From: Anaeromyxobacter paludicola
GTDB taxonomy: Bacteria > Myxococcota > Myxococcia > Myxococcales > Anaeromyxobacteraceae
Length of the DNA stretch: 64,000 bases
Assembly: GCF_023169965.1 (NCBI RefSeq)
Contig: NZ_AP025592.1
Coordinates: 2,852,001 to 2,916,000, forward strand
Direction of reading: 5' to 3'
A model generated the notes under the pieces. The model ran no database searches and had not been told where the DNA came from. It worked only from the letters and a program-made list of their open reading frames with translations. Position numbers and translations under genes: made by a program. Of the stretch, positions 1-64,000 are shown piece by piece. How positions within the stretch are numbered: position 1 is the first letter of the stretch; the number at the start of each line of letters is the position of its first letter.

Positions 1-1553
1 TCGCCGGCCTTCACCTCGGCCCAGGCGTGCCAGTAGAGCGCCGGGACGCCGTCGGCGTAGCGGGTGTAGACGAGGCCGTGCACGCCGCGGGCGGGGACGC
101 CGGCGGCGCGGGCCAGGGCGAGGAAGAGCAGCGCGTGCTCGGTGCAGTCGCCCTTGCCGGCGGCGAGCACCTCGGTGGCCCGGTCGTGGCTCGCGCCGTA
201 GACCTTCTCGAGCCGCCCGAAGACGTGGTGCACGAGCCGCGTCGAGGCGGCGAAGGTGCCGCGCGCGTCCCCGACCACCTCCTTCGAGAGGGCGGTGAGG
301 GCCGGGTCCTGCCAGTCGATCTCGGGGGTGGCCTCGAGCAGCTCGCCCTGACGGCCGGCGGCGCGCGGCGGGTCGCGCGCGGGGTCGGCAGCGCGCGGCA
401 GCCTCGCGCGGACGGTCAGCACGGTGGCGCCGCCCGGGCCGGCGGCGTAGCCCTGGCGGCCACCGTCGGTCTCGCGGCGGAAGCCGGGCGGGAGCCCCAT
501 GAGCTCGTAGCGGATCGCGCCGGGCACCGTGCGCGGCAGGTCGCGCGGCAGGGGCACGCGCGCCAGGTTGAACAGGTCCACCTGGTCGAGCCGCTTCGCC
601 ACCTCGGGCGACTCCGCCCGGGCGACCAGCGAGTCGCCGTAGCGGATCTCGGCGATGTGGCCGTCGGGGGTCACCGAGACGCGCGCCGGGAGCCGGTCGC
701 TCTCCTCCTGCTCGCGCACCACCGAGACCTCGGTCTGCACGCCGGCGCCCGCGATCGGCTCCCGGCCCAGGTAGACGTCCTCCATCTTGCGGACGCGGAG
801 CTGCTCGGTCTCGAGCTGCGGCCCCTTGACCGTGCCGCGCGTCGCCGCGGCGAGCCGCGCGGCGTCGGCCTGCTCGGCGGTCTCGCCGGGCGCGGGGAGG
901 CTGCGGCGCTCGGGAGCGGCGCCGGGCGCCGAGAGGGTCACCTCGCAGGTGGTCGGGGTGCAGCGGGCCTCGAGCGAGCGGGCGCCGCCGTCGCCCTCGC
1001 GGGCGCTCGAGAAGGAGAGGAGCCGGCCGCCGGGGCGCGCCTCGTAGACCTTCTCGTCCTTCTGCGAGCGGCGGACCTGCTTGCCGCCCACGGTGGCCTC
1101 GAGGACGGTCTCGGCCCGCGAGACGAGCACGTCGGCGCCGGCGCGCGTCTCGCGGGTGACCTGGAGCGTGGACCAGCCGGCCTTCTTGCCGACGAGGTAG
1201 AGGCCGAACCACTCCGGGCCGGCGGGGCGGCGGACGGTCAGGATGGTGGCGGGGCCGCCGGGTGGAGGGGTCGAGGTCCGTCTGGCCGCCCCTCCCTGGC
1301 CCTCCCCGCCCGGCGGGGAGGGGAGCACCGAGGGAGCCCCGGCGCCGCTCGAGCTCGATCCCTGCCCGCCCGGAGCGGAAGGGAGCACCGAGACCCCGGC
1401 GCCGCTCGGCGCCTGCCCGCCCGGCGAGGGTGAGGGCGCCGGAGGAGCCACGGGGCTCTGGGCGGCGGCGGGCGCGGGGGCCGGGCCGCGGTCCTGCCCG
1501 CGGCAGGCGGCGAGGGCGGCGGCGAGCGCGAGGGGGGCGAGCAGCTTCTTCAT
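1..1553 (-). CDS. Transglutaminase-like lipoprotein (C-terminus beyond window)
   Basis: Starts at an ATG preceded by AAGGTGG. The N-terminus (MKKLLAPLALAAALAAC) is a lipoprotein signal with lipobox LAAC, so the protein is probably membrane-anchored in the envelope. A Pro/Gly/Ser-rich linker with internal repeats covers residues about 20-95, followed by a long uncharacterised region. The last about 60 visible residues look like a transglutaminase/papain-fold core: Cys470 in GDCTEHA and His509 in YWHAWAEV. The expected third catalytic residue (Asp) would lie beyond position 1, so activity cannot be judged. This superfamily includes proteases and peptide-modifying enzymes; substrate unknown. The linker coincides with a dispersed repeat (see 1283-1430). 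It is divergent from spmA with only 57 bp between them. Confidence 0.8.
   Translation of the reverse strand, partial: MKKLLAPLALAAALAACRGQDRGPAPAPAAAQSPVAPPAPSPSPGGQAPSGAGVSVLPSAPGGQGSSSSGAGAPSVLPSPPGGEGQGGAARRTSTPPPGGPATILTVRRPAGPEWFGLYLVGKKAGWSTLQVTRETRAGADVLVSRAETVLEATVGGKQVRRSQKDEKVYEARPGGRLLSFSSAREGDGGARSLEARCTPTTCEVTLSAPGAAPERRSLPAPGETAEQADAARLAAATRGTVKGPQLETEQLRVRKMEDVYLGREPIAGAGVQTEVSVVREQEESDRLPARVSVTPDGHIAEIRYGDSLVARAESPEVAKRLDQVDLFNLARVPLPRDLPRTVPGAIRYELMGLPPGFRRETDGGRQGYAAGPGGATVLTVRARLPRAADPARDPPRAAGRQGELLEATPEIDWQDPALTALSKEVVGDARGTFAASTRLVHHVFGRLEKVYGASHDRATEVLAAGKGDCTEHALLFLALARAAGVPARGVHGLVYTRYADGVPALYWHAWAEVKAG
1283..1430. repeat. Alpha-arm repeat plus local tandem duplication, inside a coding region
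   Basis: Begins TGGCCGCCCCTCCC, then CCTCCCCGCC (1301-1310) and GGCGGGGAGG (1312-1321) form a near-perfect hairpin. Positions 1321-1430 repeat a unit of about 55 bp roughly twice (GGGAGCACCGAG ... GGCGCCGCTCG ... CTGCCCGCCCGG). It lies in frame in the linker of the lipoprotein gene and encodes repeats of the form PGGQ...GAG...SVLPS on the minus strand. The same arm recurs at 2206, 17946, 32867 and 63037. Confidence 0.7.
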
Positions 1554-1610
1554 GCCGGCCACCTTGTAACAAAAACTCGCGTCCCCGACCTTCCACGCGA
1601 GAATCGGGCC

Positions 1611-2267
1611 GTGGGCGCCATCCTGGCCGTGCTCTTCGCCGTCTCGGTGGCCGCCGCCGCCGTGAACGGGCGCATGGAGGCGCTCACCGGGGCGGTGGTG
1701 CAGTCGGCCCAGCAGGCGGTCGCGCTCGCCCTCGGGCTCGCGGGCGTGATGGCGCTCTGGCTCGGCCTCATGAAGGTGGCCGAGGAGGCGGGCCTGGTCG
1801 GCCTGCTCGCGCGGGCGGCCCGCCCCCTGCTCCGCCGGCTCTTCCCGGAGGTGCCGCCGGACCACCCGGCGATGGGCGCCATGCTCATGAACCTCTCCGC
1901 GAACCTGCTCGGGCTCGGCAACGCCGCCACGCCGTTCGGCCTCGAGGCGATGCGGCGGCTCGAGGAGCTCAAGCCCGCGCCGGGGCCGGCGAGCGACGCC
2001 CAGGCGCTCTTCTGCGCCATGAACACCGCCTCGTTGCAGCTCGTGCCGGCCACCGTCATCGCGCTCCGGGCCGCGGCGGGATCGCGGGCGCCGGCGGAGA
2101 TCATCGGCGCCACGCTGCTCGCGACCTCCTGCTCGATCGTGGTGGCGGTGGCGGCGGCGAAGGGGCTCCGGCGGCTCTACCCGGGGCCGCCCGCGCAAGG
2201 CGGCCCGGCCGACCGTCCCCCGCCCTCCCCGCCCGGCGGGGCGGGAGGAGGCGCGTCGCCGTGCTGA
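1611..2267 (+). CDS. spmA: Spore maturation protein A homologue
   Basis: 218-residue integral membrane protein of the nucleoside-recognition (Gate) domain family, closely resembling Bacillus SpmA by recalled sequence: the segments LGLMKVAEEAGLVGLL, PPDHPAMGAMLMN and GLGNAATPFGLEAM match in order. In Bacillus SpmA acts with SpmB in spore core dehydration; outside endospore formers the role is unknown. A GTG start is used at 1611, consistent with the family N-terminus. The last about 25 residues (PPAQGGPADRPPPSPPGG...) are not family-like and are encoded by a copy of the dispersed palindromic repeat. Its stop overlaps the spmB start by 7 bp, indicating translational coupling. Confidence 0.88.
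   Translation: MGAILAVLFAVSVAAAAVNGRMEALTGAVVQSAQQAVALALGLAGVMALWLGLMKVAEEAGLVGLLARAARPLLRRLFPEVPPDHPAMGAMLMNLSANLLGLGNAATPFGLEAMRRLEELKPAPGPASDAQALFCAMNTASLQLVPATVIALRAAAGSRAPAEIIGATLLATSCSIVVAVAAAKGLRRLYPGPPAQGGPADRPPPSPPGGAGGGASPC
2206..2250. repeat. Alpha-arm palindromic repeat in the 3' end of spmA
   Basis: Core CCCTCCCCGC followed by CCG and GCGGGGCGGG. It provides the final codons of spmA, just before the spmB start, and matches the arms at 1300, 17946, 32884 and 63054. Confidence 0.6.
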
Positions 2268-2797
2268 GGCACGCCCTCGAGCTCGCGAGCGCCTGGGCGG
2301 TGCCGCTCCTCGTCGCAGGCATCCCGCTCTTCGCCCTCGCCCGGAAGGTGAAGGTCTACCCGGCCTTCGTCGAGGGGGCGAAGCAGGGCTTCGAGACGGC
2401 GGTCCGGATCATGCCGCCGCTCGTGGCGGTGCTGGTGGCGCTCGGGATGCTGCGTGCCTCGGGGGCGCTCGACCTCGCGGCGCGCGCGCTCGGTCCCCTC
2501 ACCGGCCGGCTCGGGATCCCGGCGCCGGTGCTGCCGCTCCTCCTCGTGCGACCGCTCTCGGGCGGCGGCGCGCTCGGCGTGGTGGGCGACGTGCTCCGCA
2601 GCGAGGGGCCCGACTCCTACGCCGGCCGGCTCGCCTCGGTGATGGCCGGCTCCACCGAGACCACCTTCTACGTGCTCGCGGTCTACATGGGCGCGGTCGG
2701 GATCACCCGCTACCGCCAGGCGCTGCCGGCGGCGCTGCTCGCCGACCTCGCCGGGTTCGCCGCCTCGGTGCTGGTGGTCCGCGCGCTCTTCTCCTGA
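2261..2797 (+). CDS. spmB: Spore maturation protein B homologue
   Basis: 178 residues, the same length I recall for Bacillus SpmB. GTG start within the spmA stop region. Recognisable segments are YPAFVEGAKQGFETAV, RPLSGGGALGV, GPDSYAGRLASVM and GSTETTFYVLAVYMGAVGI. Multi-spanning membrane protein of the nucleoside-recognition (Gate) family that partners SpmA; transported substrate, if any, unknown. Coupled to spmA as a two-gene operon. Its last 88 bp overlap the convergent glycosyltransferase gene on the other strand. Confidence 0.88.
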   Translation: MLRHALELASAWAVPLLVAGIPLFALARKVKVYPAFVEGAKQGFETAVRIMPPLVAVLVALGMLRASGALDLAARALGPLTGRLGIPAPVLPLLLVRPLSGGGALGVVGDVLRSEGPDSYAGRLASVMAGSTETTFYVLAVYMGAVGITRYRQALPAALLADLAGFAASVLVVRALFS

Positions 2798-4326
2798 GCC
2801 TCGGGCCCGCGCTCCGGGAGCCGCCGGTAGACCACCGCGCCGCCCGGCGTCGCCACCGGCGCGTAGTGCGCGAGCAGGTAGTCCCGCAGGTCCGGGAAGG
2901 CGGCGAGCGGCACGCGCGACCAGTGGTGGATGTCGGCCGGGCCGGTGTCCACGAAGAGGGCCGGCCGGTTCGCCTCCAGGTCCTCGAGCGTGGCCCGCAC
3001 GTCGCGCTCCGAGCGGTGCGCGGCGGCGTCGAAGCCGTCGGGCAGGTGGCCGGGGTCGAAGTTCCCCTCGTGCACCGAGCAGGTGAGGTAGCGCGTCCCG
3101 GGGAGCCGCTGCGAGAGGTAGTAGATGGGCGAGAAGTGGCCCCAGACGAAGAGCCGGTCGGTGGGGGCGGTGTTCTCGCGCAGCCAGGCGGCGAGCGCGT
3201 TCGCGCGCGGCTCCTGGCCGGGGTAGTCGCGCAGGAGCCCGCGGGCCACCGCGTAGCCGGTGGTGCCGAGCACGGGGAGCGCGAGCAGCGCCGCGAGCCC
3301 GGCGCGCCGGAAGCGTCCGAGGCCGCCCCAGGCGCGGGTGATCGCGGCCAGGCCGGGCGCCGCCAGGATCGCGAGGGGCGGCGCGAACTGCAGGAAGTAG
3401 TGCTCGTAGAAGCGGCCGCCGGCGCTCACCGGGAGCCAGGTGAGGAGCAGCGTGAGCGCGAGCCCGCGGCGGATCGGATCGGGCGCGAGGGCGCGGCGCG
3501 TCTCGAGCGCGGCGAGCGCCCAGAGCAGGCCGGTCGCGCCGAGCACGCACTCGGCGAAGGAGGCGGCGAAGCGCGGCAGGGCGGCGTCGCCGGCGAGGCG
3601 CGACACGTAGAGGAAGTTCCGGGCGAAGACCCAGTCGTAGAAGGGCGCGAAGCGGCCCTGGGCCGCGAACCAGGCCGAGGTGGCGAGCCAGGGCAGCGCC
3701 GAGCCGAGCGCGAGCAGGCCGAAGCCGCGGAGCGCGCCGCGCCGCGCGCGCGGGTCCCGGGCCTCCCACAGGAGCGCGAGCCCGAGCCCGAGGTCGAGCA
3801 CCGCCGCCTGGTGCTTCACTAAGCTCGCCGCGCCGACGCAGAGTCCGGCGGCGAGGTCGAGCCCCGGCCGCCCCTCCCGCCGGGCGCGCACGAAGAGGAG
3901 GAGCGCCGCCGCCGCCGGCAGGTTCATAACCAGCTCGGCCGAGACGGACGGGAGCTCGACCATGCCGGCGAGCACCGCCGCGAAGGCGGCGCACCAGCCG
4001 GCCCGGTCGTCTCCCGTCCAGGCGCGGGCCGCGGCGCGCGCGAGGAGGGCGGTCGCGAGCACCAGGAGCACCCCGGCGAGCCGCATGGGCCAGATCGCGT
4101 AGGCGAGCCCCGAGGGCAGGAACGCCAGGTAGGCGAGCGGCGGCTTGATGTCGGCGACGTCCACGTAGAGCCGCGCCCCGGAGGCGATCGCCCGCGCCAG
4201 GATGGTGAAGTCGCACTCGTCGATGTTGAGCAGCCCGAAGGCGAACCCCGGCAGGCGGGTCGCGAGGACGAGGGCCGAGAGGGCGGCGAAGGCGCGGCGG
4301 TCGCCGGGGCGGGAGAGGAGGGTCAT
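2710..4326 (-). CDS. GT39/ArnT-like membrane glycosyltransferase
   Basis: 538 residues with about ten hydrophobic helices in the N-terminal 370 residues and a soluble C-terminal part. NIDECDF near residue 35 provides the acidic DE pair typical of GT-C enzymes in the first periplasmic loop, and VADIKPPLAYLAF is the second conserved GT39/PMT-2 loop motif. Such enzymes move a sugar from a polyprenyl phosphate donor to lipid, protein or glycan on the periplasmic side. Acceptor unknown. The final about 30 residues overlap spmB antisense, so the annotated 3' end may run past the conserved domain. Divergent from the kinase at 4432 with about 105 bp between. Confidence 0.8.
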   Translation of the reverse strand: MTLLSRPGDRRAFAALSALVLATRLPGFAFGLLNIDECDFTILARAIASGARLYVDVADIKPPLAYLAFLPSGLAYAIWPMRLAGVLLVLATALLARAAARAWTGDDRAGWCAAFAAVLAGMVELPSVSAELVMNLPAAAALLLFVRARREGRPGLDLAAGLCVGAASLVKHQAAVLDLGLGLALLWEARDPRARRGALRGFGLLALGSALPWLATSAWFAAQGRFAPFYDWVFARNFLYVSRLAGDAALPRFAASFAECVLGATGLLWALAALETRRALAPDPIRRGLALTLLLTWLPVSAGGRFYEHYFLQFAPPLAILAAPGLAAITRAWGGLGRFRRAGLAALLALPVLGTTGYAVARGLLRDYPGQEPRANALAAWLRENTAPTDRLFVWGHFSPIYYLSQRLPGTRYLTCSVHEGNFDPGHLPDGFDAAAHRSERDVRATLEDLEANRPALFVDTGPADIHHWSRVPLAAFPDLRDYLLAHYAPVATPGGAVVYRRLPERGPEAQEKSARTTSTEAANPARSASSAAGSAWR

Positions 4327-4431
4327 CCGGGGGGCCGGGTCCCGTGTACGGGGGGGTGGCGACGGGGACGGCGGCGCAGTCTAGAATGAAGCCGACGACG
4401 GAGGCCAGCCCGCGCCCCCGCCGCTCGCGCC

Positions 4432-6906
4432 ATGGCCGAGGCTCCCACCCCCATCGCAGCGCCGGCGCGCCCCGAGCCGCACGCCCCGCCGGGCGTGGCG
4501 GGCGCGCCGTTCTGGGCCTTCCTCCTCGCCTTCTTCGTCGTCGCCCTGGGCACCGCCTTCGGCAGCTACCTCCTGACCCGCGACGCGAGCCGCTTCGTCA
4601 CCTTCTGGCCGCCGGGAGGGCTCGCCGTCGGCGCCCTGCTGCTCTCGGAGCGCCGCCGCTGGGCGGTCCTGCTGGGGACCGCGGCGGTCGCGATGGGCCT
4701 CTTCAACGCCTGGAACGGACAGCCGGCCGGGATGGTGCTCGGCTTCGCCGTCACCAACGCCCTCGAGGAGCTCGTCGCCGCGAGCCTGGCGCTGCAGCTC
4801 TGCCCGGGCCGCCCCGACCTCGGCAAGGTGCGGCACGTGCTCGTGCTCCTGGCGGTGGCGCCGTTCTTCGCCTCGCTCTTCTCCGGCGTCCTCTCCGCGG
4901 CCCTCCTCGCCGCCACGCGCGACCTGCCGTTCCTCGAGAGCGCGGCGGGGCTCTGGATGGGAACCGGCCTCGGCATCCTGGTGATGGCGCCGCTGGTCCT
5001 CGCCTGGGCGCAGCCGAGCCCCGGCCGGCCCGCCCCCGGGCGCGTGGTCGAGGCCGCCCTCCTCGGCGTCGCCTTCGCGCTGAGCTCCTGGCTCGTCTTC
5101 GGCACCTGGGGACCGAGCCTCCTCCGCGACGAGTTCCTCCTCCTCCCGGTCGCCACCTGGGCGGCGCTCCGCTTCGGCCCGCGCGGCGCGACCACCGTGG
5201 GGCTCGGCACCGCCCTGGTGATGCTCTGGGCCACGGCGAACGACTACGGCCCCTTCGCGCACGGCGCGCGCGCGGCGGAGTCGGGCCTCGCCGCCGAGGT
5301 CTACCTGGCGGTGGCGCTCGTCACCTCCCTCGTGCTCGCGAGCGTGGTGGAGGAGCGGCGGCGCGGCGCGGCGGCGCTCGCGGCCTCGGAGCGCTCGCTC
5401 CGGCTCCTCGGGGCGTCCATGGACCGGACGCTCGACTGGACCACCTGCTTCACCGCGGACGGCTGGCTGGTCTACGCCAACGAGACGCTCTGCCGGTTCC
5501 TGGGGCTGCCGCGCCAGCGCGTGATCGGGCAGCAGGTGTGGAAGCTCTTCCCGGGCTCGACGCCCGAGCAGTGGCGCGACACCTTCGCGCGCGTGCAGGG
5601 CACCGGCAGCCACTCCTACGAGGGGGTGATCGCCCCGCCCGGCGGCGAGCCCATCCCAGTGGAGATCCACGCCAGCCTGGTCCGCTTCGACGACCAGGAC
5701 TACTGCGTCGCCACGGCCCACGACCTCCGGGAGCGGAAGGCGGCCGAGGAGGCGGCCCGCATGGCCGGGGTGGGCACGCTCGCCGCCGGCATGGCGCACG
5801 AGATCAACAACCCGCTCGCCTACGTGCTCGGGAACCTCTCCTGGATGCGCGAGGAGGTCGGCGCCCTCCGCTCGGCGCTGCGGACGGGCGCCGGCGAGCC
5901 CGACGGCAAGCTCGAGCAGTTCCTGCAGGTGATCCGCGAGACCGAGGAGGGCGCGACCCGGGTGCGCGAGGTGGTGCGCGACCTGAAGCTCTTCTCCCGC
6001 GCCGACGGCGAGGGCACCGGCGCGGCCGACGTCCGGCGCGTGCTGCGCGGCGCCATCAGCCTCGCCAAGAACGAGCTGCGCCACCGCGCCCGGCTCTCCA
6101 CCGAGATCGCCGACGTCCCGCCGGTCGCCGGCGACGAGCACCGGCTCGGGCAGGTCTTCCTGAACCTGATCGTCAACGCGGCGCAGTCGATCCCGGAGGG
6201 GCACGCCGACGAGAACGTGGTGCGGGTCTCCGCCCAGACCGACGCCTCGGGCGAGGTGGTGGTCGAGGTGCAGGACTCGGGCTGCGGCATGACGGCCGAG
6301 GTCCGGAACCGGATCTTCGAGCCGTTCTTCACCACCAAGCCGGTCGGCAGCGGGACCGGGCTCGGCCTCGCCATCTGCCACGGCATCGTGAAGGCCTGCG
6401 GCGGGCGCATCGACGTCGAGTCGGTGCCGGGCGCCGGCAGCCTCTTCCGCGTGGCGCTGCCGGCCGCGACCGCCGTGCCCGGGCCCGCCCCGGCGCGCGA
6501 CGCCGCCCCCGCCGCCCCGCGCGGCCGGATCCTGGTGCTCGACGACGACCCGCTGGTGGGGCGCGTCATCGGGCGCATCCTCGAGGGGCACCACGTGGTG
6601 GCGCTCACGAGCCCGCGCGACGCGCTCGAGCGGCTCGCGCGGGACACGTTCGACCTCGTGCTCTGCGACCTCATGATGCCGGAGATGACCGGCATGGACT
6701 TCCACGCGCAGCTCTCGCAGCTGCGCCCGGCCCTGGCCGAGACGCTGGTGTTCATCACCGGCGGCGCCTTCACGCCCCAGGCGCGCGAGTTCCTCGAGCG
6801 GACGCCGAACCAGCGGATCGAGAAGCCGTTCGAGCCGGCCGCCTTGCGCGGGGCGGTGGCCCGGGCGCTCACCCGCGCGAGGGCGGCGGCCGCCTCGGGC
6901 GGTTAG
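4432..6906 (+). CDS. MASE1-PAS hybrid histidine kinase with receiver domain
   Basis: 824 residues. Residues about 20-305 form a MASE1 membrane sensor (eight or so helices, including FVTFWPPGGLAVGALLL). A PAS domain covers about 325-435 (TCFTADGWLVYANETLCRFLG). The dimerisation domain has phospho-acceptor His456 in AGMAHEINNP. The ATPase domain shows Asn582 in LIVNAAQS, DSGCGM and GTGLGLAIC. A C-terminal receiver has Asp746 in LCDLMMPEMTG and the Lys of RIEKPF. The layout suggests internal phosphotransfer and an unlinked downstream regulator; no DNA-binding output is attached. Ligand unknown. Followed after 10 bp by a small gene. Confidence 0.92.
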   Translation: MAEAPTPIAAPARPEPHAPPGVAGAPFWAFLLAFFVVALGTAFGSYLLTRDASRFVTFWPPGGLAVGALLLSERRRWAVLLGTAAVAMGLFNAWNGQPAGMVLGFAVTNALEELVAASLALQLCPGRPDLGKVRHVLVLLAVAPFFASLFSGVLSAALLAATRDLPFLESAAGLWMGTGLGILVMAPLVLAWAQPSPGRPAPGRVVEAALLGVAFALSSWLVFGTWGPSLLRDEFLLLPVATWAALRFGPRGATTVGLGTALVMLWATANDYGPFAHGARAAESGLAAEVYLAVALVTSLVLASVVEERRRGAAALAASERSLRLLGASMDRTLDWTTCFTADGWLVYANETLCRFLGLPRQRVIGQQVWKLFPGSTPEQWRDTFARVQGTGSHSYEGVIAPPGGEPIPVEIHASLVRFDDQDYCVATAHDLRERKAAEEAARMAGVGTLAAGMAHEINNPLAYVLGNLSWMREEVGALRSALRTGAGEPDGKLEQFLQVIRETEEGATRVREVVRDLKLFSRADGEGTGAADVRRVLRGAISLAKNELRHRARLSTEIADVPPVAGDEHRLGQVFLNLIVNAAQSIPEGHADENVVRVSAQTDASGEVVVEVQDSGCGMTAEVRNRIFEPFFTTKPVGSGTGLGLAICHGIVKACGGRIDVESVPGAGSLFRVALPAATAVPGPAPARDAAPAAPRGRILVLDDDPLVGRVIGRILEGHHVVALTSPRDALERLARDTFDLVLCDLMMPEMTGMDFHAQLSQLRPALAETLVFITGGAFTPQAREFLERTPNQRIEKPFEPAALRGAVARALTRARAAAASGG

Positions 6907-6916
6907 ACGACCGCGC

Positions 6917-7348
6917 GTGCCCGCCCGCGTCCTGCGCTTCGCCCTCGAGGACCTCCGCCGCGCCTTCGGCGGGCTCGTGCCGGCGGGGACCGACCCGCGC
7001 CACGACACGCGCCCCTTCCGCGCCTTCCGCGCCGCGCTCCTCGAGGCCGCCGCGGCGGCCGCCGTGGCCCCGGCCGCGCTCGGGTTCTGGTGGGAGGGGA
7101 GCTACAACGGGTACTGGCTCGCCGTGTCGGTGGAGCCGCCGGAGGCGATCCCCGGCCCCTTCGCCGAGCGGGCCTGCCCGGTGGACGACGAGCGGCTCGC
7201 GCCGCCGCGCCCGGACCGCTATCCTCTGGCGGCCGTCTCGCCGGGCGCCGCCACGGTCGCCCGCGACGAGGCCGGCGCCGCGTACGAGGCCCCCTTCGGC
7301 GCCCCGACCGGCCACTTCGGCGCACCCGGCGTGAGGAGGATCACATGA
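6917..7348 (+). CDS. Hypothetical protein, coupled to quinone oxidoreductase
   Basis: 143 residues from a GTG start, family not recognised. No signal peptide or membrane helix. The N-terminal half is Ala/Arg-rich and amphipathic; the middle has aromatic GFWWEGSYNGYWLAVS, and the C-terminal third is Gly/Ala/Pro-rich. Its stop overlaps the ATG of the next gene (ATGA), and the AGGAGG serving that gene lies inside it, so the two are translationally coupled. Codon use is as GC-rich as its neighbours. It could be an accessory protein of the oxidoreductase, but nothing in the sequence proves this. Confidence 0.6.
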   Translation: MPARVLRFALEDLRRAFGGLVPAGTDPRHDTRPFRAFRAALLEAAAAAAVAPAALGFWWEGSYNGYWLAVSVEPPEAIPGPFAERACPVDDERLAPPRPDRYPLAAVSPGAATVARDEAGAAYEAPFGAPTGHFGAPGVRRIT

Positions 7349-8331
7349 GAGCGGTGACGTTCACGGGCAAGGGCGGGCCGGAGGTGGTGGCGGTGCGCGA
7401 GGTGGAGGACCCCGCGCCGGCTCGCGGCGAGGTGCTGGTGCGCGTCCGCGCCGCCGCCCTGAACCGCGCCGACCTGCTGCAGCGGCGCGGGCTCTACCCG
7501 CCCCCGCGCGGCACGCGCGACGACATCCCCGGGCTCGAGCTCGCGGGCGAGGTGGTCCGGTGCGGGGACGGCGTCACCGCCTGGAAGCCGGGCGACCGGG
7601 TCATGGCCATCGCCGCCGGCGAGGCGCAGGCGGAGCTCGCGGTGGTGCACGAGCGGATGCTCCTGCCGGTGCCGGAGGGGCTCTCCTGGGAGGAGGCCGG
7701 GGCCATCCCCGAGGCCTTCCTCACCTCGCACGACGCGCTCTTCACGCTCGGCGGGCTGCGCCCCGGCTGGCCGGTGCTGATCCACGCCGCCGGCTCGGGG
7801 ATCGCCACCGCGGCGATCCAGCTCGTGAAGGCCGCGGGCGCCGTCGCGCTCGGCACCTCCCGCTCGCCGGAGAAGCTCGAGCGGGCCGGCGCGCTCGGGC
7901 TCGCGCACGGGATCCGGGTGGGGCGCGAGGAGCCCCGGTTCGCCGACGAGGTGAAGCGGCTCACCGGCGGGAGGGGCGCGCCGCTCGTCCTCGACTTCGT
8001 GGGCGCGAGCTACCTGCCGGAGAACCTGGCCGCGCTCGCCCCCGGCGGCCGGATCGTCTGCATCGGCACGATGGGCGGCGTGAAGGGGACGCTCGACCTG
8101 GGCCTCCTGCTCCGGAGCCGGGCCACCGTGGTCGGCACGGTGCTCCGGCCGCGGCCGCTCGAGGAGAAGATCCGCGCCACCCAGGAGTTCGCGCGCGACG
8201 GCCTGCCGCTGCTCCGCGCGGGCCGGGTGAGGCCGGTGCTCGACCGGGCGCTGCCGCTCGACGGGGCGCGCGAGGCGCACGAGGCGATGGAGCGGAACGA
8301 CTCCTTCGGCAAGCTGGTGCTCACGGCGTAG
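7345..8331 (+). CDS. NAD(P)H:quinone oxidoreductase, MDR superfamily (PIG3-like)
   Basis: 328 residues. ATG at 7345 is preceded by GAGGAGG at good spacing; longer upstream reading is an artefact. Typical zinc-free MDR quinone reductase pattern: [15 protein letters not shown] start, [18 protein letters not shown] (PIG3/TP53I3-type), and a Rossmann motif [19 protein letters not shown] around residues 150-168. It likely transfers electrons from NADPH to quinones or reactive carbonyls in the cytoplasm. Coupled to the preceding small gene. Confidence 0.9.
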
Positions 8332-8383
8332 CGCCCGGCCGCAACCCCCGGGACGGGCCCTTCGGCGGAGGGCGGCCGCTCCG

Positions 8384-8389
8384 TACATT
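8384..8389 (+). promoter_or_regulatory. Candidate -10 box (TACATT) of the flippase gene
   Basis: TACATT lies 10 nt before the ATG at 8400, with no Shine-Dalgarno in between, and a weak TTCGGC sits 17 bp upstream. Transcription would begin almost at the start codon (leaderless). Inference from position only. Confidence 0.35.
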
Positions 8390-8399
8390 CCCGAGCGGA

Positions 8400-9902
8400 A
8401 TGGCACAGTCGATCCTGAGGCGGGCGAGGCCCCTCATGCTCGCGCGCCTCGCCGGGGCGGCCCTCACCTTCGGGGCCCCGCTCGTGCTGGCGCGGGTGCT
8501 CCTGCCGGCCCAGTACGGCACGTTCAAGCAGGCCTGGCTGGTCATCAACACGCTCTACCTGGTGCTGCCGCTCGGGGTCACGCCGAGCCTCTACTACTTC
8601 GTCCCCCGGGAGCCGGCCGAGCGCGACCGGTACATCGCCCAGGCCCTCCTCGCGACCACCGCGGTGGGAGCGCTCGCCGCGCTGCTCGTGCTCCTGGCGC
8701 GCCCACTGCTGGAACTCCAGTTCCACAACCCGGAACTCGACCGCCACCTGCCGTGGGTGGCCGGCATCACCTTCCTGTACCTGGCCGGCACGTCGCTCGA
8801 CCACGCCTACAACAGCCTCTCCCGGATCGGCGCGGCGGCGGCGGTGCGCGTCGCCACCGAGGGGGCGCGGGCGGCGGCCATGATCGGGGGCGCCCTCGCG
8901 ACCCGGTCGCTCGAGGGGCTCTTCGCGGGCATCGCTCTCGCCCTCGGCCTGCGCGCCGCCGCGGCCTGGGCGCTGCTGGCGCGGGCCCACGGCCTGCGCG
9001 GCTCGCGCGCCGCGCTCAAGGCGCAGCTCGGCTACGCCCTCCCCTTCGGCGTCGCCTTCCTGGCGCTCATCCCGCAGCAGCAGTTCCACCAGTACGCGGT
9101 GGCCGCGAGCGTGAGCGCGGCCGCCTTCGCCGTGTACAGCGTCGGGTGCTTCCAGCTCCCCATCGTGGACGTGCTCTACACGCCGGTGTCGGAGGTGCTG
9201 CAGCTCGGGCTCGCCGAGGACGACCGCCAGGGCGGGCGCGGCGGGCTCGCGCTCTTCCACGAGGCGGTGGCGCGGCTCTCCTTCGCGTTCCTGCCCCTCA
9301 TGGGCGTGCTCTTCACTTGCGCGCCGGCCCTGATCGGCTTCCTCTTCACCGACCGTTACCTCGCGGCGGCGCCCATCTTCCGCATCTCGCTCGCCTCGGT
9401 GGCGCTCTCGGCGCTGCCGCTCGACGGCGTGATGCGGGCGCGGGCGCAGAACCGGTTCGTGCTGGCGGCGGCGCTCGTGAAGCTCGCCGCCACCGTGCCG
9501 CTGGTGCTCGCCGGGCTCCGGCTCCTCGGCCCGCCCGGCGCGATGGCCGGCTGGATCGCGGGCGAGGCGCTGGGGCGGCTGCTCCTCCTGCAGCGCACCG
9601 CGACGCTCTTCGGCGTGCCGCTCCTCCGCGCGCTGCCCCTCCGCGAGCTCTCGCGCTACGGCCTCGCCACCGCGCTCGCCACCCCGCCCGCCTGGCTGGC
9701 CCTGCACGCCGCGCCGACGCGCTTCACGGCGCTGGCCGTCTGCGGCCTCTGCTTCCTCGCGGCCTACCTGGGCGTCCTCTGGTGGATGGGCTGGCTTCCC
9801 GTGGGGCTCCCGCTCCGGCGGGGCTCGCTCGAGCCCTCGCCCACCGGGCAATCGGTAGAGCCCGCGGCCGACGGTCGCGTCCCGGGGCGGGCGGGGCTGT
9901 AA
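8400..9902 (+). CDS. Polysaccharide biosynthesis flippase (Wzx/MATE-like)
   Basis: 500 residues with about 12-14 predicted membrane helices and short loops, of the polysaccharide biosynthesis/MVF-type flippase superfamily ([25 protein letters not shown] pattern at residues about 25-50, written here in part). Such proteins flip lipid-linked oligosaccharides across the inner membrane. The ATG at 8400 fits the family start; no Shine-Dalgarno is visible. The Arg/Pro-rich last 30 residues are less conserved-looking. It stands alone between the oxidoreductase and rpoH with no adjacent polymerase or glycosyltransferases, so the exported glycan is unknown. Confidence 0.85.
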
Positions 9903-10030
9903 TTGGTGCCGCAGCGGGCGCTGCAAGATCGCCCGGTCCAGTCCTCATCGGCGGGGTGCACGGCCCGGATCCGCCCATCCGGCGGGGCCCGCGCGCGGCG
10001 GCACGCGCATTGCTGACCTCCTGGCCCGCG

Positions 10031-10972
10031 ATGCCCAAGACCAAGGACGGAGCCCAGATGAAGAGCGTGCCGAGCGCCACCAACGCCACCTCTCTCGAGC
10101 TGTACCTCTCCGAGCTGAAGAACTTCCCGCTCCTCACGGTGGAGGAGGAGCAGCGGCTCGCCCGGCAGTACCGGGCGAGCGGCGACACCCGCGCGGCGCA
10201 CCACCTCGTGACCTCGAACCTCCGGTTCGTGGTGAAGGTGGCCTACGAGTACCGGTCGTACGGCCTCAAGATGTCCGACCTCATCCAGGAGGGGAACCTG
10301 GGGCTCATGAAGGCCGTGCAGAAGTTCGACCCCGACAAGGGGATCCGGCTCATCTCGTACGCGGTCTGGTGGATCCGCGCGTACATCCAGAACTACATCC
10401 TGCGCTCCTGGTCGCTCGTGAAGCTCGGGACCACGCAGGCCCAGCGGAAGCTCTTCTTCTCGCTCGCCCGGACCAAGCGCGAGCTCGACAAGCTCTCCTC
10501 CGAGCACGGGTTCGAGTCGGACGGCAACGACGCCGACAAGATCGCCCGCAAGCTGCGGGTGAAGACCACCGACGTGAAGGAGATGGAGCAGCGGATGGAG
10601 GGGCGCGACCTCTCGCTCGACGCCCCGATGGGCGACGGGGGCGGGTACGCCCACGTGGACATGCTGGTGGGCCACGGCGCGCCGCAGGACCACGCGCTCT
10701 CCGAGGCGCAGGAGGAGCGCCTGCTCTCCGGGAAGGTGAAGGAGGCGCTGCTGCGGCTCGACGAGCGCGAGCGGTACATCATCGAGAAGCGGCTCATGAC
10801 CGACAAGCCGGTCACGCTCTCGGAGCTCGGCGAGCACTTCGGCTTCTCGCGCGAGCGGGCCCGGCAGCTCGAGATCCGGGCGAAGGACAAGCTGCGCCGC
10901 GAGCTGCAGGCGCTGGCGGTCGAGATCGAGTGGCCGCTCGGCGCGCTGGCCGGCGAGGGCGCCGCGGCGTAG
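10031..10972 (+). CDS. rpoH: RNA polymerase sigma factor, RpoH (sigma-32) family
   Basis: 313 residues. Region 2 is clear ([20 protein letters not shown], then [15 protein letters not shown]). The segment [15 protein letters not shown] is an RpoH-box variant, which separates it from primary sigma factors. Region 4.2 is [20 protein letters not shown]. It directs RNA polymerase to heat-shock-type promoters. Start could be ATG 10031 or ATG 10058; the latter has GGACGGAG a few bases upstream. Myxococcota encode several RpoH-like factors, so which stress it serves is not knowable here. Ends before a strong hairpin at 11031. Confidence 0.9.
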
Positions 10973-11030
10973 GCGCGCAGGTCACGAGGCGCGCGGACCG
11001 CCGTTCCCCCGAGGCGGCGGCAGACGCGAG

Positions 11031-11065
11031 GAGGCCCGCCCCCCGATCGACGGGGGGCGGGCCTC
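11031..11065. terminator. Bidirectional hairpin terminator between rpoH and heparinase gene
   Basis: Perfect inverted repeat GAGGCCCGCCCCCC (11031-11044) and GGGGGGCGGGCCTC (11052-11065), extendable by one G-C pair to leave a 5-nt loop. It lies between convergent genes. There is no long T run on either side, so termination efficiency is uncertain. Confidence 0.7.
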
Positions 11066-11092
11066 TGTCCGTCCTGGAGGGGAGCGCGGGCG

Positions 11093-13672
11093 CTACGCGG
11101 CCCGCCGCTCGTCCTCGCGCTTCGCCTGCCGCTTGCGCCGGAGCGCGCCGAGGAGGCCGATGAGGGCGAGGAGCCCGGCCTCGGCCCCGGCGGAGCAGCC
11201 GCCGCTCGCGAGGGCGCCGCCGCTGCCGGCGGTGGAGCCGGCGGTCGAGGTGCCGGTGTCGGCGCCCCCGGCCGCGGCGCCGCCGGAGCTGGGGGTGCCG
11301 GTGGCGCCCGTGGCCGGGTCGGTCGGGCCGCCGGTGCTGGCGCCCGGGGGCGCCGCGAGCGCGGTGTTGACGAGCACGAGGTCGCCCTGGCGCGAGAAGG
11401 GCACCGCCTGGCCGAACCAGGTCACCGCCTGGGCGGCCGGCGCGCGCACCGTCACCTTGCCGAGCGCGTCGCCGGTGAGGGCGAGCGTGGCGCCGTTGAG
11501 CCCGTCCGCCTCGAGCACCGTCGAGGTGCCGTCCTGCTGGAGCACCGGGCCGGTCGCGTCCTCGAGGAGCGAGCCCGCGACCAGCAGGGCCCGCGAGAGC
11601 GCGCCGGCGTCGTACTCGGCCACGCCGGTGGTGCCGACGAGGTGGTAGCCGCCGGCGCGCCGCTCGCCCGCCGGCGAGGAGTTGAAGATGGCCGCGGCGA
11701 CGTGCGCCCCGTCGGTCACGGTGAGGCCGCCGTCGGCCTGGCTCTGGTCGAGCGCCGCCACCTGCTGCCGCCCCGCCCAGCTGCCGGTGGGCACGAGGGC
11801 GGTGAGGAAGGTGGCGTTCTGGGCCGGCGCGGCGGGGTGGATCGACGCCACCGAGACCTGGCCGGCCGGGTTGAGGTCGGAGATGTGCGCCGGCGCCTGG
11901 GTGAAGAAGTCCACGCCGAAGCCCTGCGGCGCGACCACCGCCACGCCGAGGAGCTGGCCGCCGGTGCCGGTGCCCTGGATCCAGCTCCCGTCCTGGCTGG
12001 CGCCGTTCATGAAGTGGGCGATGAAGTGGTAGTCGTGCGACAGGCTCGACTCGACGACGTCGCGGAGCACCACCCACTTGCGATCGAGGAAGAGCGCGTG
12101 GCGGTCCCAGCGGGTGAGCCCCATCGACGCCGGGTAGAGCTTCGCGCCGTCGCCCACCGCGTAGGCGAAGTGGCTGGTCGAGCCGTGGAACGAGATCTGC
12201 CCCTGCCGCTGCGAGAACCAGCCGTAGCGGGTGGAGCCGTCGCCGTTCGAGCGGACGCCGTCGCCGAGCTGGCCGGCGCCGTCCACGGTGAGGCTGTTGT
12301 GGTAGACGGTCTGGTTCGCCATCGGCGGGGGCGACGAGGGCTGGCCGATGTAGTAGCCGTCGGCCTCGGGGGCGAGCCAGCTGCCGTTGCCGTAGAGGTA
12401 GAAGCCGTTGTCGTCGGCGTGGTCGTGGCTGAAGTCGAGGTCCGGCAGGAGCGGGTCGCTCGCCGCGAGCCGCTGCCAGAAGCTCTTCCCGCCGTAGTCG
12501 CCGCACTTGAGGCCGAAGAGCAGCGCGCCCGGGTCCCAGCTCGAGCGGAAGACCACGCCGCCCATGTTCGGGCCGTACCAGTCGAGCGGCTGCGTGTGCA
12601 GGTCGGTCGTGGCGACGCTCGGATCCCAGTAGAGGAACTCGAAGATCTGGGCGTTCTGCTCGGGCGCGTAGGTGTTGCGCTTCGTGCCCGCGAGCCACCG
12701 GTCGGCGGCCGCCTGGGCGACGCCGTCGCCGTAGCGCGAGCCGGCGTAGCGCAGCGCGAAGAGCTGGTCGTCCTGGCCGAAGCCGAAGAAGTCGCCGTAG
12801 GCGAGGACGTAGGCGTTGGGCTGCTCGGGGAGCTGGTTCCAGGCGCGGTAGGCGCCGAGCCCCTTCACGATGCCCATCGCGGTGAGGTCCTCGTGGCCGG
12901 CGCGCTTGAGCGCGTCCACGAACGGCAGGTGCCAGAGGAGGCCGTAGGCGAGGTAGCTCGGCCCCTCGTGCCAGGCGCCGTCGGTCATCGGGTCGGTGAC
13001 CGCCGCGATGTGCTGGGCGTTGGCGACCGCCTGGTTGCGCCAGGCGTCCACGGTGGCCTGGTCCCACTCGCCCTCGAGCGCCAGGGCGGCGAGGCCGAAG
13101 GAGTCGGTGTTCACCCAGTTGTGGTTCTGGCCGTACTCGGCCGACCACCAGACGCCGTTCACCGCGTTCGCGTACTGCGCGGCGGCGTTGCGGGCGATCA
13201 CCTGCTGGACCGTGGTCCGCTCGGACGCGGTCAGGTTCGGGTAGAGGAGGTCGTAGGCGATCGCCACGCCGGTCAGCAGGTGGCCGAGCATGAGGTCCTG
13301 CGAGCCGTCGAGGTCCAGGTTGCCCCACGAGGCGGCGGACATCAGCCAGTCGTGCGCGAGCTGGAAGTACTGCGAGCCGCCGTCGATCTGCCACAGGAAG
13401 GCGAAGACCTCGAGCGCGTTGCCGATGTCGCGCCGGTCGCCGACGTTGAAGGTGCGGCCGGTGTTCCAGGTGACCGTCCCGTCCGAGGCGATGTTCGTGC
13501 CGACGAACTGATCGACGCCGTTCTTGAGGCCGGTGTAGACCACCTGGTGCGTGCTCTTCGCCTGCTGCTGCAGGCGGGCGACGTCGCCGGGCCCGAAGAA
13601 CAGGCGCGGGTGGGTGGCGGCGGAGGCGGCGAGCGGGCAGAGCAGCGCGAGGATGAGGGCCGTCTTCTTCAC
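11093..13672 (-). CDS. Heparinase II/III-like polysaccharide lyase with MYXO-CTERM tail
   Basis: 859 residues from a GTG preceded by AGGAG; longer upstream reading is rejected because a clean signal peptide (KKTALILALLCPLAASA) starts here. Residues about 30-400 form an alpha-helical toroid-like region; about 430-640 is a heparinase II/III-like beta domain with FSHDHADDNGFYLYGNGSW and YHNSLTVDG. These folds cleave uronic-acid polysaccharides by beta-elimination; substrate unknown. The C-terminus is a Gly/Thr/Ser-rich stalk, then GGCSAG, a hydrophobic helix and RRKRQAKR: a MYXO-CTERM-type sorting signal, implying surface anchoring. A paralogue lies at 20824-23391. Confidence 0.85.
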   Translation of the reverse strand: MKKTALILALLCPLAASAATHPRLFFGPGDVARLQQQAKSTHQVVYTGLKNGVDQFVGTNIASDGTVTWNTGRTFNVGDRRDIGNALEVFAFLWQIDGGSQYFQLAHDWLMSAASWGNLDLDGSQDLMLGHLLTGVAIAYDLLYPNLTASERTTVQQVIARNAAAQYANAVNGVWWSAEYGQNHNWVNTDSFGLAALALEGEWDQATVDAWRNQAVANAQHIAAVTDPMTDGAWHEGPSYLAYGLLWHLPFVDALKRAGHEDLTAMGIVKGLGAYRAWNQLPEQPNAYVLAYGDFFGFGQDDQLFALRYAGSRYGDGVAQAAADRWLAGTKRNTYAPEQNAQIFEFLYWDPSVATTDLHTQPLDWYGPNMGGVVFRSSWDPGALLFGLKCGDYGGKSFWQRLAASDPLLPDLDFSHDHADDNGFYLYGNGSWLAPEADGYYIGQPSSPPPMANQTVYHNSLTVDGAGQLGDGVRSNGDGSTRYGWFSQRQGQISFHGSTSHFAYAVGDGAKLYPASMGLTRWDRHALFLDRKWVVLRDVVESSLSHDYHFIAHFMNGASQDGSWIQGTGTGGQLLGVAVVAPQGFGVDFFTQAPAHISDLNPAGQVSVASIHPAAPAQNATFLTALVPTGSWAGRQQVAALDQSQADGGLTVTDGAHVAAAIFNSSPAGERRAGGYHLVGTTGVAEYDAGALSRALLVAGSLLEDATGPVLQQDGTSTVLEADGLNGATLALTGDALGKVTVRAPAAQAVTWFGQAVPFSRQGDLVLVNTALAAPPGASTGGPTDPATGATGTPSSGGAAAGGADTGTSTAGSTAGSGGALASGGCSAGAEAGLLALIGLLGALRRKRQAKREDERRAA

Positions 13673-13909
13673 TGGGGCTCCTGGGTCGTGGGGCGCCCCG
13701 ATGGAGCGGTCATTTCGACGCTCGGCACCCCGGTCAGGTGGCCATGAGACACGGAGGCTGGGGGCTAGACACCAGCCGCCCAGGCGAGCGCTCCGGAGCG
13801 GCCCGGAATTCCTGGAATGAAGTGGAGGTGGGCGTCGCACCCACCGTCAGGGGATTGACGCCAGGTGGGAGATGCAGGCGGCTGGCGCACCCCCCCGGAA
13901 TGGGCTTGA

Positions 13910-15712
13910 ATGCCCGCTCACATGCGCGTCCCCGCCGAAGCCCAGCAGAGCCCCTTGCCCGCCGAGCCCAGGCGCGAGCTCACCCTGCGCGCCGTGCTCA
14001 CGGCCATGGCCGTCGCGGCCCTCATCGGCGCCTCGTATCCGTACGTGGTCCTCAAGATCGGCTACGGGCCCAACATCTCCGTGGTGAGCGCCTTCTTCGG
14101 CTACCTGGCGCTCGGGGTGATCGGCCTCGCCACCGGCGCGCGCGGCACGCGCTGGGAGAACAACCTCGTGCAGACCGCCGGCACCGCCGCCGGCCAGGCC
14201 GGCTTCATGTGCACGCTGCTCGCGGCCTTCGACATGCTGAACGCGAAGCCGGAGCTCGGCTTCTCGGTCCACCTCTCCACGCTGCAGATCTTCTCCTGGC
14301 TCACCGTGGCCGGGCTCCTCGGCGTGCTCCTCGCCGTGCCGCTGCGGCGCCACTACATCGACGAGGAGAACCTCCCCTTCGCCGACGGGACCGCGGCGGG
14401 CGAGACCATGCTGGTCCTCGACCTCGACCGGCGCGAGGCGGCGCACCGCGTCCGCGCGCTCGGGCTCGGCCTGCTCCTCTCGGCGCTGGTGGCCGTGGTC
14501 CGCGACCTCCACTGGAAGCTGAAGCTGGCCGGCGACCGCGTGCTGCAGCTGCTCCCCCTCATCCCGGGCGAGGTGGGCTTCGGGGCGCACGGCGCGGCGC
14601 TGCGGATGGGCTCCGAGGTCTCGCTCCTCTCCTTCGGCTCCGGCCTGCTGGTCGGCCTGCGCGTGACCCTGTCGATGGGGCTCGGGATGATCGTCGCCTG
14701 GGTGCTGGCGCCGCCGCTCCTCGTGGGCGCCGGCGTGGTCCCCGAGCAGACCTTCGCGGCGGTGCTCCGCTGGGTGATGTGGCCCGCGACCGGCCTCATG
14801 GTGTCGGGCGGCCTCACCGCGCTCGCGCTCAAGTGGAAGGTGGTGCTGCGCAGCTTCCAGGGGCTCTCGCGCAAGCAGCTCGCCGGCGCCCCGGAGGAGT
14901 TCCCGATGCGGCTGGTGGTCTGGGGCGCGCTCGGGCTCTCGGTGGCCCTGGCGGTCGTCCAGAAGATCTCGCTCGGCTTCCCCTTCTGGCTCACCGCGGT
15001 CTCGCTCCTGCTCTCGCTCCCGCTCATGCTGGTGGGGACGCGGGTGCTCGGCGAGACCAACTGGGCGCCCATCAGCGCCCTCGCCAACCTCATGCAGGCC
15101 GTCTTCGCCGCCATCGTCCCGGGCCACATCCCGGTGAACATGATCGGCTCGGGCATGAGCGGGACGGTGGCCGCCAACGGCGAGCACCTCATGCAGGACT
15201 ACCGCGCCGGCCAGATCGTCGGCGCCAACTACCGGCACCTCACCATCGTGCAGCTCCTGGCGGTGCCGGTCGGCTCGCTGGCGGTGGCGGTGGCCTACCC
15301 GGCCCTCCGCGCGCGCTACGGCGTGGGCGGCGACGGGCTCTCGTCCCCCATCTCGGTGAAGTGGGCCGGCTTCGCCGAGCTGCTCGCGAAGGGCTTCTCG
15401 ACCCTGCCGAAGGGCTGCCTCACCGCGCTCGCGGTGGCGCTCGCGCTCGGGGTGGTGCTGACGGTGCTCGAGGCCGACCCGCGCCGGCACCGCTACCTGC
15501 CGTCGCCCACCGCGGTGGGGCTCGGGATGCTGATCCCCGGCTACGCCGTGCTGCCGATGGTGCTCGGCGGCCTGGTGCAGGCGCTCTGGCGCCGCTTCTC
15601 GCCGAAGGGCGAGGAGAGCTACTGCACCCCGCTCGCGTCCGGCTTCATCGCCGGCGAGGCGCTGGTGGTGCTGCTGCTCTCGATCCTGGCGATGGCGGGC
15701 GTCGCGCTGTAG
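13910..15712 (+). CDS. OPT-family oligopeptide/metallophore transporter
   Basis: 600 residues with about 14-16 membrane helices. Matches the OPT superfamily pattern: ALIGASYPYVVLKIGYGPNISVVSAFFG (residues about 40-65, in part) and HIPVNMIGSGMSGTVAANG (about 405-425). OPT proteins are proton-coupled importers of small peptides, glutathione derivatives or metal-chelates. ATG 13910 and ATG 13922 are both possible. It is divergent from the first heparinase gene across about 237 bp. A structured repeat region follows the stop (15730-15867). Confidence 0.88.
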   Translation: MPAHMRVPAEAQQSPLPAEPRRELTLRAVLTAMAVAALIGASYPYVVLKIGYGPNISVVSAFFGYLALGVIGLATGARGTRWENNLVQTAGTAAGQAGFMCTLLAAFDMLNAKPELGFSVHLSTLQIFSWLTVAGLLGVLLAVPLRRHYIDEENLPFADGTAAGETMLVLDLDRREAAHRVRALGLGLLLSALVAVVRDLHWKLKLAGDRVLQLLPLIPGEVGFGAHGAALRMGSEVSLLSFGSGLLVGLRVTLSMGLGMIVAWVLAPPLLVGAGVVPEQTFAAVLRWVMWPATGLMVSGGLTALALKWKVVLRSFQGLSRKQLAGAPEEFPMRLVVWGALGLSVALAVVQKISLGFPFWLTAVSLLLSLPLMLVGTRVLGETNWAPISALANLMQAVFAAIVPGHIPVNMIGSGMSGTVAANGEHLMQDYRAGQIVGANYRHLTIVQLLAVPVGSLAVAVAYPALRARYGVGGDGLSSPISVKWAGFAELLAKGFSTLPKGCLTALAVALALGVVLTVLEADPRRHRYLPSPTAVGLGMLIPGYAVLPMVLGGLVQALWRRFSPKGEESYCTPLASGFIAGEALVVLLLSILAMAGVAL

Positions 15713-15729
15713 GCGCGGCGGGGGCGGCG

Positions 15730-15867
15730 GGAGGGGTCCCCGCGCAGCGGGGGAGGGCGGAGCCCTCCAGGGCGGGCGAGCTTCGCCGCAGGCGAAGCGT
15801 AAGGGACCCGCCGAGCGGAGGGTGGGGCCCCGACGGCTCCGCCGGCGGGGCGGGACAGCATGTCCCG
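15730..15867. repeat. Cluster of perfect hairpins, three with GCA loops
   Basis: Three perfect inverted repeats share a GCA triloop: CCCCGC/GCGGGG (15738-15752), GCTTCGCC/GGCGAAGC (15780-15798) and CGGGACA/TGTCCCG (15851-15867). GCCCT/AGGGC near 15763-15774 adds another. The first resembles the beta arm of the dispersed repeat family. The segment lies downstream of the OPT gene and may end its transcript. Confidence 0.65.
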
Positions 15868-15977
15868 TTAAAATCCGGAGGCGGCCCCGCCGTGCTGGCC
15901 GGGACCGCCTCGCGGTGGGGGAGACTGCCACTGCGACTGCGGCGGGGTGGGCTAGGCCCCGCGGAAGGGGTGGGACG

Positions 15978-16169
15978 TCACACGAACCTCACGTGGGGCG
16001 ACATCGCCCGCGCGAGCGGAGAGCGGGTGAGGATGAGCTTGGCGCGCTCGACGCGCTTCTCGCCGAAGCCGTCGGCGGCGTCGTAGGCGGCGCTCACGAG
16101 GTCACCGAGGGTGGTCACGAAGCGGCGCGGGGAGAGGCGGGGGGTACGCTTCCGGGTCGTCGTCTTCAT
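15978..16169 (-). CDS. Small conserved-looking basic protein
   Basis: 63 residues from the ATG at 16169, which has GGGCAGGG just upstream. Sequence begins MKTTTRKRTPRLSPRRFVTT, followed by a helix-rich part (LGDLVSAAYDAADGFGEKRV) and a basic C-terminus. The pattern recalls small uncharacterised myxobacterial proteins, but I cannot name a family. The basic N-terminus could suit nucleic-acid or membrane-surface binding; this is speculation. Divergent from queF. Confidence 0.5.
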   Translation of the reverse strand: MKTTTRKRTPRLSPRRFVTTLGDLVSAAYDAADGFGEKRVERAKLILTRSPLARAMSPHVRFV

Positions 16170-16346
16170 GCCCTGCCCTAAAGCAATCGGCTTGCCTACC
16201 ACCGCACCGACGGATTACGAGGGCTTGCCTCGCGGACTCCGACGCGCCGCGGCTGAACCCTGTAACTTTTCCGGTGTCCGGGCGGAAATACCGCCAGCCG
16301 GTACCCATTCGCGCTCCCCCCAGAGGGGATGATAGAAGGCCGCCCC

Positions 16347-16715
16347 ATGCCGACCAGCCCCTCCCGAGACCTTCAGACTTTCAAGAACCCGAAGCCGGAC
16401 CGCCCGTACGAGATCCGGATGGAGTGCCCGGAGTTCACCTGCGTCTGCCCGGTGACGGGGCAGCCCGACTTCGCCACCATCCGGCTCACCTACGTCCCGG
16501 CCGAGCTCTGCGTGGAGCTCAAGAGCCTGAAGCTCTACCTCTGGGCCTTCCGCGACGAGGGCACCTTCCACGAGGCGGTGACCAACCGGATCTGCGACGA
16601 CCTCGTGAAGCTGCTACAGCCGCGCTTCATGGAGGTGGTGGGCGACTTCGCCGTTCGCGGCGGCATCCACACCGTGGTGGTCGCGCGGCACGGGAAGCGT
16701 CCGGACGCGCTCTAG
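16347..16715 (+). CDS. queF: 7-cyano-7-deazaguanine reductase (queuosine pathway)
   Basis: 122 residues, the unimodular QueF type. It reduces preQ0 to preQ1 with NADPH, the step before tRNA insertion. Catalytic Cys34 and Asp41 are in [11 protein letters not shown], and the QueF signature [20 protein letters not shown] follows. ATG 16347 has AGAAGG seven bases upstream; the ATG at 16329 directly abuts GAGGGG and is less likely. I looked for a preQ1 riboswitch in the leader and saw none. Its last 102 bp overlap the convergent acyltransferase gene. Other queuosine genes are not adjacent, but gluQ lies at 35011. Confidence 0.95.
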
Positions 16716-17750
16716 CCAGCGCCGGAGCGCCTGCGCCGGCTCCTCGACGAACCGGCGCGACACCTCCGCCATCAGCAGCGCCGCGCCCACGCCGGCGAGG
16801 ACCATCCCCGGCGACCAGCCCAGCTCGCGGTTCAGGAACGGCTGCTGCCAGAGGTAGAGGCCGAACGAGATCCGGCCGAGGTGGACCGCCGGCGCGGAGT
16901 TGAGCACCCGCCCGGCGAGCGCGGCGGGGTGGCCAGTGGCCCAGAGCAGCACCGCGCCGGCCGCCACCGCCTCCGCCTGGTACCCGAGCCAGAAGCGGTA
17001 GTCCCAGGCGAAGGCCCGGAACAGGAGCGGCGCGCCCAGGAAGAGGAAGGCCGCGGCGGCCGCCGCCACCGGCCCCCGCGAGAGGGCGCCGAGGACCGCC
17101 CTCCCCTTCCCCTCGGCCCGGGCGAGCGCGAAGACGCAGCCGAGCATGACGGCGTCGATCCGGGTGTGGAGCATGAACGCCATGGAGGGGCGAAGCCCCG
17201 GGGCGAGCCACCAGGTCCCGAGCCGGAGCAGCGGCGCGGCGAGGAAGAGCGCCAGCGCCACCCGGAGCGCCCGCCGGCGGCCGAGCAGGAGCAGCGCGGG
17301 CGGCCAGAGCAGGTAGAACTGCTCCTCGGCGGAGAGCGACCAGAGGTGGCCGAGCCACCAGTGGTCCGGCAGCCCCAGGTAGTCGGTCAGGAAGAAGAAG
17401 GCGCGCGAGAAGTACGGGAGCGGGATGTGCGCGGTGCCCGCCGCGGCCAGGACCGCCATGGCGGCGAGGAAGGCCCAGCAGGCGGGGAGGATCCGGAAGG
17501 CGCGCCGGAACCAGAACGCGCCGAGCCGGATCGTGCCGGTGCGATCCCGCTCGCGCTCGAGCAGCCCGGTGATGAGGAAGCCGCTCACCACGAAGAAGAC
17601 GGTGACCCCCATCGAGCCCGCGGCCCGGACGAGGTAGAGCCCGCGGACGGCCGCCACCGCGCCGATCGCCTCGGCCGCGTGCCCCGACACCACCAGCCCC
17701 GCCGAGAGGGCCCGCAGGCCGTCGAGCGACGGGATCCGCCCCTGCTGCAT
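16614..17750 (-). CDS. Acyltransferase-3 family membrane O-acyltransferase
   Basis: 378 residues with about ten membrane helices. Hallmarks of the OafA/YrhL-type acyltransferase 3 family are [20 protein letters not shown] with its histidine at the N-terminus, [16 protein letters not shown], and [16 protein letters not shown]. The family moves acetyl or other acyl groups onto exported sugars, LPS O-antigen or peptidoglycan. Start ATG 17750; longer upstream reading is repeat-derived. The C-terminal about 34 residues overlap queF antisense. Located among other surface-carbohydrate genes; acceptor unknown. Confidence 0.87.
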
Positions 17751-17864
17751 GTTCCACCCCGGCGAAAGCTCGGCATCCTGGTGTGCGTGCGGCAGCCCTC
17801 CGGTCGGAGCGCTGCCGCGCTGGAGCCCGAGCGTGCCCTCTGCCCCGAGGGGTCCGCGGGTCGC

Positions 17865-17996
17865 ACCTCCTCCCTCGCCCTCCCCCGCTCCGCGGGAGAG
17901 GGGAAGAGGGCCGCGCTCCGAGCTGAGAATCTGCCGAGGGGCGCTCCCTCCCCGCTCGGGCGGGGAGGGCTGGGGAGGGGCGGCCAGCGGTGGCCA
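17865..17996. repeat. Full-length bipartite palindromic repeat (inverted orientation)
   Basis: Beta arm first (CCCGC/GCGGG around 17884-17896), then about 50 bp of spacer, then alpha arm CCCTCCCCGC (17946-17955), loop TCGG, GCGGGGAGGG (17960-17969), ending GGGGCGGCCA. Read on the minus strand it aligns with the copy at 63037-63166, including TCTTCCCCTCTCCCGC next to the beta arm. It fills most of the 311-bp gap between the acyltransferase and the NHL lipoprotein; nothing else is seen in that gap. Confidence 0.75.
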
Positions 17997-18061
17997 GATC
18001 GAGAAGGGGGACGCCCAGGGGGTGATTGTCCCCCCGCCCCCCGGCCCCCACCCTTTCACCC

Positions 18062-20650
18062 GTGCGCCCCCCTGCCCTCGCCGCGGCCTGGCTGGCCGCG
18101 CTGCTCGCCCTCGCAGCCTGCGGCTCCTCCGCCAGACCGGTCACCTCCAACGGCGGAACCGACGGCGGGACCGACGCCGGCAGCGACGGCGGCCCCGACG
18201 GCGGCAGCCTGACGTGCGGCGACGGCGGCCCCTGCGAGCGGACCTGGCCCCCGTCGCGCCCCGGCTACGCGAGCCCCATCCCCGCCGAGAACGCGCTCGC
18301 GGGCGACGCCACCTGGTCGAACGGCACGGCGAGCTGGAGGTCCGGGCGGTTCGACGCCTACCTCGACCGGAGCTCCGCCCGCGGCGGCGAGCGGGTGCAG
18401 GTGATGGCCACCTCCGACGCCGCGCACCAGGCCCGCTGGGCGCTCTACCGCTTCGGCTGGTACGGCGGGGCCGGCGCGCGCAAGGTGCTGGAGGGCGGTC
18501 CGCTCCCGGTCTCGCCGCAGCCCCCCTGCCCGCCCGATCCCACCACCGGGCTCGTCCGCTGCGCCTGGCCCGCCGCCTTCGCGGTGGACGTGCCCGCCGA
18601 CGCGGTCTCGGGGATCTACGGCCTGAAGCTCACGCGCGACGACGGCGCCGTCGGGTTCGCGCCGCTCGTGGTGGTGGACGGCCGGCCCGCCGACCTCCAG
18701 GTCCAGGCCGCCGTGCAGACGGCGCAGGCCTACAACGGCTACGGGGGCGAGTCGCTCTACCGCGACGACTCGGCCAAGGTGCCCGGCGGGCTCGCCACCG
18801 TGGTGAGCTTCGACCGCCCCTACGACCGCGGCGCCGGCATGGGCGCGATGTGGGACGGCGAGGTCCGCTTCGCGCAGTTCCTCGAGCGCCACGGCTACGA
18901 CGCCACCTACAGCACCAACCCCGCGGCGGTCGCGGGGGGCCTCGCCGGGCTGACGCGCACCGGCGCCTTCCTCAGCGTCTGGCACGACGAGTACTGGGCC
19001 GGCGAGGAGCGCACCCTGCTCGAGCAGGCCCGCGACGCCGGCGTGCCGGTCCTCTTCTTCGGCGCCAACGCCGGCTACTGGAAGGCGCGCCCGGGCGACT
19101 TCGCCGGCGCCGCCAACCCGCGCACCCTCACCTGCTACAAGGCCAACCCGGCCGCCGATCCGGTCCAGGACGCCTCCCGCACCGGCCGCTTCCGCGACCC
19201 GGTCATCGGGCTCCCCGAGCAGTCGCTCACCGGGGCCATGTACGAGTCCTTCACCATCCTGCAGTCGCCCTTCGTGGTGAAGGACGCCACCTCCTGGCTC
19301 TTCGCCGGGACCGGCCTCGCGCCCGGCGACGCGGTCGCCATGCTGGTCGGCTACGAGTACGACCGGGTCTTCTCCGGGTTCGACGTGCCGGCCGGGACCG
19401 CGGTGCTCGCGGAGTCGCCGCTCGTGGACGGCGAGGGCAAGCCGGGGCTGGCGCAGGCGGTCGCGTACCGCGCCGGGAGCGGCGCGCTGGTGTTCGACGC
19501 GGCCACCATCGGCTGGACCCGCGGCCTCGACCCGCTCTCGACGGTCCACGACGCCCGGGTGGAGCGGATGACGGCCAACGTGCTCGCGCAGGCGCTCGGC
19601 CTGCCCGTCCCCGACGCGCTCGCCGCGCCCGCCCCGCCCGCCGCGCCCGCGCCCCAGGGGCCGTTCGCGGCGAGCGTCGCCACCGTGGCGACCGGGCTGC
19701 CGCAGCCCACCGGCGTCGCGCGGCTGCCGAGCGGCGTCCTCGCGGTCGCCTCGCCCGCCGCGAACCAGATCTTCCAGGTCCAGCCCGGCGGGGCGGTCTC
19801 GGTGCTCGCCGGGGACGGCCAGCCCTCGAAGGACCCGCGCTTCGACAACCAGCCCGCCGCCACGGCCCGCTTCAACCAGCCGACGGGCGTCTGGGCCGAG
19901 GCCGACGGCAGCCTGCTCGTCGCCGACGCCAACAACGGCGCCATCCGGCGCATCGGGACCGACCCGGCGCGCACCGTCAGCACCATCGCCGGCACCTTCG
20001 GCGTGAAGGGCTTCGCCGACGGGCCGGCGCTGCAGGCCCGCTTCCGCATGCCGACGGCGCTCCTGCGCGACCCGGTCACGGGCGACCTGCTCATCGCCGA
20101 CACCGGCAACGCCCGCATCCGGCGGCTCGACGCGGCCGGGACGGTGAGCACGCTCGTGGGGGCGGCCGGCGGCGGGAACCTCGACGGCCCGGCCGCGACG
20201 GCCCGCATCGGCGCGCCCACGGCGCTCGCGGCCGGGCCCGACGGGCGCATCTACTTCGTGGACTCGGCGGCCCGCGCGCTGAAGGCCATCGGCCGCGACG
20301 CGGCGCGCACCGTCACCACGCTCGCGGGCGGAGCCGGCGAGGGCACGCAGGGGGCGGCCGACGGGACCGGCGACGTGGCGCTGCTCGCCCCGCAGGGCGG
20401 CGCCGCCTGGGCCGGCGGCGCGCTGGTGCTCTCCGATCCCGGCAACTTCCGCCTGCGCGCGGTCGCGCCCGGCGCCACCGCCGCCGCCTCGAGCGTGCAC
20501 ACCGTGGCCGGCACCGGCCGGACCGGGAACGCCGACGGCCCGGGAGGTCAGGCCAGCTTCGGCCTGCCTCTCGGGCTCGCGGTGGGACCGGACGGCACGC
20601 TCTACGTCGCCGACGGGGCGGCGGGCGCGGTGCGGGCCGTCCGGTTCTGA
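18062..20650 (+). CDS. Lipoprotein with dimethylformamidase-like domain and NHL propeller
   Basis: 862 residues from GTG 18062 (a TTG at 18026 with AGGGGG upstream is an alternative). Signal peptide with lipobox LAAC, then a Gly/Asp-rich linker. Residues about 45-530 resemble the C-terminal domain of N,N-dimethylformamidase large subunits (WALYRFGWYGG, AYNGYGGESLY, GMGAMWDGEVRFAQFLE). Residues about 545-862 hold six NHL-type blades (for example GDLLIADTGNARIRR), probably a beta-propeller. Likely an outer-surface or periplasmic binding/enzymatic protein; function unknown. It lies convergent with the second heparinase paralogue. Confidence 0.78.
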   Translation: MRPPALAAAWLAALLALAACGSSARPVTSNGGTDGGTDAGSDGGPDGGSLTCGDGGPCERTWPPSRPGYASPIPAENALAGDATWSNGTASWRSGRFDAYLDRSSARGGERVQVMATSDAAHQARWALYRFGWYGGAGARKVLEGGPLPVSPQPPCPPDPTTGLVRCAWPAAFAVDVPADAVSGIYGLKLTRDDGAVGFAPLVVVDGRPADLQVQAAVQTAQAYNGYGGESLYRDDSAKVPGGLATVVSFDRPYDRGAGMGAMWDGEVRFAQFLERHGYDATYSTNPAAVAGGLAGLTRTGAFLSVWHDEYWAGEERTLLEQARDAGVPVLFFGANAGYWKARPGDFAGAANPRTLTCYKANPAADPVQDASRTGRFRDPVIGLPEQSLTGAMYESFTILQSPFVVKDATSWLFAGTGLAPGDAVAMLVGYEYDRVFSGFDVPAGTAVLAESPLVDGEGKPGLAQAVAYRAGSGALVFDAATIGWTRGLDPLSTVHDARVERMTANVLAQALGLPVPDALAAPAPPAAPAPQGPFAASVATVATGLPQPTGVARLPSGVLAVASPAANQIFQVQPGGAVSVLAGDGQPSKDPRFDNQPAATARFNQPTGVWAEADGSLLVADANNGAIRRIGTDPARTVSTIAGTFGVKGFADGPALQARFRMPTALLRDPVTGDLLIADTGNARIRRLDAAGTVSTLVGAAGGGNLDGPAATARIGAPTALAAGPDGRIYFVDSAARALKAIGRDAARTVTTLAGGAGEGTQGAADGTGDVALLAPQGGAAWAGGALVLSDPGNFRLRAVAPGATAAASSVHTVAGTGRTGNADGPGGQASFGLPLGLAVGPDGTLYVADGAAGAVRAVRF

Positions 20651-20688
20651 AAGGGTTGACCAGAACACCCATCCCGTCGCCGCGGCGA

Positions 20689-20742
20689 GCGATGCGCGTC
20701 GCATCGCGTCGTTGCTCCTCCCTCACATACGTTCCACGTATG
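20689..20742. repeat. Two perfect inverted repeats between convergent genes
   Basis: GCGATGCG/CGCATCGC around CGT (20689-20707) and CATACGT/ACGTATG around TCC (20726-20742). They sit in the 173-bp gap between two converging genes and may act as terminator or as binding sites. The second is unusually AT-containing for this genome. Confidence 0.6.
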
Positions 20743-20823
20743 CTCGGTCGTCGCGCCTCGCGCTGCTCGCGCCTCGCTCACCTGGCTCGGTCCCGGGTAT
20801 TCTGGGCAACCCTGAGCCCCGGG

Positions 20824-23391
20824 CTACGCCGCCCGGCGCTCCTGGTCCTCGCGCTCGCGCGCCGCCCGCTCGGCGGCCTTCTTCGCCTTGCGGCGCCGGC
20901 GCAGCCAGCCCGCCACGAAGATGGGGATGGCCGAGAGGAGGCCGGAGCCGCCCGCGGAGCACCCGCCGCCGCTCTTGCCGGCGGTGGCGTCCGCGCCGGC
21001 GCCGGCGGTGGCCGCTCCGGCGGTGCTGCCGGCCGAGCCCGCGCCCTGGAGCGGCGGGTCGAACTGCACCTTCACGAGGTCGCCCTGCCGCTGGAACGGG
21101 ATCTCCTTGCCGTACCAGAGCACCTTGCTCGCCTGCGGGGCGTAGAAGGTGGCGGTGGCGAGCTGCTCGCCGGTGACGGTGACCGTGCCGGAGGAGAGCC
21201 CCTCCGCCTCGATCATGGCCGCCTTGCCGGCGCCGCCGCTCTGGTCCACGAGGGCGCGCTGCCCGTCGGAGAGGGTCTGCCCGTCGATGAGCGCCACCCG
21301 GTTCAGGGCGCCGCCCTGGTACTCGACGACGCCGGCGCGCCCCGCGAGCTTGAAGCCGCCCGCCTCCTGGGTCGACCCGCCGTCGTTGGCGAAGATGGCC
21401 ACGGCCTTGAGGTCGCCGGCGGTGAGGGTCAGGCCGGCGTCGGCGTGGCCCGGGTCGAGGGCGACCACCTGCGGCCGCGAGCCCCAGGCGCCGTTGGCCG
21501 TCGGGACGAGCGCGGTGAGGAAGGTGGCGGCGCTCGTGGAGCCCGAGTGCACGGTGGCCGCGGCGAAGTTGCCGCTCTTGTCGAAGTTGTTGCCGTGCAC
21601 CGGCGACTGCGTGTCGAAGCTCATGCTGGCCCCGGCCGGCGCCACCACCGCGACGCCCAGGTCCTGCCCGTTCTCGCCGGCGCCGTGGATCCAGCTGCCG
21701 TCCTGGCCGGCGTAGGTGGTGAAGTGCGAGAGCCAGCCGAAGTCGTGCGCCGAGGAGGCCTCGACGACGTCGCGGAGGATCACGTACTTGCGATCGAGGA
21801 ACAGGGCGTGCCGGTCCCAGCGAGTGAGCCCCTTGGCCGGGTCGTAGAGCTTCGAGCCGTCCGCGGTGGCGTAGGCGAAGTGGGCCGAGGAGCCGTGGAA
21901 GGCGATCTTGCCCTCGCGCTGCCCGAACCAGCCGTAGCGGGAGGCGTCGTCGCCGTTGGCGCGCACGCCCTCGCCGAGCTGCCCCTGGCCGTCGATCAGC
22001 AGCGAGTTGTGGAAGGCGGTGGCGTTGGCGGCCGGGCCGGGGGAGTCGGCGTGGCCGATGTAGTAGCCCTCGGCCTCGGGGGCGAGCCAGTTCCCGTTGC
22101 CGTAGAGGTAGAAGCCGCAGTCGTCGGCGTGATCGTGGCTGAAGTTGAGGCCGCCCAGGGAGAGGTCGCCGTTCGCGGCGCGCTGCCAGGCGGTGCGCCC
22201 GCCGAAGGTGCCGCACTTGAGGGCGAAGAGGGTCGCGCCCTGGTCGAAGCCGCTGCGGAAGATGACCGAGCCCGAGTCGGCGCCGTACCAGTCGAGCGGC
22301 TGGGTGGAGAGGTCGGCCGCCTTCACCGACGGATCCCAGTAGAGGAACTCGAACACGGCCTGGTTGATCTCGGGGGCGTAGGTGGTGCGCTTCGCGCCCT
22401 GGGCCCAGCGATCGGCCGCGGCCTGGGCCACGCCGTCGCCGTACCGCGAGGCGGCGAAGCGGAGCGGGAGGAGCCCCTCGTCCGGCATGAACGAGCTGAA
22501 GTCGCCATTCGAGAGGACGTAGGTCCAGGGGGTCTCGGGGATCTGCGCGTAGGCGCGGGCGGCGCCCTCGCCCTTCAGGACCGCGAGGTCGGTCAGGTCG
22601 CCCTTGCCGGCGCGCTTGAGCGCGTCCACGAACGGCAGGTGCCACTGGTAGCCGTAGGAGAGGTAGCTGAAGCCCTCGTGCCACGTGCCGTCGGTGATCC
22701 CGGCCACCGCGGCCTGGATCTGCTTCGCGTTCTGCGCCGCGTAGTCCACGAACGCGCCCGACTGGTCCGCGCCCGGCTCGCCGTCGATGGCGAGGCCGGC
22801 GAGGCCGATGGCGGCGTGGTTGATCCAGTCGTGGTTCTGGAGCGGCTGCCCCTCCCACCAGATCCCGCCCTTGCCGGCGGCCATCAGGGCGGCGGCGTTG
22901 TTCACGAGCGCGCTGCGGACGCTCGACTGCTCCGCCGCGGAGAGCTGCCCGTAGAGGAGGTCGTAGGCCACGGCCGTCCCGGCGAGCAGGTGGGCCTGCA
23001 CGAGGTCGTGCGTGCCGTCGAGATCGTAGTTGCCCCAGGAGGCCACGGTGGTGAGCCAGCCCTTGGCGAGCGCCAGCGCCTGCGGGTCCTGGGTGAGCTG
23101 CCAGTCGAAGGCGAAGACGACGAGCGAGTTGCCGACGTCGCGCATGTCTCCGATGGAGAGGGTGTGCCCGTCCGGCCAGGTCGCCACGCCGGAGGAGGAG
23201 ATGCGGGTCCCGAAGAACTGGGAAGTGGCCGAGGTGAGGTTGTCGGCGAGCGCCTTGTGCGTGCCCGAGGCGCGGGCCTGCAGGCCGCCCACGTCTCCAC
23301 CGGAGAAGAAGAGGTGGGGGTGGTCGGCGCCGAGCGCGGACAGCGGCGCGGCGACGAGGGCCAGCAGGAGGCAAGTTCGCTTGAGATCCAC
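20824..23391 (-). CDS. Heparinase II/III-like lyase paralogue with MYXO-CTERM tail
   Basis: 855 residues from GTG 23391 preceded by AAGGAG. Signal peptide LKRTCLLLALVAAPLSALG. Same layout as 11093-13672: helical N-terminal half, then the heparinase beta domain with FSHDHADDCGFYLYGNGNW and FHNSLLIDG, then a variable stalk and a tail of GGGCSAGG, hydrophobic helix and WLRRRRKAKK. The long Arg/Glu-rich extension after the Arg cluster (KKAAERAAREREDQERRAA) is longer than in the first copy. Probably surface-anchored and active on an acidic polysaccharide. Long stretches match the paralogue (FLTALVPT, DRHALFLDRK, RQGDLV), so duplication is evident. Confidence 0.85.
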   Translation of the reverse strand: MDLKRTCLLLALVAAPLSALGADHPHLFFSGGDVGGLQARASGTHKALADNLTSATSQFFGTRISSSGVATWPDGHTLSIGDMRDVGNSLVVFAFDWQLTQDPQALALAKGWLTTVASWGNYDLDGTHDLVQAHLLAGTAVAYDLLYGQLSAAEQSSVRSALVNNAAALMAAGKGGIWWEGQPLQNHDWINHAAIGLAGLAIDGEPGADQSGAFVDYAAQNAKQIQAAVAGITDGTWHEGFSYLSYGYQWHLPFVDALKRAGKGDLTDLAVLKGEGAARAYAQIPETPWTYVLSNGDFSSFMPDEGLLPLRFAASRYGDGVAQAAADRWAQGAKRTTYAPEINQAVFEFLYWDPSVKAADLSTQPLDWYGADSGSVIFRSGFDQGATLFALKCGTFGGRTAWQRAANGDLSLGGLNFSHDHADDCGFYLYGNGNWLAPEAEGYYIGHADSPGPAANATAFHNSLLIDGQGQLGEGVRANGDDASRYGWFGQREGKIAFHGSSAHFAYATADGSKLYDPAKGLTRWDRHALFLDRKYVILRDVVEASSAHDFGWLSHFTTYAGQDGSWIHGAGENGQDLGVAVVAPAGASMSFDTQSPVHGNNFDKSGNFAAATVHSGSTSAATFLTALVPTANGAWGSRPQVVALDPGHADAGLTLTAGDLKAVAIFANDGGSTQEAGGFKLAGRAGVVEYQGGALNRVALIDGQTLSDGQRALVDQSGGAGKAAMIEAEGLSSGTVTVTGEQLATATFYAPQASKVLWYGKEIPFQRQGDLVKVQFDPPLQGAGSAGSTAGAATAGAGADATAGKSGGGCSAGGSGLLSAIPIFVAGWLRRRRKAKKAAERAAREREDQERRAA

Positions 23392-23881
23392 TCGGTGGGC
23401 TCCTTGGGTGAAGGACCTGCGCACGCCAGGAAGGCCGTGTACCGGTCCGCGACGGGCGTAGTCCTCCCACGGGCTGAAGGGGGTGGGCACCAGCCGTGGA
23501 GCGCGGGGGCCGCTCGCACGGCCGGGGGTTTCCAAGCGACGACGTGCACGCCCGCCGGGCGGGGGCCGGCTCCTCCCCCGGCGGGGCGGGCTCGCGCGGA
23601 ATGCCTCTCCGGGGCGAGGGCGGCCGGGTAGGCGTCCCGGCGAGCAGGCTCCTGGCGGGCCGGCTCCACCCGCGACCCCGGAGCCGCTCCCCGCTCCACG
23701 ACCGTCGAACAGGGGGCACGCTCGGACTCTTCCCCAAGCGGGGCGCGCGAAACCCGATTCCGTACGGGGATGTGCTCCGATGTGGCAGCGAATCACCGGC
23801 TCGCCCGCCGGGCCGGACACGACCGGCTCCCGGCGCGCCCTTGCCGGCGAGCGCGCGCGCGGTCAGCTTTCGCCCGAGCGG
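23392..23881. other. Divergent intergenic region
   Basis: 490 bp between the second heparinase gene (leftward) and a glycosyltransferase (rightward). No credible gene is seen; all open frames lack start signals or family features. Short GC-rich palindromes resembling degenerate repeat arms occur near 23550-23600. The AT-richest part is about 23740-23800, the likeliest place for the rightward promoter. Confidence 0.5.
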
Positions 23882-25024
23882 ATGGACATCGCGTACCTCC
23901 ACTACGGCGCGCAGAGCGGGGTGACGGCCCACGTGACGGAGGCCCTCCGGTCGCGGGGCCACCGCGTCCGGGACCTCTGCGCCACCGGTCCGCTCGAGCC
24001 GCGCGACCCGCGCACCCGGCGCCCGCGGCTCACGCCCGAGGTGGCGCTCCACTACGCGCTCGCCGCGGCCCGCTTCCGCGCCGGGGCGCTGGCGCACCGC
24101 TGGAACACGCCCTACGCCTTCGATCGCCACACCCGCCGGGCCGGCGAGCTCCTCGACGCCCTCCCCGTCCCGCCCGAGGTGGTGCTGCAGAACGGGGCGC
24201 TCTTCGCGCCCGGCGACCCGCCGCGCGGGCCCTACGTGCTCCTCTGCGACCACACCCGCCTGCTCGCCCAGGAGAGCCCCGAGGTGAAGGAGGCGGGGCT
24301 CGGACCGCCGCCCGACTACGGGCTCGACTGGCACGCGCGCGAGCGGCGGCTCTACCTCGGCGCGGCGGCGGTCTGCGCCTTCTCGGCCAACACCGCCCGC
24401 TCGCTGACCCGCCACTACGGCGTGCCGCGCGAGCGGGTCCACGTGGTGGGCGCCGGCGCCAACGTCTTCCCCGAGTCGGCGCCGCGGCAGGACGACGGCG
24501 AGACGGTGCTCTTCGTGGGCGTGGACTTCCTGCGCAAGGGCGGGGCGGTGCTCCTCGAGGCCTTCGCCCGGCTGCGGCGGCGGAGGCCGCGGGCCCGGCT
24601 CCTCCTCGCCGGCCCCCGCCGGCCGCTCGCGCTGCCGGCCGGCGCGGCGCAGCTCGGCTTCGTCCCCTTCTCCGAGCTGCCGGCGCTCTGCGCCCGCTCC
24701 ACGGTGTTCGCGCTGCCGACGCTCCGCGAGCCGTTCGGCATCGCCTACCTCGACGCCATGGCCTGCGGCCTGCCGTGCGTGGGCACGCGGCTCGAGGCGG
24801 TGCCGGAGATCGTGCAGGACGGGCTCACCGGGCTGCTCGTGCCGCCCGCCGACCCCGCCGCCCTGGCGGCCGCCCTGGAGGCGCTGCTCGCCGACCCGGA
24901 GCGGGCGCGGGGCATGGGGCAGCGGGGGCGGGAGCGGGTCGCCGAGCTCTACCGCTGGGAGCACGTGGCGGCCCGGCTCGAGGCGGTCCTCGCCGGCGCC
25001 GGGCCGGGCCGGCGCGCCGCCTGA
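23882..25024 (+). CDS. Glycosyltransferase family 1 (GT4-like, retaining)
   Basis: 380 residues with the GT-B fold. The C-terminal donor-binding half has VLFVGVDFLRKGGAVLLEAF and the EX7E motif in EPFGIAYLDAMACGLP. It likely adds a sugar from a nucleotide-sugar donor at the cytoplasmic face during glycan or lipid glycosylation. ATG 23882 gives a normal family start (MDIAYLHYGAQSG). Donor and acceptor unknown. Stands alone, but within a region rich in surface-glycan genes. Confidence 0.87.
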   Translation: MDIAYLHYGAQSGVTAHVTEALRSRGHRVRDLCATGPLEPRDPRTRRPRLTPEVALHYALAAARFRAGALAHRWNTPYAFDRHTRRAGELLDALPVPPEVVLQNGALFAPGDPPRGPYVLLCDHTRLLAQESPEVKEAGLGPPPDYGLDWHARERRLYLGAAAVCAFSANTARSLTRHYGVPRERVHVVGAGANVFPESAPRQDDGETVLFVGVDFLRKGGAVLLEAFARLRRRRPRARLLLAGPRRPLALPAGAAQLGFVPFSELPALCARSTVFALPTLREPFGIAYLDAMACGLPCVGTRLEAVPEIVQDGLTGLLVPPADPAALAAALEALLADPERARGMGQRGRERVAELYRWEHVAARLEAVLAGAGPGRRAA

Positions 25025-25124
25025 GCGCGGTCGCCCTTCCCCGCCCCCACCCCGCCAATCTTCGCGCGAGCCCGTTTTCGCGGTGTTAAGCTCGCACGAT
25101 CCGCGATTTTTGGAGGCATTCGAG

Positions 25125-26657
25125 ATGATGAAGATCGAGCTGACGGGGGCCGCCGCGCTGGAGCTGGAGTCGAGCCTCCTCGCCGTGCCCGTCTTCGAGG
25201 AGGAGCTGGCCGACGGCCTCAAGGGGCCGCTCGTGGCCATCGACCGCAAGCTCGGCGGGCACGTCGCCGCCGCGGCGCGCGAGGAGGGCTTCGTCGGCCG
25301 CGCCGACCAGAGCCTCTTCCTCCACACCCTCGGCAAGATGCGCTCCGCGCGCATCCTCTTCATCGGCATGGGCCGCCGCCCCACGCCGGAGCAGCTCCTG
25401 CGCCAGGGCTTCGAGCCGGTGCGCATGGCCGCCGGGCAGGCGGTGCGGCTGGCGCGCAAGACCGCCTCGGCGCGCTTCGCCTTCGCCGCCGCCAGCATCC
25501 CCGGCGACGCGGCGCTCGTCGCGCGCGCGGTGGTCGAGGGGACGCTCCTCGGCGCCTACCAGTTCGACCGCTACCGCACCAGGAAGGAGAAGAAGCCCGA
25601 GGCGCCGGCCCACCTCCTGCTCGCGCTCGCGCCGGGCAAGGACCGGGCGCCGGACGTGAAGGACCTGGTGTCGCTCGCCATGGAGACCGCCGCCGCGGTG
25701 GTGTGGGCGCGCGACCTCGTGAACGAGCCGCCGCTCGCCTGCACCCCGGCGCTGCTCGCCGACGCGGCGCGCGCGCTCGCCAAGGAGGCGGGGCTCACCG
25801 TGGAGGTGAAGGGGCCGAAGGAGATCGCCGCGCTCGAGATGGGGATGTTCCAGGGGGTGGCGCGCGGCTCGGTGGAGGAGCCGCGGCTCATCCGGCTGAG
25901 CTACGTCCCGAAGGGCGCGGCCGGCAAGAAGAAGCCCATCGTCCTCGTCGGCAAGGCCATCACCTTCGACTCGGGCGGCCTCTCGCTCAAGCCGACCGAG
26001 AGCATGGTCACCATGAAGAGCGACATGGCCGGCAGCGCCGCCGTGTTCGCCGCCATGAAGGTGGTCGCCGCGCTCGCCCCGGCGCAGCCGGTCCACGCGC
26101 TCGTGGGCGCCTGCGAGAACATGCCGGGCGGCCGCGCCTACAAGCCGTCCGACATCCTCACCTCGTACGCCGGCAAGACGGTCGAGATCACCAACACCGA
26201 CGCCGAGGGGCGGCTGGTGCTCGGCGACGTGCTCGCCTGGGGCGCCGACACCTTCCACCCGGCGGCGATGATCGACGTCGCCACGCTCACCGGCGCCTGC
26301 ATGGTGGCGCTCGGCCACACCACCACCGGCGCCTTCGGCCCCGACGGCCCGGTCATCGAGGGCGTGCTCGCCGCCGGCCGCAACGCCGGCGAGGACGTGT
26401 GGCGGCTCCCGCTCACCGAGTCGGTGAAGGAGAACCTCAAGTCCGACGTCGCGGACCTCAAGAACGCCGGCGAGCGCTGGGGCGGCGCCATCTCCGCGGC
26501 CTGGTTCCTGAAGGAGTTCGCGGGCGACACCCCCTGGGCGCACCTCGACATCGCCGGCCCCTCCTTCTCCTCGAAGGAGGCCGGCTACATCGCCAAGGGC
26601 GGCACCGGCGCCGCGGTGCGGACGCTGGTGGAGTTCGTGCGGGCCTTCCGCGGGTAG
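25125..26657 (+). CDS. pepA: Leucyl aminopeptidase (M17)
   Basis: 510 residues. GGAGG at 25112-25116 places the start at ATG 25125 (25128 also possible). The catalytic domain shows VGKAITFDSGGLSLKP and the family signature NTDAEGRLVLGD, containing the two-metal ligands and catalytic residues. It removes N-terminal residues from peptides in the cytoplasm; E. coli PepA also binds DNA at cer/xer sites. Its N-terminal domain is of normal length. The ureohydrolase gene begins 6 bp after its stop, so the two are probably cotranscribed. Confidence 0.95.
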   Translation: MMKIELTGAAALELESSLLAVPVFEEELADGLKGPLVAIDRKLGGHVAAAAREEGFVGRADQSLFLHTLGKMRSARILFIGMGRRPTPEQLLRQGFEPVRMAAGQAVRLARKTASARFAFAAASIPGDAALVARAVVEGTLLGAYQFDRYRTRKEKKPEAPAHLLLALAPGKDRAPDVKDLVSLAMETAAAVVWARDLVNEPPLACTPALLADAARALAKEAGLTVEVKGPKEIAALEMGMFQGVARGSVEEPRLIRLSYVPKGAAGKKKPIVLVGKAITFDSGGLSLKPTESMVTMKSDMAGSAAVFAAMKVVAALAPAQPVHALVGACENMPGGRAYKPSDILTSYAGKTVEITNTDAEGRLVLGDVLAWGADTFHPAAMIDVATLTGACMVALGHTTTGAFGPDGPVIEGVLAAGRNAGEDVWRLPLTESVKENLKSDVADLKNAGERWGGAISAAWFLKEFAGDTPWAHLDIAGPSFSSKEAGYIAKGGTGAAVRTLVEFVRAFRG

Positions 26658-26663
26658 CCCGCC

Positions 26664-27776
26664 GTGACGCCGCTCGAGGAGCTGCACTGGCTGCTCCGCC
26701 CCGCGGGCGGCGGCCTGTACCTCGTCTCGACCGGCCGGGCCGAGCAGCTCGCGCTGCAGCGCCGCCTCTACCGCGCCGACCGCGACGACGAGGTCCACGA
26801 CCGCTGGCTCGAGGGGCTGGCGCGCCTGGAGGAGGCGCGGGCGGTGATCCTCGGCATCCCCTCCGACGTCGGCGCCGGCTACCTGCGCGGCGCGAACGTG
26901 GGGCCGCAGGCGATCCGCGAGCGGCTCCTGGAGGAGCGCCCGGACTGGCCGGAGCGGGCCCGCGCCGCGGGGGTGGTCGACCTCGGCGACGTCTTCGTCA
27001 TCCCGCAGCTCCTCGACGACGAGATGCTCTCGGCGGCGCAGCTCGACCGGAGCCGCCGCTGGCTCTACCCCAGGCTCCCGGAAGAGGCGCGGGCGCGGCT
27101 CCCGGTCTCGCCGCTCTCGATCGCGGAGCGGGCGCTCTCGCTCGTCCTCGCGGTGAACCCGCGGGCGGCGGTGCTCGCGCTCGGCGGCGATCACTCCTGC
27201 GCCTGGCCGGTGGTGAAGGCGCTCTCCGGCGCGCGCGAGGGGCTCGGCGTGGTCCAGGTGGACGCGCACACCGACCTGCTCGAGGAGCGGCTCGGGGTGC
27301 GCTACTGCTACGCCACCTGGAGCTACCACGCGAACGAGCTCCTCGGCCGCGGCGGGCGGCTCGTGCAGGTGGGCGTGCGCGCCTCGGGCCGGCTCAAGGC
27401 CCACTGGGAGGAGGCCTACGGGGTGCGGCAGCTCTGGGCCGCCGAGGTGAACGCCGACCCCGCGGCGGCGCTCGACCGGATCGTGGCGGAGCTCCGCGGC
27501 GCCGGCGTGCGGCAGGTCTACTTCTCGAACGACGTGGACGGCACCGACGCGGCGGAGGTGGACGCGACCGGCACGCCCGAGCCGGCCGGGCTCTCCTCCG
27601 GCTTCGTGGTGGAGCTGGTGCGCCGGCTCGGCCGCGACTTCACGCTCTGCGGCGGCGACGTGATGGAGGTGGCGCCGCCCATCGCCCGCACGCCGGACGG
27701 CGCGCGGCGGACGGTGGGGCTCGCGGTGCGCTACCTCGAGGCGACGCTCGCGGCGGCCCTCGGCGCTCCGCCGTAG
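26664..27776 (+). CDS. Ureohydrolase (arginase/agmatinase/formimidoylglutamase family)
   Basis: 370 residues, somewhat longer than the roughly 300 usual for agmatinases, with an extra N-terminal segment of about 70 residues. All three manganese-binding motifs are present: GGDHS (residues about 174-178), VDAHTDL (about 199-205) and NDVDGTDA (about 290-297). It hydrolyses a guanidino group on an unidentified substrate. GTG start, 6 bp after pepA. The pairing with an aminopeptidase suggests amino-acid catabolism, for example of arginine released from peptides, but this is inference. Confidence 0.85.
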   Translation: MTPLEELHWLLRPAGGGLYLVSTGRAEQLALQRRLYRADRDDEVHDRWLEGLARLEEARAVILGIPSDVGAGYLRGANVGPQAIRERLLEERPDWPERARAAGVVDLGDVFVIPQLLDDEMLSAAQLDRSRRWLYPRLPEEARARLPVSPLSIAERALSLVLAVNPRAAVLALGGDHSCAWPVVKALSGAREGLGVVQVDAHTDLLEERLGVRYCYATWSYHANELLGRGGRLVQVGVRASGRLKAHWEEAYGVRQLWAAEVNADPAAALDRIVAELRGAGVRQVYFSNDVDGTDAAEVDATGTPEPAGLSSGFVVELVRRLGRDFTLCGGDVMEVAPPIARTPDGARRTVGLAVRYLEATLAAALGAPP

Positions 27777-27816
27777 GCGCGGGACGCGAGGGGTCGCGCC
27801 GGTCCGGCGCCGGAGG

Positions 27817-27822
27817 TACATT
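27817..27822 (+). promoter_or_regulatory. Candidate -10 box (TACATT) of the DUF748 gene
   Basis: Same hexamer as at 8384, 8 nt before ATG 27831. A GGAGG at 27812-27816 is 14 nt from the ATG, rather far for ribosome binding. Candidate leaderless promoter. Confidence 0.3.
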
Positions 27823-27830
27823 GGCGCGCC

Positions 27831-30569
27831 ATGTCTCGCCCCGCCGCCCGCACGATCCTCCTCCGCGCCGCGCTCGCCCTGTCGCTGCTCCTGGCGCTCT
27901 ACGCCGCGCTCGGCTTCCTCCTCGCGCCCCGGCTCCTCCGGAGCGCGATCCTGAAGCAGGGGAGCGCGGCCCTGAAGCGCGAGGTGCGCGTGGGCCGGGT
28001 GGAGGTGAACCCGTTCGCCCTCTCCGTCCGGATCCGCGACCTCGAGGTCCGCGACCACGGGGGCGAGCCGCTCGCCGGCTGGGGCTCGCTCTACGTCCGG
28101 GTCACGCCGCTGCGGCTCCTGCACCGCGAGCTCGGCCTCGCCGAGGTGCGGCTCGACCAGCCGGCGGTGAGCCTGACGCTGCAGCCCGACGGCGCCCTCA
28201 ACGTGCAGGATCTCCTCGCGCCGTCCGGGCCGGCCGCCGCGCAGGCCCCGGCGAAGGCCGCGCCCGCGGGGCAGAAGGCGCAGCTGGGCCTCTACATCGG
28301 CCAGCTCGCCATCTCGGGGGCGCGGGTCACCTTCACCGACCGCACGCGCACGCCGGCCTTCCGCTCGGCGCTGGGCCCGCTCTCGATCGCGCTCTCCTCC
28401 TTCCGCACCGCCGGCGGCGGCGACAGCCCCTACGCCTTCAGCGGCGCCACCGAGTCGGGCGAGACCTTCTCCTGGAGCGGCACCGTGGACAGCCGGCCGC
28501 TCCGGTCGAGCGGCACCATCTCCTTCGCCCACCTCAAGCTCCCCAAGTACGGCGCGTACATCAAGGACCAGGCGACGGTGGAGGTGCTGGACGGCAGCCT
28601 CTCCTACGGCTCGCGCTACGAGCTCGCCTGGGACGCGGAGAAGCGCGTCCTCGCGCTGCGGGATGGGCGGCTCGAGGTGGAGCAGCTGGGGCTGGCGCCG
28701 CTGGGGCAGAAGGCGGCGCTGGTCGCGCTGCCGCGCGTGGAGGTGGCGGGCATCGACGTGGACCTCCTCGGCCAGGAGGCGCGCGTCGGCGCGGTGCGGG
28801 TGAAGGGCGGCGAGGTGCGGGTGGGGCGCGACGCCGCCGGGAAGCTCGGCCTCTCCGAGATGGGCCCGCGGCCGCCGCCGCCCGGCGCGAAGCCGGGCGC
28901 GTGGCGCTGGTCGGTGGGGACGGTGGAGGTGGAGGGGCTGCGCGTGCCGGTGGAGGACCGCTCCACCCCGGTGCCCGCCCGCTTCGCGCTCGAGCAGGTG
29001 GCCGTGAAGCTCGGGGAGCTGCGCCCTGGCCCCGAGACCGTCTGCCCGCTCGAGGCCTCGCTCCTCTGGAACGGCAAGGGCAAGGTGGAGGCGCGCGGCC
29101 CCATCCACCCGTTCGGCAAGCGGGCCGAGCTCGAGCTCGCGGCCGCCGGCCTCGACCTCACCCCGCTCGCCCCCTTCCTCGAGAGCCAGCCGCCGCTCAA
29201 GCTGACCGCGGGCACGCTGGGGCTGAAGGCCAGGACCACGTTCGACGGGCGCGGCGCCGAGCCCCGGTGGAGCTTCGCCGGCGAGGTGCGCGTCGAGGGG
29301 CTCTCGCTCGTCTCCCCAGCGCACCGGGAGGACCAGATCCAGTGGCGCGCGCTGGAGCTCGCCGGCATCGACGCCGGCTCGACGCCGCCGCGCGCGGTGG
29401 TGCAGTCGGTGAGGCTGGTGGCGCCGCGCTTCCGGCTCCACGTCTGGGAGGACGGGAGCCTGAGCTTCGCGAGCAAGGCCGCGGGGAAGCCCGTCGCGAA
29501 GCCCGCGGCGACGGCCCGCCCCGCCGGCCGCGCCGCGCCCGCCTGGCGCACCGGCGTCGGCAGCTTCCAGATCGCCGGCGGCGAGGTGGCCCTCGCCGAC
29601 CGCTCCGTCCGGCCCCCGGCGCTCCTCACCCTCGGCGACATCCAGGCGCGCATCACCCACCTCTCGTCGGATCCGAGCGTCCGCTCGGTGGTGGACGTGC
29701 GCGCCAAGGCGGGCGGCGCCGCGCCGGTGAGCATCACCGGCACCCTCAACCCGCTCCAGAAGGAGGCCTTCACCGACCTGAAGGTCGCCTCGCGCGGCAT
29801 CGACCTCTCGCCCTTCGGCCCCTACGCCGGGAAGTTCCTCGGTTACGGGATCCAGAAGGGCAAGCTGCACCTCGACCTCGGCTACAAGATCGTCCGCCGC
29901 AGCCTGACCGCCACGAACGTGGTCAAGCTCGACCAGCTCACGCTCGGCGACAAGGTGGAGAGCCCCGACGCGACCAAGCTCCCGGTGAAGCTCGCGCTCG
30001 CCATCCTCACCGACCGCGACGGCGTCATCGACCTCGACGTGCCGGTCGAGGGCAACCTCGACGACCCCGAGTTCCGCTTCGGCAAGGTGATCTGGCACAC
30101 CGTCCTGAACGTCCTCGTGAAGGTGGCCACCTCGCCCTTCAGCCTGCTCTCGGCCATCGCCGGCGGCGGCCAGGAGGACCTGTCGATGATCGCCTACGCC
30201 CCCGGCGAGGACGCGCCCGACGCCGCCGCGCAGAAGAGGCTGGCGGCGCTCGCGAAGTCGCTCTCGCAGCGGCCGGCGCTCGGCGTCGAGATCGAGGGGA
30301 CCGCCGACCCGGAGCAGGACGGCAAGGTGCTCCGGCTCCAGCAGTTCCGGGAGGAGCACCCGGAGGTGAAGGGCGAGCCCACCCCCGCGCAGCTCGCGGC
30401 GGTCGAGCTCGACCCCGAGGCGCTGCCGGAGCTCGCCGCCGAGCGGGCCCACGGCGTGCGCGACGCGCTCGTCGCCGCCGGGATCGACCAGGCGCGGCTG
30501 TTCCTCGTCGAGGGGGGCGAGCGGGCCAGGAAGGAGCAGGGCGCCCGGGTCTACTTCTCGGTCCGCTGA
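27831..30569 (+). CDS. DUF748/AsmA-like envelope protein
   Basis: 912 residues. One N-terminal membrane helix (about 12-35) is followed by a long repetitive beta-rich region, typical of DUF748, a relative of the AsmA/TamB group that forms periplasmic grooves for lipid transfer. Characteristic segments: LKREVRVGRVEVNPFALSVR near the start and FGPYAGKFLGYGIQKGKLHLDL around residue 660-685 (partial). The C-terminal part (about 790-912) resembles a small OmpA/RRXXOO-like module often fused to DUF748. Likely inner-membrane anchored with a periplasmic body. Starts 54 bp after the ureohydrolase. Confidence 0.85.
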   Translation: MSRPAARTILLRAALALSLLLALYAALGFLLAPRLLRSAILKQGSAALKREVRVGRVEVNPFALSVRIRDLEVRDHGGEPLAGWGSLYVRVTPLRLLHRELGLAEVRLDQPAVSLTLQPDGALNVQDLLAPSGPAAAQAPAKAAPAGQKAQLGLYIGQLAISGARVTFTDRTRTPAFRSALGPLSIALSSFRTAGGGDSPYAFSGATESGETFSWSGTVDSRPLRSSGTISFAHLKLPKYGAYIKDQATVEVLDGSLSYGSRYELAWDAEKRVLALRDGRLEVEQLGLAPLGQKAALVALPRVEVAGIDVDLLGQEARVGAVRVKGGEVRVGRDAAGKLGLSEMGPRPPPPGAKPGAWRWSVGTVEVEGLRVPVEDRSTPVPARFALEQVAVKLGELRPGPETVCPLEASLLWNGKGKVEARGPIHPFGKRAELELAAAGLDLTPLAPFLESQPPLKLTAGTLGLKARTTFDGRGAEPRWSFAGEVRVEGLSLVSPAHREDQIQWRALELAGIDAGSTPPRAVVQSVRLVAPRFRLHVWEDGSLSFASKAAGKPVAKPAATARPAGRAAPAWRTGVGSFQIAGGEVALADRSVRPPALLTLGDIQARITHLSSDPSVRSVVDVRAKAGGAAPVSITGTLNPLQKEAFTDLKVASRGIDLSPFGPYAGKFLGYGIQKGKLHLDLGYKIVRRSLTATNVVKLDQLTLGDKVESPDATKLPVKLALAILTDRDGVIDLDVPVEGNLDDPEFRFGKVIWHTVLNVLVKVATSPFSLLSAIAGGGQEDLSMIAYAPGEDAPDAAAQKRLAALAKSLSQRPALGVEIEGTADPEQDGKVLRLQQFREEHPEVKGEPTPAQLAAVELDPEALPELAAERAHGVRDALVAAGIDQARLFLVEGGERARKEQGARVYFSVR

Positions 30570-30688
30570 GCAAAGGCTTCGCGCGCGGTTCCTGGCCGGC
30601 GGGGGGCGGGCGAGCCGCAGCTCGTCCTTGACCTCCGCCCCGGGCCGTCCAAGAGTGTCGCACCGCCGTCCACCAGGGAGGTGTCCGC

Positions 30689-32848
30689 GTGCCCTTGCCG
30701 TTCCTCCAGACGATCCTGCCCGTGCTGCTCTTCGCCGCGCCGCCCAGCGGTGGCGACAACCCGCTGCTCGCGCCCTGGAAGGGCCCGTACGGCGGCGTCC
30801 CGCCCTTCGGCGAGATGAAGGTGTCGCTGCTCGCCCCGGCCCTCGACGCCGCCATGGCCGAGCAGCTCGCCGCCATCGACCGGATCGCGAGCGACCCGGC
30901 CGCGCCGACCTTCGACAATACGCTCGCCGCGCTGGAGCGGTCGGGCCGCGCGCTCGACCGGGTCTACGCCCTCTTCGACATCTGGTCGTCCAACCTCTCC
31001 ACGCCCGAGTTCCAGGCCGTCGAGCGCGAGCTCGCGCCGAAGCTCGCGGCGCACCAGGACCGGATCACGCAGAACGCGAAGCTCTTCGCCCGCGTCGCGG
31101 CGGTGTACGACGCCCGGGAGACGCTCTGCCGCACGCCGGAGCAGCAGCGGCTCGCGTGGCTCTACCACACCAACTTCGTGCGGGCCGGCGCGCGGCTCGA
31201 CGCCCCCGCCAAGAAGCGGGTCGCCGAGATCAACGCCCGGCTCGCCGGGCTGTACACCGGCTTCACCCAGAACCTGCTCGCCGACGAGGCGGGCTACGTG
31301 ACCTGGCTCGACGGCGAGCGCGACCTCGCCGGCCTCCCGCCCGCGGTGCGCGCCGCGGCGGCCGCGGCGGCCGAGGCGCGGGGCCAGCCGGGCAAGTGGG
31401 CGGTGCTCAACACCCGCTCCAGCGTGGAGCCGTTCCTCGCCTACTCCGCCCGGCGCGACCTGCGGGAGAAGGTGTGGCGCAACTTCGTGCTGCGCGGCGA
31501 CCACGGCGACGCGAAGGACAACAAGGCCGCCATCGCCGAGATCCTGAAGCTCCGCGCCGAGCGCGCGAAGCTGCTCGGCTACCCGACCCACGCCCACTGG
31601 CGGCTCGGCGACTCGATGGCCGGCACGCCCGAGCGCGCCACGGGGCTCATGGAGGCGGTCTGGCCGGCGGCGGTGGCCCGGGTGAAGGAGGAGGTCCGCG
31701 ACATGCAGGCGGTGGCGGACCGCGAGGGCGCGAAGCTCACCATCGAGCCCTGGGACTACCGCTTCTACGCCGAGAAGGTCCGCAAGGCGAAGTACGACCT
31801 CGACGAGAACGAGGTGAAGCCCTACCTCCAGCTCGAGAACCTGCGCGAGGCGCTCTTCTGGGTGGCCGGGCGGCTCCTCGACCTGCACTTCACGCCGGCG
31901 AAGGGAGTGCCGGTCTACCACCCCGACGTGCGCGTCTGGGAGGTGAAGGACGGGAAGGGCAAGCTGGTCGGGCTCTGGTACTTCGACCCGTACGCCCGCG
32001 AGGGGAAGCGCTCCGGGGCCTGGATGAACGCCTACCGGAACCAGGAGCGGATGGACGGCGAGGTGGCCACCATCGTCTCCAACAACGCCAACTTCGTGAA
32101 GGGGAAGCCGGGCGAGCCGGTGCTGCTCTCCTGGGACGACGCCGAGACCCTGTTCCACGAGTTCGGGCACGCGCTCCACGGCCTCAGCTCGAACGTGACC
32201 TACAAGTCGCTCTCCGGCACCGACGTCGCCCGCGACTACGTGGAGTTCCCGTCGCAGCTCCTCGAGCGCTGGCTGCCCACGCCGGAGGTGCTGTCGCGCT
32301 TCGCGCTCCACGTCGAGACCGGCAAGCCGCTCCCGCAGGAGCTGGTGAAGAAGATCGAGCGGGCCTCGCGGTTCAACCAGGGCTTCGCCACCGTCGAGTA
32401 CCTCTCGGCGGCGCTCGTGGACATGAAGCTCCACCTCGCCGGCGACCGGCCCATCGACGCCGCCGCCTTCGAGCGCGACACGCTCGCCGCGCTCGGCATG
32501 CCGCGCGAGCTGGTGATGCGCCACCGGACGCCGCAGTTCGCGCACGTCTTCTCGAGCGACGGCTACTCGGCCGGCTACTACAGCTACCTCTGGGCCGACA
32601 CCCTCAGCGCCGACGCCTACGAGGCCTTCACCGAGGCCGGCGGCCCGTACGACGCCCAGGTGGCGGGCCGGCTGCGGCGGTTCGTCTTCTCGGCCGGCAA
32701 CACCGTCGATCCCGCCGAGGCCTACCGCGCCTTCCGCGGACGCGACCCCGGCATCGGGGCGCTCATGCGCAAGCGCGGCTTCCCGGAGCCGGCGGCGGCC
32801 GGGGCGGGCGCGGGCCCGGAGAAGCCGAAGCCGGCGAAGCCGCAGTAA
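30689..32848 (+). CDS. M3-family metallopeptidase (oligopeptidase/Dcp-like)
   Basis: 719 residues. GTG start with GGGAGG upstream. The zinc motif HEFGH places His490 and His494, with a glutamate in DYVEFPSQ about 25 residues later as third ligand, and HRTPQFAHVFSSDGYSAGYY is the family C-terminal substrate loop. The first about 20 residues (PLPFLQTILPVLLFAAPPSGG) look like a signal peptide, so it may act in the periplasm on peptides. The Ala/Pro/Lys tail is unusual but short. A repeat element follows the stop. Confidence 0.92.
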   Translation: MPLPFLQTILPVLLFAAPPSGGDNPLLAPWKGPYGGVPPFGEMKVSLLAPALDAAMAEQLAAIDRIASDPAAPTFDNTLAALERSGRALDRVYALFDIWSSNLSTPEFQAVERELAPKLAAHQDRITQNAKLFARVAAVYDARETLCRTPEQQRLAWLYHTNFVRAGARLDAPAKKRVAEINARLAGLYTGFTQNLLADEAGYVTWLDGERDLAGLPPAVRAAAAAAAEARGQPGKWAVLNTRSSVEPFLAYSARRDLREKVWRNFVLRGDHGDAKDNKAAIAEILKLRAERAKLLGYPTHAHWRLGDSMAGTPERATGLMEAVWPAAVARVKEEVRDMQAVADREGAKLTIEPWDYRFYAEKVRKAKYDLDENEVKPYLQLENLREALFWVAGRLLDLHFTPAKGVPVYHPDVRVWEVKDGKGKLVGLWYFDPYAREGKRSGAWMNAYRNQERMDGEVATIVSNNANFVKGKPGEPVLLSWDDAETLFHEFGHALHGLSSNVTYKSLSGTDVARDYVEFPSQLLERWLPTPEVLSRFALHVETGKPLPQELVKKIERASRFNQGFATVEYLSAALVDMKLHLAGDRPIDAAAFERDTLAALGMPRELVMRHRTPQFAHVFSSDGYSAGYYSYLWADTLSADAYEAFTEAGGPYDAQVAGRLRRFVFSAGNTVDPAEAYRAFRGRDPGIGALMRKRGFPEPAAAGAGAGPEKPKPAKPQ

Positions 32849-32866
32849 GGAGGCGGGGTGGCCTCA

Positions 32867-33012
32867 TGGCCGCCCCTCCCCTGCCCTCCCCACGCGGTGG
32901 GGAGGGAGAGCCGCGGGGTCACCCACCCGAAGTGGAGCCGAGCGGTTCTCTCTCTCCCGCGCCGGGCGGCTCACCCTCTCCCGCGCAGCGGGGGAGGGCT
33001 GGGGAGGGGGCG
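32867..33012. repeat. Full-length bipartite palindromic repeat (alpha then beta)
   Basis: Alpha arm starts TGGCCGCCCCTCCC and forms CCCTCCCCAC (32884-32893) with GTGGGGAGGG (32897-32906). The A-T pair here replaces the G-C pair of other copies, so pairing is kept. The beta arm has CCCGC, GCA, GCGGG near 32980-32992 and ends GGGGAGGGGG. Its right end forms the last codons of the cyclophilin gene. Confidence 0.75.
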
Positions 33013-33579
33013 CGGCTCGACCCGGCGCGCCTTGCGGATGAGGACCGGCGGCGTGAGCGCCTGCCCCTGGGCCGGCGCCGCCTGGATCCGCCGCACCACC
33101 TCCATGCCGCGCACCACGCGGCCGAAGGCGGCGAAGCCCTGGCCGTCGGGGTTTCGCCGCCCGCCCTCGTCGAGCTCCGGCTGGTCGCCAATGCAGACGA
33201 AGAAGTCGCCGGTGGCCGTGTCCGGACCGGCGCGCGCCATCGACACCGTCCCGTCGCGGTGCCGGAGCCCGGTCTTCCCGGTGCGCTCGAGCGGGATGGG
33301 CGGGAAGCTCCGCGCCTCCCGTTCCGGCGCCACGCCCGCCTGCACCACCTCGATGAGCACCTGCGCGTCCGGCTGGTTGTCGCGCCGCACCGTGCGGTGG
33401 AACCGGGCGCCGTCGTAGAGGCCGGCGTCCACGTAGCGCAGGAAGTTGGCGGCGGTGACCGGCGCGCGGGCCGGGTCGAGCTCGAGCTCGATCGGGCCGA
33501 GCGCGGTGTCGAGCTCCACCCGCACCGGGGCGGGCGCGGCGAGCAGGGCGGTCACGACGAGCGCAGGGAAGGAGAGCAT
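32971..33579 (-). CDS. Peptidyl-prolyl cis-trans isomerase, cyclophilin type
   Basis: 202 residues. Short signal peptide (MLSFPALVVTALLAAPA) points to the periplasm. Cyclophilin features: ELDPARAPVTAANFLRYVD, GARFHRTVR (catalytic Arg) and the GFAAFGRVVRGMEVVRRI end. It speeds proline isomerisation during folding. The family core ends near residue 185; the last about 15 residues (PRPLPSPPPLRGRG) are encoded by the repeat element and include the stop. It converges on the M3 peptidase. The SIMPL gene begins upstream on the same strand, 37 bp away. Confidence 0.9.
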   Translation of the reverse strand: MLSFPALVVTALLAAPAPVRVELDTALGPIELELDPARAPVTAANFLRYVDAGLYDGARFHRTVRRDNQPDAQVLIEVVQAGVAPEREARSFPPIPLERTGKTGLRHRDGTVSMARAGPDTATGDFFVCIGDQPELDEGGRRNPDGQGFAAFGRVVRGMEVVRRIQAAPAQGQALTPPVLIRKARRVEPRPLPSPPPLRGRG

Positions 33580-33616
33580 GGGTCCTCGGCGTGGCAGGCG
33601 GGGCGGGCGCGCCCGG

Positions 33617-34315
33617 TCACTCGAGCGCGAACACCAGCTCCACCTCGGCCGTGAACTGGAGCTCGCCCGGCTCGACCGAGGCCTTGCCCATCGACCTGGC
33701 CCGCAGGGTCGCGAGGGGCCACGGGGGCGACGCGACGCCTCCCTCCGAGAGCTGCAGCAGCGGGCCCAGCTTCCGCCCGGCGGCGCGGGCCAGCGTCTCG
33801 GCCTTGGCGCGTCCCGACGCCACGGCCGCCGCGAGCGCCCGGAGCCGCTCCGGCGCGGAGTCCTCCTTCTCGAAGGTGATGCCCTGCACGTCGTTCGCGC
33901 CGGCGGCCAGGGCGGCGTCGAGCACCGCGCCGGTCCGGGCGAGCTCGCGCACCGTCACCTTGAAGGCGCTCCTCACCCGGTAGCCCGAGATCGGCCCGAG
34001 ACCGCCGTGCGGGTCGGGCCGGCGCTCCAGCCCCACCTCGTAGCGCGACGTCTGCACGTCCTTCTTCGCGACGCCATTCGCGGTGAGCGCCTCGAGCACG
34101 CGGGCCATCCGGCCGTTCGCCTCGCGGGTGGCACCGGCGAGGCTCGGCCCGACCACCTCGGCGCCGAGCGCGAGCACCGCCACGTCCGGCGCCGCCGTCG
34201 CGCGCCCCTCCCCCGCGACGCTCAGCGAGGGGGGCGGAGTCGGGTCCGCCGCCCGGGCGGGATGGGCGGCGGCGACGACCAGCAACGAGAGGAGCGGGCC
34301 GGTGAGGAGGCGCAT
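33617..34315 (-). CDS. SIMPL-domain (DUF541) envelope protein
   Basis: 232 residues from ATG 34315 (ATG 34327 gives four more residues). Signal peptide MRLLTGPLLSLLVVAAAHPARA. The SIMPL pattern is clear: VAGEGRATAAPDVAVLALG near the N-terminus, ISGYRVRSAFKVTVREL, and ARAAGRKLGPLLQLSEGG near the end. Periplasmic proteins of this family, such as YggE, form rings and are linked to oxidative-stress tolerance; mechanism unclear. Probably cotranscribed with the cyclophilin gene downstream. Confidence 0.88.
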   Translation of the reverse strand: MRLLTGPLLSLLVVAAAHPARAADPTPPPSLSVAGEGRATAAPDVAVLALGAEVVGPSLAGATREANGRMARVLEALTANGVAKKDVQTSRYEVGLERRPDPHGGLGPISGYRVRSAFKVTVRELARTGAVLDAALAAGANDVQGITFEKEDSAPERLRALAAAVASGRAKAETLARAAGRKLGPLLQLSEGGVASPPWPLATLRARSMGKASVEPGELQFTAEVELVFALE

Positions 34316-34325
34316 GGCGACCGGC

Positions 34326-34331
34326 ATTCTA
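34326..34331 (-). promoter_or_regulatory. Candidate -10 box (TAGAAT) of the SIMPL gene
   Basis: On the minus strand TAGAAT ends 10 nt before ATG 34315, the same spacing as TACATT before the flippase gene. No Shine-Dalgarno is visible. Supports the 34315 start if transcripts are leaderless. Confidence 0.35.
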
Positions 34332-34421
34332 GACCGGCGGCCCGGGGGCGCTCCGGAAAGCCGACGGCCGGCTCCGGGTCACCCCCGGGCCGGCCGCGCC
34401 GCTCCGCTGAGGCGAAGAGGC

Positions 34422-34721
34422 CTACGCCTTCACCTTCGCCTCGGCCTCCTTCTTGGGGGCCGGGACCAGGGCGCCCACCGCCGCGCCGGCCGCCGCGCCG
34501 CCGACCGCGAAGAGGGAGCCGACGCCGACCACGCCCATCGCCGTCGAGAAGTAGATGAGGCCGCGGACGAGGAGGGTCGGCTGCAGCGGCGTCCCGAAGA
34601 TGCCGCCGGCGAGGAGCACGCCCGCGAACCCGCCGTAGTACATCGAGGGCAGCAGGCCGGCGAACAGGTAGAGGGCGAGGCCAGCGCCGGCGCCGATGAG
34701 GGTCGAGGTCTTGCGGGACAT
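34422..34721 (-). CDS. Small integral membrane protein
   Basis: 99 residues, family not recognised. AAGGAG seven bases upstream supports the ATG at 34721. Three hydrophobic segments (about 8-28, 32-45 and 55-88), rich in Gly and Ala, end in a charged tail PAPKKEAEAKVKA that is probably cytoplasmic. Good codon usage and ribosome-binding site argue for a real gene. Nothing in the context explains its role. Confidence 0.7.
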   Translation of the reverse strand: MSRKTSTLIGAGAGLALYLFAGLLPSMYYGGFAGVLLAGGIFGTPLQPTLLVRGLIYFSTAMGVVGVGSLFAVGGAAAGAAVGALVPAPKKEAEAKVKA

Positions 34722-34829
34722 GGGCTTCTCCTTGGGTGATTCCGTGGGGGGTTGGAAGACGGGGAGAGAGACTGCACGCGCCTTGCCAGCCCTCGCCGCA
34801 CGTGATCTCGCGAGGTTGCGCGCCCCCCT

Positions 34830-34845
34830 GTCGGGTTTTCCCGAC
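34830..34845. terminator. Small hairpin, GTCGGG/CCCGAC with TTTT loop
   Basis: Perfect 6-bp stem with a four-base loop between the small membrane gene and the tandem array. Could be a weak terminator for gluQ transcripts or a protein-binding site; no T run follows on either strand. Confidence 0.35.
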
Positions 34846-34861
34846 GAGGACGGCGGGTGAA

Positions 34862-34991
34862 GGCGACAGCCTCGGCGATAGCCCAGGCGACAGCCTCGGC
34901 GATAGCCCAGGCGACAGCCTCGGCGATAGCCCAGGCGACAGCCTCGGCGATAGCCCAGGCGACAGCCTCGGCGATAGCCCAGGCGACAGCC
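34862..34991. repeat. 24-bp tandem repeat array, 5.4 copies
   Basis: Five identical 24-bp units start at 34862, 34886, 34910, 34934 and 34958, then a partial unit. Each consists of two related 12-mers, GGCGACAGCCTC and GGCGATAGCCCA. Each half can form a tiny 3-4 bp hairpin. No differences between copies are seen, implying recent expansion. All frames stay open, but no start signal marks a gene. It lies in the 289-bp gap just downstream of gluQ. Confidence 0.9.
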
Positions 34992-35010
34992 CGGCCCCGC
35001 CGGGGGACGT

Positions 35011-35988
35011 TCACGGTGCGAGACGGGCGAGCCGCTCCCCGGCGAGCACCGCCGCCTGCCGCGGCACCCGCGCGAGCGAGAACCCGTCGAGGAGCTCCCG
35101 CGGCCGGAGCCGCGCCCCCGCGGGCGCGAGCCCGCAGAGGGAGGCGAGCAGCCCGGCCACCGCCTCCGGCGCTGCGCCGCGCTCGCGCAGCTCGCCCACC
35201 GAGAGCGCCCCGTGCCGCTTCGCCAGCCGCTCGCCGTCCTCGCCCACCACGAGCGGCACGTGCGCGAAGCGGGGCGGCTCGAGCCCGAGCGCCCGGTAGA
35301 GGAGGAGCTGCCGCGCCGCCGAGGGGAGGAGGTCGTCGCCGCGCACCACCTCGGTGATCCGCATCGCCGCGTCGTCCACCACCACCGCGAGCTGGTAGGC
35401 CGCCACCGCGTCGGCGCGCATCACCACGAAGTCGCCCACCTCGCGCGCCACGTCGAAGCGCACCCGCCCGTGCAGCGCGTCCTCCACCTCCACCACCGCG
35501 CCCGGGCCCTCCGGCACGCGGAAGCGCCAGGCCGGGAGCCGGCTCGCCTCGCGCCGGCGGCGCTCCGCCTCGGAGAGGTGGCGGCAGGTGCCGGGGTAGC
35601 GCACCTCGTCGCCCGGCCCGTGCGGCGCCTGCGAGGCGGCGGCGATCTCCTTGCGCGAGCAGAAGCACGGGTAGACGAGGTCGCGCGCGCGGAGCGCATC
35701 GAGCGCCGCCGCGTACCGCCCGGCCCGCTCCGACTGCCGGTAAGGGCCGAACGGCCCCCCCACGTCCGGCCCCTCGTCCCAGTCGAGCCCGAGCCAGGCG
35801 AGCTCCTCGAGGATGCGCCGCTCGAGGCCGGGCCGCACGCGCGGGCCGTCGAGGTCCTCGACCCGCATCGCCAGGGCGCCGCCGGTCGCGCGGGCCGAGA
35901 GCCAGGCGAGGAGCGCCGTCCGGGCATTCCCCAGGTGCATCGGCCCGGTGGGGCTCGGCGCGAAGCGGCCGCGGGCGGACGGGGGCAC
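35011..35988 (-). CDS. gluQ: Glutamyl-Q tRNA(Asp) synthetase
   Basis: 325 residues, the length of a GluRS catalytic core without anticodon-binding domain. It attaches glutamate to the queuosine base of tRNA-Asp. Signature PSPTGPMHLGN is the HIGH-type motif. The zinc site is Cys108-x-Cys110, Tyr131 and Cys135 (CFCSRKE, YPGTC), characteristic of this family. KRHGA near residue 255 replaces KMSKS. Start ATG 35988. Together with queF at 16347 it indicates queuosine-modified tRNAs in this organism. A tandem array follows the stop. Confidence 0.92.
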   Translation of the reverse strand: MPPSARGRFAPSPTGPMHLGNARTALLAWLSARATGGALAMRVEDLDGPRVRPGLERRILEELAWLGLDWDEGPDVGGPFGPYRQSERAGRYAAALDALRARDLVYPCFCSRKEIAAASQAPHGPGDEVRYPGTCRHLSEAERRRREASRLPAWRFRVPEGPGAVVEVEDALHGRVRFDVAREVGDFVVMRADAVAAYQLAVVVDDAAMRITEVVRGDDLLPSAARQLLLYRALGLEPPRFAHVPLVVGEDGERLAKRHGALSVGELRERGAAPEAVAGLLASLCGLAPAGARLRPRELLDGFSLARVPRQAAVLAGERLARLAP

Positions 35989-36050
35989 GCCGATGATCTA
36001 CCGAATTTTACTTGCGGCGTGTGCGGAAGAAACGCACCCTTCAGGCACCT

Positions 36051-37607
36051 ATGCGGCAGGCTGGCGTCCTCATCCCCCTCTTCTCCATCCGCGCTCCCGG
36101 CAGCTGGGGCCTCGGCGAGATCCCCGACCTCACCGCCTTCGCGCGCTGGGCCTCGAGCGCCGGCTTCTCGGTGGTGCAGCTCCTCCCCGTCACCGAGGCG
36201 TCGCGCGGGCAGTCGAGCCCGTACGGCGCGCTGTCGGCGTTCGCGGTCGATCCGGTCTACCTCTCGCTCGCGCAGGTGGAGGACTTCGCCGCCGCCGGGG
36301 GCGAGGCGGCGCTCTCCGACGCCGACCGGGACGAGCTCGCCGCGCTGCGAGCCGCGCCGTCGGTGCAGTGGGAGCGGATCCGGGCGGTGAAGGGGCGCGC
36401 CCTCGAGCTCGCCTTCCGCGCCTTCCTCGAGAACGAGTGGAAGGGCCGGTCGCAGCGCGCGGTCACCATGAGCCACTGGGCCAAGGAGCACGCCTTCTGG
36501 CTCGACGAGTACGCGCTCTTCGTGACCCTGCACGACGACGTCTTCGGCGGCCGCCCGTGGACCGAGTGGCCGGAGGCGCTGCGCCACCGCGAGCCGGAGG
36601 CCCTGGCCCGCGCCCGCGGCGAGCTCTCCGAGCGGATCCTCTTCCGCTCCTACCTCCAGTGGCAGCTCGACCTCCAGTGGCACGCCGCCCGCGACGCGGC
36701 CGCCCGCGAGGGCGTGGAGCTCATGGGCGACCTGCCGTTCATGGTCGCCACCGACTCGGCCGACGTCTGGAGCCGCCCCTTCGACTTCCGCCTCGACGCG
36801 CGCGTGGGCGTGCCGCCCGACGCCTTCAGCGACACCGGCCAGGACTGGGGCCTGCCGGTCTACCGCTGGGACGTGATGGACCAGAACGGCTTCGCCTGGA
36901 TGAACGAGCGGGCGCGCCGCGGCGCCGACCAGTACGGCCTCTACCGCGTGGACCACGTGGTCGGGCTCTACCGCACCTACTACCGCCCGCTCGACGGCGG
37001 GCCGCCGGCCTTCATCCCGGCCGACGAGCCGGCGCAGATCGCCAACGGCGAGCGGGTGATGGCGATCCTGTCGCAGGGCGCGCGCGTCATCGCCGAGGAC
37101 CTCGGCACCGTCCCCGACTTCGTCCGCGACTCGCTCACCCGATGCGGCATCCCCGGCTACCGCATCCTCCGCTGGGAGCGCCACTGGGAGCAGCCGGGGC
37201 AGCCGTTCCGGGATCCCGCCACCTGGCCAGCCCTCTCGGTCGCCACCACCGGCACGCACGACACCGAGTCGGCCGCCGAGTGGTTCGACGCCATGCCGGA
37301 CGAGGAGCGGCGGGCGCTGCTCGAGCTGCCGCAGCTCGCGGCGGTGAAGGCCCGCGGCGGCCGGCGCTGGGACGACCTCACCCGCGACGCCGTCCTCGAC
37401 CTCGTCTACCGCTCGGGGTCCGACCTCACGCTCCTGCCGTTCCAGGACGCGCTCGGGCACCGTGAGCGGGTGAACGTGCCCGGGACGGTGAACGACCGGA
37501 ACTGGTCGTACCGGATGGCGTGCGACCTGCCGGGGTTGCTGGCCGACCGGGCGACGGCCGAGCGCCTCAAGGGACTTGCGGTCGCCGGGGGGCGCGCCAC
37601 CGTATAG
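36051..37607 (+). CDS. malQ: 4-alpha-glucanotransferase (amylomaltase, GH77)
   Basis: 518 residues from ATG 36051; a TTG at 36012 would add 13 residues without family support. GH77 residues are visible: nucleophile Asp301 in YRVDHVVGLYRTYYRP, acid/base Glu349 in IAEDLGTVPD and Asp404 in TGTHDTES. The N-terminus (GVLIPLFSIRAPGSWGLGE) is typical. It moves glucan segments between alpha-1,4 chains in glycogen or maltodextrin metabolism. treY starts 4 bp after the stop, so the pair forms an operon. An AT-rich patch at 35995-36012 may hold the promoter. Confidence 0.95.
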   Translation: MRQAGVLIPLFSIRAPGSWGLGEIPDLTAFARWASSAGFSVVQLLPVTEASRGQSSPYGALSAFAVDPVYLSLAQVEDFAAAGGEAALSDADRDELAALRAAPSVQWERIRAVKGRALELAFRAFLENEWKGRSQRAVTMSHWAKEHAFWLDEYALFVTLHDDVFGGRPWTEWPEALRHREPEALARARGELSERILFRSYLQWQLDLQWHAARDAAAREGVELMGDLPFMVATDSADVWSRPFDFRLDARVGVPPDAFSDTGQDWGLPVYRWDVMDQNGFAWMNERARRGADQYGLYRVDHVVGLYRTYYRPLDGGPPAFIPADEPAQIANGERVMAILSQGARVIAEDLGTVPDFVRDSLTRCGIPGYRILRWERHWEQPGQPFRDPATWPALSVATTGTHDTESAAEWFDAMPDEERRALLELPQLAAVKARGGRRWDDLTRDAVLDLVYRSGSDLTLLPFQDALGHRERVNVPGTVNDRNWSYRMACDLPGLLADRATAERLKGLAVAGGRATV

Positions 37608-37611
37608 GGCG

Positions 37612-40600
37612 GTGGAGGAGGGGGAGCAGCCAGCGCTCGAGGCGCTGCTCGAGGAGGTGCGCGCGGAGCTCTCGCGCAACCCCCGCCTCTTCCCGCGCCC
37701 GGCCAGCACCTACCGGCTGCAGCTCCACGCCGGCTTCGGCTTCGACGCCGCCGCGGCGCAGGTCCCGTACCTGCACGCGCTCGGCGTGACCCACCTCTAC
37801 CTCTCGCCCATCCTGGCCGCCGCGCCCGGCTCGAAGCACGGCTACGACGTGGTGGATCACGGCCGGCTCAACCCCGAGCTCGGCGGCGAGGCGGCCTACG
37901 AGCGGCTCTGCGCGGCGCTCGCCGAGCGCGGCATGGGGCAGCTCGTGGACTTCGTCCCCAACCACATGGGCGTGGGGCCGGAGAACCGGTTCTGGATGGA
38001 GGTGCTCGAGAACGGCCCCAGCTCCGAGCACGCCCGCCTCTTCGACGTGGACTGGCGCCCGGTGAAGGGCGAGCTCGAGAACAAGGTGCTCGTCCCCATC
38101 CTCGGCGACCAGTACGGGAAGGTGCTCGAGCGCGGCGAACTGAAGCTGTCGCGCGAGGGCGGCGCGCTCTGGCTCGGCTACTACGAGCACCGGTTCCCCA
38201 TCGCGCCGCGGCAGGTGCCCCAGGTGCTGCGCCACGGGCTCCCCGAGCTGAAGGAGCGGCTCGGCGCCACCAACGAGCACGTGCAGGAGCTCGAGAGCCT
38301 CTGCACCGCCCTCGAGAAGCTCGCCCCGCGCTCCGAGACCGACCCCCGGCTCGTGGAGGAGCGGGCGCGGGAGAAGGAGGTGGCGAAGCGGCGGCTCGCG
38401 GCGCTCTGCGAGGCCTCCCCCGAGCTGCGGGAGTTCGTGGACGGGAACGTCCGCACCTTCAACGGCACGCCCGGGGAGCCCCGCAGCTTCGATCTCCTCG
38501 ACAAGCTCCTCGACGCGCAGGCCTTCCGGCTGGCCCACTGGCGCGTGGCCGGCGAGGAGATCAACTACCGGCGCTTCTTCGACGTGAACGCGCTCGCCGC
38601 CATCCGCATGGAGGATCCGCAGGTGTTCGACGAGGCCCACCGGCTCACCATGGCGCTCCTGCGCCAGGGGCGGATCTCCGGGCTGCGCATCGACCACCCC
38701 GACGGCCTCTACGACCCGCCCGCCTACTTCCGGGCGCTGCAGGCGCGCGCCGTCGCCGAGCGGGCGCGGGCCCGGGCCGAGGCGCGCGGCGAGCGGGTGG
38801 ACGACGCGGCGGTCCTCGCGCTCGCGGAGCGGGTGGGCGACGAGCTCGCCCAGGGGGCGCTGCCGCCCCGGCCCCTCTACGTCGTGGCCGAGAAGATCCT
38901 GATGGCCGGCGAGCAGATGCCGCCCGACTGGGCGGTGGACGGCGCCACCGGCTACGAGTTCGTGGCCGCCGCCAACGGGCTCTTCGTGGACCCGGCGCAC
39001 GGCCGCGCCTTCACCGAGCTCTACACCCGCTACACCGGGCGCCGCGAGGACTTCCGCGAGGTGGCCTGGCAGCGCAAGAAGCTGGTCATGTCGTCGTCGA
39101 TGGCGAGCGAGATCAACATGCTCGCCCACCGGCTCAACCGGATCAGCGAGTCGGACCGGCGCACCCGCGACTTCACCCTCAACGACCTCACCCGGGCGCT
39201 CGTGGAGTACGTGGCCGCCTTTCCCGTCTACCGGACCTACGTCACGCCGGACGGCCGCGTCTCCGACCGCGACCGGGCCTACGTGGACGCCGCCATCGCG
39301 CGGGCGCGCCGCCGCAGCCCCGTCACCGATCCCTCCATCTACGACTTCGTGCGCGACGCCGTGCTGCTGCGGATGCCGGAGGAGCTCACCACGGCGGAGC
39401 GGGCCCTCTGGCGCGAGTTCGCCATGAAGCTGCAGCAGGTGACCGGGCCCGTGACCGCGAAGGCCATCGAGGACACCGCCTTCTACGTCTACCTGCGGCT
39501 CGCCTCGCTCAACGAGGTGGGCGGCGAGCCGCGCGACTTCGGCGCGAGCCCGTCCGCCTTCCACGACCTCTGCGCCGGCCGGCGGGCGCGCTGGCCCGGC
39601 TCGCTCAACGCCACCTCCACCCACGACACCAAGCGGAGCGAGGACGTGCGCGTCCGCATCGACGCGCTCTCCGAGATCCCGGCCGAGTGGCGCGGTCGCC
39701 TCGCGCTCTGGGGGCGGCTCAACCGGCGGCACGAGCGGGAGCTCGAGGACGGGCTGCGCGCGCCCGACCGGAACGACCAGCTCCTCGTCTACCAGACGCT
39801 GGTCGGGAGCCTGCCCGACGAGGCGCTCGCGCCCGGCGCGCGCATCGACCCCGCCGCCGCGGGCTGGCAGGCGTACCGGGCGCGCATCCTCGCCTACCTC
39901 GAGAAGGCGCTCCGGGAGGCGAAGCTCCACACCAGCTGGACCAGCGTGAACGCCGAGTACGAGGCGGCCGCGCGGGGCTTCGTGGAGGGGATCCTGGCGC
40001 ACCGGCCGTTCCTCGACGACCTCGCGCCCTTCGCCGCCCGGGTGGCGCAGGCCGGGCGGCTCTCGTCGCTCGCGCAGGTGGCGCTCAAGTGCGCCGCGCC
40101 CGGCGTGTGCGACGTGTACCAGGGCTGCGAGCTCTGGGACCTCTCGCTCGTCGATCCCGACAACCGGCGCCCGGTGGACTTCGCGCGGCGCGCCGGGCTG
40201 CTCGACGCGATCGACCGGCGGCTCGCGGAGGGGCCGGAGGCCCGCGCCGCGCTGGCGCGCGAGGTCTCGTCGCCGGAGGGGCTGCGCGACGGGCGGGCCA
40301 AGCTCTGGCTGTTGCGCGAGGGGCTCCGGCTGCGGCGCGAGGCGCCCGAGCTCTTCCTCGAGGGCACCTACCTGCCGCTCGAGGCGCGCGGGCGCGACGC
40401 TGGCCATCTCGTCGCCTTCGCCCGCACCCACCGCGGCCGACGGCTGCTCTGCGCCGTGCCGCGGCTCACCCTCTCGCTCCTCGACGCCGCAGCCGGCGGG
40501 CCCATCGCCTGGGAGGGGGAGCTGCCGCTCCCGCCGGAGCTCGCCGGCCGCTACCAGGACCTCGTCACCGGCGAGCCGCGCGAGGGCGGCCCGCTCGCGC

Positions 40601-40650
40601 TCTCCGCGCTCTTCGGGAGCTTCCCGGTGGCGCTGCTCGTGGGCGGCTGA
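37612..40650 (+). CDS. treY: Maltooligosyl trehalose synthase
   Basis: 1012 residues from GTG 37612, four bases after malQ. A GH13-type enzyme that rearranges the reducing end of maltooligosaccharides into a trehalose unit. Characteristic segments: [23 protein letters not shown] near residues 32-55 (in part), [23 protein letters not shown] and [23 protein letters not shown] (in part). Large insertions make it longer than many homologues. The partner TreZ that releases trehalose is not in the window. Context suggests osmolyte or storage-glucan use. Confidence 0.94.
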
Positions 40651-40684
40651 GAGGCCGCCTTCTCTCCCCCCCGGGAAACCCTGC

Positions 40685-40690
40685 TATCCT
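40685..40690 (+). promoter_or_regulatory. Candidate -10 box (TATCCT) of the Ycf46-like cassette
   Basis: Lies 6 nt before ATG 40697 in the 46-bp gap after treY. No convincing Shine-Dalgarno (only CCGGGG). If real, the cassette has its own near-leaderless promoter rather than relying on readthrough. Confidence 0.3.
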
Positions 40691-40696
40691 CCGGGG

Positions 40697-42304
40697 ATGG
40701 CCGCTCCCGACTCGCCCGGCGCTCCCCCCGCCGCGGCCCCGCAGCAGCCCGCTCCGCCCACCCCGCCCTTCGTGCGCGAGCTCGACACCCTCGTCCGCGC
40801 CCGCTACCCGCTCATCTACCTCGTGTCGTGGGAGGAGGCGCGGGTGGACGCGATCCTGCGCGACCTCGCCGAGCAGCACGGGAAGGCGCTCTACGCCTGG
40901 TCGGTGACCAAGGGGCTCCGGCGGCTCGGCGACCGGCGCGGCCGCGAGCAGCAGGAGGGCGGCAAGGATCCCGTCGAGGCGCTCGCGGCCGTCGAGAAGC
41001 TCTCCGAGCCGTCGCTCGTGGTGCTGAAGGACTTCCACCCCTTCCTCAACGACCCCACCGTCGTGCGAGCGGTGCGCGAGCTCGGCCAGGCGCTCAAGAG
41101 CACCTTCACCACGGTGATGATCCTCTCCCCCACCCTCCACATCCCGCCCGAGCTGGAGAAGGAGATCTCCGTCCTCGACGTGCCGATGCCGAGCGTGCGC
41201 GAGCTCCTGCAGCTCCTAAAGGAGATCGTGACCGTGGTGCGCGAGGGGAAGAAGGCCGTGGTCGACCTCTCGAAGGAGGACGCCGAGCGGCTCATCCAGG
41301 CCGCGCGCGGCCTCACCCTCACCGAGGCCGAGAACGCCTTCGCGAAGGCCATCGCCTTCGACGGCCGGCTCGACAAGGACGACGTCGCGCTGGTGCTCGA
41401 CGAGAAGCGGCAGGTGATCCGCAAGAGCGGGCTCCTCGAGTACCAGCCCGCCGAGGAGCAGCTCGGGAACGTGGGCGGCCTGTCGGAGCTGAAGCGCTGG
41501 CTCTCGCGGCGCGGCGCCGCGTTCGGCGAGCCGGCGCGGCGGTTCGGGCTCCCCGAGCCGAAGGGGCTCCTCCTCCTCGGCGTGCAGGGGTGCGGCAAGA
41601 GCCTCACCGCCAAGGCCATCGCCTCGCAGTGGCGGCTGCCCCTGCTCCGGCTCGACATGGGGCGGATCTTCAGCGGGCTCGTCGGCTCGTCGGAGGAGAA
41701 CCTGCGCCGCGCCATCCGCGTCGCCGAGGGCGTGGCGCCGGTGGTGCTCTGGATCGACGAGATCGAGAAGGGGCTCTCCGGCGTCGCCTCCTCCGGCACG
41801 AGCGACGGCGGCGTGACCGCCCGCATCTTCGGCGCGCTCCTCACCTGGCTGCAGGAGAAGACCGCGCCGGTGTTCGTGGTCGCGACCGCCAACCGCATCG
41901 AGGCCATCCCGCCGGAGCTTTTGCGCAAGGGGCGGTTCGACGAGATCTTCTTCATCGACCTCCCGGCGGCCGCCGAGCGGAGGGACATCTTCGGCATCCA
42001 CCTCGGCCGGCGGGGGCGGAAGCCCGAGCAGTTCGACCTCGAGAAGCTCGCCGCCCTCTCCGCCGGCTTCAGCGGCGCCGAGGTGGAGCAGGCGGTGGTG
42101 TCGGCGCTCTACGACGCCTTCGCCGAGAAGGTGGACCTCGCCCAGACGCACGTCGAGCGAGCCGTGCAGGAGACCGTGCCGCTCGCCACCACCATGCGCG
42201 AGGAGGTGGAGCGGGTGCGGGAGTGGGCGCGCACGCGCACCCGGCCCGCCTCGTCGGCGGCCGCCGAGGCCGTGCCCCGGCCCATCGCCACGCGCTTCGG
42301 CTGA
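40697..42304 (+). CDS. Ycf46-like AAA ATPase
   Basis: 535 residues. The N-terminal about 240 residues match the Ycf46-type domain ([30 protein letters not shown]). The AAA module has Walker [16 protein letters not shown] (about 294-308), Walker [13 protein letters not shown] (about 350-360) and [23 protein letters not shown] with the arginine-finger region (about 394-415). Ycf46 is a conserved cyanobacterial and plastid open reading frame of unclear function, probably remodelling or unfolding a partner. It heads a four-gene, same-strand cassette with a zinc-ribbon protein, DUF1257 and DUF2997, which supports a joint complex. Confidence 0.9.
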
Positions 42305-42343
42305 GGGCCGAGGGCTTCGCGCAGTTCTCGAGAGGAGCAGTAG

Positions 42344-43132
42344 ATGGCGGACAGGCTCGCCGATCGCTTCCGCAACCTCGAGCGCCCCAGGCGCCCCGAG
42401 GAGGTGGATACCGTCCATGAAGCGGACGCCCGCATCGGCGGGATCGAGCCCGCCGCCCGGCCCGGTGCTCTGCCCGCCGCGCCTGCGCCCTCGGTCGCGC
42501 CCGCGCACGTGGACCGGTTCCGGCCGCCCGCCGAGCCGGCGATCGACACCGCCCGGCACGACGAGGAGGCGCAGCCCTTCACGCGCTGCCCGCGCTGCGA
42601 GACCGACAACTCCCCCTTCACCCGCACCTGCACCACCTGCGGCTCAGACCTCGGGACCGCGGAGGTGCAGCGGTTCAACGAGCGGCTCTGGGAGGAGCGG
42701 AAGCGGGAGAAGGCGCTCGAGGAGCGCGAGGCCGCCGTGCGCGAGAAGGAGCGCGAGGTGGAGGCCGCCGCCACCGACGAGGCCCGGCGCGCCATGGCCG
42801 CGGAGATGGCGCGCGAGGTCGGCGAGCGGGAGCGGGCCCGGCTCGACCGCGACTGGGGGAGCTGGGGCGGGCCCGGTTCTCGCTGGGACGACTGGGGCGG
42901 CGGGGGCGGCGACCCCACGCCCTACGGCGTCCGGCTGCTGCGCCGGATCCGGAGCCCCGCCTGGCGCATCGGCGTCATCGTGGCGCTGGTGGCCGTGCCG
43001 CTCCTGCTCGTGATCTTCGGCAGCCCGCGCGGCGGGACGCGCCTCGCCGGGTTCATCGGACTGTTCGTGCTGGCCGCGCTCTTCTCGCCGCCCGGCTCGC
43101 GGTGGGGACGGCGGCGGTTCTGGGGGTGGTGA
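42344..43132 (+). CDS. Zinc-ribbon, coiled-coil membrane protein
   Basis: 262 residues with GAGGAG upstream. Residues 1-75 are Pro/Ala-rich and probably disordered. A zinc ribbon (CPRC and CTTC, about residues 82-101) is followed by a charged coiled coil (about 108-170, EERKREKALEEREAAVREKE), then a Trp/Gly-rich patch (GGPGSRWDDWGGGGG) and two membrane helices (about 206-225 and 230-247). The ribbon and coil should be cytoplasmic. No family recognised. The gene lies 39 bp after the AAA gene and 34 bp before DUF1257, so it may tether the ATPase or its substrate to the membrane. Confidence 0.78.
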   Translation: MADRLADRFRNLERPRRPEEVDTVHEADARIGGIEPAARPGALPAAPAPSVAPAHVDRFRPPAEPAIDTARHDEEAQPFTRCPRCETDNSPFTRTCTTCGSDLGTAEVQRFNERLWEERKREKALEEREAAVREKEREVEAAATDEARRAMAAEMAREVGERERARLDRDWGSWGGPGSRWDDWGGGGGDPTPYGVRLLRRIRSPAWRIGVIVALVAVPLLLVIFGSPRGGTRLAGFIGLFVLAALFSPPGSRWGRRRFWGW

Positions 43133-43166
43133 GGGTGGGCTTCTCTCTTGGAAGTGGGAGGCAGCC

Positions 43167-43544
43167 GTGAGCCAGGGCGTCGAGATCGTGCTCGTGATCC
43201 AGGGGCTCGCGGGGCTGGCGCAGGCCGTGACCGAGGCCGGCGCCGAGCTCATCCGCGAGCGGCGGAAGGTGAAGAACGCGCAGGGCCAGCTCGAGGAGGT
43301 CGCCGGCGTCATCCGCGACCAGGACGGCACCGAGGTGGGCGTGAAGCTCGACGAGCAGACCGGCCAGGCCGTGTTCGTCGGCCACGACGAGACCGGCAAG
43401 GCGAAGGCCCTCGCCGGCCGCGTGGCGCAGCGCTACGCGTACACCAAGGTGACCGAGGAGCTCCGGAAGAAGGGCTACCAGATCGCCCGCGAGGAGAAGC
43501 AGGCGGATGGGACGGTGAAGGTGGTCCTCTCAAAGTGGAGCTGA
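43167..43544 (+). CDS. DUF1257 (Ycf35-like) protein
   Basis: 125 residues from GTG with GGAGG upstream. The C-terminal half matches Ycf35/DUF1257: GRVAQRYAYTKVTEELRKKG, then ADGTVKVVLSKWS at the end. The N-terminus (SQGVEIVLVIQGLAGLAQAV) diverges from the usual SHFTTIKT start. Soluble, small and of unknown function. Its co-occurrence with DUF2997 and a Ycf46-type ATPase is a recurring neighbourhood as I recall it. Likely partner or substrate adaptor of the ATPase. Confidence 0.82.
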   Translation: MSQGVEIVLVIQGLAGLAQAVTEAGAELIRERRKVKNAQGQLEEVAGVIRDQDGTEVGVKLDEQTGQAVFVGHDETGKAKALAGRVAQRYAYTKVTEELRKKGYQIAREEKQADGTVKVVLSKWS

Positions 43545-43612
43545 GGGCCGGGCCGGCTTCGGGGCGGGCCTTCAGGGCGCGGGCTTAGGGCTTCGGGCGA
43601 AGTGGAGGCAGC

Positions 43613-43819
43613 GTGGCGACCAAGGTGGAGATCGAGGTGGAGATCGACCCGCAGGGGAACGTGAAGCTCACCACGCGGGGACTCAAGGGGCAGAGCTGCC
43701 TCAAGCAGACGGAGCAGCTCGAGAAGGCCCTTGGGAAGGTGGCCGCCCGAGAGAAGACGCGGGAGTTCTACGAGCAGCCGGTCAGCGGGGCGACGACGGG
43801 GGTGAAGAGGGGGTGGTGA
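43613..43819 (+). CDS. DUF2997 small protein
   Basis: 68 residues; GTG start preceded by AGTGGAGGCAGC, almost the same leader as DUF1257 (AGTGGGAGGCAGCC). Matches DUF2997: EIEVEIDPQGNVKLTTRGLK, then QSCLKQTEQLEKALGKV and REFYE. One conserved cysteine in GQSC. Probably binds DUF1257; the pair is often adjacent. Last gene of the cassette, followed by the low-GC insertion. Confidence 0.82.
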   Translation: MATKVEIEVEIDPQGNVKLTTRGLKGQSCLKQTEQLEKALGKVAAREKTREFYEQPVSGATTGVKRGW

Positions 43820-44159
43820 GGGGGCGCGGGCTTTCGGACTACGAATCCTAGGGGCAGAGGTGCCTCCGCTTCCTTCAGCGGGCGAGCCAGCACAGGAACT
43901 TTCTGGAATGCCTGGCCCTTCTTTGTTGGGCTCAACGAGCGCAGGTAGCAACGGTGTAGCAAGCGCCATCTCTTCAGCGCTCGCTCCTGCGACGCAGGAT
44001 CCGCCGCCGCGCTCCAATTGGTCGCCGCGCTACCGCCAGGGAGAAGCGCCGCCGCAGAACGAAGGAGACGGGGATCCGGTAGAGCGGCGTCGTGCCTCCG
44101 CCGCACGCGACGATCCGACTCGACCGCCGCGATGGCTGCGCTATTCTACGCGCTGCGCC
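43820..44159. other. Gene-free left flank of the low-GC insertion
   Basis: 340 bp between DUF2997 and the EVE-HNH gene. No credible gene: open frames here have no start signal or family. Composition shifts downward in GC from about 43840 (CTTTCGGACTACGAATCC marks roughly the change), so this is likely imported or decayed DNA. No integrase, tRNA or flanking direct repeat was found. Confidence 0.5.
44142..44147 (+). promoter_or_regulatory. Candidate -10 box (TATTCT) of the EVE-HNH gene
   Basis: TATTCT lies 12 nt before ATG 44160 and no Shine-Dalgarno is visible. Consistent with a short-leader or leaderless transcript. Confidence 0.35.
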
Positions 44160-45122
44160 ATGCAATACTGGTGGGTCAACCAGAAGCAGACGCACCGCCA
44201 TGAGCTAGGCGGTGGGTACCTGTGGTCGCCGAAGCGCAGGGCGGATGGGGCACGCAATCAGTTCTACGAGAACATGCGGATCGTCGCGCCGGGCGACGTC
44301 GTGTTCTCATATTGGGAAGGCGCGGTACGCGCTTACGGGACGATCTGCTCGTTCGGCTACGATGCTCCCAAACCATCGGAGTTCGGCGACGCTGGGCGGA
44401 GCTGGAGTCAGATCGGCTTCAGGGTCGACGTCGAGTATGCACGGTTGCAGCACCCCGTCCTTCCTCGGGCGTCATGGGACCGCATCCAGCCCCTCCTCCC
44501 CGACCGGTACTCACCGCTCAACGCTGCGAACGGGAAGGGGCTTCAGTCTGTCTACCTCGCGGCCTTGTCGGATGAGTTCGGGCGCGTGCTCTGGTCGCTC
44601 ATCGAAGCGTCTGGCAACCCGCTGCCTGCAAGGGACCCGAAGAAGCCTCTCATCATCTCGGCGGAGGAACCAGAGCGAGAGCTTTGGGAGCGCCATCTCG
44701 TCGATGACATCGAGAAGGCATCACTCAGTTCGACTGAACGCGAGGCAGTGATCAAGGCTCGTCGCGGCCAGGGGCTGTTTCGCAGCAACGTGGCATCGAT
44801 GGAGCAGGAGTGCCGGATCACTCATGTCACAAACCCGGCGTACCTGATCGCAAGCCACATCAAGCCTTGGCGGCACGCTTCTAACGCGGAGCGACTGAGC
44901 TCGCACAACGGGCTCATGCTGGCACCTACGGCGGACTTTCTGTTCGACCGAGGCTTCATCTCCTTCGGCGAAGGACGGCTTCTAGTTTCGCCCGTTGCGG
45001 ATGAAAGGGCGCTCGTGAAGCTCGGAATAGACCCCGATCGGCCTCCGAATGTCGGAACGTTTTCAAAGCAGCAAGACGCGTTCCTTGACTTCCACAGGAA
45101 GGAGATCTTCCGGGCCGCGTAG
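44160..45122 (+). CDS. EVE-HNH modification-dependent restriction endonuclease
   Basis: 320 residues from ATG 44160, which matches the family start MQYWWVNQKQTHRHE. The EVE (PUA-like) domain, residues 1 to about 130, includes GGYLWSPKRRADGARNQFYE and APGDVVFSY; such domains flip and read modified cytosines. The C-terminal HNH domain shows Cys218 in CRITHV, His233 in ASHIKPWRH and Asn250 in SSHNGLML, then FDRGFISF. EVE-HNH fusions are type IV-like enzymes that cut phage DNA with modified cytosine. Three 60-base lines counted by hand average about 60% GC against 70-72% in neighbours, a strong sign of transfer. Confidence 0.9.
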   Translation: MQYWWVNQKQTHRHELGGGYLWSPKRRADGARNQFYENMRIVAPGDVVFSYWEGAVRAYGTICSFGYDAPKPSEFGDAGRSWSQIGFRVDVEYARLQHPVLPRASWDRIQPLLPDRYSPLNAANGKGLQSVYLAALSDEFGRVLWSLIEASGNPLPARDPKKPLIISAEEPERELWERHLVDDIEKASLSSTEREAVIKARRGQGLFRSNVASMEQECRITHVTNPAYLIASHIKPWRHASNAERLSSHNGLMLAPTADFLFDRGFISFGEGRLLVSPVADERALVKLGIDPDRPPNVGTFSKQQDAFLDFHRKEIFRAA

Positions 45123-45367
45123 GGGATCGGGCCGGCGTCATTAGCGCGCAGCACCACCAATGCGGCACGCTGGTGCCGGCTTCTGGCCTGGAAGGAGCCG
45201 TTGCCTCCGCTGCGTGGCCACAAGGTCCAGGTCGCGCTCCTCGGCCTGGTCCACTGGAAGAGCGTTCATCTGTCGTTCACTAAATCGGCGGCCTACGAAA
45301 TCGGAGGCCCCCCACGCGAACCATCCAGCGGGCATGATGGGCCGCGCCTCACTAAGCCTTGGGGCCG
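45123..45367. other. Right flank of the low-GC insertion
   Basis: 245 bp after the endonuclease. A 43-residue minus-strand frame starting with ATG at about 45272 (MNALPVDQAEERDLDLVATQ) can be read but has no family or context, so it is not called. Composition returns to the GC-rich norm around 45340-45370. Confidence 0.45.
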
Positions 45368-46126
45368 ATGCCCCACGCCCACCTCCGCCTCTACGCCGAG
45401 CTGAACGACTTCCTCCCTCCCTCGAAGCGTTTCGTCTCCTTCGACCACCCCTTCCACGGCCACCCCTCCGTGAAGGACGTCATCGAAGCCCTCGGCGTCC
45501 CCCACACCGAGGTGGACCTGGTCCTCGCCGACGGCGAACCGGTGGACTTCTCCTGGCGCCTCCACGACGGCGCGCGCGTGGCGGTCTACCCGGTCTTCGA
45601 GGCCATCGACATCGCGCCCGTCACCCACGTCCGCCCGGCCCCGCTGCGGGAGGTCCGCTTCGTCCTCGACGGCCACCTGGGCCGGCTGGCGCGGCACCTG
45701 CGCATGCTGGGCTTCGACACCGCCTGGCGTAACGACGCGCCCGATGACGAGCTGGCCCGAATCTCGGCCGAGGAGCACCGCATCCTCCTCACCCGCGACC
45801 GCGGCCTCCTCAAGCGTCGCATCGTGACCCACGGCTACCTGGTCCGAGCTTCGGACCCGCGCGAGCAGCTCACGGAGGTCCTGCGCCGCCTCGACCTCCA
45901 CGGCGCCATCGCCCCCTTCCGCCGCTGCCTGCGCTGCAACGGGCTCCTCGAGCCGGTCGCCAAGGCAAAGGTCGAGTCCGCGCTACCGCCGGCGGTCCGC
46001 CGCGAGCACGAAGACTTCCGCCGCTGCGATTCCTGCGGCCGCGTCTACTGGGCGGGCTCGCACCACCGCCGGATGACGCAGCTCGTCTCCGAGCTGCTCG
46101 CCGAGCGGCGCGCCGAGGCGCCCTGA
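45368..46126 (+). CDS. Ubiquitin-like/Mut7-C PIN-type RNase
   Basis: 252 residues from ATG 45368. Residues 1 to about 85 form a beta-grasp Ub-Mut7C domain (HLRLYAELNDFLPP, then VSFDHPFHGHPSVKDVIEAL in part). Residues about 97-245 are Mut7-C, a PIN-fold RNase: FVLDGHLGRLARHLRMLGFD and ILLTRDRGLLKR supply acidic residues, and a zinc ribbon with CLRCNG and CDSCGRVYW closes the domain. Probably cleaves RNA; the role of the beta-grasp domain is unknown. Cytoplasmic. First gene right of the insertion. Confidence 0.88.
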   Translation: MPHAHLRLYAELNDFLPPSKRFVSFDHPFHGHPSVKDVIEALGVPHTEVDLVLADGEPVDFSWRLHDGARVAVYPVFEAIDIAPVTHVRPAPLREVRFVLDGHLGRLARHLRMLGFDTAWRNDAPDDELARISAEEHRILLTRDRGLLKRRIVTHGYLVRASDPREQLTEVLRRLDLHGAIAPFRRCLRCNGLLEPVAKAKVESALPPAVRREHEDFRRCDSCGRVYWAGSHHRRMTQLVSELLAERRAEAP

Positions 46127-46169
46127 GGCCACCACCAGCGGCGTCGCTGGGAGCTCGACCCTCCGCCCC

Positions 46170-47654
46170 TCACTTGGCGTCCATCACCGGCCGCTGCGTC
46201 GCCACGGGCGGCGCCTTCGCGACCGGTGGCGTGCGGGCCGCGACGGCCCTCCCCTCGTCCACGTCCCCCACCATCCCGGCCAGCTCCCGCAGGCTCACGT
46301 CGTGCGGCGACCGGCGCCGGTCCTCCTCGCCGCCTCGCAGCACACGCGCGAGCTCCGGCCCGAGCCGCGCCTCGAGCTCCGCCCGCACGGCGTCGGCCTG
46401 CGGCTCCATCCTCAGTGCATCCTTGAGATCGCTCACCCGGATCCGGTCGAGGTCCCGGCCCGGCAGGTAGCCCACCGCGCCTCCGACGTCGGCCCGCGCC
46501 AGCAGCCCTGCGCGCACCAGCGCCTGCAGGGTCTCCTCGATGGCGAGCGCGGGCACGTCCACCAGCTCCGAGAGGCGCGCCTGCGCCCGCCACGGCCCGC
46601 CGCGCAGGAACTCGCGCGCGACGTGCGCCCCGACCACCACCGCCAGCGTCTCGCGCAACGCCTGGTCGGCCTGCTGCGCCCGCAGCCGCTGCCGCACCAG
46701 CCCCTCGTTCTGGTGGCTCGCGGCCACCTGCGCGCCGACGAGCACCACGAGCCACGACACGTAGGTCCAGACGAGGAAGATCGGCAGCGCGCTCAGGACG
46801 GAGTAGAGGGCGTTGTAGCTCGACACGCCGACCTGGAGCTGCACGTACAGGACGAGCGCCACCTGCCAGAGCACGGCGGCGACGAGCGCGCCGATGGCGC
46901 AGGAGAGCCGCCGGGTCCGCACGTTGGGCAGGATGAGGTAGAGCGCGAAGAACGCGACGCCGACCACGGCCACCGAGGTGAAGCGGAGCAGGAAGTCGAT
47001 CACCGCGCCGATCCCGGACACGTCGCGGAGGAACTCCACCACCCGCGAGCTCTGCGCGGCGGTCGCGGCGGTGCCGGCGGCGAGGATGAGCAGCGGCGTG
47101 GTGACGAGCAGGGTGACGTAGTCGGTCACCTGCCGCAGCAGCGTGCGCCGCGTCTTGGCGCCCCAGATGTCGTTGAGCGTGTCCTCGACCGACGAGAGCA
47201 GGCTCACGCTGGTGTAGAGCAGGATGAGCAGCCCCACCGCGCCGAGCGTGGAGAAGTTGGTCCGCTGGACGAACTGCAGGATCTTCTCGGTGGCCCCGAG
47301 CAGCGCGGGGTTGTCGCCGAAGGTCTGGTGCAGGTAGGGCCGGACGCTCTTCTCGATGAAGCTCTCGTACGCCCCGAACCCCTTCAGGATGGCGAAGGCG
47401 AAGGCGAGGAAGGGCACGATCGAGAGGACGCTGTAGTAGGTCAGCGCCGCGGCCCGGACGGTGATCCGGTTCGAGAAGAAGCCCTGGAAGCCGGAGTAGA
47501 GGACGCGGCTCCCGCGGTAGAGTAGCCGCTGCCAGCCGCGCAGGTCGGCGACGCGCACGGCCCAGATGCGCACGCGGAAGAAGGCCTGGGCGCGAGCCAG
47601 CGGCGAGCGCTCGTCTTCCCGCTCGCTGGGAGTCCTGTCGGGGCGGGCTGCCAC
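46170..47654 (-). CDS. YihY/BrkB-family membrane protein
   Basis: 494 residues from GTG 47654. A TTG at 47708 is open in frame but overlaps the cold-shock terminator, so I prefer the later start. Six or so membrane helices lie between about residues 60 and 320; the family pattern includes RAAALTYYSVLSIVPFLAF and GASVAAVLW-like segments (here GALVAAVLWQVALVLY). The cytoplasmic C-terminal about 170 residues contain a winged-helix-like part (LVDVPALAIEETLQALVRAG). Often mislabelled ribonuclease BN; BrkB proteins are probably transporters or envelope factors. Confidence 0.85.
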   Translation of the reverse strand: MAARPDRTPSEREDERSPLARAQAFFRVRIWAVRVADLRGWQRLLYRGSRVLYSGFQGFFSNRITVRAAALTYYSVLSIVPFLAFAFAILKGFGAYESFIEKSVRPYLHQTFGDNPALLGATEKILQFVQRTNFSTLGAVGLLILLYTSVSLLSSVEDTLNDIWGAKTRRTLLRQVTDYVTLLVTTPLLILAAGTAATAAQSSRVVEFLRDVSGIGAVIDFLLRFTSVAVVGVAFFALYLILPNVRTRRLSCAIGALVAAVLWQVALVLYVQLQVGVSSYNALYSVLSALPIFLVWTYVSWLVVLVGAQVAASHQNEGLVRQRLRAQQADQALRETLAVVVGAHVAREFLRGGPWRAQARLSELVDVPALAIEETLQALVRAGLLARADVGGAVGYLPGRDLDRIRVSDLKDALRMEPQADAVRAELEARLGPELARVLRGGEEDRRRSPHDVSLRELAGMVGDVDEGRAVAARTPPVAKAPPVATQRPVMDAK

Positions 47655-47708
47655 CTCCTGAACTTGCGCCCGGCGGCGCCTCGCCGCACGCCTGCCCCCA
47701 GAACGCAA

Positions 47709-47740
47709 GAAGCCCCGACTCCGTGAGGGGCCGGGGCTTC
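47709..47740 (-). terminator. Rho-independent terminator of the cold-shock gene
   Basis: GAAGCCCCG (47709-47717) and CGGGGCTTC (47732-47740) form a perfect 9-bp stem. Read on the minus strand the stem is followed by TTGCGTTCT. It lies 22 bp after the cold-shock stop codon. Confidence 0.75.
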
Positions 47741-47762
47741 CTGTTCGATCGATGCGGGTCGG

Positions 47763-47966
47763 CTAGACCGGGCGGACGTTCGCCGCCTGCAGGCCCTTCG
47801 GGCCCTTGGTCACGTCGAACTCCACCTTCTGGCCCTCGGCCAGGGTGCGGAACCCGTCGGCCTGGATCGCGGTGTGGTGGCAGAACACATCCTCGCCACC
47901 GCTATCCTGGGTGATGAAACCAAAGCCCTTCGCATCGTTGAACCACTTCACCGTACCAGTAGCCAT
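47763..47966 (-). CDS. Cold-shock protein (CspA family)
   Basis: 67 residues, standard single cold-shock domain. RNA-binding motifs: KGFGFI (RNP1) and DVFCHH (RNP2), where Cys replaces the common Val. The start [10 protein letters not shown] is invariant for the family. It binds single-stranded RNA or DNA and melts secondary structure. No clear Shine-Dalgarno precedes the ATG. About 275 bp separate it from the next gene, leaving room for a long 5' leader as in other csp genes. Its own terminator follows. Confidence 0.95.
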
Positions 47967-48242
47967 TTTGAACCGTGTACTCGTTTCTTCTCTGTGTTCT
48001 GGGGCGGCGAAGATGGCCGCCCTGCCTCGCCCCGGAGTCGGAGCGAGAGGCGATGCGTCTACACGGATCGCCCGGCGGCGTCCAGCGCACGCCCCAAGGG
48101 TCTTCGGTGCAAATCCTGCCGATCCGGCGTCATCGCGCCGCCGCTGCTCGGGATTTCGGCGAAAACGTGCGTGAACGCATGGGGTCGATCTCGCGCGCGC
48201 CGCCGCCTAGACAGAGGGGCGCGGCGCCAGCCCGAGGAGCCC

Positions 48243-48731
48243 ATGCCCACCCTCCGCACCAAGATCACCCCTCACCTCTGGTTCGCGAAGGGAGCGGCCG
48301 AGGCGGCGCGGTTCTACGCCTCGCTCTTCCCCGATTCCCACGTCGATCAGGTCACGCCGATCCCGGTGGACACCCCGAGCGGCCCGGCCAACTCGGTGCA
48401 GATCGTCTCCTTCACCCTCGCCGGCCAGCCGTTCGTCGCCATCGACGCCGGCCCGCTCGACCCCTTCAACCACGCCATCTCCTTCGTGGTGAGCTGCGCC
48501 GATCAGGCGGAGGTCGATCACTACTGGAACGCCTTCGCCGATGGCGGGCAGCCCGAGCGCTGCGGCTGGGTGCGGGACCGCTTCGGCGTCTACTGGCAGG
48601 TGGTGCCGGACGCCCTGGGCGAGCTCATGCAGCGCGCCGACACGGCGGGCGGGAAGCGCGTGATGCAGGCCATGCTCGGCATGCAGAAGCTCGACGTCGC
48701 CGGCCTCCAGCGCGCGTACGAGGGGACCTGA
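48243..48731 (+). CDS. VOC/PhnB-like protein
   Basis: 162 residues, GAGGAG upstream. Matches the PhnB/3-demethylubiquinone methyltransferase-like VOC family: ITPHLWFAKGAAEAARFYASLFPDS (in part), NHAISFVVSC and CGWVRDRFGVYWQVVP. Metal or catalytic function is unproven for most members, despite the methyltransferase name. Cytoplasmic. Convergent with the radical SAM gene. Confidence 0.88.
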   Translation: MPTLRTKITPHLWFAKGAAEAARFYASLFPDSHVDQVTPIPVDTPSGPANSVQIVSFTLAGQPFVAIDAGPLDPFNHAISFVVSCADQAEVDHYWNAFADGGQPERCGWVRDRFGVYWQVVPDALGELMQRADTAGGKRVMQAMLGMQKLDVAGLQRAYEGT

Positions 48732-48768
48732 CGAGCCGGCGCGGGGCACCGGCCCCAAGGCGAAGCTT

Positions 48769-49428
48769 TCAGCGAGGGTCGATGCCCTCCGGCCACCCGT
48801 TCACGAACACGCGCCCGTCCGGCCCGATCCGCACCTCCACCGTCCGCGCGAGCTCCCCCGGCGGCGCCCGCTCGACGCCGGGCGCGTACCTCGCGGTGAG
48901 GAAGTGGAACCGCTGGTTCTCCGATCCGACCCAGCGGCGCGACCGCTCGGGCCGCGCCCGGTCGAAGGGCCCGTCCACGAGGAGGTCGGTCGCGGCGAGG
49001 AGCGCGGCCACCCCGGCGTCGCCCGCGGCCCGCGCCTGCAGCGCCTCGAGCGCGTGGCCGGTGAAGACCATCACCGAGAGCCCGAGCCCCCGGGCGGCCC
49101 GGCAGAGCGCGGCGGCGGGCGCGGCCTGCTCGAAAGGCTCGCCGCCGAGCAGCGTCAGCCCATCGAGCCCACCCTTCCCTACCTCTCGCGCCAGCTCCCG
49201 GGCGAGCGCCTGCACCGTCACCCGCTCCCCGCCGCGCGGGTCGAAGAGGTGCGGGTTGCAGCACCCGGCGCAGCGCAGCGCGCACCCCTGCAGCCAGACC
49301 GCGTACCGGCTCCCGGGCCCCTCGGCCTCGGTGCGCGCCACCCGGTGGCCGATCCGGAGCGCGGGCGCGTCGGGCGGCCGCGGGACGGCGCTGGCCCTGC
49401 GGGCGAGCGGGGGGCGGGAAGAAGTCAC
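48769..49428 (-). CDS. NrdG-like radical SAM protein
   Basis: 219 residues from GTG 49428. The 4Fe-4S motif is Cys49-x3-Cys53-x2-Cys56 (QGCALRCAGCCNP), followed by LTLLGGEPFEQ, the GGE SAM-binding element. Resembles class III ribonucleotide reductase activating enzymes and related single-cluster radical SAM proteins. No NrdD is in the window, so its partner glycyl-radical enzyme is unknown. Alternative longer starts run over the promoter of transketolase and lack support. Divergent from tkt, with a small dyad GGGCGA/TCGCCC at 49469-49484 between them. Confidence 0.8.
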   Translation of the reverse strand: MTSSRPPLARRASAVPRPPDAPALRIGHRVARTEAEGPGSRYAVWLQGCALRCAGCCNPHLFDPRGGERVTVQALARELAREVGKGGLDGLTLLGGEPFEQAAPAAALCRAARGLGLSVMVFTGHALEALQARAAGDAGVAALLAATDLLVDGPFDRARPERSRRWVGSENQRFHFLTARYAPGVERAPPGELARTVEVRIGPDGRVFVNGWPEGIDPR

Positions 49429-49525
49429 GCCAGCAGATGGTACACCCCCTTGATCTCGCCCTCCCCGTGGGCGACATTTCGCCCTTCCCAGCTTCCTCCC
49501 CCGCTCTTCGACGGAGAGATCCCTC

Positions 49526-51520
49526 TTGGCTTCACCCAGCGCAGACTTGACCCGGCTTTGCGTCAACACCATCCGCATGCTGGCCGCCGACGGCGTGCAG
49601 AAGGCGAACAGCGGCCACCCCGGCATGCCCATGGGCTGCGCCGACCTGGCGCACGTCCTCTGGACCCGTCACCTGCGCTTCGATCCCAAGGAGCCGCGCT
49701 GGCTGGGGCGCGACCGGTTCGTGCTCTCCGCCGGGCACGGGTCGATGCTGCTCTACAGCCTGCTCCACCTCGCCGGCTTCGACCTCAGCCTCGACGACCT
49801 CAAGAGCTTCCGCCAGCTCCACTCGCGGACGGCGGGCCACCCGGAGTTCGGCTACGCCCCCGGCATCGAGGTCACCTCCGGGCCGCTCGGCCAGGGCTTC
49901 GCCAACGGCGTGGGCATGGCGCTCGGCCAGGCGATCCTCTCCGCCCGGCTCGGCCCCGGCAACCCGGCCGCCGACCACTTCGTCTACGCCATCGTCTCCG
50001 ACGGCGACCTGATGGAGGGCGTGGCGGCCGAGGCGGCCAGCTTCGCCGGCCACATGAAGCTCGGCCGGCTCGTCTACCTGTACGACGACAACCAGATCAC
50101 CATCGACGGCTCGACCGCCATCACCTTCGGCGGCGAGGACGTGACGAAGCGGTTCGAGGCCTACGGCTGGCACGTCCAGTCGGTGGACGGCCACGACCAC
50201 GACGCGGTCCACCGGGCCATCGAGGCGGCCAAGGCGGAGCTCGGCAAGCCGAGCCTCATCCGCTGCCGCACCACCATCGGCTGGGGCTCGCCCGGCAAGG
50301 CGGGCAAGTCCTCCAGCCACGGCGCGCCGCTCGGCGAGGCGGAGCTCGAGGCCACCAAGAAGCACCTGGGCTGGCCGCTCGAGCCGCGCTTCCTCGTGCC
50401 CGACGAGGTCCGCGCCTTCTGGAAGGGCGTGCAGGCCGAGAAGGCCGCGCAGGTCGCGGCCGCGAAGCGGGACGAGGCGGCGTGGCGCGCCGCGCACGGC
50501 GAGCAGGCCGCGCTCCTCGACGCGCTCGTCACGCGCGCGCTGCCGGCCGACCTCCAGGCGAAGCTCCTCGAGGGCGCCGACCAGAACGACGCCACGCGCA
50601 AGCTCTCGCACGCCCTCATCCAGAAGGCGGCGGCGCTGGTCCCCTCGCTCATCGGCGGCTCCGCCGACCTGGCCGAGTCGAACCTCACCGAGATCAAGGG
50701 CGCGGGCGTGTTCGGGCCGCAGAACCCGGCCGCCCGCAACGTGCCCTACGGCATCCGCGAGCACGCCATGGGCGCCATCGCGAACGGCATGGCCTACGAG
50801 GGGTTCGCCATCCCCTTCACCGCCACCTTCCTCATCTTCTCCGACTACATGCGCCCGCCCATCCGGCTCGCGGCGCTGTCGCACCTCCAGTCGATCTACG
50901 TCTTCACGCACGACTCGATCTTCCTCGGCGAGGACGGGCCGACGCACCAGCCGGTGGAGCAGCTCACCACGCTGCGCGCCGTGCCGAACCTTCACGTGGT
51001 CCGCCCGGCCGACGGGCTCGAGACCGCCTGGGCCTGGGGCCACGCGCTCGAGCGGAAGGACGGGCCGACGGCGCTGGTCCTCACCCGCCAGAAGCCGGCC
51101 AAGGTGACCCGCGCCAGCTTCGACCCGGCGGCGGTCGGCCGCGGCGCCTACGTGGTCGCCGCTCCCGCCGGCGCCAGCTTCACGGTCCTCGCCACCGGCT
51201 CCGAGGTCGGCCTCGCGCAGGCGGCCCTGGAGCTCCTCGCGGCCAAGGGCGTGGTGGGGCGGCTCGTGTCGGTGCCGTGCCTCACCTGCTTCGAGGCGCA
51301 GCCGCAGTCCTACCGCGACGAGGTGCTGCCCCCGGGGCAGAAGGTGGCGGTGGTGGAGGCGGCGCGCGGCACCGAGTGGTGGCGCCACGCCGGCAAGGAC
51401 GGGCTCGTCATCGGCATCGACCGCTTCGGCGCCTCGGCGCCGGAGAAGGCGCTCGCCGAGGAGTACGGCTTCACGCCGGCCAAGGTCGCCGAGAAGCTCG
51501 AGAGCTGGGTGGCGCGGTAG
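49526..51520 (+). CDS. tkt: Transketolase
   Basis: 664 residues. TTG start with GGAGAG eight bases upstream. Thiamine-diphosphate enzyme of the pentose phosphate pathway that moves two-carbon units between sugar phosphates. Typical features: [41 protein letters not shown] (diphosphate-metal motif) and [20 protein letters not shown]. Full length. A canonical terminator follows at 51561. Confidence 0.97.
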
Positions 51521-51560
51521 GCGCTCGCGAGGTGAGGGGGCCATGGCCCCCTCCAAGCAA

Positions 51561-51597
51561 AAGGGCGGCTCCGGGCTCGACCCGGGCCGCCCTTTTT
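51561..51597 (+). terminator. Rho-independent terminator of tkt
   Basis: AAGGGCGGC (51561-51569) pairs with GCCGCCCTT (51586-51594), extended inward by CCGGG/CCCGG past one bulged T, with a 5-nt CTCGA loop. Runs into TTTTT. The best terminator in the window. Confidence 0.9.
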
Positions 51598-51616
51598 CCA
51601 GGGAGAGGTCTGGAGG

Positions 51617-51967
51617 CTAGCGGAGGCCAGCCGCCGGCGAGCTCGCGCCGGGCTGCGTCTGGGCCTGCGGCTGCGCCGGGACGACCGGGCGCGGCTCGAT
51701 GCGCTCGCCCTTGGCGAGCATCTTGAGCGAGAGCGAGAGCAGGCTGGCGAGGAGCTCGCCCGAGCCCGGCACGTCGAGCTTGCGGTAGATCCGCTTGCGG
51801 CGGGCTCGGATGGTCTCGGGCGACACGCCAGCGGCGGCCGCGGAGTCCTTGCAGGCGAAGCCCTGCGCGATGCGCAGCACCTCGGCGCGCTCGGCCGGCG
51901 TGAGCGTCGTGCCCTCCAGGAAGCGGGCGGCGAAGGGCGTGAGGACCTCGATATCGATCTGAGCCAT
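51617..51967 (-). CDS. Small LuxR-type HTH regulator
   Basis: 116 residues from ATG 51967, with AAGGAA upstream; a longer upstream frame is rejected. A LuxR/GerE-type helix-turn-helix spans about residues 22-75: LTPAERAEVLRIAQGFACKD, then AAGVSPETIRARRKRIYRKL. No receiver or sensor domain, so it is a stand-alone DNA-binding protein. The C-terminal tail is Pro/Gln-rich. Convergent with tkt. The 425-bp upstream gap contains phased 10-bp repeats that might be its operator. Confidence 0.8.
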   Translation of the reverse strand: MAQIDIEVLTPFAARFLEGTTLTPAERAEVLRIAQGFACKDSAAAAGVSPETIRARRKRIYRKLDVPGSGELLASLLSLSLKMLAKGERIEPRPVVPAQPQAQTQPGASSPAAGLR

Positions 51968-52392
51968 CTCTTTTTCCTTCCCGACAAGGCCCGTTGTCTG
52001 GGCCAGCTTTCCGGGTCTGCCAAGCGGAGGGATCCCTACCGATCCCACGCCTGGCCGTCTTTTTCCCGGGCGTGAAGGACGATATGCACGCCCCGGCCGG
52101 TTGCCACCCCCTACGGATCACTTTCTCGTAAAGTCCCGCGGACCTTGGGCAAATGGGGTGGGTCCGGGGGCCTGGAACCCGGTTGGGCGGTCAGGCGGTC
52201 CGCTCCTGTGCCGATATAGGCCCTTATAGACCCTAATAGGACGCCCCTGATCGAGATCACGTACCTGGACCTACCTCACCCCCCCCTCGCCACGCGGCGC
52301 CATCGTTCGGAGACGCCGTGAAGCGCGGAGCGGCCGGCCCTCGGCCCTGACCGTCCGCGGGCGAGGCGCGGCGGCCGCGGCCGGAGCGGCCT
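51968..52392. other. Intergenic region with AT-containing patch
   Basis: 425 bp between the LuxR-type gene and the end of the protease gene. No gene is seen. Positions 52210-52245 are strikingly AT-rich for this genome and contain three phased 10-bp repeats (annotated separately). Leader sequence of the regulator occupies the left end. Confidence 0.55.
52215..52244. promoter_or_regulatory. Three phased 10-bp direct repeats
   Basis: TATAGGCCCT, TATAGACCCT and AATAGGACGC follow each other without gaps. Period of about one helical turn would place the same bases on one DNA face, as in operators for oligomeric regulators. Located about 250 bp upstream of the LuxR-type gene on the minus strand. 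Function inferred. Confidence 0.4.
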
Positions 52393-53781
52393 CTACCGGT
52401 CCGCGCTCTCCGCCCGCGACGGCTCCGGCGCCATCAGGCCGGCGAGTCCTTGCAGGGCGCCGTCGGAGGCGAAGTCCACCGCCTGGAGCTGCTCGCGCTG
52501 CTCCTCCCGCCGCGCCCGGACCCGCTCGCCGATCGCCGAGGCGAGCGAGAACGACCGCGCCCGCTCCGCCGCCCGGTACTGCAGGACGGCGTCGAGCTGC
52601 CGCCAGAGCGAGTCGGCCAGCTCCCCGAGCTCCTGACCCAGCTCCGGCGACAGCGCCGAGCCGTACGCGGCCGGCTCGCCCTTCCCCGCCCGGAGCTGCA
52701 GCTCGCCCGCGCCGGCCGGGCTCTCGAGCTCGAAGGCGACGCGGGTGGAGAGCGGGAAGCCGGCGCCGAGCAGCCCGAACCTCACCGAGTCGCCCGCCGC
52801 CTCGGCGCGGACCATGCGGTCGGCGTACGGCAGCTCCGCCGCGCCGCCGCTGGCGCGCAGCGCCTCGAGCACGCGCGGGCGGTCGAGCGCCCCGTCCGCC
52901 AGCGCCGCCGCGCCGCGCCCCACCTCGAGCCGGTCGAGCAGCGGCCGGAGCTGGTCGATCGACACCACCACGTTCATCGCCTGCGCCCCCACGTAGCCCG
53001 CGTGGTAGACGCCGACCAGCTCGAGCTCGCCCGACTTGCAGGAGATGGCGAAGACCGGGCTCCCCGAGTTCCCGTTGTTGAGGAGCGCGTCCACGGTGAA
53101 GTCGTCGTGCGACCAGGCCCGCTCGTGATCGGCCTGGCCCACCGCCGTCACCCGGCCGGTGTTGGAGGCGGCGAAGGCCGCGAGCGGATAGCCGCGCACC
53201 TGCACCGCGTTCCCCACCTTGAGCGCCGCCGAGCGGCCGATCCGGTACGGCAGGATCCGCAGCGGCCGGCGCGACTTCAGCACCGCCATGTCGAGCGCCG
53301 GGTCCACCGCCGCGCGCACGAGCGGGATCTGGCCGGGCTCGTCGTCGTCCGACTCGCTCTGCACGATCCGCACGCTCTCCCGCACCTTCCGCGCGCCCGC
53401 CGGCACCCCCTCCACCTCGCTGCCCGGCCCGGTCACCTCCGGCGCCGCGGCCACGTGGGCGTTGGTGGCGAGGTACCACTCGCCGCCGGCGGCCTTGTAC
53501 GCGAAGGCGGTGCCGTGGCGGACGTGGCGGAGGTAGGCGCGCCGGAGCTTCCCGCCCTTGCCGTAGTAGACGTGCTCGTAGATGGCGGTGGTCCGGACCA
53601 GGTAGGTGTAGCTCGCCTCGGCCGAGGCCTCGAAGGTCCGGATCTCCTGGCGCAGGGCGGAGTGGAAGTCGGCGTAGTCGCCGGAGCAGACCGGCCCTTG
53701 GCTCCGCGTCCGGCCCTCGACGCCGCCCGCGAGGGCGACGGCTGGGACGAGCGCGACGAGGAGCGAGGCGCGCACGTGCAT
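52393..53781 (-). CDS. Secreted trypsin-like serine protease
   Basis: 462 residues. Signal peptide MHVRASLLVALVPAVALA. Trypsin-fold (S1/S46-like) triad is visible: His109 in ATNAHV, Asp164 in DPALDMAVLK and Ser239 in NNGNSGSPVF. No PDZ domain follows; the C-terminal about 170 residues are a helical, charged extension of unknown role (LADSLWRQLDAVLQYRAAER). Probably periplasmic protein quality control or secreted protease. Start ATG 53781. Confidence 0.87.
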   Translation of the reverse strand: MHVRASLLVALVPAVALAGGVEGRTRSQGPVCSGDYADFHSALRQEIRTFEASAEASYTYLVRTTAIYEHVYYGKGGKLRRAYLRHVRHGTAFAYKAAGGEWYLATNAHVAAAPEVTGPGSEVEGVPAGARKVRESVRIVQSESDDDEPGQIPLVRAAVDPALDMAVLKSRRPLRILPYRIGRSAALKVGNAVQVRGYPLAAFAASNTGRVTAVGQADHERAWSHDDFTVDALLNNGNSGSPVFAISCKSGELELVGVYHAGYVGAQAMNVVVSIDQLRPLLDRLEVGRGAAALADGALDRPRVLEALRASGGAAELPYADRMVRAEAAGDSVRFGLLGAGFPLSTRVAFELESPAGAGELQLRAGKGEPAAYGSALSPELGQELGELADSLWRQLDAVLQYRAAERARSFSLASAIGERVRARREEQREQLQAVDFASDGALQGLAGLMAPEPSRAESADR

Positions 53782-53959
53782 GATTCCTCCGACCCGATGG
53801 CGAGTCTGTGCACGGTCCAGGCGAGCGGCCAGCCCCGCTACCCCGGGACGGGCCGCGGGGCGCGCAGGTCCAAAAATGGGGAGCCGACCCCGGAGGTCGT
53901 GGACGCGCCCTGGCGGAGGCCGCGGCGCGGCGAGCGCGGCGCGCCCGAGGCGCTGGGCC

Positions 53960-54916
53960 TCAGGGCGCGCGCAGCGCGGGACGCAGGCGCGCCTTCTCCG
54001 CGGCGAGCCGGTCCCACTCCACCGCCAGGGAGCGCACGTTCCCGGCCGGGTGGACGCCCGGGGGGACCGGCGTGTCCGGCCGGAGCGGCAGGTACCCGGG
54101 CGCTCGCGCCGCGAGCAGCGCCTCCGCCTCGGGGCCCGCCAGGAACGCGAGCAGCTGCGCGGCGGGCGCGCTCGCCCGGCCGGGCGCGAGCAGCGCGACC
54201 GCGGTCGGGAGCACCACGCCGCCGTCGCCCTGCTGGTCCGGGTAGACCACCTCGAGCGCGTGCGCGCTCGCCGCGGCAGCGGCCGCCTCCTCCGAACCGA
54301 CGAGCCCCACCGACGCCGCGCCGCGCGCGACCCGCTCCTTCACCTCGGCGTCGGAGGCGACGAGCTGCGGCTCGGCCCGCGCGAGGAGCCGCAGGAACTT
54401 CTCCACGCTCTGCGGGCCGTAGGCGAGCGAGAGCGCGGCGAGCCACGACGGGCCGTCGCCCTGCGAGAGCGGCACCAGGGCCTGGCGGCCGGCGAGGCGG
54501 CGATCGGCGAGGTCGCGCAGGTTGCGCGGCTCGAACGGCAGCGGGCCCGGGCCGAGGAGGAGCACCGCGCCGCGGGCGCAGAGCGGCACGAACCGGCGGC
54601 CCGGGTCCTTCCAGGCGTCGTCCACGTCGGGCTGCGGCGGCGCGGCGCCGGGGACGAGGAGCGCGCCGTCCTCCAGGGCGGCCGCGGGATCGGCGAACCA
54701 CCCCAGCTCGGCCTCGGCCGGGCGCGCCACCCGGACGACCCGCGCGATCCCGCGCCGCGCCGCCGCGTCGGCCACGGCCCGCGCCGCGGCGTCGCTCACG
54801 CCGGCGTAGAGCCGCACCTCCGGCAGCGCCGGCGCGGGCTTGCCGGGGCAGCCGGCGAGGAGGCAGAGCGCGAGCGCGGCGAGCGCGCCCGGGAGGGCGG
54901 AGGTGCGGGTGGTCAT
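53960..54916 (-). CDS. Periplasmic solute-binding lipoprotein
   Basis: 318 residues from ATG 54916. Lipoprotein signal with lipobox LAGC (ALCLLAGC). The rest resembles type II periplasmic binding proteins for Fe3+ or related oxyanion ABC importers: EVRLYAGVSDAAARAVADAA at the mature N-terminus and VVYPDQQGDGGVVLPTAVAL near residue 215. No permease or ATPase gene adjoins it, so its transporter partner must lie elsewhere or it acts as a sensor. Ligand unknown. Divergent from nadE across 46 bp. Confidence 0.75.
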   Translation of the reverse strand: MTTRTSALPGALAALALCLLAGCPGKPAPALPEVRLYAGVSDAAARAVADAAARRGIARVVRVARPAEAELGWFADPAAALEDGALLVPGAAPPQPDVDDAWKDPGRRFVPLCARGAVLLLGPGPLPFEPRNLRDLADRRLAGRQALVPLSQGDGPSWLAALSLAYGPQSVEKFLRLLARAEPQLVASDAEVKERVARGAASVGLVGSEEAAAAAASAHALEVVYPDQQGDGGVVLPTAVALLAPGRASAPAAQLLAFLAGPEAEALLAARAPGYLPLRPDTPVPPGVHPAGNVRSLAVEWDRLAAEKARLRPALRAP

Positions 54917-54947
54917 GTCGGAAATGCTCGCGCGGAGAGCGGGATGG

Positions 54948-54953
54948 TAGCAT
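54948..54953 (+). promoter_or_regulatory. Candidate -10 box (TAGCAT) of nadE
   Basis: TAGCAT lies 9 nt before GTG 54963 in the 46-bp divergent gap. No Shine-Dalgarno is present. Candidate leaderless start. Confidence 0.3.
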
Positions 54954-54962
54954 CTTCGAACC

Positions 54963-56675
54963 GTGCCGCCGACCGTCATCGCGCTCGCCCAGATCAACAC
55001 CACCGTGGGCGACTTCGCGGGGAACTCCGCCAAGATCCGCGCCCAGGTGGAGCGGGCCCGCGCCCAGGGCGCCAAGCTCGTGGTCTTCCCGGAGCTGGCC
55101 CTCTCGGGCTATCCGCCCCGCGACTTCCTCGACATGCCCGAGTTCCTGGCCCGCGCCGCCCGCGCGCTCGCCGAGCTCGCCCAGCCGGCCGAGTGGTCGC
55201 GCGGCGTGGCGGTGGTGGTCGGGTTCCCGGAGGGCGCCGCCGACGCGCCGCCGCCCTCGGTCTACAACAGCGCCGCGCTCATCGAGGGCGGGCGGGTGGC
55301 GGCGGTGGGGCGCAAGTCCCTCCTGCCCACCTACGACGTCTTCGACGAGGCCCGCTACTTCGTGCCGGCCGGCGAGAGCACCTCGGCCGAGTCGCCGGCG
55401 CTCGGCGCGCGGCTCGGGCTCTCGATCTGCGAGGACATCTGGAACGACAAGCGGTTCTGGGTGAAGCCGCGCTACGAGCGCGACCCGCTCGACGAGCTGC
55501 GCGGGCAGGGCGCGGGGCTCATCCTCAACATCTCCGCCTCGCCCTACTCGCTCGGCAAGCCGGCGCTGCGGGAGCGGATGCTCTCCTCGGCGGCGCGCCG
55601 GCACGGCGTGCCCATCGCCTACGTGAACCAGGTGGGCGGCAACGACTCGCTCGTCTTCGACGGCGCCTCGATGCTGGTCGGCCAGGACGGCGCGGTGCTG
55701 GCCCGGGCGCCGCTCTTCGAGGAGGCGCTGCTCGTGGCCGATCTCGAGACCGGCCGCGCCACCGTGGAGGAGGAGCCGGGCCGGCCGCGACCGCCCGCGG
55801 CGCCGCCGCGCGCCCGCGACCCCGAGGCCGAGGCGGAGGAGCTCTTCCGGGCGCTCTCGCTCGGCGTGCGCGACTACGTCCGCAAGTGCGGCTTCAAGAG
55901 CGCGGTCATCGGCCTCTCGGGCGGCATCGACAGCGCCCTCACCGCCTGCCTCGCCGCCGACGCCCTCGGGCGCGAGAACGTGCTCGGCGTGGCCATGCCC
56001 TCGCGCTACAGCTCGCAGCACTCGCGCGACGACGCCCGCGCCCTCGCGGCCAACCTCGGCGTCCGCTTCGAGGAGGTGGCCATCGAGCCGATGCACGCCG
56101 CCTACCTCGCGCAGCTCGAGCAGGTGCTCGGGGGGCCGCTCGGCGACCTCGCCGCGCAGAACGTCCAGGCCCGCATCCGCGGCCAGATCCTGATGGCGCT
56201 CTCGAACGAGCTCGGCGGGCTCGTGCTCTCCACCGGCAACAAGAGCGAGCTCGCCGTCGGCTACTGCACGCTCTACGGCGACATGGCGGGCGGCCTCGCC
56301 GCCATCGGCGACCTCCCCAAGACGCTCGTCTACCAGGTGGCCCGCGCCGCCAACCGCCGCGCCGGCCGCGAGCTCATCCCGGAGAACACCTTCACGAAGC
56401 CGCCCTCGGCCGAGCTCAAGCCCGACCAGACCGACCAGGACACGCTGCCGTCCTACGACGAGCTCGACGACATCCTCGCGGCGCACATCGAGGAGCGGCT
56501 CCCGTTCGACACCATCGTGGCCCGCGGCCACCGGCCGGAGACGGTGAGGCGGGTGCTCCGGATGGTGATCATGAGCGAGTACAAGCGGCGCCAGGCGGCG
56601 CCGGTGCTCAAGGTCACCGCCAAGGCCTTCGGAGAGGGGCGCCGCTTCCCCATCGCGCACGGCTACCGCTACTGA
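54963..56675 (+). CDS. nadE: Glutamine-dependent NAD+ synthetase
   Basis: 570 residues. N-terminal nitrilase-type glutaminase domain with Glu44 (FPELALSGYPP), Lys118 (VGRKSLLPTYD) and Cys156 (LSICEDIW); C-terminal ATP-dependent synthetase with the PP-loop LSGGIDSAL (about residue 318) and STGNKSELAVGYCTLYGDM. It amidates deamido-NAD using glutamine as nitrogen donor. GTG start. ppk2 follows after 38 bp and may be cotranscribed. Confidence 0.96.
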   Translation: MPPTVIALAQINTTVGDFAGNSAKIRAQVERARAQGAKLVVFPELALSGYPPRDFLDMPEFLARAARALAELAQPAEWSRGVAVVVGFPEGAADAPPPSVYNSAALIEGGRVAAVGRKSLLPTYDVFDEARYFVPAGESTSAESPALGARLGLSICEDIWNDKRFWVKPRYERDPLDELRGQGAGLILNISASPYSLGKPALRERMLSSAARRHGVPIAYVNQVGGNDSLVFDGASMLVGQDGAVLARAPLFEEALLVADLETGRATVEEEPGRPRPPAAPPRARDPEAEAEELFRALSLGVRDYVRKCGFKSAVIGLSGGIDSALTACLAADALGRENVLGVAMPSRYSSQHSRDDARALAANLGVRFEEVAIEPMHAAYLAQLEQVLGGPLGDLAAQNVQARIRGQILMALSNELGGLVLSTGNKSELAVGYCTLYGDMAGGLAAIGDLPKTLVYQVARAANRRAGRELIPENTFTKPPSAELKPDQTDQDTLPSYDELDDILAAHIEERLPFDTIVARGHRPETVRRVLRMVIMSEYKRRQAAPVLKVTAKAFGEGRRFPIAHGYRY

Positions 56676-56713
56676 CGAGAGGCGCCGGCGCCGCCGGCGG
56701 GAGGCGTCCCAGG

Positions 56714-57481
56714 ATGGCCAGGAAGGACCGCGTCGAGCACGCCTACGGGTTCGAGGTCTACGCGCCGGGCACCCTGACGCTCGACGGGGTGAAGCTCTCG
56801 AGGAAGGTGGACGAGGAGAGCTATGAGCAGGAGGTGGGCGCGCTGCAGAAGCGCGCCTACGGCCTGCAGATCGAGAACTTCCTCCAGCGGCGCCGCGCCA
56901 TCGTGGTCTTCGAGGGCTGGGACGCCGCGGGCAAGGGCGGGGCCATCAAGCGGCTCACCGCGCTCATGGACCCGCGCGGCTACAAGGTGTGGCCCATCGC
57001 CGCGCCGCGCGACGCCGAGAAGCGGCACCACTACCTGTGGCGCTTCTGGCAGCGGCTCCCGGAGGACGGCGAGCTCGCGGTCTTCGACCGGAGCTGGTAC
57101 GGGCGGGTGCTGGTGGAGCGGGTCGAGGGGTTCGCGAAGAAGGCGGAGTGGCGCCGCGCCTACGACGAGATCAACGCCTTCGAGCGGATGCTCACCGACG
57201 ACGGCATCCGGATCCTGAAGATCTTCCTGCACATCGACCGCAGGACGCAGCTCGAGCGGTTCGAGCGGCGCGAGACCGACAAGCTCCGGCGCTACAAGCT
57301 CTCCGAGGAGGACTGGCGCAACCGCAAGCGCTGGAAGGCCTACGCCAAGGCCATCCAGGAGATGCTCGACCGCACCCACCGGCCCGACGCGCCCTGGAAG
57401 GTGATCCCGGGCGACGACAAGCGGTTCGCGCGGCTCGAGGTGCTGCGGGCGGTCATCGCCCTGCTCGAGCAGGAGGGGTAG
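56714..57481 (+). CDS. ppk2: Polyphosphate kinase 2 family
   Basis: 255 residues. Walker A EGWDAAGKGG (residues 67-76), Walker B FDRSWYGRV (about 124-132) with the conserved Asp-Arg pair, and the lid region RRETDKLRRYKLSEEDWRNR. PPK2 enzymes phosphorylate nucleotides using polyphosphate, the subclass deciding whether NMP or NDP is used; I cannot assign it. ATG 56714 has weak GGCGTCCCAGG upstream. Neighbour nadE consumes ATP, which may hint at energy or cofactor balance. Confidence 0.9.
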   Translation: MARKDRVEHAYGFEVYAPGTLTLDGVKLSRKVDEESYEQEVGALQKRAYGLQIENFLQRRRAIVVFEGWDAAGKGGAIKRLTALMDPRGYKVWPIAAPRDAEKRHHYLWRFWQRLPEDGELAVFDRSWYGRVLVERVEGFAKKAEWRRAYDEINAFERMLTDDGIRILKIFLHIDRRTQLERFERRETDKLRRYKLSEEDWRNRKRWKAYAKAIQEMLDRTHRPDAPWKVIPGDDKRFARLEVLRAVIALLEQEG

Positions 57482-57567
57482 CGCCCTCCGGACCGGGGGG
57501 CGGCCCGCCTCTCCCGGGCACCTCGATGCGGCGTGCGCCGTCGGGGCCGGCCGGTTAACGGACCGGC

Positions 57568-58023
57568 ATGCCCTTCCTCCTCCGGCTGCTGCACGTGCTC
57601 AGCATGGCGGCCTGGCTCGGCGCGGCCATCTACGTGCCGGGCGACGTCCGCCGCACCCTCGCGCTCGGCCCGCCGCACACCGTGCCGCTCCTGGCCCGGG
57701 TGCGCGCCGCGCTCCGGCTCGACCTCGCCGCCGGCGTCGCCACCGTGCTCACCGGCGTGCTCCTCGCCTCCCCGCTCGGGCAGGTGGGCGGCATCGGCGC
57801 CGGGGTGATCGTGGGCACGCTGCTCGGGCTGCTCCTGCTCGGGCTCGTCGCCGGCGTGCTCATGCCGGCCTGGAAGAAGATCGAGCTCGCCATCGAGTCG
57901 GGCGGCGGCACGGCCGGCACCGAGGGCGCGGTGAAGCGGCTCGCCGCGCTCGGCGGCGTGGCGCACCTGATCTGGCTGCTGGCGCTCGTCGCGATGCTCT
58001 GGGCGGCGCATGGGTTCGCGTAG
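57568..58023 (+). CDS. Four-helix integral membrane protein
   Basis: 151 residues with four hydrophobic segments (about 3-20, 50-67, 72-98 and 125-148). The N-terminus LLRLLHVLSMAAWLGAAIYV has the His...TrpLG pattern seen in CopD-like and DUF2269-like membrane proteins, some of which bind heme or copper. Exact family uncertain. Located 86 bp after ppk2, convergent with frr. Its 3' side carries a beta-arm repeat. Confidence 0.65.
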   Translation: MPFLLRLLHVLSMAAWLGAAIYVPGDVRRTLALGPPHTVPLLARVRAALRLDLAAGVATVLTGVLLASPLGQVGGIGAGVIVGTLLGLLLLGLVAGVLMPAWKKIELAIESGGGTAGTEGAVKRLAALGGVAHLIWLLALVAMLWAAHGFA

Positions 58024-58071
58024 CGATCGGCGCCGTCTCGGCACCTGCTGGTCGCCGCCCTCGCGGTGACC

Positions 58072-58116
58072 TCATCCCCGCTCCCGCGACAGCGGGGGAG
58101 GGACAGGGAGGGGGCG
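58072..58116. repeat. Beta-arm palindromic repeat
   Basis: CCCGC, GACA, GCGGG, then GGAGGGACAGGGAGGGGGCG. Only the beta half of the bipartite element is present. Matches the beta arm at 63125-63166 in orientation and sequence. It lies 21 bp before the end of frr. Confidence 0.65.
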
Positions 58117-58137
58117 CTGCGCAGAGAGGCTTCCGCC

Positions 58138-58701
58138 TCAGATCTGCATCACTTCCTTGTCCTTCGCGGCGACGATCTCGTCGACCTTCTTCACGCCCTC
58201 GTCGGTCTCCTTCTGGACCTTCTCGAGCGCCTTCTTGGCCTCGTCCGCGGCGACGTCGCCGTCCTTCTCGGCGGCCTCGAGCAGCTCCTTCGCGTCGCGC
58301 CGCTCGTTGCGGATGGCGAGCTTGTACTCCTCGCCCTTCTGCTTCACCTGCTTCACGATCTCCTTGCGGCGCTCTTCCGTCAGCGCGGGCACGGGGACGC
58401 GGACCAGGTCCTTGTCGCTCATCGGGTTGAGGCCGAGGTTGGCGTCGCGGATCGCCTTCTCGATGGGCGGGATCATGTTCTTCTCCCACGGCTTCACGAC
58501 GATGAGGCGGGCGTCGGGCGTGGAGAGCGTCGCGACCTGCGCGAGCGGCGTGGGGGTGCCGTAGTAGTCCACCCGCACGTTGTCGAGCAGGTGCAGGCTG
58601 GCCCGGCCGGTGCGGATGGTCGTGAGGTCCTGCCGGAAGGCGTCGAGGCTCTTGGCGATGCGGCCGTGCAGGTCCTTCAGGATGTCGTCGGCAACGCTCA
58701 T
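58138..58701 (-). CDS. frr: Ribosome recycling factor
   Basis: 187 residues, close to the usual 185. Splits the post-termination ribosome together with EF-G. Motifs: RTGRASLHLLDNVRVDYYGTP (in part), NLGLNPMSDKDLVRVPVPALTEERR (in part) and RNERRDAK. ATG 58701 with GAGGGGAG upstream. Lies 52 bp after pyrH, the usual order, but rpsB and tsf are not upstream of pyrH here. Confidence 0.98.
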   Translation of the reverse strand: MSVADDILKDLHGRIAKSLDAFRQDLTTIRTGRASLHLLDNVRVDYYGTPTPLAQVATLSTPDARLIVVKPWEKNMIPPIEKAIRDANLGLNPMSDKDLVRVPVPALTEERRKEIVKQVKQKGEEYKLAIRNERRDAKELLEAAEKDGDVAADEAKKALEKVQKETDEGVKKVDEIVAAKDKEVMQI

Positions 58702-58753
58702 AGGGTGGGGCTCCCCTCTCTCGGGTGCGAAGGCGTGCGGCGCCGCGGAGGCG

Positions 58754-59506
58754 CTACGTGGCGGTGGCGCGCGGACCGGTGCCGCCGACCGTGGTGCCGA
58801 TCTCCTCCCCGAGCACCACCCGGCGCACGTTGCCGTGCTGGGTGGAGTCGAAGACGACGATGGGCAGGTCGTTGTCCATGCAGAGGCTGATGGCGGTGGA
58901 GTCCATCACCTTCAGGTTCCGCTTGAGGACGTCGATGTAGGCGAGGTGCTTGAACTTCACCGCAGCCGGGTTCTTCTTCGGGTCCTCGGTGTAGACGCCG
59001 TCCACCTTGGTCGCCTTCATGAGCACGTCCGCGTGGATCTCCATGGCGCGGAGCGAGGCGGCGGTGTCGGTGGTGAAGTACGGGTTGCCGGTGCCGGCCG
59101 CGAAGATCACCACGCGGCCCTTCTCGAGGTGGCGGATGGCGCGGCGGCGGATGTAGGGCTCGGCGACCTGGTGCATCTCGATGGCCGACTGCACCCGGGT
59201 GTCCACGCCGATCTTCTCGAGCGCGTCCTGCAGCGCCATGGCGTTGATGACCGTGGCGAGCATGCCCATGTAGTCGGCGCTCGACCGGTCCATGCCCTCG
59301 GTGGCGCCGGAGACGCCCCGGAAGATGTTGCCGCCGCCGATGACCAGGGCCAGCTCGACGCCCAGGTCCACCACGTCCTTCACGTCCTGCGCGATGGTGG
59401 TGAGGACCTTGGGCGAGATCCCGCCCTTGCCGTCCCCCATCAGCATCTCACCGGAAAGCTTCAGGAGGATGCGCTTGTAGCGCGGCGTCGGCTTTTCGGT
59501 CGGCAT
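58754..59506 (-). CDS. pyrH: Uridylate kinase
   Basis: 250 residues of the amino-acid-kinase fold. Phosphorylates UMP to UDP. Family motifs: [41 protein letters not shown] and [15 protein letters not shown]. Normal length with a short N-terminal extension (MPTEKPTPR). Directly upstream of frr and 33 bp downstream of the pcnB-like gene, in a leftward operon-like run. Confidence 0.97.
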
Positions 59507-59539
59507 GGTCGCGGTTTGTACCGAAGGGTGAGGGGGTGG

Positions 59540-61123
59540 TCAAGGCGACGGCGGCGGGCCGCCCGCGTCCGCGGCGCCGCGGCGGCGGCGGCGGCGACCA
59601 CCCCGGCGGCGGCGCCGCCGGCGCGAGTGGGCGTCGCCCTCGGCCGCGGCTTCGGCCGGACCGGGTCCGGGCGCTCCCGCCTCGTTGGCGGCAGCCCCGA
59701 TGGTCACTTCCTGGATGATCGTCTCGCCGCCGGCGGGAGCGGCCGCCGGGCCGTGGTGCCCGCGCCGGCCGTGGCTCCGGCCGCGGCGGGGCTCCCCCTC
59801 GCGCTCGGCCTGCCGGGGCTCGGCCTCGCCGGACGGGGCGGTCGCGCCGTCGGCGGACGGGCGCCAGCGCGCGAGCTCGTCGGCGCCCTCGCCGGTCGCC
59901 TTCACGGCGATCTCGAGGAGCTGCACGGCGTCGAGGAAGTAGGACTGGCCCGCGATCCCGCCCGAGCGGCGGCGGCGGCGGCGCGGCGGGCCCTTGAGCA
60001 CCCGCTGCGACGAGAGGGCGAGCTTGGCCCGCTCGGCGATCTTGCGCGGCAGGCGCGAGCCGGTGACGAGCTCGCGCAGGAGCTCGTCCTGGGCGGCGAG
60101 CGGCCCGCCGGGCGCGTCCTCGGGCCCGCGCACCGGCGCGAGCAGGGTGCCGAGCAGCACCGCCTCGGAGACCTCGGCGCCGGACCGGACCAGCTCGTCC
60201 AGCGCGGCGAGGTGGGCCTGGGCGCGGCGGCGGCCGTCCTCGGGGAGCGCGTCGATGGCGCTCGAGACCGCCGGGAGCACCACCGGCAGCGCGCCGGCCG
60301 CGCGGAGCAGCTCGAAGGCGCGGGCCGAGGCGCCGCAGCGGAGGATCTTGAAGATCTCCTCGAGCACGCGCGGCGCGGCGCAGCGGGCGATCTCCTTCGC
60401 GTAGCGGCGCATCGCCTCGAAGGTGTCGGGGGCGATGGTGAAGCCGAGCCGGGCGGCGAAGCGGATGGCGCGCAGCGCGCGGACCGGATCCTCGCGCATG
60501 CGGATGTCGGGGTCGCCGATGGTGGCGATGCGGTGCGCCTCGAGGTCGGCGCGGCCGCCCACGTGGTCGATCACCTCGCCGGCGGCGCAGTCGTAGAAGA
60601 GGCCGTTCACCGTGAAGTCGCGGCGGCGGGCGTCCTCCTCGGCCGTGCCGAAGACGTTGTCGCGGGTGATGAGGAGGTCGCCGTCCTCCGGCAGGTCCTC
60701 CACCTGGTCGGTGGGGTTGGCGCGGAAGGTCGCGACCTCGAGCACCTTCCCGCCGCGGAAGTAGACGTGCGCGAGCCGGAAGCGGCGGCCGATGAGCCGG
60801 CAGTTGCGGAAGATCGCCCGCACCTCGCCGGGGTGGGCGCTCGTCGCGATGTCGAAGTCCTTCGGCTTCTTGTCGAGCAGGACGTCGCGGACGCAGCCGC
60901 CGACGAGATAGGCCTGGTGGCCCATGTGCCGGAGGCGGAAGATGACCTTCAGCGCGTCGGGGTCGAGCCGATCGGCCGGGATCTCGGGCGGGTGCTCCGG
61001 ATCGGGGACGGGCGGGTCGAGCGCCAGCCCTGGGAGCGGGCCTCGAGAGGGTTCGTCGTGGGGGAAGTCGCTCGCGTCGGCGAGCTGGGCGCGGTCCGTA
61101 CGGGGAGATGAATGCTGTCGCAT
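59540..61123 (-). CDS. pcnB: Poly(A) polymerase/CCA-transferase family (PcnB-like)
   Basis: 527 residues from ATG 61123; a GTG at 61210 would add 29 residues without family features. Class II nucleotidyltransferase: YLVGGCVRDVLL (Gly75-Gly76) and the catalytic pair Asp89-x-Asp91 in KDFDIAT, then RRDFTVNGLFYD and RVLEEIFKILRCG. Long, so nearer PcnB-type poly(A) polymerases than CCA enzymes, but specificity needs testing. The C-terminal about 90 residues are low-complexity, ending in runs of arginine and glycine, likely an RNA-binding tail. Confidence 0.88.
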   Translation of the reverse strand: MRQHSSPRTDRAQLADASDFPHDEPSRGPLPGLALDPPVPDPEHPPEIPADRLDPDALKVIFRLRHMGHQAYLVGGCVRDVLLDKKPKDFDIATSAHPGEVRAIFRNCRLIGRRFRLAHVYFRGGKVLEVATFRANPTDQVEDLPEDGDLLITRDNVFGTAEEDARRRDFTVNGLFYDCAAGEVIDHVGGRADLEAHRIATIGDPDIRMREDPVRALRAIRFAARLGFTIAPDTFEAMRRYAKEIARCAAPRVLEEIFKILRCGASARAFELLRAAGALPVVLPAVSSAIDALPEDGRRRAQAHLAALDELVRSGAEVSEAVLLGTLLAPVRGPEDAPGGPLAAQDELLRELVTGSRLPRKIAERAKLALSSQRVLKGPPRRRRRRSGGIAGQSYFLDAVQLLEIAVKATGEGADELARWRPSADGATAPSGEAEPRQAEREGEPRRGRSHGRRGHHGPAAAPAGGETIIQEVTIGAAANEAGAPGPGPAEAAAEGDAHSRRRRRRRGGRRRRRRGAADAGGPPPSP

Positions 61124-61264
61124 AGGAGCCGGATCGGGGGGCGGGGCCGCGGGAAATCCGCAGCTCGAATGGCCGCACCTGCACCGTCGGGCCTGACCTC
61201 TGGTCCCCACTTCTAGCCCTCGGGGGCCGCCCCGTCAAATGGCTTATCCAGCCGGATCGGGGGG

Positions 61265-62113
61265 TTAGCCCTCGCCCGCCGCGTCTTTCGGCGGCGCGAA
61301 CAGCTCCTCCTGCACCGGCTCCAGCCCGAGGGCCTGCCGCACCGGCGCGAACGACCGCCGGTGGATCGGGCAGGCGCCGAGGGACTCGAGCGCCCGGAAG
61401 TGCTCGGCGGTCGGGTACCCCTTGTGACGGGCGAAGCCGTAGCCCGGGTGGACGCGGTCGAGGTCGGCCATGAGCGCGTCGCGGGTGGTCTTGGCGAGGA
61501 TGCTGGCCGCCGCGATGGTGAGCGAGAGCGCGTCGCCGTGGATGATGCCGTCCTGCGGGATCTTCAGCTCCGGCAGCTTGCGGGCGTCGATGAGGAGGTG
61601 CTCGGGGACGACCGGGAGCCCCTGCACCGCCCGGCGCATCGAGAGCAGGCTGGCGCGGTAGATGTTGATCGTGTCGATCTCCTCGACGCTCGCCATCCCC
61701 ACCGCCCAGCAGACCGCGGCCGCCTTCACCTCGGCGGCGAGCCGCTCCCGCTCCGCGGCGTCCAGCTGCTTCGAGTCGTCGATGCCCCGGGGCCGGAAGT
61801 CGCGCGGCAGGATGACGGCGGCCGAGACCACCGGGCCGGCGAGCGGCGCGACGCCGGCCTCGTCCACGCCGGCGATGCGGGTGACGCCGGCGGCCCAGAG
61901 CCGGCTCTCCCACTCGAGCAGGTGGCGCAGCCGCTGCCCCTCGGCGCGGTTCTCCCGGCGGCGCTTCAGGATGGCGTCGTAGACCGCCCGGGCGCCGGCC
62001 CGCGCGTCGGCCGCGAGCGCCGCCTCGCACTCGGCGGTGAGCGGGCGGTCCTGGCCGAGGAAGTGGATGCGCAGCTCGGCGACGCTCATGCGGGCGAGGC
62101 GGTCGGGGGTCAT
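61265..62113 (-). CDS. rnhB: Ribonuclease HII with altered substrate-recognition motif
   Basis: 282 residues. Catalytic Asp84-Glu85 in [15 protein letters not shown], Asp in LLIDAR and Asp in [11 protein letters not shown] are present. It removes ribonucleotides from DNA and RNA primers. The usual Gly-Arg-Gly of DEAGRGPLAG, which senses the ribose 2'-OH, reads Gly-Val-Ala here. An N-terminal extension of about 75 residues ([19 protein letters not shown]...) is longer than in most bacteria. The gene is in a leftward run, 43 bp after mutM. Confidence 0.9.
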
Positions 62114-62156
62114 CGCGGGCAGCGCCTGTGAGGGGGGCTCTTCACGGGCGCCGAGT

Positions 62157-62993
62157 CTACCGCTGGCACCGGGGGCAGTAGAAGGTGGAGCGCTGCGCCT
62201 GGACGGCGCGGACGATCCGGGCCCGCCGGCAGCGCGGGCAGGGCTCGCCCGCCTTGCCGTAGACGAGGAACGGGTTCTCGGCGCCCGGCTCCTCGACGTA
62301 GGTGATCTCCGGCCCCTCCTGCCGGCGGAGGCTCTCCTCCATGGCCGCCACCACCGCGCCCGCGAGCCGCCTCACCTCGGCCGGCGTGAGGTCGCGGGCC
62401 GCGCGGCGCGGGTCGATGCGGGCGCGGAAGAGCGCCTCGCTCGCGTAGATGTTCCCCACCCCGGCGAGCAGCGACTGATCGAGGAGCGCCACCTTCACCG
62501 GGCGCCGCGAGCGCGAGAGGGCCGCGCCGAGCGCCGCCGGGTCCACGCCGTCGCGGAGCGGGTCGGGGCCGAGCGCCGAGAGCTCCGGCACCGCGTCGAA
62601 GCGGGCGCCCGGGACGAGCCGGAGCCGCCCGAAGAGGCGCGGGTCGCGGAAGTGGAGCACCGCGCCCGTGTCGAGCCGGAGCCGGGCGCGCGAGTGCGAC
62701 GGGGGCTCCTCGCCGGGGCGGCGCCGCAGCCACTTGCCGGTCATGCCGAGGTGGGCGAGGACGCCGAGAGGGCCCGCCTTCGCGGCCGCGTCGAGGGTGA
62801 GGAGGAGCTGCTTGCCGTGCCGGTCCACCCGGGTGATTCGCCGCCCGGCGAGCGCGGCCGCGAACGCCTCCGGGGCGCCGGGCCGGAAGACGCGCGCCGC
62901 CCGGGGATCGGTCTCCACCGCCTCGATGCGCCGCCCCCGCGTCCAGCGGCGCAGGTTGCGGGCGGCGATCTCGACCTCGGGGAGCTCGGGCAT
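62157..62993 (-). CDS. mutM: Formamidopyrimidine-DNA glycosylase
   Basis: 278 residues. Catalytic N-terminus MPELPEVE (Pro1 after Met removal, Glu2), helix-two-turn-helix [16 protein letters not shown] and a C-terminal zinc finger with CPRC and CPRC around residues 247-277. Excises oxidised purines such as 8-oxoguanine and then nicks the strand. Full length. Start is fixed by the invariant MPELPEV. A full-length repeat element separates it from the methyltransferase gene upstream. Confidence 0.97.
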
Positions 62994-63036
62994 GCCTCAG
63001 CTCCTCGAGTCCCGCCGGAATGCACCGGTCACCCGC

Positions 63037-63166
63037 TGGCCGCCCCTCCCCCGCCCTCCCCGCCCGAGCGGGGAGGGAGCGCAGCGCGGCGGCCTCTGGA
63101 TGCCGGCCGCGAGCGCCTCTTCCCCTCTCCCGCGAAGCGGGGGAGGAACAGGGAGGGGGCGGTGGG
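63037..63166. repeat. Full-length bipartite palindromic repeat (alpha then beta)
   Basis: Alpha arm begins TGGCCGCCCCTCCC; stem CCCTCCCCGC (63054-63063), loop CCGA, GCGGGGAGGG (63068-63077). A spacer of about 45 bp follows. Beta stem CCCGC/GCGGG (63129-63141) and GGGAGGGGGCGG end it. Its reverse complement is the copy at 17865-17996. Fills the 189-bp gap upstream of mutM. Confidence 0.75.
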
Positions 63167-63182
63167 GGACGTGCGGCACGGC

Positions 63183-64000
63183 TCACTTCTCCCGCTGGAA
63201 GAGCGCCATGAAGAAGCCGTCGGTGCCGTGCCGGTGGGGGTAGAGCTGCAGCCGGTTGCCGTCGGCGCCGAGCGCGGCGGCGCGCTCCGCCCCGAGCGTC
63301 TCCGAGAGCGGCACGGGGACGAGGCCGGGGGCGGCGGTGGCGAGGAAGTCGGCCACCTCGTCGTTCTCGGTCCGGCCGAGAGAGCAGGTGGCGTAGACCA
63401 GCCGGCCGCCCGGCTTGAGGAGCTTCGCGCAGCGGACCGCGATCGACCGCTGCAGCCCGGCGAAGCGGGCCGGGTCCTCGGGGCGGAGCCGCCAGCGGGC
63501 GTCGGGCTTGCGGCGGAGCGTGCCGAGGCCGCTGCAGGGCGCGTCCACGAGGACCCGCTCGGCCTTGCCGGCGAGATCCTTCAGCGCCTCGTCGGCGGTC
63601 TCGTCGGGCGGGATGGCCCGGTCGCGCAGGTTGTGGACGCCGGCGCGGCGGGCGCGGCGCTTCGCCTCCTCGAGCCGCTCGGCGTCGGGGTCGAGCGCGA
63701 GGAGCGAGCCCTTGTTGCGCATCTCCATCGCGAGCGCGAGCGACTTGCCGCCCGCGCCGGCGCAGGCGTCCACCACCAGCTTGTGGTTGGGTCGGGCGCC
63801 GAGGGCGAGCGCGATGAGCTGGCTCCCCTCGTCCTGGATCTCGAAGTGCCCCTCCTGGAAGGCCCGCAGGGCGAAGGCGTTGGCGTGGCCGTCGAGCGTG
63901 AGCCCCCAGGGCGAGTGGGGCGTGGGCGTGGACTCGACCCCCTCCTCGGCGAGCCGCGCCTGCAGGTCCTCGCGCGGGCCGCGCAGGAGGTTCGCGCGGA
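63183..64000 (-). CDS. RsmB-like rRNA m5C methyltransferase (N-terminus beyond window)
   Basis: The 272 visible residues are the C-terminal methyltransferase domain of the NOL1/NOP2/Sun family: FEIQDEGSQLIALALG, SAM-binding VVDACAGAGGKSLALA, motif IV DAPCSGLGTLRRKPDARWR and motif VI YATCSLGRTEND, whose Cys is the catalytic nucleophile. It methylates cytosine C5 in rRNA, most likely 16S. RsmB has an N-terminal NusB-like domain that would lie past position 64000, so RsmB versus RsmF cannot be decided. Leftward, upstream of mutM. Confidence 0.9.
   Translation of the reverse strand, partial: RANLLRGPREDLQARLAEEGVESTPTPHSPWGLTLDGHANAFALRAFQEGHFEIQDEGSQLIALALGARPNHKLVVDACAGAGGKSLALAMEMRNKGSLLALDPDAERLEEAKRRARRAGVHNLRDRAIPPDETADEALKDLAGKAERVLVDAPCSGLGTLRRKPDARWRLRPEDPARFAGLQRSIAVRCAKLLKPGGRLVYATCSLGRTENDEVADFLATAAPGLVPVPLSETLGAERAAALGADGNRLQLYPHRHGTDGFFMALFQREK

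Follow-up and report, generated by a model that had tools for sequence, protein, structure and literature searches.

Cyanobacterial Ycf46 is a broadly conserved AAA ATPase that has been linked to CO2 use and stress (PMC7496141), and slr0373-slr0374-slr0376 has been described as a stress operon (PMC7496141, PMC7283877). CO2 use is altered in a mutant of Ycf46 (Jiang 2015, as cited in PMC7496141 and PMC5057469), and ycf35 and ycf46 decay together in one red alga (PMC5057469). Furthermore, in cyanobacteria ycf35 has been published beside DUF2997 and fed7, the gene of a single-cluster ferredoxin that is required during iron and oxidative stress (PMC4284462). In the FtsH ternary systems a radical-SAM protein is predicted to act on a peptide effector (PMC7159879). 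No description of the module reported here was found in the literature searched, in which DUF1257 or DUF2997 are mentioned by just three papers, subscription journals lying outside its coverage.

Here, a myxobacterial locus with relatives of these genes is analysed within the window, i.e. the whole 64-kb stretch of DNA under study. The locus probably consists of a resident pair, an AAA ATPase and a zinc-ribbon protein (ZNR), joined by a variable DUF1257-DUF2997-radical SAM unit, and would serve ATP-driven remodelling with the DUF proteins as adaptor; this is put forward as somewhat better than an even bet, and it builds on gene content, gene order, co-inheritance, family membership and constraint, all of which are observed. 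A Ycf46-like tandem-AAA ATPase of 535 aa (40697-42304, + strand; PF00004, 2.1e-28, plus AAA_lid_3) is followed by the zinc-ribbon/coiled-coil protein ZNR of 262 aa (42344-43132, +), a DUF1257 (Ycf35 family) protein of 125 aa (43167-43544, +; PF06868, 1.2e-11) and a DUF2997 protein of 68 aa (43613-43819, +; PF11211, 1.9e-16). An ORF and Pfam check found all four reading frames intact and with the domains that a sequence-only reading had given them, and the intergenic gaps of 39, 34 and 68 bp agree with its range of 34-68 bp. The four genes are real, because their homologues keep this order in other genomes of the family and because, in comparison with G042 of the same genus, dN/dS is 0.19 for AAA, 0.42 for ZNR and 0.27 for both DUF1257 and DUF2997. 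The DUF1257 and DUF2997 leaders are indeed near-identical in the window (GAAGTGGGAGGCAGCC and GAAGTGGAGGCAGC), as had been pointed out, but such ribosome-binding leaders are absent from G042 and therefore carry no weight; the shared leader was rejected as a signal and is regarded as a local accident.

Along its full length the window AAA shares 45-49% identity with cyanobacterial Ycf46-like AAAs, and 48-49% with cyanobacterial Ycf46 over residues 27-524; in the AAA tree the window clade and cyanobacterial Ycf46 are sisters (SH-aLRT 83); full-length identity and sister clade together support the earlier assignment to the Ycf46 type. The C-terminal AAA domain is active, with Walker A (GVQGCGKS, 295-302), Walker B (VLWIDE at 350) and GRFD at 412, and carries GLVGSSE at the pore-loop position (327), whereas the N-terminal AAA-like domain (about 1-255) has no P-loop, the sole Walker A being the one in the second domain. 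The model of a homologue matches p97/Cdc48/Drg1/NVL across both domains (Foldseek, ~570 columns, E 3e-22); judged by that model the window ATPase is p97/Cdc48-like, and hexameric, ATP-driven unfolding of the p97/Cdc48 type is putative. A read-through model of AAA with DUF1257 reached pTM 0.56 (AlphaFold2), which does not confirm a contact between the two.

Both DUF proteins pass their Pfam gathering cut-offs, at 45.2 bits against 22.2 for DUF1257 and 60.1 bits against 24.1 for DUF2997. By PF06868 the window DUF1257 is a family member, which upholds part of its earlier description as Ycf35-type, but the canonical Ycf35 motifs (RG[WY], ADWWG) are absent from it in the alignment, marking a divergent subtype whose orthology to Ycf35 is only putative. 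The DUF1257 RGY/RGW had been considered as a glycyl-radical site and was dropped because the window subtype lacks the motif. DUF2997 combines a beta-beta-alpha core, containing a G-x2-C whose Gly and Cys are invariant across 44/44 distinct members of the family, with a T-x-E-Y/F-Y tail that is also conserved. The two families are strongly co-inherited: in a set of 195 genomes from the phylum, each of the 18 that carry DUF1257 carries DUF2997 too, two have DUF2997 only and 175 have neither (Fisher p 1.6e-23). At some loci DUF1257 and DUF2997 lie in one reading frame with a stop between them, and reading the stop as a residue therefore provides a natural linked pair for modelling. The read-through of a relative's pair, with an alignment that included the window proteins, gave pLDDT 90.2 and pTM 0.83 (AlphaFold2), to which the linkage itself may contribute; a pTM of 0.83 would be hard to reach with randomly placed parts, and the pair is confidently modelled as one unit. 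Proteins with a DUF1257-like half fused to DUF2997 are present in Asgard loci L168-L170, where the N-terminal half was recognised by eye and Pfam sees only DUF2997. Sequence and fold searches of the PDB with DUF1257 and DUF2997 returned no significant relative, as did a search of a viral library. Homology of DUF2997 to fvmX3-analog and of DUF1257 to fvmX5 was rejected, hhalign giving probabilities of <=1.2% with shallow profiles.

Loci were compared across the same 195 genomes, and because calls from the simple gene caller cannot be relied on where GC is highest, claims about those loci rest on profile or tblastn matches. 'Group A' AAAs, about 60-92% identical to the window AAA, occur in dozens of genomes of the phylum, and in the loci examined they are nearly always followed by ZNR, a ZNR match being absent in two group A loci (L055 and L057). 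In the window ZNR the zinc ribbon is weak by Pfam, Zn_Ribbon_1/DZR remaining below their cut-offs, but the two CxxC knuckles are clear in the sequence (CPRC...CTTC); the C-terminus has two hydrophobic segments (about 204-231 and 230-252). What stays constant across the myxobacterial order is the AAA+ZNR pair, which occurs without DUFs in most of the order; DUF1257-DUF2997 is the part that varies. ZNR is thus not a late add-on inside the lineage, contrary to the proposal that it was a lineage-specific addition to a four-gene cassette; it is the DUFs that were gained or lost, and since the pair persists without them they are not essential to the AAA+ZNR ATPase. Family f1, to which the window belongs, shows two arrangements: MalQ-(MTS)-AAA-ZNR-transketolase where the unit is lacking, and MalQ-(MTS)-AAA-ZNR-DUF1257-DUF2997-(radical SAM)-transketolase where it is present. 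The DUF1257-DUF2997-radical SAM block has been cleanly inserted or deleted at the junction of ZNR and transketolase. The transketolase ORF (49454-51517, +, measured stop to stop with the true start further in) bounds the variable unit on the right. In loci that lack the DUFs, transketolase alone follows ZNR, and a conserved replacement for the unit was rejected. Group A loci with DUF1257 and DUF2997 are those of the window genus, g4, one g5 genome, G027 and G165, and on the group A part of the AAA tree the 'with DUF' label needs four changes, which amounts to repeated loss, or gain.

The cassette had been taken to end at DUF2997, which missed an NrdG-like radical-SAM gene (48769-49428, -; 219 aa from an inferred GTG start; Fer4_12, 4.9e-31); profile searches of neighbours show that this type of gene recurs beside AAA/DUF2997 loci. 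Its product scores 108 bits against a cut-off of 22 for Fer4_12 (PF13353) and carries the CX3CX2C as CALRCAGC at residue 42 (212-aa form) together with a GGEP motif. Identity as an NrdG equivalog was rejected, its 88 bits falling below the TIGR02491 cut-off of 126.1. In the window the gene is convergent with the DUF genes and lies 4.9 kb from DUF2997, five genes (43860-48731) separating the two in the window genus: an HNH nuclease (43860-45122, +), a Ub-Mut7C/Mut7-C gene (45359-46126, +) and three genes that we take to be YihY/BrkB-like (46170-47708, -), cold-shock (47763-47966, -) and PhnB/VOC-like (ending at 48731, +). The Mut7C, YihY and cold-shock genes are common to the window and G042, and the HNH and PhnB genes were not found at the G042 locus. 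Other genera have no such wedged genes, and in g4 genomes DUF2997 and radical SAM lie about 50 bp apart; the five are outside the module. Within f1, radical SAM tracks the DUFs, occurring in 7/7 genomes that have them and 0/16 that do not (p 4e-6, a value that treats genomes as independent, which they are not). The g1, g4 and G027 copies form one clade of the radical-SAM tree (88/94), separate from the copies of Myxococcaceae FtsH ternary systems (91/98), and the G047 copy is unlinked and falls outside the g1/g4/G027 clade. By the search used, G165 has the DUFs and no radical SAM. Radical SAM is likewise absent from the type B loci of f2 (AAA-DUF1257-DUF2997), from several loci in Asgard archaea and, with the exception of L121, from the cyanobacterial loci. 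These type B, Asgard and cyanobacterial loci keep the DUF2997 cysteine, which is therefore not explained by radical SAM alone. Radical SAM is an optional partner of the same unit, not a universal one.

Beyond the myxobacteria, AAA is found near DUF1257 and/or DUF2997 in Asgard archaea (L165-L167/L177), Actinomadura (L081), plasmids of Geminocystis, Manganitrophus and Thermovibrio, and the annotated Rhizobium phage RHph_I4. That AAA, DUF1257 and DUF2997 belong together, as first suspected, is borne out by the repeated adjacency of the trio in Asgard archaea, plasmids and phages; with DUF2997 in every DUF1257 genome of the phylum and the trio adjacent across phyla, their co-occurrence is far from rare. 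The module has a wide distribution among non-photosynthetic bacteria, archaea and viruses, and its original framing in terms of photosynthesis is not supported. Radical SAM accompanies DUF2997 in g4, L121, three type D (myxobacterial) and five Asgard loci, together with AAA wherever the sequence extends far enough; Calditrichia L079 has radical SAM and DUF2997, with no AAA in that stretch, and Actinomadura L081 has AAA, DUF2997 and radical SAM. Loci with these three usually also carry DUF1257 or a DUF1257-like protein. Among 31 viral contigs with AAA, DUF2997 lies within 3.5 kb in 11 and all four genes are present in five, these matches being obtained with cyanobacterial DUF1257 and Asgard AAA queries; the myxobacterial DUF1257 alignment as query gave no match in viral contigs. 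DUF2997 is rare in the genome samples (Actinomycetota 3/296, Asgard 9/148, Calditrichota 1/40). Most cyanobacterial genomes with DUF1257 carry at least two copies, and at the locus examined (L113) the canonical DUF1257 is found with DUF2997 and a Fer4_13 ferredoxin. Other neighbours are varied: Hsp70-GrpE sits beside the AAA-DUF1257-DUF2997 trio in L114 and L121, Asgard loci adjoin Mre11-Rad50, type D loci have a helicase matching Mokosh MkoA (5e-79), and the Geminocystis plasmid locus includes RloB and a zeta-toxin family gene.

In the preferred mechanism, the AAA would form a p97/Cdc48-like ATPase ring that ZNR probably tethers to the membrane. DUF1257 and DUF2997 would form a heterodimer, a prediction supported by the model, by conserved adjacency and by the DUF1257-like/DUF2997 fusion, and this heterodimer may dock on the ATPase and bring or mark a client, which ATP hydrolysis would then remodel or extract. 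Radical SAM, where present, may have its substrate within the same pathway, DUF2997 or the client being the simplest choice, albeit that this is a guess. An adaptor role is preferred because the DUFs are small and co-inherited, yield a model as a pair, occur fused in some Asgard proteins (the DUF1257-like half as recognised by eye) and adjoin a p97-like ATPase. A bolder version, in which AAA, DUF1257, DUF2997 and radical SAM make up a trans-domain system whose p97-like ATPase handles a small protein radical-modified at the invariant G-x2-C, and of which plastid ycf46 and ycf35 would be stripped-down descendants, seems rather unlikely.

The patchy distribution of the unit at one locus and the presence of module genes in viruses and plasmids would also suit a role in anti-phage or inter-phage conflict, with radical SAM modifying a DUF2997 effector that the ATPase restrains and releases on infection. 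This is unlikely, but its standing as a serious rival comes from that patchiness, the MkoA-like helicase of type D (5e-79) and the close radical-SAM relative (~48-58%) in FtsH ternary systems, for which a peptide effector is predicted (PMC7159879); RloB and the zeta-toxin family gene at the Geminocystis locus point the same way. Against it, PADLOC gave no match for radical SAM or the DUFs, the Asgard loci lie beside Mre11-Rad50 and not known effectors, and cyanobacterial Ycf46 is broadly conserved and tied to CO2 use and stress (PMC7496141). Recurrent Fe-S partners, namely radical SAM in the window, Fed7 (PMC4284462) and Fer4_13 in L113, suggest instead the upkeep of Fe-S or radical enzymes, whereby the NrdG-like protein would generate a protein radical, glycyl or otherwise, and AAA together with the DUFs would insert, repair or take out the damaged enzyme; Hsp70-GrpE next to the trio at L114 and L121 and the requirement for Fed7 in iron/oxidative stress (PMC4284462) would fit. 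This reading is quite unlikely, given that no glycyl-radical enzyme was seen in these neighbourhoods, that the radical SAM is not an NrdG equivalog, and that type B and several Asgard loci showed no Fe-S neighbour. The membrane-tethered four-gene complex of the sequence-only reading, in which ZNR would be new to the myxobacteria and the DUFs would serve as adaptor or substrate, draws on the tight gaps and on ZNR nearly always adjoining this AAA clade, but is very unlikely when AAA+ZNR lacks DUFs in most of the order, the DUF unit includes radical SAM and related AAAs have DUFs without ZNR; AAA-DUF1257-DUF2997 systems outside this lineage are mostly without it, as is 'group B' (families f2/f4). 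Chance neighbours with no functional link are scarcely credible, for although a zinc-ribbon gene or transketolase can sit anywhere and f6 has this radical-SAM type without DUFs, the idea is already contradicted by synteny, with adjacency recurring in bacteria, archaea and viruses, joint insertion/deletion of the unit and purifying selection.

Through this module, the long-unexplained Ycf35/Ycf46 relatives gain concrete partners, DUF2997, a p97-like ATPase and often a radical SAM. The module is also found in viruses and Asgard archaea, and pull-down, modification and deletion tests are definable in culturable myxobacteria and cyanobacteria.

Compared with p97/Cdc48, Drg1/AFG2 and NVL, the window AAA has the tandem AAA architecture in common (from the homologue's model), but its first AAA-like domain has no P-loop, identity in the fold match is ~17% and no p97 N domain is seen. 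NrdG and the window radical SAM belong to the same Fer4_12 family and have the CX3CX2C in common, whereas the window protein is below the equivalog cut-off and sits with AAA/DUF genes. FtsH ternary systems likewise combine an AAA, small proteins and a radical SAM ~48-58% identical to the window's, but have their own small proteins (Pfam fvmX families); fvmX6 was found neither in the window genome nor in any f1 genome searched, and the window locus is therefore not an FtsH ternary system. No MoxR or vWA genes were among those examined between 37.5 and 51.5 kb. In the DUF2997-ycf35-fed7 cluster (PMC4284462) DUF2997 adjoins DUF1257 as in the window and a 4Fe-4S protein is next door, albeit a ferredoxin instead of radical SAM, with AAA not adjacent and DUF1257 of the canonical subtype. 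Finally, DUF2997, the zinc-ribbon membrane protein and radical SAM were not found at cyanobacterial Ycf46 loci, whose operon begins with a small HicB/RHH-like protein, but the Ycf46 AAA of slr0373-slr0374-slr0376 is 48-49% identical to the window AAA over its full length and a DUF1257 paralogue, which slr0376 would be from the gene order in other cyanobacteria, comes directly behind Ycf46 in 9/9 loci examined.

Three myxobacterial loci that carry the AAA, DUF2997 and radical SAM genes (type D; L162, L163 and L164, in genomes G060, G055 and G057 respectively) look like an undescribed conflict system. In each, the AAA gene is followed by an MkoA-like SF1 helicase (1100 aa), a 560 aa protein, a 660 aa coiled-coil protein, DUF2997, a divergent DUF1257 with a coiled coil and finally the radical SAM gene. 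In the window, an HNH_2 nuclease (43860-45122), which resembles defence-associated HNH enzymes, lies between DUF2997 and the radical SAM gene; no such nuclease turned up in G042, a genome of the same genus. The module is also adjoined by a Ub-Mut7C/Mut7-C RNase fusion (45359-46126), a neighbour seen only in the window genus among the genera compared.

The window genome encodes a second Ycf46-like AAA (L059, G000:C1:1289506-1290954), about 43% identical to that of the window, without DUF1257 or DUF2997. At locus L030 of genome G027, AAA and DUF1257 are separated by a tandem pair of zinc-ribbon genes (8462-9910). At L077, the AAA match ahead of DUF1257-DUF2997 (match at 6032-7618) spans only the N-terminal part, and at L062 DUF1257 is split over two frames (4506-4891); both are possibly decayed copies. 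In all nine cyanobacterial loci examined (L104-L112), a small HicB/RHH-like gene that carries a CPEC motif comes before Ycf46, and a second DUF1257 paralogue, shorter at its C-terminus, comes directly after it.

Elsewhere, at L114 and L121, the AAA/DUF1257/DUF2997 cluster lies next to genes resembling GrpE and Hsp70; L121 also has the radical SAM gene. Asgard DUF1257-DUF2997-AAA operons are adjoined by putative Mre11-Rad50-like genes, so named from sequence (L165, L166 and L177), or instead, at L167, by a zinc-ribbon, possibly membrane protein that parallels the zinc-ribbon protein of the window. Among known systems, the radical SAM proteins of Myxococcaceae FtsH ternary loci (L187-L189) are 52-56% identical to that of the window.
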